Below, piece by piece: positions 1 to 27,939 of a stretch of DNA of 27,939 bases. Below the pieces are notes generated by a model. It ran no database searches and had not been told where the DNA came from. It worked only from the letters and a program-made list of their open reading frames with translations. The stretch is taken from contig NZ_JACCBZ010000017.1 of NCBI RefSeq assembly GCF_013408825.1, positions 1-27,939 on the forward strand. The letters run 5' to 3'. How positions within the stretch are numbered: the first letter of the stretch is position 1; each line of letters opens with the position of its first letter. The stretch is from Mucilaginibacter tundrae (GTDB lineage: Bacteria > Bacteroidota > Bacteroidia > Sphingobacteriales > Sphingobacteriaceae). Both the position numbers and the translations under genes were made by a program.

Positions 1-54
1 ACTGAACTGCTTACGAGGGGTTCGTTTTTCTGATTTAATCGTCTTTGTTTCCAT
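1..54 (-). CDS. Possible transposase, N-terminal 18 codons only
   Basis: An open frame starts with ATG at 54 and runs off the left edge of the window. It encodes METKTIKSEKRTPRKQFS, a short, very basic start like the N-termini of IS transposase OrfA proteins. It sits directly inside the proposed IS terminal repeat (58-90) and is preceded by a 7-bp hairpin at 57-77. Only 18 residues are visible, so the identification rests on position and basic character rather than on any domain. The terminator at 97-136 lies upstream of it, between it and the next minus-strand gene. Confidence 0.35.
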   Translation of the reverse strand, partial: METKTIKSEKRTPRKQFS

Positions 55-90
55 TCGTTGACTTGGTTTTAGTCAACTTTTCTTAGGACG
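1..90 (-). mobile_element. Insertion sequence end (partial, body off the left edge)
   Basis: Read on the minus strand from 90 inward, the sequence begins CGTCCTAAGAAAAGTTGACT. This matches 17 of 20 positions of the inward-reading sequence at the other end of the window (27850 onward, CGTCCTAAAATAGGTTGACT). An ATG-initiated basic reading frame follows at 54. An imperfect terminal inverted repeat followed by a transposase-like start is the architecture of an IS left end, perhaps of the IS3 type. The family cannot be fixed from 90 bases, and the TG..CA tips usual for IS3 are not obvious here. Confidence 0.55.
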
Positions 91-96
91 AGACAA

Positions 97-136
97 TTAA
101 ATAATAAAAGCCCCAGTCGGGGCTTTTATTATTTAA
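97..136. terminator. Bidirectional Rho-independent terminator
   Basis: A perfect 18-bp stem (97-114 with 119-136) closes a 4-base AGTC loop. The four G:C pairs sit next to the loop and are flanked by A/T-rich arms that supply U-tracts in both directions. It lies about 60 bp beyond the stop codon of the minus-strand gene at 199-927 and would terminate that gene. It would also insulate it from the IS end at 1-90. Confidence 0.85.
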
Positions 137-198
137 AATGCTACAGTGAATACATCTTCATGATCTTCAATTATAAAGACACTAAGCAAAAGGGCGTT

Positions 199-927
199 TT
201 ATAATTTTGCGTTTGCCTTTTTAATTAACTTAGGTAAATCTTTATTCAGTTCAGTCATTAAGTGATCCAGTGCATCCTGGCACATTGGTAATACTTTACT
301 TGGTGTCATCACCGGTACTCCCGCAACCATAGGGCTTACACTCTTCGATTTTCCGTTGTCAGATATCGAAAACACTCTTACATCGTCTCTATTATAAAGT
401 TCAATAGTAGCTCCGGCCATCATCCGTGCAACGCCCATATTGTTAAACCCATATTGTAACAAACGAAAACCAATGGTTACCTTCATAACACCATCATATT
501 GGTTAAACAGGGCAAGCATGTTTTTTATATTGGCATCTTCGCCCCAATTAATAATTATTTTGTAGCCATCATAAGGGATATTGTATTTAAGTTGGTTTGC
601 GGGGTCCCCTGTCGGGTCAAATAATGGTACGTAATTTCTATATTCCGGCTTATCTAACACCTCGCTTTCGGGAGCCAGGTCAAACGGAAAGTTTTTAGAG
701 TAGGTACTAAAAAACTGGTCATGAAAATTTACAATAAGCGGGGTAAGATTAAAGTCAGGCTCATCGCTAAGGCTAAGCGCAGCAGCTTTCGCGGCAACAC
801 CAAAATCGCTAACGTCAATTTGTTTACTTATATAAAAAGTAATAACAGCAACTTTTTTGTTTTGGGCGTAACTGCCGGTAATGGACATGGCCAATAATAT
901 TACAGCAGTAAATAACAATTTTCTCAT
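199..927 (-). CDS. Secreted or periplasmic protein of unknown function
   Basis: This 242-residue protein opens with a clear Sec signal peptide: MRKLL, a hydrophobic core, then a likely cleavage after SYA at about residue 21. The mature part has no motif I recognise. It has alternating beta-type segments (KKVAVITFYISKQ near the start; GYKIIINWGEDANIKN in the middle) and a lysine-rich helical tail ending KKANAKL. There is no lipobox cysteine and no later membrane span, so a soluble periplasmic or secreted location is inferred. It is a single-gene unit: a terminator follows at 97-136, and 212 bp separate its start from the efp terminator side. The gene is real by its codon pattern, signal peptide and length; its role is unknown. 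Confidence 0.8.
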   Translation of the reverse strand: MRKLLFTAVILLAMSITGSYAQNKKVAVITFYISKQIDVSDFGVAAKAAALSLSDEPDFNLTPLIVNFHDQFFSTYSKNFPFDLAPESEVLDKPEYRNYVPLFDPTGDPANQLKYNIPYDGYKIIINWGEDANIKNMLALFNQYDGVMKVTIGFRLLQYGFNNMGVARMMAGATIELYNRDDVRVFSISDNGKSKSVSPMVAGVPVMTPSKVLPMCQDALDHLMTELNKDLPKLIKKANAKL

Positions 928-1035
928 TTAAATTAGTGATAGGGTTTGATTATCAATGATAAATGTATCTAAAAGTTTACACAACCCCAAATTATTTATT
1001 GGCTTGAATAACGTAACGGATACATTATCCGGGGT

Positions 1036-1052
1036 TTCTGTTTACAACAGAA
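1036..1052. repeat. Small perfect inverted repeat between unknown gene and efp
   Basis: TTCTGTT and AACAGAA (7 bp each) flank a TAC loop. The repeat lies about 110 bp upstream of the start of the 199-927 gene and downstream of efp. It has no T-run and could be an operator or a chance hairpin. I cannot assign a role. Confidence 0.3.
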
Positions 1053-1086
1053 GCGGGTATTTCCTTGTCTGGTAATGGAAGTCTTT

Positions 1087-1117
1087 AAAAAAAAAGCCCC
1101 AGGATCGGAGGCTTTAC
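1087..1117 (-). terminator. Terminator of efp
   Basis: On the minus strand, 25-50 bases after the efp stop, AAAGCCTCC pairs imperfectly with GGGGCTTT and is followed by a run of nine T. This is a conventional Rho-independent terminator for efp. Confidence 0.75.
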
Positions 1118-1139
1118 TTATTGAGTTGTAGTAACTTGA

Positions 1140-1703
1140 TTACCCTTTCACACGCTCCACATAGCTGCCTGAGGTAGTATCCACCTTCACCTTATCACCA
1201 ATATTAATAAACAATGGCACTTTAATTTCGGCGCCGGTTTCAACGGTAGCATTCTTCAATGCGCTGGTTGAGGTATCACCTTTAACAGCCGGTTCGGTAT
1301 AAGTGATTTCTAACTCAACCGAGTTCGGGATCTGGCCCATGATTGGCTCATCGCTTTCAAAGGCCACAACCACGTTCATGCCTTCTTTCAGGAATTTTAC
1401 CGCGTTCCCAAATAATTTTTTTGGCACATTATGCTGATCGAAGGTTTCATTATCCATAATAACCAACGCATCGCCATCTTCATATAAATATTGGTAATTG
1501 CTGGTTTCAACGCGCGCAATATCAACCTCCTCATCAGTACGGAAACGGTACTCCACCAATTTACCCGATTTAACATTACGCATACGTGCCTGGTAAAACG
1601 CACGCAAGTTGCCCGGCGTGCGGTGTAAAAACTCTTCAACCTGCACTAGCTCGCCATTAAAGCGAAGTATATTGCCATTCTTTACATCTGATGCTTTAGC
1701 CAT
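1140..1703 (-). CDS. efp: Translation elongation factor P
   Basis: EF-P binds between the ribosomal P and E sites and relieves stalling at consecutive prolines. The 187-residue length and the whole sequence fit the family: an N-terminal KOW-like domain (about 1-62), a central OB domain (65-125) and a C-terminal OB domain ending SGSYVERVKG. The loop that reaches the peptidyl-transferase centre reads TPGNLRAF (residues 29-36). The tip, which is Lys34 in E. coli or Arg32 in Pseudomonas and is post-translationally modified there, is Asn32 here, so the known lysine and arginine modifications cannot occur at that residue. The ATG at 1703 is favoured because translation starts with the family-typical MAKASDVKNG. 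It has its own promoter (1721-1751) and terminator (1087-1117) and is monocistronic. Confidence 0.97.
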   Translation of the reverse strand: MAKASDVKNGNILRFNGELVQVEEFLHRTPGNLRAFYQARMRNVKSGKLVEYRFRTDEEVDIARVETSNYQYLYEDGDALVIMDNETFDQHNVPKKLFGNAVKFLKEGMNVVVAFESDEPIMGQIPNSVELEITYTEPAVKGDTSTSALKNATVETGAEIKVPLFINIGDKVKVDTTSGSYVERVKG

Positions 1704-1720
1704 ATTCTTTTATTGAGGCG

Positions 1721-1751
1721 CAAAATTAGGCACTTGCGGTCAAAGAAACAA
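1721..1751 (-). promoter_or_regulatory. Bacteroidota-type promoter of efp
   Basis: On the minus strand, TAATTTTG (1721-1728) matches the Bacteroidota -7 consensus TAnnTTTG. It is preceded, after a 20-bp spacer, by TTG at 1749-1751 (-33 element). Transcription would begin near 1716, giving a leader of about 12 nt before the ATG at 1703. Confidence 0.65.
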
Positions 1752-1753
1752 GT

Positions 1754-1839
1754 ATTGGTTGATTGGGTTGAATGGTTGATTAAGTGAGTAGTTAAAATCC
1801 AAATCAACCAATCTAACTTATTCAACCCAATCAACCAAT
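1754..1839. repeat. Inverted repeat built from reiterated GGTTGATT words
   Basis: The 19 bases at 1754-1772 are perfectly complementary to 1821-1839, and the 9 bases at 1773-1781 to 1802-1810, with 10 unpaired bases on one side. The arms consist of repeated GGTTGATT/GGTTGAAT words. The element lies between adh and efp, immediately after the adh stop on the minus strand. It could act as a transcript-end hairpin for adh, but no T-run follows it. Confidence 0.7.
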
Positions 1840-1841
1840 CA

Positions 1842-2885
1842 CTACAAAGTAGCTATATCAATCACAAAGCGGTAACGCACGTCGCCTTTAAGCATCCGCT
1901 CATAAGCTGTACTTATATCTTTAATATCGATCATTTCAATATCCGAAACAATGTTATGCTCTGCGCAAAAATCAAGCATTTCCTGAGTTTCGGCAATCCC
2001 GCCGATGCCTGAACCTGCAAGGCTTTTACGGCCACCTAACAAGCTAAATGCGGCAACTTCAGCCGGTTTGGATGGTACGCCAACACATATCATAGTACCG
2101 TTAGTCCTTAATAACGACAAGTACATATTAAAATCATGTTCTGCAGAAACAGTATCCAATATAAAATCGAATGTTCCTTTGGCTGCTTTGATCTGTTCAG
2201 GGTCAGACGTTACCACAAAATGGTGGGCACCTAATTTTTTAGCATCCGCTTCTTTACTTGGCGATGTACTCAATACGGTAACATCAGCACCAAAAGCAAC
2301 ACCAAACTTAACTGCCATGTGGCCCAGGCCGCCTAAACCTAAAACCGCTAGCTTGTGCCCTTTTCCAACTTTCCAATGGCGCAATGGCGAGTATGTTGTA
2401 ATGCCCGCGCACAATAATGGTGCAGTAGCAGCAAGATCTAATTTTTCCGATATGTGTAATGTGAAATCCTCATTTACCACTATCGAATTTGAATAACCAC
2501 CATATGTTGGTGTTTTATGGTCCTGCTCAAAACCATTATAAGTTTGTGAGCTGCCATTCAGGCAGTACTGCTCCAGATCTTGTTTACAGTTTTCGCAAAC
2601 ACGACAGGAATCTACCATACAACCGGTTCCGGCAAGGTCGCCAACTTTAAATTTGGTTACCGCAGAACCTACTTTTACTACACGTCCCACAATTTCATGT
2701 CCCGGCACCATTGGGAATATACCCGGAAACCAGTCGTTTTTTATCTGGTGAAGATCGGAGTGGCAAACGCCGCAAAATTGGATGTCAAATTGTACATCGT
2801 GAGGCCCAACTTCACGTCTTTCAAAATCCCAGAGCGCAAGATCAGTGGTCGGCGATTGTGCCGCATATCCTTTTACAGGTATCAT
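1842..2885 (-). CDS. Zinc-dependent NAD(P) alcohol/aldehyde dehydrogenase (YahK/CAD-like)
   Basis: A 347-residue cytosolic medium-chain dehydrogenase that interconverts alcohols and aldehydes with NAD(P)H. Visible catalytic-zinc residues are Cys41 (in CGVCHSDLH) and His63-Glu64 (in GHEIVGRV), with a later Cys in LLCAGITTYSPL. The structural-zinc cluster follows the pattern CMVDSCRVCENCKQDLEQYC. The Rossmann dinucleotide site is GLGGLGHMAVKFG. This pattern and length match the cinnamyl-alcohol/YahK subgroup, which usually prefers NADPH; the physiological substrate cannot be read from the sequence. The ATG start is well supported by the family-typical opening VKGYAAQSPTTDL. It is monocistronic, with a hairpin repeat after its stop. 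Confidence 0.93.
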   Translation of the reverse strand: MIPVKGYAAQSPTTDLALWDFERREVGPHDVQFDIQFCGVCHSDLHQIKNDWFPGIFPMVPGHEIVGRVVKVGSAVTKFKVGDLAGTGCMVDSCRVCENCKQDLEQYCLNGSSQTYNGFEQDHKTPTYGGYSNSIVVNEDFTLHISEKLDLAATAPLLCAGITTYSPLRHWKVGKGHKLAVLGLGGLGHMAVKFGVAFGADVTVLSTSPSKEADAKKLGAHHFVVTSDPEQIKAAKGTFDFILDTVSAEHDFNMYLSLLRTNGTMICVGVPSKPAEVAAFSLLGGRKSLAGSGIGGIAETQEMLDFCAEHNIVSDIEMIDIKDISTAYERMLKGDVRYRFVIDIATL

Positions 2886-3011
2886 ATAAAATATATTTTA
2901 GGTAATGTTTATTAAATAAAGGTAAGGCAATAGACTTTTCTCGGGAAATTAGAAATGTCCGTAAAATGCAATTTTTAGTTTTTTGAATAAAGTTATAAAT
3001 TCTTGATCTGT

Positions 3012-3248
3012 GGACTTCAGTCACAGACTGAAGCCAGTGAGTGAAATTCTCAACTTACAGAATCGTCCGGGATATTCTGCATTAAAATTGCCATGCTCAG
3101 AATGACAAACCTACTGACAAAACACTGTCAGCACTTATTCCATTCCAAACCCCGAAATTTGTATATACCCAACAGCTCTTGTGAAAGAGCAAAACCCTGT
3201 TCTTTGAAATTTAAACAAGACACTGGTTTCAGTCTATGACTGAAATCC
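3012..3248. repeat. REPIN/MITE-like element with 28-bp inverted palindromic ends
   Basis: The left end (3012-3039) and the reverse complement of the right end (3221-3248) agree at 25 of 28 positions. Each end is itself a hairpin: CTTCAGTC-ACA-GACTGAAG at 3015-3033 and TTTCAGTC-TAT-GACTGAAA at 3227-3245. Two of the three differences between the ends are compensatory (a C:G pair in one stem, T:A in the other). Two REP-like palindromes in inverse orientation around a roughly 180-bp core is the layout of a REPIN or small non-autonomous element. No coding capacity is visible. Confidence 0.6.
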
Positions 3249-3255
3249 CGGATAA

Positions 3256-3274
3256 AGGCAGTTTGTAACTGCCT
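3256..3274 (-). terminator. Probable terminator of the E1 dehydrogenase gene
   Basis: AGGCAGTT and AACTGCCT form a perfect 8-bp stem around a 3-nt loop, about 12 bases past the stop at 3286. On the minus strand only a short T-rich stretch follows, so it is a modest terminator. Confidence 0.55.
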
Positions 3275-3285
3275 CAAAAAACTTA

Positions 3286-5262
3286 TTAATAGGAAAGCAA
3301 TATGTTCATCTTTTCCTCCAGCCTGCTTTTCGCCATAAACTGATCTTCCAACTCCTTATTCATCGGAATAGCCGTATCTAAACTAGCACAACGCACTACC
3401 GGGGCATCCAGGTAAGCAAAACAATACTCAGCTAAATACGCGGCTATCTCCGCACCAAAACCACTGGTTAAAGTATCTTCATGTAAAACCAAAACTCGAC
3501 CAGTTTTTTTAGCGCTCGCCTCAACCGCGTCTTTATCCCAAGGCTGTAAGCTACGCAAATCAATAATTTCGAGCGACAATTCCGGATGCTTGGCCGCATA
3601 TTCCAAAGCCCAATGCACCCCTAATCCATACGTAATTATGCTCGCTGTTGTGCCCGTAGTAACGATTTTAGCCTTGCCGATTTCCACAAAATAGTCACCG
3701 TCGGGTACATCTCCCGAATTGCTGCGGTATAAGTATTTATGCTCAAAATAAATTACTGGGTTCGGGTCACCGATAGCTGCCATCAATAAACCTTTGGCGT
3801 CTGCCGGGTTTGATGGATAAACAACCTTTAAACCTGGGGTTTTGGTAAACCAGGCCTCGTTACTCTGTGAGTGAAACGGCCCCGCCGATGTACCCCCGCC
3901 TGCCGGCATCCTGATCACTACATCTATATTCTGCTCCCAGCGATAATAAGTCTTAGCCAAATTATTCACTACCTGGTTAAAGCCACAGGTAACAAAATCA
4001 GCAAATTGCATTTCTACAACAGCCTTGCCACCGTTCAGGGCTAGCCCCATGGCCGCGCCAACAATAGCCGATTCGCAAATAGGCGTATTTCGCACCCTGC
4101 CTTTACCAAACTCCTCTGCAAAACCCTGGGTTATTTTAAACGCCCCACCATATTCAGCAATATCCTGCCCCATTATAACCAGGTTCGGATATTTCTGCAT
4201 GCTCAGTCTTAGTCCATCACTTATCGCATCAATATATCTCCTTTTATTGATTTTTTCAGATGGTGTAATTGCTGGCATTTGATAGGCTTGGTACATGTCG
4301 GCTATCTCAGTCTTTTCATTGGGCACAATGTCAGGCTCGCTAAAAGCCTTTTCTATCTCAACATCAATTACTTTATTAAACTCATTTCTGATGTATTGCG
4401 GCCATTCCGGGCGAAGCACATATTCATCAATTAAATATTTTTCAAAATTCATTAAGGGATCCTTAGCCTTCCATTCCGCAAACAAAGCTTCAGGAACATA
4501 TTTGGTGCCCGATGCTTCCTCGTGCCCCCGCATTCTGAAAGTCATACATTCCACCAAAACCGGTCGCGGGGCCGCGCGAATGTCCTCTGCTATTCCTTTT
4601 ATGGTATGATAAACCTCCAAAATGTTATTACCATCAATCCTTCGTCCTTCCATACCATAACCTACTGCCTTATCAACCAAACGCTTGCAGGCATATTGTT
4701 CTTTTGTTGGGGTAGATAGTCCATATCCATTGTTTTCAATAATAAATATCACCGGCAGGTTCCAAACCGCGGCAACGTTTAACGCTTCATGAAAATCACC
4801 TTCGCTGGTCGCGCCTTCACCTGTAAAAGCCAGGGTTGCTTTCTTACTGTTATTTAGCACATCGGCCAGCGCAATTCCATCAGCTAAAGCCAATTGAGGG
4901 CCGAGGTGGGATATCATTCCAATGATCTTATATTCCTGTGTTCCAAAATGGAACGACCTATCCCGCCCCTTTGTAAACCCTGATGCCTTACCCTGCCATT
5001 GGCCCATCAACCGGGCCAGCGGTATTTCACGGGTTGTAAAAACACCGAGGTTGCGGTGCATCGGCAAGATGTATTCATCCTTCTGCATAGCAAGCGTGCC
5101 GCCAACGGCAATTGCCTCCTGGCCGATGCCGGAGAACCATTTGCCAATCCGGCCTTGCCTTAGCAAGATCAGCATTTTCTCTTCAATCAGCCTTGGAAGT
5201 AACAATTTCCTATATAAACTGATTAAAGCATCATTATTTAAATTTTTTCGCTCAAAATTCAT
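3286..5262 (-). CDS. 2-oxoacid dehydrogenase E1, fused alpha and beta subunits
   Basis: Thiamine-diphosphate E1 of a 2-oxoacid dehydrogenase complex (branched-chain 2-oxoacid or pyruvate type). It decarboxylates the oxoacid and passes the acyl group to lipoylated E2. Residues 1 to about 320 are the alpha part: the ThDP/Mg motif starts GEG at 148-150 and ends ENN at 176-178. After a linker, about 340-658 are the beta part, with the conserved E397 in PICESAIVGAAMGLA and a C-terminal transketolase-type domain. The 658-residue fusion of two normally separate chains is a common Bacteroidota arrangement, not an artefact: the frame is continuous and both halves are complete. Neither E2 nor E3 is adjacent, so the complex partners are encoded elsewhere. 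The start ATG at 5262 follows a weak TAGTTTTA box. Confidence 0.93.
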   Translation of the reverse strand: MNFERKNLNNDALISLYRKLLLPRLIEEKMLILLRQGRIGKWFSGIGQEAIAVGGTLAMQKDEYILPMHRNLGVFTTREIPLARLMGQWQGKASGFTKGRDRSFHFGTQEYKIIGMISHLGPQLALADGIALADVLNNSKKATLAFTGEGATSEGDFHEALNVAAVWNLPVIFIIENNGYGLSTPTKEQYACKRLVDKAVGYGMEGRRIDGNNILEVYHTIKGIAEDIRAAPRPVLVECMTFRMRGHEEASGTKYVPEALFAEWKAKDPLMNFEKYLIDEYVLRPEWPQYIRNEFNKVIDVEIEKAFSEPDIVPNEKTEIADMYQAYQMPAITPSEKINKRRYIDAISDGLRLSMQKYPNLVIMGQDIAEYGGAFKITQGFAEEFGKGRVRNTPICESAIVGAAMGLALNGGKAVVEMQFADFVTCGFNQVVNNLAKTYYRWEQNIDVVIRMPAGGGTSAGPFHSQSNEAWFTKTPGLKVVYPSNPADAKGLLMAAIGDPNPVIYFEHKYLYRSNSGDVPDGDYFVEIGKAKIVTTGTTASIITYGLGVHWALEYAAKHPELSLEIIDLRSLQPWDKDAVEASAKKTGRVLVLHEDTLTSGFGAEIAAYLAEYCFAYLDAPVVRCASLDTAIPMNKELEDQFMAKSRLEEKMNILLSY

Positions 5263-5324
5263 ATACTAAAACTACTGATGTTTTTAAAACTTTGTATGTT
5301 TACACGCTCAACACCTTTTATACT

Positions 5325-6176
5325 ATGAAAAGTATTCGTTTGTTACTTTCTCTATTACTTGCCTCGGCAGGTTTTATTGCCCATGCTCAGAATTATTACC
5401 TGATCCCGGAAAAATTCTTCCTGCAAAAAGGCGACAAGCTTGATATGCACATCATATCAACAGACGATTTTACCAAGCAAAACGATGTTAAATTTCAACA
5501 AAACAACACACAAAGTGTGTTTATGTATGAGGGGAAGAAAAAAGTCGATCTCAACGGAGTTGTAACGGGTGCCGATTCGGTGGTGAGTTATCCGATTAAA
5601 GAGGATGGGTTAACCCTTATATCCATGATAACTAAACCTGCGGCCAATGAAATGAGCCGGAGCAAATTTTTAAGGTCATTAGATGCTGATGATCCTGATA
5701 ATATTGCAGACAAGGTAAAAAACAGCAACCAGCTTTTTTATAAAGAAAGATACACTTACTACATGAAAACCTTGGTTCAGGTAGGCGAACCCGGTGGCAA
5801 AGCCTTTGATAAACCGTTAAATGAAGACTTCGAAATCATACTTAAAGACAACCCATATAAGTTTAATTATGGCGATGACATATCGGCACAAATAAATTTT
5901 AAAGGCAAACCCTTAGCCGCGGCTACAGTAATGCTGTACGTTAAAACTGCCGGAGGTAATGTATATCCTCAAAAACTGAGCAGCGACAATACCGGTATGA
6001 TTTACTTTAAGCTTAGCCGCGAAGGGGTATACATCTTATCGTCACGCCACTCAGCCCAGATAAAAGATAAGGATGCCGATTTTGAAAGCTGGCGCATGAG
6101 TTACGTTTTTGCCTTCAGCAGCAATAATGAAATGCCTAATACTTACAGAGAATTTGGATTTGGCAATAAACACTAA
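5325..6176 (+). CDS. Secreted DUF4198-type protein
   Basis: The ATG at 5325 is chosen over the upstream in-frame ATG at 5292 because it gives a standard signal peptide (MKSIRLLLSLLLASAG..HAQ, cleavage near residue 21) and a 283-residue product. The mature protein begins with beta-rich sequence (LIPEKFFLQKGDKLDMHI) and has a second beta-sandwich-like segment, NPYKFNYGDDISAQINFKGK to the end. This is the layout of DUF4198 proteins, which are often linked to metal uptake or act as periplasmic carriers. No metal transporter is beside it, so I do not assign a substrate. It is divergent from the E1 gene and ends convergent with lutB. An AAACTTTG box at 5287-5294 may be its -7 element. Confidence 0.75.
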   Translation: MKSIRLLLSLLLASAGFIAHAQNYYLIPEKFFLQKGDKLDMHIISTDDFTKQNDVKFQQNNTQSVFMYEGKKKVDLNGVVTGADSVVSYPIKEDGLTLISMITKPAANEMSRSKFLRSLDADDPDNIADKVKNSNQLFYKERYTYYMKTLVQVGEPGGKAFDKPLNEDFEIILKDNPYKFNYGDDISAQINFKGKPLAAATVMLYVKTAGGNVYPQKLSSDNTGMIYFKLSREGVYILSSRHSAQIKDKDADFESWRMSYVFAFSSNNEMPNTYREFGFGNKH

Positions 6177-6264
6177 TCAGTTGGCGGCGTCAGTTTCCCG
6201 TGAGCAGTAAACAATACTGTTATACTGAAACCGCCACAGCAAACTGCCTACTGGGAACTAAAAA

Positions 6265-7644
6265 CTACTGTTCACCCTTTTCCATCCACTGCTCCGTAAA
6301 CGATTTTTTGGCAACATTCGGTAATTGCCTGAGGTTACCCCATGTGTTTTTGAAGAAAGTTTTAAGCAAGAAATTTTTCGTGTCGCCGCTTAAATAATCT
6401 TCCATTTTACGTTTCAGCATCCCCTTTTTCCATATCGCCCAGCCCCAACGCTCTTTGGTAGTTACCAGGTTATCTTTAACCGAATCCCTGCGATTCAGCA
6501 GCAACATTTTATGTATGTCGATTTTTACAGGGCAAACTTCGGTACATTTACCACAAAGACTACTGGCATAACTTAAGTGTTTAAAATCTTCCATGCCGCG
6601 TAAATGCGGGGTGATCACAGAACCGATAGGCCCGCTATAATCAGTATTATATGCATGCCCACCAATATTTTTATATACGGGGCAAGCGTTTAAACAAGCG
6701 CCGCAACGGATGCAGTATAATCCCTGCCGCTGATCTTTTTGTGCCAGCAAATTCGTGCGTCCATTATCCAACAGAATCACATACATCTCTTCAGGGCCAT
6801 CCGTTTCATTAGCTTGGCGCGGGCCACTTAAAATGGTATTGTAGGCCGTCAAATTTTGGCCGGTACCATGTGTAGACAGCATCGGCCAGAACAGATCCAG
6901 ATCGGCAATCGATGGGATCATCTTCTCAATGCCCACAATCGCTATATGTATTTTAGGGAAACTAGTAGTTAAGCGTGCATTACCCTCATTTTCTGTTATC
7001 GCTATGCTGCCCGTATCTGCAATCAAAAAGTTTGCCCCGGTTATACCGGCATCGGCCTGTACATATTTTTCGCGTAATATCTCGCGTGCTTTTTGGGTAA
7101 GTTGTTCCGGCGTAGAATCAATCGGGGTACCGAATTTTTCGTTAAACAGCTTCGCGATATCCTCTTTAGATAAGTGCATTGCCGGCGTTACAATATGGTA
7201 AGGCTTTTGCCCAAGCAATTGTACAATATATTCACCCAGGTCTGTTTCTAAAGATTCAATTTGGTTATGCTCCAAAAATTCATTCAGTTGAATTTCTTCG
7301 GTAACCATTGATTTGGATTTTACAACCTTTTTTACTCCTGCTTTTTTTAAAATATTGAGGATTTCGCGGTTAGCTTCTTCGGCATCATTCGCCCAGATCA
7401 CTTTTCCGCCACGCTTTTGAAAATTAGCTTCAAACTCGGGCAAAAACTTATCCAGGTTTTCCATCACTTTCCATTTCAGCACATGGCCCTTACGTTTGTT
7501 GTTTTCCAGGTTGATGATCTTGGATAACCCACGCGCGAATGCGGCATCGTACTTACCAATATTATAATTGATAATACGGCGATGATCTTTATCAAATGCT
7601 TTTTGCTCACTCGCAACCAGAAATTCTTCAGCTACTACACCCAT
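6265..7644 (-). CDS. lutB: LutB-like iron-sulfur protein (lactate utilisation type)
   Basis: A cytosolic iron-sulfur protein of the LutB/YkgF family, a part of the LutABC L-lactate oxidation complex. The N-terminal two thirds is an LUD (DUF162) domain including SIAITENEGNARL. The C-terminal part carries two ferredoxin-type clusters, CIRCGACLNACP and CGKCTEVCPV. I place the start at the ATG at 7644 (MGVVAEEFLVASEQKAF, 459 residues). An in-frame ATG at 7677 would add 11 residues (MFLFLTLDSDK) derived from a repeat-rich leader, which homologues lack as far as I recall. lutA and lutC are not adjacent. A canonical -7 box lies upstream at 7713-7720. Confidence 0.88.
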   Translation of the reverse strand: MGVVAEEFLVASEQKAFDKDHRRIINYNIGKYDAAFARGLSKIINLENNKRKGHVLKWKVMENLDKFLPEFEANFQKRGGKVIWANDAEEANREILNILKKAGVKKVVKSKSMVTEEIQLNEFLEHNQIESLETDLGEYIVQLLGQKPYHIVTPAMHLSKEDIAKLFNEKFGTPIDSTPEQLTQKAREILREKYVQADAGITGANFLIADTGSIAITENEGNARLTTSFPKIHIAIVGIEKMIPSIADLDLFWPMLSTHGTGQNLTAYNTILSGPRQANETDGPEEMYVILLDNGRTNLLAQKDQRQGLYCIRCGACLNACPVYKNIGGHAYNTDYSGPIGSVITPHLRGMEDFKHLSYASSLCGKCTEVCPVKIDIHKMLLLNRRDSVKDNLVTTKERWGWAIWKKGMLKRKMEDYLSGDTKNFLLKTFFKNTWGNLRQLPNVAKKSFTEQWMEKGEQ

Positions 7645-7650
7645 TTTATC

Positions 7651-7772
7651 AGAATCAAGAGTCAAGAATAAAAACAAAAGTCCTACCCTTAGTACCCGGC
7701 ATTTATGATCAACAAAGATACAAGAATCGAGTTGAGAAAAATCTTGACTCCTGATTCTTGCATCTTGATTCT
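7651..7772. repeat. Inverted repeat of CTTGATTCT words around the lutB promoter
   Basis: Bases 7651-7669 and 7740-7758 are inverted copies matching at 17 of 19 positions. A further partial copy, TCTTGATTCT, lies at 7763-7772. The lutB -7 box (7713-7720) lies in the loop between the arms. The architecture resembles the repeat at 1754-1839, though the word is different. Confidence 0.6.
7713..7720 (-). promoter_or_regulatory. -7 promoter box of lutB
   Basis: Minus-strand TATCTTTG is an exact match to TAnnTTTG. It predicts a start near 7706 and a leader of about 60 nt to the ATG at 7644. I see no clear -33 TTG at normal spacing. Confidence 0.5.
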
Positions 7773-7786
7773 ATATCCTATTCCCT

Positions 7787-8200
7787 CTATTTCTTTTCCA
7801 TGTTTTCAAGCATGGTAATAATTTTATCCAGCTTGTCCAGCTCAATTTTGTTTAGAATTACCTGCAATTCTTCAATTTCTTTTTTAGCCTCTACATTGGT
7901 TCTAAAATCTTCATCTGCCTGCGCACGGTCCCGTTCATTTTGGCGGTTTTGTGCCATCATAATAATCGGTGCGGCATAAGCTGCCTGGGTTGAGAAAAGC
8001 AGGTTAAGCAAAATGTATGGATACGGATCCCAATGGTCTAAAAAGGCGATCACATTTAAAATCATCCATGCAAGCACAATAATAGTTTGAATAATGATAA
8101 ACCGCCATGATCCCATACCTGTAGCCACAGAGTCAGCGAGCCTTTGCCCGAAGGTCATTTCTTCCTTATGCTTTTGATGCCAGTTTACTTTTTGTGCCAT
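7787..8200 (-). CDS. DUF1003 inner-membrane protein
   Basis: A small membrane protein of the DUF1003 family, function unknown. From the ATG at 8200 (MAQKVNWHQKHKEE) it is 137 residues. Two adjacent transmembrane helices follow: about 35-53 (WRFIIIQTIIVLAWMILNVI region) and about 62-80 (PYILLNLLFSTQAAYAAPII). They are followed by a conserved MAQNRQNERDR segment and a C-terminal coiled coil rich in Lys, Glu and Ile (KKEIEELQVILNKIELDKLD). The frame extends upstream to an ATG at 8230, but a near-consensus -7 box overlaps that region, so the shorter form is preferred. The 109 bp to lutB hold a repeat and the lutB promoter, so it is probably a separate unit. Confidence 0.85.
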   Translation of the reverse strand: MAQKVNWHQKHKEEMTFGQRLADSVATGMGSWRFIIIQTIIVLAWMILNVIAFLDHWDPYPYILLNLLFSTQAAYAAPIIMMAQNRQNERDRAQADEDFRTNVEAKKEIEELQVILNKIELDKLDKIITMLENMEKK

Positions 8201-8299
8201 AATTTTTTTTATCGTTTCTAAGCTAAACATACTAATTTAATTGAAGCTAACGACCTTCATTAAATAAAGATGTTGCGAAAAAGTTTGATGTAATGGTAA

Positions 8300-8767
8300 T
8301 TATCGTAATCTGTCGGCCGATTTGATCAGCTTTTCATCCCGCTGTATGCCTTTTATCGCCAGCAATAAAAAAACTATCGCCAACGGGCAAAGCAGCATGC
8401 CAATCCCATAGTTATTTGTTTGCAATGTAATTTCGCCCACAACCGCTTTGGAAGCTTGTGCTATCCAAAAACTATACCCGATGATCAGCAGCATGGCGCT
8501 ATAACATATAGCGATTTGCTGCTTACGGTTCTTGTATAAAAAAATAATGATCAACGGAATAACCGCCGCGACACCAGTAACAGCGGTAAGCGCCACAAAA
8601 TGATCAATATGGGTTTGCTGCCCATTAACATCCTGGTAAGTACCGGTAACCATAATGGTGGTCGGTTTATTATCCACATACACATTATGAACCAGCGGGA
8701 ACAGGAAAAGAGCGAAAATAGCCAGTGCAGCTAAAAAAAGATGTATGCTTTGTACGCGTTGTATCAT
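8300..8767 (-). CDS. DUF4293 four-helix membrane protein
   Basis: The start ATG at 8767 gives MIQRVQSIHLFLAALAIFAL, the usual opening of DUF4293 proteins, and a product of 155 residues. The same open frame extends upstream to 8914, but that part overlaps truA antisense and lies beyond a good promoter box. Four hydrophobic helices are visible: about 5-27, 57-75, 80-100 and 118-138. A periplasmic loop follows the first helix and a basic cytosolic tail ends SADRLR. This family is confined to Bacteroidota and its function is unknown. It is divergent from truA, with an 84-bp shared promoter region. Confidence 0.82.
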   Translation of the reverse strand: MIQRVQSIHLFLAALAIFALFLFPLVHNVYVDNKPTTIMVTGTYQDVNGQQTHIDHFVALTAVTGVAAVIPLIIIFLYKNRKQQIAICYSAMLLIIGYSFWIAQASKAVVGEITLQTNNYGIGMLLCPLAIVFLLLAIKGIQRDEKLIKSADRLR

Positions 8768-8786
8768 GGTTGATTTTATTGATAAG

Positions 8787-8815
8787 CAAATATAGAATTG
8801 TTTAGTTAAAAGCAA
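8787..8815 (-). promoter_or_regulatory. Promoter of the DUF4293 gene
   Basis: On the minus strand, TTG (8813-8815), an 18-bp spacer and TATATTTG (8787-8794) match the Bacteroidota -33/-7 promoter. The expected leader is about 14 nt to the ATG at 8767. Confidence 0.65.
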
Positions 8816-8839
8816 GCCCTGCAACCTACACAGTTTTGT

Positions 8840-8848
8840 TAACTTTGC
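8840..8848 (+). promoter_or_regulatory. -7 box of truA, only 3 bases before its start codon
   Basis: TAACTTTG plus C (8840-8848) matches the Bacteroidota -7 element exactly. The GTG start codon begins at 8852. Since transcription normally begins a few bases after this box, the truA mRNA would begin at or within a base or two of its start codon. I see no clear -33 TTG. Confidence 0.6.
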
Positions 8849-8851
8849 GCC

Positions 8852-9619
8852 GTGGCAACCCAACGCTTTTTTCTCGAACTCGCTTACGATGGCACCCATT
8901 ATCACGGCTGGCAATTACAGCCTAACGCCGTCGGCGTGCAGGAAGTTTTGAATAAAGCATTAAGCACTATTCTCCGTGAATCTATCGAAACATTAGGTTG
9001 CGGGCGCACTGATACCGGCGTACATGCCAAACAATTCTTCGCGCATTTTGATACTGAAAAGTTAATGACCGACGGCATTTGGCAAATGGATAAAGGCGGT
9101 TTCCTGCGCAGCCTTAATTCTGTTTTACCGCACGATATAGCCGTAAGCAACATTTTCGCGGTTAATGACGAGGCCCATGCAAGGTTTGATGCCACCTTAC
9201 GATCATACGAGTACCACATCCATTTTAATAAAGATCCTTTTAAACACGGTTACTCCTGGTTACTGCGCGATGAACCGGATCTGGAGTTGATGAACCGTGC
9301 CGCTAAAATCGTCATGGAGTATCTTGATTTCAGTTGCTTCAGTAAATCAAACACCCAGGTAAAAACCAACAACTGCAAAATATCAAAAGCAAAATGGGTA
9401 AAAAACGAAACCGGAATTGTATTTCATATTTCTGCCGACCGTTTTTTACGAAATATGGTACGGGCTATTGTAGGCACGCTGATCCAAGTCGGTAAAAAAG
9501 AAATTGAACCCGAAGATGTACATGCCATTATCCGCAGTAAAAACCGCAGCAATGCGGGCACATCAGTACCAGCATGCGGTTTATATTTAACAGAGGTTGT
9601 GTACCCTCCTTTATTCTAA
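8852..9619 (+). CDS. truA: tRNA pseudouridine(38-40) synthase
   Basis: TruA converts uridines 38-40 in the anticodon stem-loop of many tRNAs to pseudouridine. The 255-residue length is normal. Landmarks are the opening FFLELAYDGTHYHGWQLQP, the catalytic-aspartate segment CGRTDTGVHAKQ, and the C-terminal segment FLRNMVRAIVGTLIQVGKKE. The start is GTG at 8852, giving MATQRFFLELAYDG; no upstream ATG is possible because the promoter box ends at 8848, and the next Met lies far inside the catalytic domain. The transcript is therefore probably leaderless. Its stop is 62 bp before the next gene, which has its own promoter. Confidence 0.95.
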   Translation: MATQRFFLELAYDGTHYHGWQLQPNAVGVQEVLNKALSTILRESIETLGCGRTDTGVHAKQFFAHFDTEKLMTDGIWQMDKGGFLRSLNSVLPHDIAVSNIFAVNDEAHARFDATLRSYEYHIHFNKDPFKHGYSWLLRDEPDLELMNRAAKIVMEYLDFSCFSKSNTQVKTNNCKISKAKWVKNETGIVFHISADRFLRNMVRAIVGTLIQVGKKEIEPEDVHAIIRSKNRSNAGTSVPACGLYLTEVVYPPLF

Positions 9620-9646
9620 AAATAAAGTCAATTTACAGTTTGCGAT

Positions 9647-9676
9647 TTTTGATGTTGTAATTATAACTTACCTTTG
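9647..9676 (+). promoter_or_regulatory. Promoter of the ABC exporter, 5 bases before its start codon
   Basis: TTTTG (9647-9651), a 17-bp spacer and TACCTTTG (9669-9676) fit the -33/-7 consensus well. The GTG start at 9682 lies where transcription should begin, which implies a leaderless message. Confidence 0.65.
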
Positions 9677-9681
9677 ATTTA

Positions 9682-11559
9682 GTGAGCGAGAATAAACAAG
9701 ATAAGAACACAAAGGCCGCAGCACCTGCTACGACTGATCAAAAAACTCCCCCTTCAGGGGGCAGGGGGGTTACCGGTAAAGCGCTCGACTGGAAATTGCT
9801 CGGTCGGGTAATGCATTACGTTAAGCCCTATAATACCACGTTTATCATCGCGGTATTTCTCACCATTTTTTTAGCCGGCGTAGCCATCATCCAGCCCATT
9901 CTCATCCAAAAAACAATGGATGATTATATTTTAAAGAATAACTACACGGGTCTGGTTTTTATGGTAGAGCTGATGATCACCCAGCTCATCGTACAAACCA
10001 TCGCCCAATATTATCAAACGTTTATTACCAACTGGCTCGGCGAATCCGTTATCCGCGATCTGCGTATTGATATTTTTAACCACATCACCAGTCTGCGATT
10101 AAAATATTTCGATCGCACACCTATCGGCGTGCTCATTACCCGTACCGTATCCGACCTCGAAACCATTGCCGATATTTTCTCTGAAGGATTAATATCCATC
10201 ATGGGCGATATGCTATTGCTTTTGGCGGTTATCGGCTATATGCTTTGGGTGGATTGGCGCTTGGCTTTGATAACATTAATCCCAATGCCGTTTCTTTTCG
10301 CATCAACTTATGTATTTAAAGAAGCTATCAAATCATCTTTTCAGGAAGTCCGTACTCAGGTAGCGCATCTAAATACATTTTTGGCAGAGCATATTTCGGG
10401 CATAAGCATTATCCAACTATTTGCCCGTGAAGAGCAGGAGATGCGCAAATTCGTATCTGTCAACAAAAAATACCGCGACGCGAATATCCGCTCTAACTGG
10501 TATTACTCCATTTTTTTTCCGGTGGTAGAAGTTTTGTTTGCCATGTGTATTGGTTTGTTGGTTTGGTATGGCAGTAAACGGGTATTATCCGATCAGCAGT
10601 TAACTTACTTATCCACTACAGGCAAGCCTATTACTCCGGGTACTATTTTGGCCTTCATTGTTTATTTAAACTTACTCTTCAGGCCGATCCGCCAGCTGGC
10701 TGATAAATTTAACACCCTGCAAATGGGCATGGTAGGCGCTGACCGTATTTTCAAAGTTTTAGATACCGACGAAGTTGCCGTAAATACCGGGCATTTAAAA
10801 CCCGCCCGCATTGATGGCAATATTGAATTTAAAGATGTTTGGTTTGCTTATAATGATGAAAACTGGGTATTAAAAGATATAAATTTTACCGTTAAGCCCG
10901 GCGAAACACTGGCCTTGGTTGGCGCAACGGGTGCAGGCAAATCATCAACCATCAATATCCTGAACCGCTTTTATGAAATAGGAAAAGGCGAAGTCACCGT
11001 CGACGGTCACAACATACAGGAATACGATGTAAATTACTTGCGCGCGCAAATCGCCACGGTGATACAGGATGTTTTTTTGTTTACCGATACCATTGCCAAC
11101 AACATTAGCCTGAACAATGAGGCTATTACCCGCGAGCAAATTATTGCTGCCGCGAAAGATGTTGGCGCGCATGAATTTATTGAGCGCCTGCCGGGTGGTT
11201 ATGATTATAACGTGATGGAACGCGGTTCTACCCTATCTGCAGGCCAAGCGCAGTTGATCTCGTTTATACGCGCGCTGGTTTATGATCCGGCTATTTTGGT
11301 TTTAGATGAAGCCACCTCGTCTGTCGATACCGAAACAGAAATATTAATACAAAACGCCATAGACAAGCTGATGGAAGGCCGCACATCCATCGTAATAGCC
11401 CACCGCTTATCTACCATCCAAAAAGCGGACAGAATTATTGTACTGGACCACGGCGAAATCAAAGAAACCGGCACCCATCAGGAATTGCTAAAGATAGAAG
11501 ACGGCTACTACCGCAAGCTTTACGACTTGCAGTTTAACTCGGCAGGAATTATCCGGTAG
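9682..11559 (+). CDS. ABC exporter, fused transmembrane and ATPase domains
   Basis: A 625-residue type IV half-exporter (MsbA/LmrA/YheI-like), expected to dimerise in the inner membrane and export a lipid or hydrophobic compound; the substrate is unknown. Residues 1-40 are a hydrophilic, Ala/Lys/Gly-rich leader. Six membrane helices fill about 50-340. The ATPase domain has Walker A GATGAGKSST (about 415-424), the signature LSAGQ (about 519; Ala replaces the usual second residue Gly), Walker B ILVLDEATSSVD and the H-loop IAHRLST. The GTG start is supported by a promoter ending 5 bases upstream; the next Met is at residue 44, at the edge of the first helix. The leader contains the GC-rich palindrome at 9748-9761, translated as PPSGGRG. 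Confidence 0.92.
   Translation: MSENKQDKNTKAAAPATTDQKTPPSGGRGVTGKALDWKLLGRVMHYVKPYNTTFIIAVFLTIFLAGVAIIQPILIQKTMDDYILKNNYTGLVFMVELMITQLIVQTIAQYYQTFITNWLGESVIRDLRIDIFNHITSLRLKYFDRTPIGVLITRTVSDLETIADIFSEGLISIMGDMLLLLAVIGYMLWVDWRLALITLIPMPFLFASTYVFKEAIKSSFQEVRTQVAHLNTFLAEHISGISIIQLFAREEQEMRKFVSVNKKYRDANIRSNWYYSIFFPVVEVLFAMCIGLLVWYGSKRVLSDQQLTYLSTTGKPITPGTILAFIVYLNLLFRPIRQLADKFNTLQMGMVGADRIFKVLDTDEVAVNTGHLKPARIDGNIEFKDVWFAYNDENWVLKDINFTVKPGETLALVGATGAGKSSTINILNRFYEIGKGEVTVDGHNIQEYDVNYLRAQIATVIQDVFLFTDTIANNISLNNEAITREQIIAAAKDVGAHEFIERLPGGYDYNVMERGSTLSAGQAQLISFIRALVYDPAILVLDEATSSVDTETEILIQNAIDKLMEGRTSIVIAHRLSTIQKADRIIVLDHGEIKETGTHQELLKIEDGYYRKLYDLQFNSAGIIR
9748..9761. repeat. GC-rich palindrome inside the exporter frame
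   Basis: CCCCC-TTCA-GGGGG, followed by CAGGGGGG, stands out against the surrounding base composition. It is read in frame as part of the hydrophilic N-terminal leader. It resembles C/G-block palindromes I recall as dispersed repeats in Bacteroidota intergenic DNA; this needs a genome count. Confidence 0.5.
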
Positions 11560-11599
11560 ATCGCGCAAAAGTTTTGACTTTTCTCTTTTTAATTTTGAC

Positions 11600-11836
11600 T
11601 TAATCCGGTTGCACCTGTCCTTTATCCATACCTTTTTCGGCTGGCGGTTGGGTACCGGGATTAACAGGTTGCTCTTCTTTTTCGTGCTTTTTAGCAATAT
11701 CTCCGCCATGCGGTTGGTCGGCAGTGTACTTTTTATCCTCTTTTTTAACGACACTTTTATGCCCGTTATCATGTGGCCTGTCGGTTGGGGTATCTGTTGG
11801 TGATGGTTTATCGGTTGAGTTTGCTGGCTTTGTCAT
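11600..11836 (-). CDS. Small hydrophilic Pro/Lys/Asp-rich protein, unknown
   Basis: A 78-residue frame with a strongly biased, charged composition (many Pro, Lys, Asp, Thr, His), beginning MTKPANSTDKPSPTDTPTDR and without any hydrophobic segment. It is predicted to be disordered. It is convergent with the ABC exporter (40-bp gap) and divergent from the secreted protein at 11986. I favour this frame over overlapping ones on both strands because its composition resembles the small disordered proteins common in Sphingobacteriaceae, whereas the others encode mixed hydrophobic sequence typical of shadow frames. The function is unknown. Confidence 0.5.
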   Translation of the reverse strand: MTKPANSTDKPSPTDTPTDRPHDNGHKSVVKKEDKKYTADQPHGGDIAKKHEKEEQPVNPGTQPPAEKGMDKGQVQPD

Positions 11837-11868
11837 TTTCTGTAATATATATCTGTTTATATTTAACC

Positions 11869-11924
11869 AACAAACTTGCCCGTTTGTTTAAAAACCATGT
11901 TGTTTTGTAATAAATTGATTACAA
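11869..11924. repeat. Two 7-bp inverted repeats in a divergent promoter region
   Basis: AACAAAC/GTTTGTT (11869-11875 with 11882-11888) and TTGTAAT/ATTACAA (11905-11911 with 11918-11924) lie between the 78-residue gene and the secreted protein gene. They could be operators. I see no further evidence. Confidence 0.3.
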
Positions 11925-11985
11925 GGCAATTTTGATGTTCCTAACCGATCTAACTATAAATTGATATCACATAAACAATAAAAAA

Positions 11986-12330
11986 ATGAAAAATTTATTA
12001 TTCCTGCTGTTCTTATCTTTGCCGGCATTTTGCCTTGCGCAAACGGATACCAACACTTATCAAAAAAAGGTAGCTTACTGTACTGTCGAGATCGGTCATG
12101 ATGGCTCAAAATATGCAGCTTCGTTAGATGATGGCACAACAACAAAAGCCAATGCTATGGAAATAAAAGATAGCAAAGGCAAACAGATGCTTTTTACTTC
12201 AAGGATTGCCGTTCTTGATTATATAACACAACGAGGTTGGACATTGGTTTCTTCTTATTACATCGTCGACAAGTACTTTCCCGTATTAGGCTTTGTTTTT
12301 GAAAAACCTATTGCCACCAATATACATTAA
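11986..12330 (+). CDS. Small secreted protein of unknown function
   Basis: A 114-residue product with a clear signal peptide (MKNLLFLLFLSLPAFCLAQ, cleavage after Ala18). The mature part of about 95 residues has two beta-hairpin-like segments (KVAYCTVEIG, SKYAASLDDG) and a C-terminal segment, SYYIVDKYFPVLGFVFEKP. I recall similar short secreted proteins in Sphingobacteriaceae that carry the phrase LDYITQRGW and have no known role. The single Cys in the mature part argues against a disulfide. It stands alone, with 124 bp to ftsX. Confidence 0.75.
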   Translation: MKNLLFLLFLSLPAFCLAQTDTNTYQKKVAYCTVEIGHDGSKYAASLDDGTTTKANAMEIKDSKGKQMLFTSRIAVLDYITQRGWTLVSSYYIVDKYFPVLGFVFEKPIATNIH

Positions 12331-12427
12331 GGCCAATTGCTTGTTAAATTTTGTTAAACCTTACCCGCTTTAATATACTAAATCGCAATTAATCACATAT
12401 AAACTTTTACCTTTAAGGCGTGTTTGT

Positions 12428-12435
12428 TAATTTCG
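12428..12435 (+). promoter_or_regulatory. Likely -7 box of the ftsX operon
   Basis: TAATTTCG differs from TAnnTTTG at one base and sits 19 bases before the ftsX ATG. No clear -33 TTG is visible. Confidence 0.4.
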
Positions 12436-12454
12436 CACAAACCCAAAGGCATCT

Positions 12455-13333
12455 ATGGAAGAATTTGAAGCAAGCGAATCAGCAAAAAAAACCAAGACGA
12501 TATATATATCTACCGTTTTTGGGATAGCCATGGTATTACTTATGGTTGGTTTGCTTGGGCTTATCCTGGTACACGCCAACAATCTTAAACGCTATGTTAA
12601 AGAAAACATAGTGCTTAATATTTTTGTGGATGATGCCGCACACGAAACTGATGTATTGCAATTACAAAAACAATTAGAAACCAATCCAATGGTTAAACAA
12701 ACGCAATATGTGAGTAAAGAACTTGCCGCGCGCAACCTGCAAAAGGACTTAGGCGAAGACTTTGTAAAGTTTTTGGGCTATAATCCCCTTTCGCCATCGC
12801 TTGATGTTTATTTGAAAGCAGATTACGCCAATAATGCAGATATAGAAAAGTTTAAAGCCGAATTGCTTAAGAACCCTTTAGTAAAAGAAGTTAAATACCA
12901 ACAATCATTAGTTGATGAGATGAATCAAAACATAACCTCTATAAGTTTGGTTATTTTGGTTTTCGCAGGCATCTTTGTGATATTATCAGTAGCATTAATC
13001 AACAATACTATTCGCCTGGCTATTTATTCACAACGATTTTTAATCAAGTCGATGCAATTGGTTGGCGCTACAAAAGGATTTATCCGCAAGCCATTTTTAC
13101 TATATGGCATATGGCATGGCTTATTGGGCGGCTTGATAGCTGTTATGATTTTAATCGGAACTCTATATTTTGCCGATAAACAAATACCGGATCTGATCAT
13201 ATTACAAAGCTATACCGAGTTTGGTATAGTATTTTTAGGCGTAATAGGATTAGGCATTTTTATATCCGGGTTCAGTACGTTTTTGGCAGTGAACAAATTT
13301 TTAAGGTTAAAGATATACGACCTTTACCGGTAA
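12455..13333 (+). CDS. ftsX: Cell division protein FtsX
   Basis: The membrane half of the FtsEX complex, which couples divisome assembly to activation of peptidoglycan hydrolases. The 292 residues follow the FtsX plan: a cytosolic N-terminus (EASESAKKTKT), TM1 at about 20-40, an extracellular domain at about 45-160 containing NPLSPSLDVYLKADY, then three helices at about 168-190, 220-245 and 260-282. The cytosolic loop LIKSMQLVGATKGFIRKPFL is typical of the FtsX permease domain. The partner ATPase FtsE is not here. It is the first gene of a tight ftsX-DUF3098-uppP unit, an order I know from other Bacteroidota. Confidence 0.93.
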   Translation: MEEFEASESAKKTKTIYISTVFGIAMVLLMVGLLGLILVHANNLKRYVKENIVLNIFVDDAAHETDVLQLQKQLETNPMVKQTQYVSKELAARNLQKDLGEDFVKFLGYNPLSPSLDVYLKADYANNADIEKFKAELLKNPLVKEVKYQQSLVDEMNQNITSISLVILVFAGIFVILSVALINNTIRLAIYSQRFLIKSMQLVGATKGFIRKPFLLYGIWHGLLGGLIAVMILIGTLYFADKQIPDLIILQSYTEFGIVFLGVIGLGIFISGFSTFLAVNKFLRLKIYDLYR

Positions 13334-13372
13334 TCACTCATTAATAAAGTCAATATTTAAAATATTTTATAA

Positions 13373-13654
13373 ATGGCACAAAAAATAACACAACCGTCTA
13401 GCCCGGCTAAAACTGCCGCAAGGCCTGCTGCTAAAAATACAGCAGATACACAACCCGTTCATTTTGTTTTTGATAAAAGCAATTACACCTGGCTTGTTGC
13501 CGCGGTTGTTGTAGTAATTATCGGTTTTTTCCTAATGGCAGGCACAACAGATATTTACAGTAGTACCAAAATTGTTGTAGCCCCGCTTACAGTATTGGCG
13601 GGGTTTGCTATCGGTTTTTACGCTATTCTTAAAAAACCTGACACCAAAGCATGA
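13373..13654 (+). CDS. DUF3098 small membrane protein
   Basis: A 93-residue protein with an Ala/Pro/Lys-rich cytosolic N-terminus and two membrane helices: about 42-60 ([20 protein letters not shown]) and about 70-86 ([18 protein letters not shown]), closing with KKPDTKA. This matches DUF3098, which in Bacteroidota sits between ftsX and uppP. Its stop overlaps the uppP start by 4 bases (ATGA), so translation is likely coupled. The function is unknown; a role in division or envelope synthesis is inferred from context only. Confidence 0.85.
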
Positions 13655-14454
13655 GTATAATACATGTTATTATCCTTGCAATTATTGAGGGGATAACAGA
13701 GTTTTTGCCGGTATCATCAACCGGCCACATGGTTATTGCCAGCTCATTAATGGGCATCAGCAAAGATGAATTTGTAAAATTATTCGAAATTGTGATACAG
13801 CTTGGCGCCATACTGGCCGTGGTTGTATTATACTTTAAACGTTTTTTCCGCTCGTTGGATTTCTATTACAAACTAATCGTAGGTGTTATTCCCGCGGTAA
13901 TATTAGGCGTTCTGCTAAAAAAACATATTGATAGATTGCTGGAAAGCCCGCTTGTTGTGGCTTATGCATTTGTTATTGGTGGGGTAATCCTCCTTTTTGT
14001 TGATAAATGGTTTAATAAACCAACGGTGACCAAAGAGCAAGATATTAGCTATTTAACTGCCTTTAAAATTGGATGTTTCCAATGTTTGGCAATGGTACCG
14101 GGCGTATCCCGTTCTGCTGCATCAATAGTAGGTGGTATGTCGCAAAAATTGAATCGTACTGCCGCGGCTGAATTCTCTTTCTTTTTAGCGGTACCAACTA
14201 TGTTTGGCGCAACCCTAAAAGATCTTTGGGATTTTCATAAAGACAATCATCTTGATTCGGCAACGCTTCATCATGACATCATCTATCTACTAATTGGAAG
14301 CGCTATAGCATTTGTAGTGGCTCTATTAGCCATACGTACATTTATTACCTTTTTAGAGCAAAAGGGATTTAAGCTATTCGGCTTTTACCGCATATTGGCT
14401 GGCCTGGTAATCATAATATTATATTATTCCGGCAATGCGTTACACAACATGTAA
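13651..14454 (+). CDS. uppP: Undecaprenyl-diphosphatase UppP (BacA)
   Basis: An inner-membrane enzyme that dephosphorylates undecaprenyl diphosphate to recycle the carrier lipid for peptidoglycan and O-antigen synthesis; overexpression in other bacteria gives bacitracin resistance. Of 267 residues, the two signature regions are intact: [15 protein letters not shown] (about 13-27), with the catalytic Glu and Ser/His, and [10 protein letters not shown] (about 150-159), with the phosphate-binding Arg. About eight hydrophobic helices span the rest. It overlaps the DUF3098 gene by 4 bases. truB, which often follows in related genomes, is absent; a strong terminator ends the operon at 14471-14509. 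Confidence 0.96.
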
Positions 14455-14470
14455 TTAATACTTTATTTAT

Positions 14471-14509
14471 AAAACAGAAAGGCCTCGATAATCGAGGCCT
14501 TTCTGTTTT
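14471..14509. terminator. Bidirectional terminator between uppP and mlaD
   Basis: A perfect 19-bp inverted repeat (14471-14489 with 14491-14509) has a GC-rich centre, GGCCTCGA, and A4/T4-T5 ends. It ends both the plus-strand uppP operon and the minus-strand mla operon, whose last stop is at 14513. Confidence 0.9.
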
Positions 14510-14512
14510 TAA

Positions 14513-15274
14513 CTACTTCTGTGCCGGCTGTTGCTCGGCAGCGTCCTGTGCTTTCTTTATAGAATCTTGTTTAGCTTTCAATGCCTTTTTCTTTTTATTA
14601 AAGAAACCTTTTAACAAAAAGTTATGCTGTGCGGCCGTAAGGTCTTCATTTAAGGTTGATGTTGTTTTATGTACATTGGCCATCGTAGTTTTAGCTTGCT
14701 TAACGGTTGCATCCAGGTCGTTTGCCATTTTATCATTGTTCAATAATCTACCTAAACTACCTTTGCCGCTATTTACCTTGCCTGTAATTTCTGATAAGTT
14801 TTGTATCAGCGTACCTGCATTATCCGCGATACCTGTTAATTTGGCTATAATCTTGTCGGCATCAACTGGTGGCACAGATGGCAATTGATCCCCGTTTTTC
14901 ACACCGTCCTGGCTGGTTATTCCGCCTGGCGCAATTACAACCAATTTATCCCCCATCAATCCATCGCTTCCAATACTAATTTTAGAATCCTTTTTAAGGA
15001 ATTTTTTCACATCATCATTTAAAGTAAGATCTACACGCACGGTTGTATCATTTATAATAGTGATATTGTCCACAATACCTACTGTTATACCAGCAAACCT
15101 TACGTTATTGCCAACAGCCAGGCCATTAACATTTTTAAACGTCCCGTAAACGCCAAATGTGGAGCTAAAAAGATTTCTTTTATTGCCTATTAAAAAAATA
15201 ATAGCAATTAAAACCGCTAAACCGACAATGGTAAACAGTCCTATTTTTATTTTTTGTGATCCAGTTGTTTTCAT
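14513..15274 (-). CDS. mlaD: MlaD-type MCE substrate-binding protein
   Basis: The periplasmic lipid-binding component of an Mla-type ABC system, anchored by one N-terminal helix (about 11-29, IGLFTIVGLAVLIAIIFLIG). The MCE domain runs from about 38 to 118 (FGVYGTFKNVNGLAVGNNVR onward). A helical region of about 130-215 follows, and the tail from about 220 is Lys/Ala/Gln-rich and probably disordered. The 253 residues are longer than E. coli MlaD because of the C-terminal part. MCE proteins form hexamers that pass phospholipids between membranes. Its start overlaps the mlaF stop by 4 bases (ATGA). It is the last gene of the mlaEFD operon; outer-membrane MlaA and MlaB/MlaC are not present. Confidence 0.9.
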   Translation of the reverse strand: MKTTGSQKIKIGLFTIVGLAVLIAIIFLIGNKRNLFSSTFGVYGTFKNVNGLAVGNNVRFAGITVGIVDNITIINDTTVRVDLTLNDDVKKFLKKDSKISIGSDGLMGDKLVVIAPGGITSQDGVKNGDQLPSVPPVDADKIIAKLTGIADNAGTLIQNLSEITGKVNSGKGSLGRLLNNDKMANDLDATVKQAKTTMANVHKTTSTLNEDLTAAQHNFLLKGFFNKKKKALKAKQDSIKKAQDAAEQQPAQK

Positions 15275-16053
15275 GATATATCTTTAAAAAATTCTTTTGC
15301 AATTTCGTTTTTCGATTTTTGAAGGCTTTCAAATGTGCCTTCAGCTATATATTCTCCGTTGTCCATAATCAACACACGGTCTGATGTGATGCGCGCGCAT
15401 TCCATGTCGTGGGTTATGATAATCGAGGTTGTTTTATATTTCTTTTGCATATTCAGTATCAGCTCACTTATTTCACGTGATGTGATAGGATCTAAACCTG
15501 TAGTTGGCTCATCATACAACATTATCTCCGGCTTAATGATCAATGTACGGGCTAGTCCAATTCGCTTACGCATGCCTCCGGATAGATCTGAGGGCATTTT
15601 ATCTACAGCATCAACCAAACCCACCCCTTCTAACACTTCGTTCACCCGTTCGTCTATTTCATGCTGATCTTTCATCTTTAAAACCCGTGTTAACGGAAAT
15701 TCCAGGTTTTCTCTTACCGTCATTGAATCAAATAAAGCACCGCTCTGAAACAGGAAACCAATCTTCATCCGTAATTCTTTAAGCTGGTTATCATTCATAT
15801 CGGTAACCTCGTCGCCAAATACTTTTATTGATCCTCCGTCGGGTATTAATAAACCTACAATACACTCTATTGTAACCGATTTTCCCTGCCCGGATTTTCC
15901 AAGCACCACTACATTTTCTCCACGATCCACTTCCAGATTAATATCTTTCAGTACGTCTTTTTTACCGAAAGATTTCTTCAACCCTTTTATCACTATAATT
16001 GCCTCTTTCTTAGGATTTTTAGAGGCTTCTTTTTTTTCCTTTACCGCTTCCAT
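15271..16053 (-). CDS. mlaF: Mla-type ABC ATPase
   Basis: A cytosolic ATPase of 260 residues that powers the MlaE permease. Motifs in order: Walker A GKSGQGKS (52-59), Q-loop FLFQSGALFDSMTVRENLEF, signature LSGGMRKRIGLA (about 160), Walker B IMLYDEPTTGLDP and H-loop IIITHDM. The signature plus the GLDPITS motif is typical of MlaF/TTG2A rather than of import or drug-export ATPases. The N-terminus carries a short, highly charged extension (VKEKKEASKNPKKE). It lies 1 base after the mlaE stop and overlaps mlaD by 4 bases, a clear operon. Confidence 0.93.
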   Translation of the reverse strand: MEAVKEKKEASKNPKKEAIIVIKGLKKSFGKKDVLKDINLEVDRGENVVVLGKSGQGKSVTIECIVGLLIPDGGSIKVFGDEVTDMNDNQLKELRMKIGFLFQSGALFDSMTVRENLEFPLTRVLKMKDQHEIDERVNEVLEGVGLVDAVDKMPSDLSGGMRKRIGLARTLIIKPEIMLYDEPTTGLDPITSREISELILNMQKKYKTTSIIITHDMECARITSDRVLIMDNGEYIAEGTFESLQKSKNEIAKEFFKDIS

Positions 16054-16054
16054 A

Positions 16055-16837
16055 TTATTTGTAGAATAAAATACTGGTTACCTGTACGGCAATTGCATCA
16101 ATAACAAATATCCACAACGAAGCGGTTACCACAGCCGAATTAGCCGCTAAACCCACGCTCTCGGTTCCTTTGTTTGAGTTGAAGCCTTTATAACACCCCA
16201 CAAAACCTATCGCGAAGCCAAAAAATATGGTTTTAACAAAGGCTGGTAAAAAATCAGAAAAGTCGATTGAATCCACACATTTATGCAGATATAATGTGTA
16301 ACTAACACTGTCTTTAATATTTAGGGCTAAAAAGCCGCCTGCCAAGCCTATAATATCACCAATAACTGTTAATAAAGGAACCATCAGCGTAACAGCCAAT
16401 ATTCGCGTAACAACCAAATATTGCACAGGGTTCGCCCCTGATACTTCCATAGCATCAATTTGCTCGGTAACCTTCATACTTCCTAACTCGGCACCTATGC
16501 TTGATGATATTTTACCGGCACAGATCAATGCGGTAATAACGGGGCCAATCTCGCGGATAAGCGAAACGGAAAGCGTTTTAGGCAACATCCCCACCTGCCC
16601 AAATGACTCCAACGAAGGCCGCAATTGTAAAATTAAAACGGCTCCCATAATGAACGAAGTAATACCAACCAGCATCATCGATCGGTAACCGATCTCGTAA
16701 CACTGCCGTATAAACTCAGACCACTCGAAGCCGCCTTTAAATATATTCTTGAAAAACCTGGTAAAGAATACTCCCTGATCGCCTATTTCAGCAAACCATT
16801 TTCTCCAACCGGTAAGTTCTAATTCCTGCTCCGCCAT
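16055..16837 (-). CDS. mlaE: MlaE-type ABC permease
   Basis: The integral membrane subunit of the phospholipid transport system, 260 residues with five to six hydrophobic helices. Family-typical segments are visible: the amphipathic N-terminus WRKWFAEIGDQGVFFTRFFK, the core REIGPVITALICAGKISSSIGAELGSMKVTEQIDAMEVSG, and YLVVTRILAVTLMVPLL. The conserved E-x-GSM-x-V-x-EQ-x-D-A stretch is a hallmark of MlaE/TTG2B. It is the first gene of the mlaEFD operon, transcribed away from the pirin gene region by 90 bp of AT-rich sequence. Direction of lipid transport cannot be inferred. Confidence 0.93.
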   Translation of the reverse strand: MAEQELELTGWRKWFAEIGDQGVFFTRFFKNIFKGGFEWSEFIRQCYEIGYRSMMLVGITSFIMGAVLILQLRPSLESFGQVGMLPKTLSVSLIREIGPVITALICAGKISSSIGAELGSMKVTEQIDAMEVSGANPVQYLVVTRILAVTLMVPLLTVIGDIIGLAGGFLALNIKDSVSYTLYLHKCVDSIDFSDFLPAFVKTIFFGFAIGFVGCYKGFNSNKGTESVGLAANSAVVTASLWIFVIDAIAVQVTSILFYK

Positions 16838-16926
16838 AAGGTGTTTATTAATTGAATGTTACAACAAATAATACGCTATTTGTTTTTATCCGTTCAAATA
16901 AATCTCACCTTGGCTTTAAAACCGGG

Positions 16927-17637
16927 TTACATCATTGGTATTTCTATCAAAAGCAAACGGGATTGCGCTTCGGTTTCAATTGTAAGTGAACTTAAATCAT
17001 AAACACCCAAAGCATCTCTTTTGTTTAGTGTATGTCCATCTATCTTTGCTGCACCTTCTATAATGAAAATATAAATTCCATTCCCCGGGATCTTCACGTC
17101 ATAATTTATAACCTGCCCCGGCTCAAAATCACCCATAGAAAAAACAGCATCCTGGTTTATCCAAAGCGTATTCGCATCTTTATCGGGTGATATTAATGTT
17201 GCCAATTGGTTGGGTTTTAATACATCATTAAAGTTTTTTTGGTCATACCTTGGTTTGATGTCCCTTTCTTTGGGGAATAACCATATCTGTAAGGTATTAG
17301 CATCTTCTGTTTTGGAATGATTGTATTCCGAATGGGTAATACCGGTACCTGCAGACATGATTTGAACTTCTCCTGAATGGATCACACCAACACTTCCCAT
17401 GCTATCTTTATGCTCTAAGGCGCCTTTAATCGGAATGGTGATAATCTCCATATTATCATGCGGGTGGGTTCCAAAGCCGGTTCCTCCTGTAATAATATCA
17501 TCATTTAAAACCCTAAGTGCACCAAAGTGTACTTTTTCAGGATTGTAATATGGGCCAAAGCTAAAAGAGAAATTAGCTTTTAACCAGCCTATGTCATTGT
17601 GTCCGCGTTCATTAGCGGGATAATATATACTTTTCAT
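16927..17637 (-). CDS. Pirin family protein
   Basis: A bicupin protein of the pirin family, 236 residues, presumed cytosolic. The N-terminal cupin carries the metal ligands His58 and His60 (GFGTHPHDNMEIITIP), His102 and Glu104 (GTGITHSEYNH). Pirins variously act as quercetin 2,3-dioxygenases or redox-responsive regulators; the sequence does not settle which. The length and the C-terminal half-cupin resemble the bacterial YhhW group. It is monocistronic, divergent from the SDR gene at 17725, and 90 bp from mlaE. Confidence 0.9.
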   Translation of the reverse strand: MKSIYYPANERGHNDIGWLKANFSFSFGPYYNPEKVHFGALRVLNDDIITGGTGFGTHPHDNMEIITIPIKGALEHKDSMGSVGVIHSGEVQIMSAGTGITHSEYNHSKTEDANTLQIWLFPKERDIKPRYDQKNFNDVLKPNQLATLISPDKDANTLWINQDAVFSMGDFEPGQVINYDVKIPGNGIYIFIIEGAAKIDGHTLNKRDALGVYDLSSLTIETEAQSRLLLIEIPMM

Positions 17638-17698
17638 AATCGTTTTATTAATTTACATGTTTAAACATTCAATTTTTATTCCACAAATTAATTATACG

Positions 17699-17707
17699 TA
17701 TTTTTGC
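17699..17707 (+). promoter_or_regulatory. -7 box of the SDR/ABC-F/mnmG gene set
   Basis: TATTTTTG plus C is an exact TAnnTTTG match. The start near 17712 gives a leader of about 12 nt to the ATG at 17725. It may serve the three tightly packed genes up to 20499. Confidence 0.55.
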
Positions 17708-17724
17708 GAAATTATTTGGGTATA

Positions 17725-18381
17725 ATGGCATATAAAGCAATAATAGCAGGCGCAAGCGGACTTATTGGCAGTAGTTTACTAACTATTTTGCTAAATGAGC
17801 CTGCTTATACTGAAATTACCGCTTTAGTTAGAAAAAAAACCGGCTTGGTTCACACAAAGTTAACCGAGATTTTAGTTGATTTTGACAATCTTGATGATTT
17901 TGCCGGAGAAATAAACGGCCATGTACTATTTTGTTGCATAGGTACAACGAAAAAGAAAACACCTGATTTAACAGATTACTATAAAATTGAGCATGATTAT
18001 CCTGTAAAGTTAGGGCAATTAGCTGCTAAAAATGGCGTTAATAAATATCATTATGTGTCGTCCATTGGGGCTGATAAAAACTCTGCAGCTTATTATGCTA
18101 AATATAAGGGTCAAACTGAATACGATTTACAGCAGCTTAATTTGCTCTCTCTCCATATTTACCGGCCATCAATACTATCAGGCGAAAGGAAAGAGCACAG
18201 GCCGCTGGAAAAATTTGTAAACGGGTTAATGTATATTATCAACCCGCTACTAATCGGCAGCCTTAAAAAGTACAGGAGTATACCTGCAAAAACCGTGGCA
18301 ATGGCCATGTACAAACAATCAATTAATAATGACGAGGGTGTTTTTGTACATCCATCTGATCAAATAAAACAAATAGCGTGA
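17725..18381 (+). CDS. NAD(P)-binding SDR-like protein (HTATIP2/YbjT-like)
   Basis: The start is taken at the ATG at 17725 (MAYKAIIAGASGLIGSS); an in-frame TTG 21 bases upstream falls in the -7 box. The product has 218 residues. The Rossmann glycine motif GASGLIGSSL lies at the N-terminus, followed by a typical atypical-SDR pattern with HYVSSIGADKNSAAYYAKYKGQTE, which supplies a Ser-x-Y/K-type active-site region. The C-terminal part is short, as in HTATIP2-like proteins rather than full epimerases. The substrate is unknown. The stop overlaps the start of the ABC-F gene (GTGA), so the two are probably co-translated. Confidence 0.82.
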   Translation: MAYKAIIAGASGLIGSSLLTILLNEPAYTEITALVRKKTGLVHTKLTEILVDFDNLDDFAGEINGHVLFCCIGTTKKKTPDLTDYYKIEHDYPVKLGQLAAKNGVNKYHYVSSIGADKNSAAYYAKYKGQTEYDLQQLNLLSLHIYRPSILSGERKEHRPLEKFVNGLMYIINPLLIGSLKKYRSIPAKTVAMAMYKQSINNDEGVFVHPSDQIKQIA

Positions 18382-20243
18382 GCACTTATATTTCTGCCGA
18401 AAATCTCGGCCATTCTTTTCATGATAAATGGTTGTTTAAAAATGTAACCATTGGCATCAACCGTGGTCGCCGTGTGGCCCTGGTCGGCATCAACGGCGCG
18501 GGTAAATCAACCCTTTTAAAATTACTAGCCGGTGAATTTTTACCTACCGAAGGCAAGGTTGTGCGTAGCCGCGATCTCCGCTTAGGATATCTGGAGCAAG
18601 ACCCACATTTTAAAAACGCGGTTACCATAAGCGATTACATTTTTCATGCAGATAACGTGCAGCAGCAAGCTATCCGCAAATATGAAGAGCTTTTAGAAAA
18701 TGACCCTATTAATGCCAAAGCAATTGATAAGGCGATGGAAGAATTGGGCGATGTTGATGCCTGGGAGTATGAATACAAGATCAAGACAATTTTAGGCAGA
18801 TTGGATATTCATCATTTAAACCAGCATATTGATACCTTATCGGGTGGACAAAAAAAGCGACTGGCCTTAGCACGGTTGCTTATTGAAGATCCTGATATTT
18901 ATGTTTTGGATGAGCCTACCAATCACCTGGATATTGATACTATTGAGTGGTTAGAGAAGCTATTAACTGATGGTGCAAAAACTATACTGATGGTTACGCA
19001 TGATAGGTATTTTCTGGATAATGTATGTAATGAGATATTAGAGATTGACCGAGGCAAGATGATCCCTTACATTGGCAACTATGGTTACTATTTAGAAAAG
19101 AAAGCTGAACGCGAAGCTGTAGATGAACTACAATTCCATAAAAATTCCAACCTTTTAAAGAAAGAATTGGAGTGGATGCGCCGCCAACCTCAAGCTCGTG
19201 GTACAAAATCAAAAGCCCGCATAGATGCTTATTATGATCTTGAAGACAAAACCAAAGGCGGTGGCCCTAAAGAAAAGGTTGAATTAAGCGTTAAAACCGC
19301 TCGCCAGGGTAATAAGATCATGGAATTACACCATGTCAACAAAGCTTTTAATGGCATTACTTATACTGATAATTTCAGTTACGTATTCAAAAAAGGGGAT
19401 CGTATTGGCTTGGCCGGCAAAAACGGAAGTGGTAAATCCACCCTGCTGAATATGATAACAAATGGCTTGCAGCCAGATTCGGGCACGATTGAGCGTGGCG
19501 AAACAACCGTAATGGGTTATTTTCATCAATCTGGAATTACCTTTAAGGAAGATGAACGAGTAATTGATGTGGTAAAAAACGTAGCAGAGTTTATTACAAT
19601 GGCTGATGGTAAAACCATTTCAGCTTCTGCACTCCTTACGCTGTTCTTATTCCCTCCTGCTAAACAGTACGGCTTTATAGCCAACCTAAGTGGTGGCGAA
19701 AAGAAACGCCTGCAGTTAATGAGTATCCTGATGAAGAATCCAAACTTCTTGATACTGGATGAGCCCACCAATGATTTAGATATTGATACCTTAAACGTGC
19801 TGGAGGAATTTTTAACCAACTATGGTGGCGTATTAATGATGGTATCACACGATAGGTATTTATTGGATAAATTAACCGATCAGTTGTTTATTGTAGAAGA
19901 AAAGGGTCATGTTAGAATATACAATGGCAACTATTCTTCATACAGAATTGAACAGGAAGAAGCCAGAAAACAAAAGCTGAACCCTACTCCTGTCGCTACA
20001 ACAACCAACACCCAACCTAAAAAAAGCAAATTAAGCTTTAAGGAAACTAAGGAACTTGAAACACTTGAAGCGGAAATCGCGTCACTTGAAACCCAAATTA
20101 AAGACTGCAATAATCAGTTAAATGCTGTTGGAATTGATACTCATTTATTGAATGAGTTGATTGATAAATCGGCAACATTAAGCATTGAACTTGATGAAAA
20201 AAGCTTAAGGTGGCTTGAATTAACCGAGTTAAAGGAAATGTAA
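18378..20243 (+). CDS. ABC-F family ATPase (Uup-like)
   Basis: A soluble protein with two ABC domains and no membrane segment, 621 residues, belonging to the ABC-F family that acts on ribosomes or nucleic acid. Domain 1: Walker A GINGAGKS (37-44), signature LSGGQKKRLALARLL, Walker B VLDEPTNHLDI. The linker with basic helices (KKELEWMRRQPQARGTKSKA) sits at about 255-280. Domain 2: Walker A GKNGSGKS (about 349), signature LSGGEKKRLQLM, Walker B LILDEPTNDLDI. The C-terminal 80 residues form a coiled coil (ETLEAEIASLETQIKDCNNQ), as in Uup. The start is GTG at 18378, overlapping the previous stop. Resistance function is not indicated; no antibiotic-resistance ABC-F type is recognised. Confidence 0.92.
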   Translation: MSTYISAENLGHSFHDKWLFKNVTIGINRGRRVALVGINGAGKSTLLKLLAGEFLPTEGKVVRSRDLRLGYLEQDPHFKNAVTISDYIFHADNVQQQAIRKYEELLENDPINAKAIDKAMEELGDVDAWEYEYKIKTILGRLDIHHLNQHIDTLSGGQKKRLALARLLIEDPDIYVLDEPTNHLDIDTIEWLEKLLTDGAKTILMVTHDRYFLDNVCNEILEIDRGKMIPYIGNYGYYLEKKAEREAVDELQFHKNSNLLKKELEWMRRQPQARGTKSKARIDAYYDLEDKTKGGGPKEKVELSVKTARQGNKIMELHHVNKAFNGITYTDNFSYVFKKGDRIGLAGKNGSGKSTLLNMITNGLQPDSGTIERGETTVMGYFHQSGITFKEDERVIDVVKNVAEFITMADGKTISASALLTLFLFPPAKQYGFIANLSGGEKKRLQLMSILMKNPNFLILDEPTNDLDIDTLNVLEEFLTNYGGVLMMVSHDRYLLDKLTDQLFIVEEKGHVRIYNGNYSSYRIEQEEARKQKLNPTPVATTTNTQPKKSKLSFKETKELETLEAEIASLETQIKDCNNQLNAVGIDTHLLNELIDKSATLSIELDEKSLRWLELTELKEM

Positions 20244-20244
20244 C

Positions 20245-20499
20245 ATGAAGGAATCGGATATAATAGCGACCATAGGTGTTGTGATTTTATTGATCGCATT
20301 CCTATTAAATTTATATAAAAAGCTGTCGGCAAATAGTATTTCCTATACTTTAATGAATTTTATAGGCGCTGCTACTTGTGGCTATTCATCCTTTTTAATA
20401 AAATTTTATCCCTTTGTTGTACTGGAAACCATTTGGGCGCTATTTGCATTAGCATCCTTAATCAAGGTTTCACGTGGAACATCGAAAATTGAACAATAA
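20245..20499 (+). CDS. CBU_0592-like small membrane protein
   Basis: An 84-residue protein of three hydrophobic helices: about 8-23 (IATIGVVILLIAFLLN), 33-50 (TLMNFIGAATCGYSSFL) and 54-73 (FYPFVVLETIWALFALASL). The Leu-rich first helix, the conserved NSISYTLMNFIGA stretch and the ETIWALFAL ending match the CBU_0592-like family (function unknown). It starts 1 base after the ABC-F stop, so it is cotranscribed with it. Its last codons contain the first parS-like site (20466-20481), so the coding sequence is read through a DNA-binding site. Confidence 0.8.
   Translation: MKESDIIATIGVVILLIAFLLNLYKKLSANSISYTLMNFIGAATCGYSSFLIKFYPFVVLETIWALFALASLIKVSRGTSKIEQ
20466..20481. other. parS: parS-like ParB binding site 1
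   Basis: GGTTTCACGTGGAACA agrees at 14 of 16 positions with the widely conserved chromosomal parS TGTTTCACGTGAAACA and retains the CACGTG core. It lies inside the 3' end of the small membrane protein gene. The second site lies 40 bp downstream, centre to centre. Confidence 0.75.
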
Positions 20500-20504
20500 A
20501 AATA

Positions 20505-20522
20505 ACGTTCCACGTGGAACGT
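20505..20522. other. parS: parS-like ParB binding site 2, perfect palindrome
   Basis: ACGTTCCACGTGGAACGT is a perfect 18-bp palindrome. Its inner 14 bases GTTCCACGTGGAAC are identical to the core of the parS variant TGTTCCACGTGGAACA. It is in the intergenic gap immediately upstream of mnmG. A paired arrangement with site 1 is typical of origin-proximal ParB loading. Confidence 0.8.
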
Positions 20523-20547
20523 GCTTAATAATTTAATGGTTTAAGCC

Positions 20548-22410
20548 ATGTTTAAGAAATATAATGTAATAGTTGTAGGCGCTGGGCATGCTGGCTGTGA
20601 AGCCGCTGCTGCCGCCGCCAACCTGGGGTCGTCTGTTCTATTAGTTACCATGAATATGGGAACCATAGCGCAAATGAGCTGTAACCCGGCAATGGGCGGT
20701 GTTGCTAAAGGACAAATTGTAAGAGAGATTGATGCTATGGGTGGATATTCCGGTATAATAACCGATAAAACATCCTTGCAATTCCGCATGCTAAACAAAT
20801 CTAAAGGCCCCGCTATGTGGAGCCCGCGTGCCCAAAGCGACCGTGCGCGGTTCGCTGAAGAGTGGCGCTTGGCATTGGAAAGAACCCCTAATGTAGATTT
20901 TTGGCAGGACATGGTAAGCTCGCTATTGGTAAAAAATGGAACCGTTTGCGGCGTGCGCACCTCAATTGGTGTAGAGATTGAAGCCGATGCGGTTATATTA
21001 ACCAATGGGACTTTCCTTAATGGTGTTATCCATATTGGCGAGAAGCGCTTTGGTGGTGGCCGTTCTGCAGAACGCGCAGCTACCGGTATAACTGAGCAGT
21101 TAATCGATTTAGGATTTGAATCAGGCCGAATGAAGACAGGCACACCTCCACGTGTTGATGGCCGGAGCTTGAACTATTCTTTAATGGAAGAACAATGGGG
21201 CGATGAAGAAAGAGGTTGTTTTTCTTATACCGATGTTGAACTTTCAAACGATCAGCGTTGTTGTTGGATTACCTATACTAATACAAAAGTTCACGAAACC
21301 CTAAAGGAAGGCTTTGAAAAATCTCCTATGTTCACCGGCAGGATCAAAGGCTTAGGCCCAAGATATTGCCCATCTATCGAAGATAAAATAAATCGCTTTG
21401 CCGAACGCGACCGCCACCAGATTTTTGTTGAACCTGAAGGATGGAATACTTGTGAGATCTACGTAAATGGTTTTTCAACCTCATTACCTGAGGATATTCA
21501 ATACAAGGCATTAATACAGATCCCGGGGTTTGAGACAGTAAAAATGTTCCGCCCGGGCTATGCGATAGAATACGATTACTTCCCACCTACCCAATTAGGT
21601 TTGACATTAGAAACTAAGCAGATCAGCAATCTTTATTTCGCAGGTCAAATTAATGGAACAACCGGTTATGAAGAAGCGGCCTCACAAGGTTTTATTGCCG
21701 GTATAAACGCACATCAAAAACTAAATGATAAACATGAGTTGATCTTAAAAAGATCAGAGTCATATATTGGCGTATTGATTGACGATTTGGTAACTAAGGG
21801 TACAGAAGAGCCATATCGTATGTTTACCTCACGGGCCGAGCATCGTTTATTGCTTCGCCAGGATAATGCCGATATAAGGTTAAGTCCTATTGGTCATGAA
21901 CTGGGTTTAATAAAAGATGCACGTTTAGATAAAGTAAATGCCAAAATTAAAAATTCAGACGATATCGTCGCTTATACCAAATCAAGGTCGCTTAACCCCG
22001 AACATGTAAATGCTTTGTTAGAATCGTTAGAAACTAGCACGATATCACAAGGCGCGAAATTGTTCGCATTATTAAGCAGACCTCAAGTTAATTTTAACGA
22101 CTTGAGAAAAGCCGACAATGGATTGGATGAATTACTATCGGCCTACGATAAAGAAACTATTGAGCAGGCTGAAATAAAAATCAAATACGAGAGTTATTTT
22201 GAAAAGGAATTGGATATTGTTGAGCGCATGAAAAAAATGGAAGACCGGGAGATCAATACCGAATTTAATTATCATAGCCTGGGATCACTTTCAAAAGAAG
22301 CCCGTGAAAAGCTAATGAAAATTAAACCTCGTACTTTAGGCCAGGCTTCTCGCATTTCAGGTGTTTCTCCGTCTGATATCTCGGTTATTATGGTTCATAT
22401 GTCAAAATAA
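20548..22410 (+). CDS. mnmG: tRNA uridine-5-carboxymethylaminomethyl modification enzyme MnmG (GidA)
   Basis: An FAD-dependent enzyme that, with MnmE, installs the 5-carboxymethylaminomethyl group at wobble U34 in tRNAs. The 620-residue length is standard. The FAD site GAGHAGCE lies at 11-18, followed by the hallmark [20 protein letters not shown], the [10 protein letters not shown] region, and [18 protein letters not shown]. The C-terminal part, including [17 protein letters not shown] and [20 protein letters not shown], binds MnmE and tRNA. MnmE is not adjacent. The parS sites directly upstream and the classical location of gidA near replication origins suggest the chromosome origin is close. 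It is preceded by a 48-bp gap and has no evident -7 box. Confidence 0.98.
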
Positions 22411-22447
22411 TTATATAAATCGCTGTATATCAAATAATTATATAAAT
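22405..22447 (+). repeat. 16-bp direct repeat at the end of mnmG
   Basis: AAATAATTATATAAAT occurs at 22405-22420 and 22432-22447, 27 bp apart. The first copy spans the mnmG stop codon. The AT-rich repeat may be a simple duplication; no function is apparent. Confidence 0.5.
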
Positions 22448-22450
22448 TTT

Positions 22451-22477
22451 GGTTTAAAGCGATTATTTTTAATTTCG
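22451..22477 (+). promoter_or_regulatory. Probable promoter of the lipoprotein gene
   Basis: TAATTTCG (22470-22477) is one base off TAnnTTTG. A TTTTGG motif lies about 18 bp upstream (22447-22452). The leader to the ATG at 22528 would be about 45 nt. Confidence 0.4.
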
Positions 22478-22527
22478 AATATAAATCTTCATCAAAAAGC
22501 AAAAATCGTTTATAGCTCATAAAAACT

Positions 22528-24171
22528 ATGCTAAATAAAAAATCGCTTTTTTTCTACACTTTTTTATCCCTGATAACACTATTTTTCCTGCTTTCGGGCT
22601 GCGCAAACATACAAAGGCCAATGGGTGGACCAAAAGATGTTACCCCCCCACGACTTTTAAAAGCGACCCCATCAAACATGAGCCGAAACTTCAAGGCCAA
22701 AATTATCCAGCTCGATTTTGACGAATATTTTAAATTAGCAAATCAGTACACTGAAATTTCGATGAGCCCTGCACAGGATAAACCACCAGAATATAAAATT
22801 AAATCCAAAAGCCTGGTTATCGTTCTTAAAGACACTCTACAAAAAAACACCACCTACGTTATAAATTTCGGTAAAGCGATTGCCGACGTAAACGAAGGAA
22901 ATGTTTTAAAGAACTTTACTTATGTATTTTCTACTGGCCCACACATCGATTCATTAAGCGTATCGGGAACCGTTACCAATACATTAACGCAAAAAAAAGA
23001 AAAAGATGTAACCGTAATGCTATTTCCCGTTGAAAAGGATTCTCTATATTTTGGAAAGAAAAAACCGGCGATCTTTACTTCTACCGATACTGCTGGTAAT
23101 TTCTCATTAAATAATCTGCATGATGGTGATTACCGCATTTACGCGCTCGAAGAAAAAACGCCCGATAGAATTTATAATAAAGATGATGAACTGATCGCGT
23201 TTCAAAAACAACCGGTACATCTTTATGCCGATACATCAGGCATACAATTAAATTTGTTTCAAGCAGAACCTACGAAATTTCACCTTGCCATAAGAAAATT
23301 TGATCAAGACGGTAAATTGTTTTTTGTTTTCAATAAACATTTAAATAATCCATCAGTAAAAATTATTTATCCGCCTGCATTAAACGATCAAAAAATTGTA
23401 GAATTCTCTCCTACAAAAGATACCGCGAATATCTATCTAAAAAACATGGATTTCGATTCAATCAGGGTTGCGTTTTTCGATAATAATAAACCGTTGGATA
23501 GTGCCTCTTTGTTAAAAGGAAGAAAGGAAAGTTTTTCAAAAAACTACGCTTTTAGATTAAATATAAGCAATACCAATAAGTTAAAACCGACTTCGGATTT
23601 AATGGTCATTGCTTCTTACCCTATTGCTAACTATGACCCGTCGCAGATAACTTTATATGAGGATTCGGTCGCTGTAAACAACCTGAATATCATAAAGGAT
23701 ACAACAAATCTTAAACGATATATTATAAAATATAAATGGAAGCAAGATTCCAGGTATATTTTTGTTGCTGATGAAGGTGCCTTTACATTTATAAACGGTG
23801 ATAAGAATAAGAAATATCAGAAGCCGTTTTTGATAGATAAAATTGAAAATTACAGTACCTTAACCCTAAAAGTAACGGTGCCCGATACCTCAAAACAATA
23901 CTTGGTTGAGGTTTATCAGGATGCTAATCATATTATACAAACTGATAAAATAACCAAGAACACATCTATAGTTTATAAAAATTTCCTGACCGGTAAATAT
24001 TCATTTAAGGTAGTTTATGATGATAACCACAATGGCCGGTGGGATAGCGGAGATGTGAAATTAAAGAGATACCCTGAAAACATATGGGTTGACCCTATAC
24101 AGATCACGCTAAGGCCAAACTGGGATGCCGAAGAAAAGCTAGACATCCCAAAAGAACAAATAATACCTTAA
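22528..24171 (+). CDS. Outer-membrane lipoprotein with N-terminal Ig-like domain
   Basis: A 547-residue exported lipoprotein. The signal peptide ends in the lipobox LLSGC with the lipidated Cys25. The motif QRPMGGPKDVTPPRLL introduces a SbsA/Big_5-type Ig-like domain (about 37-140, including KTTYVINFGKAIADVNEG). A second beta-rich domain starts near HIDSLSVSGTVTN, and a cohesin- or carboxypeptidase-regulatory-like repeat follows (TDTAGNFSLNNLHDGDYRIYALEE). The C-terminal part ends with a GRWDSGDVKLKRYPENIWV motif. I know such 500-600-residue lipoproteins as widespread and uncharacterised in Bacteroidota. It is probably displayed on the inner face or surface of the outer membrane. It ends 3 bp from the convergent gamma-CA gene with no terminator between. 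Confidence 0.85.
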   Translation: MLNKKSLFFYTFLSLITLFFLLSGCANIQRPMGGPKDVTPPRLLKATPSNMSRNFKAKIIQLDFDEYFKLANQYTEISMSPAQDKPPEYKIKSKSLVIVLKDTLQKNTTYVINFGKAIADVNEGNVLKNFTYVFSTGPHIDSLSVSGTVTNTLTQKKEKDVTVMLFPVEKDSLYFGKKKPAIFTSTDTAGNFSLNNLHDGDYRIYALEEKTPDRIYNKDDELIAFQKQPVHLYADTSGIQLNLFQAEPTKFHLAIRKFDQDGKLFFVFNKHLNNPSVKIIYPPALNDQKIVEFSPTKDTANIYLKNMDFDSIRVAFFDNNKPLDSASLLKGRKESFSKNYAFRLNISNTNKLKPTSDLMVIASYPIANYDPSQITLYEDSVAVNNLNIIKDTTNLKRYIIKYKWKQDSRYIFVADEGAFTFINGDKNKKYQKPFLIDKIENYSTLTLKVTVPDTSKQYLVEVYQDANHIIQTDKITKNTSIVYKNFLTGKYSFKVVYDDNHNGRWDSGDVKLKRYPENIWVDPIQITLRPNWDAEEKLDIPKEQIIP

Positions 24172-24174
24172 GGC

Positions 24175-24687
24175 CTATTCCTTAAACCAGCTGGAGTACA
24201 TAACATAATTATTGGGCAACCGTTTGAGCATTTCACGCTGTTCATCAGTAATTGGCTTTATTTTTTTTGCGGGGATACCGGCGTACAAATAACCTGATTC
24301 GCAAACGGTTTTCTCAAGCACTATAGCGCCCGCTGCTATGATAACAAAGGACTCAACAACGGCGTAATCCATTACAATGGCTCCCATCCCTACTAATACG
24401 TTATCCTGTAAAACACAGCCGTGTACAAGCGCATTATGGCCTATAGAAACATTATTACCTATATCAGTACCTGCATGCATATAGGTACAGTGTATCACCG
24501 CTCCATCCTGTATATTGGTGTTATTACCTATTTTAATATAGTTTACATCGCCACGTATAACCGCATTAAACCAAACGGAACAATTATCGCCCATTATAAC
24601 ATCACCAACTATTGTTGCATTTTCAGCTATATAACAATCTGAACCCCAAGTAGGATTTTTATCTTTTACCGGTAGAATGAGTGGCAT
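24175..24687 (-). CDS. Gamma carbonic anhydrase-like hexapeptide protein (YrdA-like)
   Basis: A left-handed beta-helix protein of 170 residues, expected to be a trimer. Repeating hexapeptide turns are visible from about 20 to 135 (ENATIVGDVIMGDNCSVWFN and on). Candidate metal ligands are His66 (VIHCTYMH) with His84 and His89 (GHNALVHG), the triad of gamma-class carbonic anhydrases. Whether it catalyses CO2 hydration is not shown by sequence; many YrdA-type proteins have weak or no activity. It is convergent with the lipoprotein gene, with a 3-bp gap, and divergent from the tRNA. Confidence 0.92.
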   Translation of the reverse strand: MPLILPVKDKNPTWGSDCYIAENATIVGDVIMGDNCSVWFNAVIRGDVNYIKIGNNTNIQDGAVIHCTYMHAGTDIGNNVSIGHNALVHGCVLQDNVLVGMGAIVMDYAVVESFVIIAAGAIVLEKTVCESGYLYAGIPAKKIKPITDEQREMLKRLPNNYVMYSSWFKE

Positions 24688-24704
24688 TATTTAATTTTTA
24701 ATTA

Positions 24705-24712
24705 TATGTTTG
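24705..24712 (+). promoter_or_regulatory. -7 promoter box of tRNA-Gly
   Basis: TATGTTTG is an exact match to TAnnTTTG. It ends 14 bases before the mature tRNA 5' end, which would give a 5' extension of only 8-10 nt for RNase P to remove. Confidence 0.65.
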
Positions 24713-24726
24713 ATAAAATTTAAAAA

Positions 24727-24799
24727 GCGGAAATAGCTCAGCTGGTAGAGCATCAGTTTCCCAAACTGAAGGTCGCGAGTTCGAACCTCGTTTTCCGCT
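24727..24799 (+). tRNA. tRNA-Gly(CCC)
   Basis: A full cloverleaf folds: acceptor GCGGAAA/TTTCCGC with discriminator T; D-arm AGCTCAGCTGGTAGAGC; anticodon stem TCAGT/ACTGA with loop TTCCCAA, anticodon CCC; T-arm GCGAG-TTCGAAC-CTCGT. It is 73 nt and the genomic CCA is absent, so the 3' end is added enzymatically. CCC reads GGG glycine codons. It ends 5 bp from the stop of the convergent nadB gene. Confidence 0.95.
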
Positions 24800-24804
24800 C
24801 TTAT

Positions 24805-26397
24805 TTAAAATACCGTATCCTCTATCACCTCAGCATGTATAGGGTAATCAGTAGTATAATGTAACCCCCTGCTCTCCTTACGTAACATGGCAGATTTTAC
24901 TACAATATACGATACCTGTATAAGGTTACGCAACTCACAAAGCTTCACTGATAATTTGGTTTTTTTATAGAAAGATTCTGTTTCTTCATATAGTAAACCT
25001 AGACGGCGCATGGCTCTTTCCAACCTAAAATCAGAACGAACAATACCTACATAATCATTCATTAGCTTTTGCATTTCACGAACATTATGTGTTACCAATA
25101 TATCTTCGTTTGATAATTGAACACCATGTTCATTCCAATCAGGTATATGCTCAGGGATCACATTATTTTCAAATTGACCGATAGCATGCTCATAAATACG
25201 ATGCGCAAAAACCAAAGCTTCCAGTAATGAATTTGAGGCCAATCGATTAGCACCATGCAAGCCTGTTGAAGAACACTCGCCACAAGCGTATAAACGATGT
25301 ATAGAGGACTTACCTACATGATCAACCATTATACCACCACACATATAATGACAGGCAGGAGCCACGGGGATCATATCCTTAGTCATATCAATACCTATCT
25401 CTAAACACTTAGCATATATATTAGGGAAATGAGTCAATATATCTTTTTTATTACGATGGCGAATATCTAAATAAACATAATCCTCACCTGATTTTTTAAT
25501 CTCGGCATCAATGGCACGGGCAACAATATCACGTGGTGCTAATGATTTACGCGGATCGTATTCCTGCATAAATTCTTCCCCATTAGTACGTTTTAATACA
25601 CCTCCAAAACCACGTACTGCTTCTGATATTAAAAATGAAGGATATTCACCCGGATTATATAAAGCTGTTGGATGGAATTGTATAAACTCCATATTCCTAA
25701 CTTTTCCTTTAGCACGATAAACCATTGCAATACCATCACCGGTAGCAATAGTCGGGTTAGTAGTAATTGAATATATATGGCCAGCACCACCAGATGCCAT
25801 TACCGTAACTTTAGATAATATCTTATCAACAGTATTAGTATTATGATCCAAAGCATAAATACCATAACAGGTAATATCATCACTTGACTTATTAACATAA
25901 TCACCTAAATGGTGTTGGGTAATCAAATCAACAGCGAAATAATGCGTTAGAATTTCAATATTAGGGTTCTTATGTATCTGTTCTAATAATGATCTTTCAA
26001 TCTCGAAACCGGTTATATCCTTGTAATGTAATACCCTGAATTCTGAGTGACCACCCTCCTTTGCAAGATCATAAAAGCCTTCATTGGTTTTATCAAAATT
26101 AGTTCCGTAATCTATAATTTCTCTAATTCTTTCCGGCCCTTCTTCAATAACTATTTCCACAGCTTCCTGATCACAAAGACCATCACCTGAAATTAAGGTA
26201 TCATTTATGTGTTTTTCAAAAGAATCTTCTTTTTTATCCACAACCACCGCGACGCCGCCCTGGGCATACTTAGTGTTCGATTCATCTTCATTTGATTTGG
26301 TAACTATCAGAACCTTACCATGTTTCGCTGCCTTTAGTGCAAAACTCAATCCTGCTATGCCTGATCCTACAACTAGGAAATCAACTGTTCTGGTCAT
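24805..26397 (-). CDS. nadB: L-aspartate oxidase
   Basis: A FAD enzyme that oxidises L-aspartate to iminoaspartate, the first step of de novo NAD synthesis. The 530-residue length fits. The FAD-binding motif GSGIAGLSFALKAAKHG lies near the N-terminus, then NTKYAQGGVAVV, the active-site region EFIQFHPTALYNPGEYPSFL, and CGGIMVDHVGKSSIHRLYAC, with GLHGANRLASNSLLE near residue 385. The C-terminal helical domain is complete. The divergent nadA makes the next intermediate, quinolinate. NadC is not in the window. There is no clear terminator; transcription would run antisense into the tRNA-Gly gene. Confidence 0.96.
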   Translation of the reverse strand: MTRTVDFLVVGSGIAGLSFALKAAKHGKVLIVTKSNEDESNTKYAQGGVAVVVDKKEDSFEKHINDTLISGDGLCDQEAVEIVIEEGPERIREIIDYGTNFDKTNEGFYDLAKEGGHSEFRVLHYKDITGFEIERSLLEQIHKNPNIEILTHYFAVDLITQHHLGDYVNKSSDDITCYGIYALDHNTNTVDKILSKVTVMASGGAGHIYSITTNPTIATGDGIAMVYRAKGKVRNMEFIQFHPTALYNPGEYPSFLISEAVRGFGGVLKRTNGEEFMQEYDPRKSLAPRDIVARAIDAEIKKSGEDYVYLDIRHRNKKDILTHFPNIYAKCLEIGIDMTKDMIPVAPACHYMCGGIMVDHVGKSSIHRLYACGECSSTGLHGANRLASNSLLEALVFAHRIYEHAIGQFENNVIPEHIPDWNEHGVQLSNEDILVTHNVREMQKLMNDYVGIVRSDFRLERAMRRLGLLYEETESFYKKTKLSVKLCELRNLIQVSYIVVKSAMLRKESRGLHYTTDYPIHAEVIEDTVF

Positions 26398-26805
26398 ATA
26401 CGTGCTATAATATGTGTAAAATTAGTGCTTATGTTAGTAATAGGCTCTAAAGATGTTAATTTTGTGTAAGTAAATATTTAATAAATAAACAGAACGTTGA
26501 TAAGTGGCTGTTTAATGACAAAATGAGTTAAACTTTGAGCTACTTATGAGATCAATATTCGTAGTAACTAACATTTAATTAGCCCATGAAATATTAACAA
26601 AAGTGTTTTGATAAAATTAGTTGTTACTGACATGCTATTATAAATCAACTCAATATAAATTTATAACTCATAAAATAGTGTTGATAAAATATTAAAAACA
26701 ACTTTTACCGTAATTAGTTCAACAACTTTTTAACATAACTAACACCTTAATAACAACTGTTTCTTTATATATATATAAACTAATTATTATTAATTGATTT
26801 GTGGA
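26398..26805. other. AT-rich intergenic region between nadB and nadA, candidate origin or control region
   Basis: There are 408 bases without a gene. DnaA-box-like motifs on the minus strand include TTTTACACA (26413-26421, fits TTWTNCACA) and TTATCAACA (26679-26687, one mismatch from TTATCCACA). A weaker TTATCAACG occurs near 26495. A second word, (A/G)TTAGT(T/G/A), recurs on both strands at roughly 26422, 26433, 26566, 26617, 26713, 26737 and 26779. An AT tract with TATATATATATA is at about 26767-26778. The region may be oriC, a divergent nad promoter-operator region, or both. The sequence alone does not decide. Confidence 0.35.
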
Positions 26806-27798
26806 ATGGATACCTTAGAGGAAATAAATTTGAAAGGTTTTGTTGACGAATACATAGACCCAACCCTTGACCTTTTTGATGAAATTGAAAAACTTAAAAA
26901 AGAAAAAAATGCTGTCATACTTGCTCACTACTACCAGGAAGGCGATATCCAGGATGTTGCGGATTATATCGGAGATAGCCTCGGATTATCACAACAAGCC
27001 GCGAAAACAGACGCCGACATTATTGTATTTGCCGGTGTACACTTCATGGCCGAAACAGCAAAGATCCTATCCCCAAACAAGAAGGTCCTATTACCGGATT
27101 TAAAGGCAGGATGTTCATTAGCAGATAGTTGTCCGCCACATTTGTTCAGGAAATTTAAGGAAAATTACCCTGATCACCTGGTGATAACTTATGTTAACTG
27201 CACAGCTGAACTAAAGGCTTTAAGCGATATAGTTTGCACATCGAGCAATGCGGTGCAAATTGTGGAAAGCTTACCAGTAGACCAAAAAATAATATTCGGT
27301 CCTGATAAAAATTTGGGTGCTTATGTGGCTAAAAAAACAGGAAGGGATTTGGTTTTATGGAATGGTGCTTGTATGGTTCACGAGATATTCTCGAGAGAGA
27401 AAATTACCAAACTGAAAGAACGTTATCCAAATGCAAAACTATTAGCTCACCCTGAATGTGAGGATGTTATTTTGCAAATGGCTGATTATGTAGGTTCAAC
27501 AACAGGTATATTGAAATATGCTACTAACAACCCCGCAAAGGAATTTATTGTAGCAACAGAAGCAGGTATTTTACACCAGATGCAAAAGGATAATCCTGAT
27601 AAGGTATTTATACCCGCACCTCCGAATAATGATTGCGCATGTAACGATTGTCCGCATATGAAACGTAACACGCTTGAAAAATTATACCTGTGTTTAAAAA
27701 ATGAATCACCGGAAATAGAAGTTCCTCAGCATATAATTGAAAGGGCTGTAAAACCGATTGAACGAATGCTGGAAATATCGGCACAATTAGGATTATAA
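26806..27798 (+). CDS. nadA: Quinolinate synthase A
   Basis: A [4Fe-4S] enzyme that condenses iminoaspartate (from NadB) with dihydroxyacetone phosphate to quinolinate. The ATG at 26806 ([10 protein letters not shown]) is chosen over an in-frame TTG 12 bases upstream; the product has 330 residues. Cluster ligands are expected at Cys103 (AGCSLADSC), Cys189 (WNGACMVHE) and Cys282 (CACNDCPHM), spaced as in the E. coli enzyme. Substrate residues lie in ILAHYYQ (38-44) and AHPEC (214-218). A TTGATTTG box at 26794-26801 is one base off the -7 consensus and would give a near-leaderless transcript. The gene is divergent from nadB and terminated at 27809-27843. Confidence 0.96.
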
Positions 27799-27808
27799 CT
27801 TAACTGGA

Positions 27809-27843
27809 AATACTTACTAAGTTTTTAAAACTTAGTAAGTATT
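27809..27843 (+). terminator. Terminator of nadA
   Basis: A perfect inverted repeat of 17 bp (27809-27825 with 27827-27843), AT-rich with CTTAG blocks, begins 11 bases after the nadA stop. It is a likely intrinsic terminator or 3'-stabilising hairpin, although GC content is low. Confidence 0.65.
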
Positions 27844-27849
27844 ATGTAA

Positions 27850-27939
27850 CGTCCTAAAATAGGTTGACTATTATTGATAATACAAAAGTTGTTAAAAACT
27901 CAAACATCAATCAAAGATGTTTGAGTTTTTTTATAGGTT
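27850..27939 (+). mobile_element. Insertion sequence end (partial, body off the right edge)
   Basis: The inward sequence CGTCCTAAAATAGGTTGACT matches 17 of 20 positions of the inward-reading sequence at the left edge of the window. It is followed by a small hairpin (TATTA-TTGA-TAATA, 27869-27882) and a 15-bp terminator-like hairpin (27894-27930). If this is the same IS family in the same orientation, this is its downstream end and the transposase gene, read on the minus strand, lies beyond the right edge. Confidence 0.5.
27894..27930. terminator. Bidirectional terminator inside the IS end
   Basis: AAAAACTCAAACATC (27894-27908) and GATGTTTGAGTTTTT (27916-27930) form a perfect 15-bp stem with a 7-nt loop and T-runs outward on both strands. 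It is positioned to end a minus-strand transposase gene off the right edge, and to stop readthrough into nadA antisense. Confidence 0.7.

Follow-up and report, generated by a model that had tools for sequence, protein, structure and literature searches.

The closest described counterparts of the locus analysed here are the parS sites of Bacillus subtilis, bound by Spo0J, and of Caulobacter, bound by ParB. The available parts of the relevant sources give the parS consensus as TGTTTCACGTGAAACA (PMC7383237) and the B. subtilis site as TGTTNCACGTGAAACA (PMC7022226). A related palindrome, NBS, is bound by the ParB paralogue Noc; the available text of PMC7383237 gives its consensus as TATTTCCCGGGAAATA and places Q and R in Noc at the positions of Caulobacter ParB residues 173 and 201. 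Closer in phylogeny, a Hi-C study of 12 gut bacteria, including two Bacteroidetes, located the origin from parS clusters in combination with GC skew and warned that dnaA is not always an origin marker; the accessible portion of that account does not mention mnmG, and it states that no known condensin was found in the two Bacteroidetes (PMC10197239). In two Flavobacteriaceae genome papers, oriC was predicted at mnmG by Ori-Finder in agreement with GC skew, and the sections available draw no link to parS (PMC11278836, PMC12843772). In the first of these genomes dnaA did not fit the skew, and a figure legend of the same paper calls mnmG ter, contradicting its own text (PMC11278836, as far as its available text goes). 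Two further cases, each from a partially available source, are at odds with a rule for the entire phylum. In Melioribacter roseus the origin is reported to fall between dnaA and dnaN (PMC3534657), and in Blattabacterium Bge, where gidA, parA and dnaA are missing, the skew places it within dapB (PMC2768785). It has also been proposed that gidA, gidB, parA and parB belonged to an ancestral origin gene cluster (PMC2099444, available excerpt). Our literature search found no phylum-wide account of a tie between parS and mnmG, although the main parS survey (Livny 2007) may contain parts of one. The first-pass annotation of this DNA had called centromere placement in the phylum little described, which is partly right: no phylum-wide account was found in our search, and single cases are covered by the available portions of PMC10197239, PMC11278836 and PMC12843772.

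The window analysed is an entire 27.9 kb contig (C17) of Mucilaginibacter tundrae, whose genome assembly comprises 24 contigs and 4.83 Mb. It contains two palindromes to which no strand was assigned. The distal site, GGTTTCACGTGGAACA (20466..20481), matches TGTTTCACGTGAAACA at all but 2 of its 16 positions, and the proximal site is a perfect 18-bp palindrome, ACGTTCCACGTGGAACGT (20505..20522), ending 25 bp 5' of the mnmG start codon. The two 16-mers start at 20466 and 20506, giving a spacing of 40 bp. Compared with the parS form, a 16-bp palindrome near TGTTNCACGTGNAACA, the sites have 1 and 2 mismatches over 16 bp and both keep the invariant GTTNCACGTGNAAC core intact. Three plus-strand genes surround them. 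An ABC-F family ATPase gene (18378..20243; open reading frame and family match) is the upstream neighbour, and is followed by a gene for an 84-aa CBU_0592 family membrane protein (20245..20499; open reading frame, NF047864, 41.8 bits against a cut-off of 25), for which no Pfam family was found at an E value of 0.001. The distal site lies in frame within the last codons of this gene, where it is read as V-S-R-G-T. Downstream is mnmG (gidA; 20548..22410; open reading frame, TIGR00136, 825 bits against a cut-off of 525), the gene to which the sites are linked in relatives. The first-pass annotation had reported two palindromes 40 bp apart at these coordinates, with the CACGTG-centred core retained and the distal site matching at 14 of 16 positions, had put them just upstream of mnmG, and had embedded the distal one in the 3' coding end of a CBU_0592-like gene; all of this was reproduced here.

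Within the window, a loose motif (up to 3 mismatches) occurs twice against 1.4 expected, which is not significant. Across the 4,834,404-base genome, exact GTTNCACGTGNAAC has two copies, both at this locus, against a chance expectation from base composition of 0.21 per genome and about 1e-6 for pairs within 100 bp; a backward-read control motif occurs once. Allowing one mismatch gives 12 places, the 10 additional ones all on other contigs, compared with 5 for the backward control. Therefore only the exact pair stands out, and places with a single mismatch are largely background. The exact sites are both rare and clustered, as chromosomal parS should be: the 4.83 Mb genome has two, with a spacing of 40 bp. 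From this and the evidence below, we consider it very probable that the two palindromes are a chromosomal parS (centromere) that would load ParB for ParA-driven segregation of the origin.

The sites are widely conserved. Among the matches listed, exact matches were found in 58 of 60 relatives (143 exact sites in all, where the backward control gave 14), in 57 of 60 genomes from across the phylum and in 264 of 296 genomes of the class. The 32 class genomes without an exact match among those listed include all seven of one family (f60) and all three of another (f81). Among the matches listed for the class set, G140 has the highest count, with 12 exact sites in 3.0 Mb.

The association with mnmG was examined from both directions. 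We took one locus per genome, at the first match among the matches listed, and found MnmG within 1.5 kb of that site at 26 of 30 loci. One of the four misses belongs to a genome (G038) with a canonical pair at both ends of mnmG on another contig. A second set of 29 loci, likewise one per genome, shared 3 with the first, and MnmG lies beside the first listed site in 24 of the 26 new ones. In the opposite direction, mnmG-anchored loci (the best 80 of 592) have an exact site within 5 kb in 54 cases, with sites upstream in 51 and downstream in 23, compared with 0 of these 80 for a reversed control motif. In another 9 of the best 80 loci, those of Runella, Larkinella, Dyadobacter and Fibrivirga among them, a site 33–110 bp upstream departs from the 16-mer at no more than 2 positions, and 17 loci have neither an exact site nor such an upstream site; two loci with mnmG at a contig edge (L115 and L126) were scored as misses. 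Placement is tight. Across the same best 80 of 592 loci, 117 of 142 exact sites fall within 300 bp of an mnmG end, sites bracket the gene within 400 bp on both sides in 19, and 21 of 40 spacings between neighbouring upstream sites measure 36–47 bp, a range that includes the 40 bp of the window. Among these best 80 loci, the best named matches of the window MnmG are Mucilaginibacter and Pedobacter, and the eight best rows from these genera are 81–88% identical over the full length, apart from one row at 77%. The ABC-F gene is retained beside the sites in all 10 same-genus loci within the motif-chosen set of 30.

A 1.31 Mb scaffold of Pedobacter sp. BS3 (NZ_VTRT01000001.1) is labelled 'unlocalized plasmid', and is probably chromosomal because it carries mnmG and a parS pair. 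Contigs from two metagenome-assembled genomes with proteobacterial names, Azovibrio restrictus (L169) and Limnohabitans (L179), carry Bacteroidota-like mnmG and parS; these are likely to be mislabelled or mixed bins. Other genes also recur at these loci. An open reading frame that we take to be nadA-like lies at 26794–27798 of the window and recurs close to the mnmG-parS region in distant families (L096, 16107–17096; L098, 842–1801; L099, 4618–5622). A methyltransferase-like open reading frame is found beside the sites in four loci (L094, 10024–10941; L096, 8137–9063; L097, 10129–11052; L098, 4547–5461). The best NCBIfam match of the L097 copy is UbiG, under the cut-off, and in two genomes (G041 and G051) an open reading frame of this type adjoins sites without mnmG nearby.

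The reading of the distal site as protein is also conserved. Of 23 sequences compared, 9 have no CBU_0592-like gene, and in all 14 that have one the distal site falls in frame 0 within the final codons, encoding V-[PS]-R-[GE]-T; these 14 comprise the window, which was given, 9 relatives picked by the motif and only 4 picked by mnmG alone. A VPRGT-like C-terminal tail encoded by parS itself is thus seen at 20466–20499 of the window and in loci L034–L043, L108, L109, L111 and L116.

To see what becomes of parS away from mnmG, 15 genomes without an exact site at mnmG were scanned, of which 10 have exact sites elsewhere and 5 have none. In 7 of the 10, exact sites lie within thrC or adjoin it (within about 130 bp). 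These seven are Saprospirales-type genomes with none at mnmG (loci L208–L210, L213–L215 and L221, from G060, G062, G064, G066, G067, G068 and G071), and the threonine synthase identity of thrC is given by TIGR00260 above the cut-off in all seven. The thrC-located parS of the Saprospirales-type genomes is a centromere that moved. We rejected a coupling of parS loss to ParB loss, as 5 of 6 genomes selected because they lack an exact site retain ParB. This retention means that the strict consensus is not required everywhere. Larkinella (L227) and Runella (L230) have no exact parS genome-wide and do have ParB, with GERRLQAS instead of GERRLRAS, and at their mnmG loci (L120 and L131) a site with an altered left half remains 45–72 bp before mnmG. 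It is possible that ParB and parS have changed together in these two genera.

The position of the sites relative to the origin was assessed in complete relatives. GC skew was computed from 20-kb blocks of four complete genomes of the same class (30 blocks in G026 and G011, 20 in G127 and G101), and the origin was taken from a two-arm fit with or without a correction for gene strand. The fitted origin lies 10 kb from the sites in G026, 114 kb in G011, 2–72 kb in G127 and 4–54 kb in G101 (20 samples each for the last two). Its distance to dnaA is 168 kb, 1043 kb, 651–821 kb and 799–929 kb in the same order, and to parB 146 kb, 1320 kb, 787–957 kb and 628–758 kb. Among the patterns that the first-pass annotation had named as speaking against its reading were sites scattered evenly over the genome and sites absent from the GC-skew minimum. 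The exact sites of M. tundrae are not scattered, being only two and 40 bp apart, and in the four relatives the fitted origin is 2–114 kb from the sites. By analogy with these relatives, we infer an origin-proximal position in M. tundrae as well. Within the window itself, sign changes of the GC skew track gene strand and there is no clean switch at the sites. DnaA boxes (TTATNCACA) number 3 in the window against 1.9 expected and are far apart, and the window was rejected as oriC itself for want of a DnaA-box cluster.

Distances from the sites were also measured in eight complete or near-complete relatives. Two of them have dnaA close by, at 8 and 17 kb, the other six have it 158–1026 kb off, and in all eight parB lies at a distance of 176–1206 kb. 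A parAB locus adjoining the sites was accordingly rejected in 8 of 8 (at least 176 kb), as was the idea that dnaA is always far from them (within 20 kb in 2 of 8, G076 and G122). Three of the eight records begin at dnaA (G076, G079 and G101). In related bacteria, mnmG usually keeps parS beside it, but parB and the replication initiator gene are often found elsewhere.

An alternative is that the palindromes are the operator of a transcription factor controlling mnmG, or the run of ABC-F, CBU_0592-like and mnmG genes, and play no part in segregation. In 34 of 51 loci (from the best 80 of 592), the start of the nearest upstream site is 20–50 bp 5' of the mnmG start codon, which is a typical place for an operator. 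However, sites are also found 3' of mnmG in 23 of those 80 loci, and in or beside thrC in 7 of the 10 genomes with exact sites only away from mnmG, and they match the ParB consensus and lie at the skew origin in relatives. We regard an operator as very unlikely. A promoter scan of 20200–20700 gave one promoter-like match against 1.6 expected. It is more doubtful still that the proximal palindrome serves as a minus-strand intrinsic terminator. A simple scan does flag a 7-pair stem followed by TATTTTTATT on that strand (1 against 0.3 in shuffles), but the distal site is not flagged, no minus-strand gene call ends there (the sole nearby minus-strand open reading frame, 20541–21143, lies inside mnmG), and it is the palindrome itself, not a variable stem, that recurs in relatives.

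A parS site requires a ParB that can bind it. A search of the genome found a single ParB_N protein, encoded on contig C12. It is 303 aa long, with ParB_N (N-terminal), HTH_ParB (helix-turn-helix) and ParB_C (dimerisation) domains and the motifs GERRLRAS and ENIQR. With numbering transferred by motif spacing, the residues read as Caulobacter 173 and 201 are R and G, which is the parS-type combination; by the same numbering, all 17 ParBs in the comparison have R at 173, and 16 of them have G at 201. The neighbouring gene encodes a 267-aa ParA-type ATPase (AAA_31, 234.5 bits against a cut-off of 27, and also CbiA), which had no NCBIfam model at cut-off among the matches listed (25 of 28). ScpB is encoded on contig C2 and dnaA lies on contig C1. 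Judged by sequence, the genome is predicted to encode a cognate ParB with parS-type residues and its ParA partner. The chance that the sites instead bind Noc for nucleoid occlusion is close to nil: Noc is a ParB paralogue, NBS is a related palindrome and the NCBIfam Noc model TIGR04285 gives the M. tundrae ParB 232 bits, but the cut-off of that model is 315, both sites keep the parS G and A at positions 1 and 6 of the half-site where NBS has A and C (two differing bases per half-site), the residues matched by motif spacing are R and G and not Q and R, and only the one ParB_N protein was found.

The parS reading, with ParB loading as first proposed for this locus, is thus supported by the rarity and clustering of the exact sites, their conservation, the origin position in relatives, and genes for a ParA-type ATPase and for a ParB whose residues are of the parS type, and it extends by inference to binding, spreading, segregation and an origin nearby in M. 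tundrae. At each site ParB dimers would nucleate and, after loading CTP, form closed clamps that slide onto flanking DNA. ParA would then carry the origin region, coated with ParB, into opposite halves of the cell, and the SMC-ScpAB condensin may in addition be loaded by ParB. The locus would share with the parS of B. subtilis and Caulobacter the same palindrome, an origin-proximal position and the same ParB family. Unlike in those systems, parB of relatives is far from the sites (the eight genomes above), and there is one tight pair here compared with 10 listed sites in B. subtilis, 8 of them in the origin domain. It resembles the parS clusters of gut Bacteroidetes in phylum, and would do so in marking the origin and in the unreliability of dnaA as a marker, whereas the presence of ScpB in M. 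tundrae differs from what the available part of that account reports for condensins (PMC10197239).

The tie between parS and mnmG fits the idea of an ancestral origin cluster, because mnmG lies beside the sites while parAB and often dnaA do not. On this view the sites stayed with mnmG, a member of that cluster, and parAB and often dnaA are now elsewhere. A more speculative proposal, which we consider improbable, is that the tie in Bacteroidota is functional and not just a relic. ParB at mnmG, on sites overlapping its 5' region or bracketing the gene, would set its expression and so couple tRNA modification to the state of the origin region, and the in-frame VPRGT tail would be a protein end shaped by a centromere.

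As a kind of element the locus is ordinary, a known parS; its tie to mnmG is unusually clean and testable. Bacteroidota assemblies often start at dnaA, yet dnaA is at least 158 kb from the parS cluster in six of the eight relatives, and in draft genomes and metagenome bins the parS pair at mnmG can serve as a simple marker of the origin. The relocation to thrC and the degenerate sites of Runella and Larkinella provide natural experiments on centromere movement, and a first ParB ChIP-seq experiment in the family would have a defined target in the mnmG parS pair.
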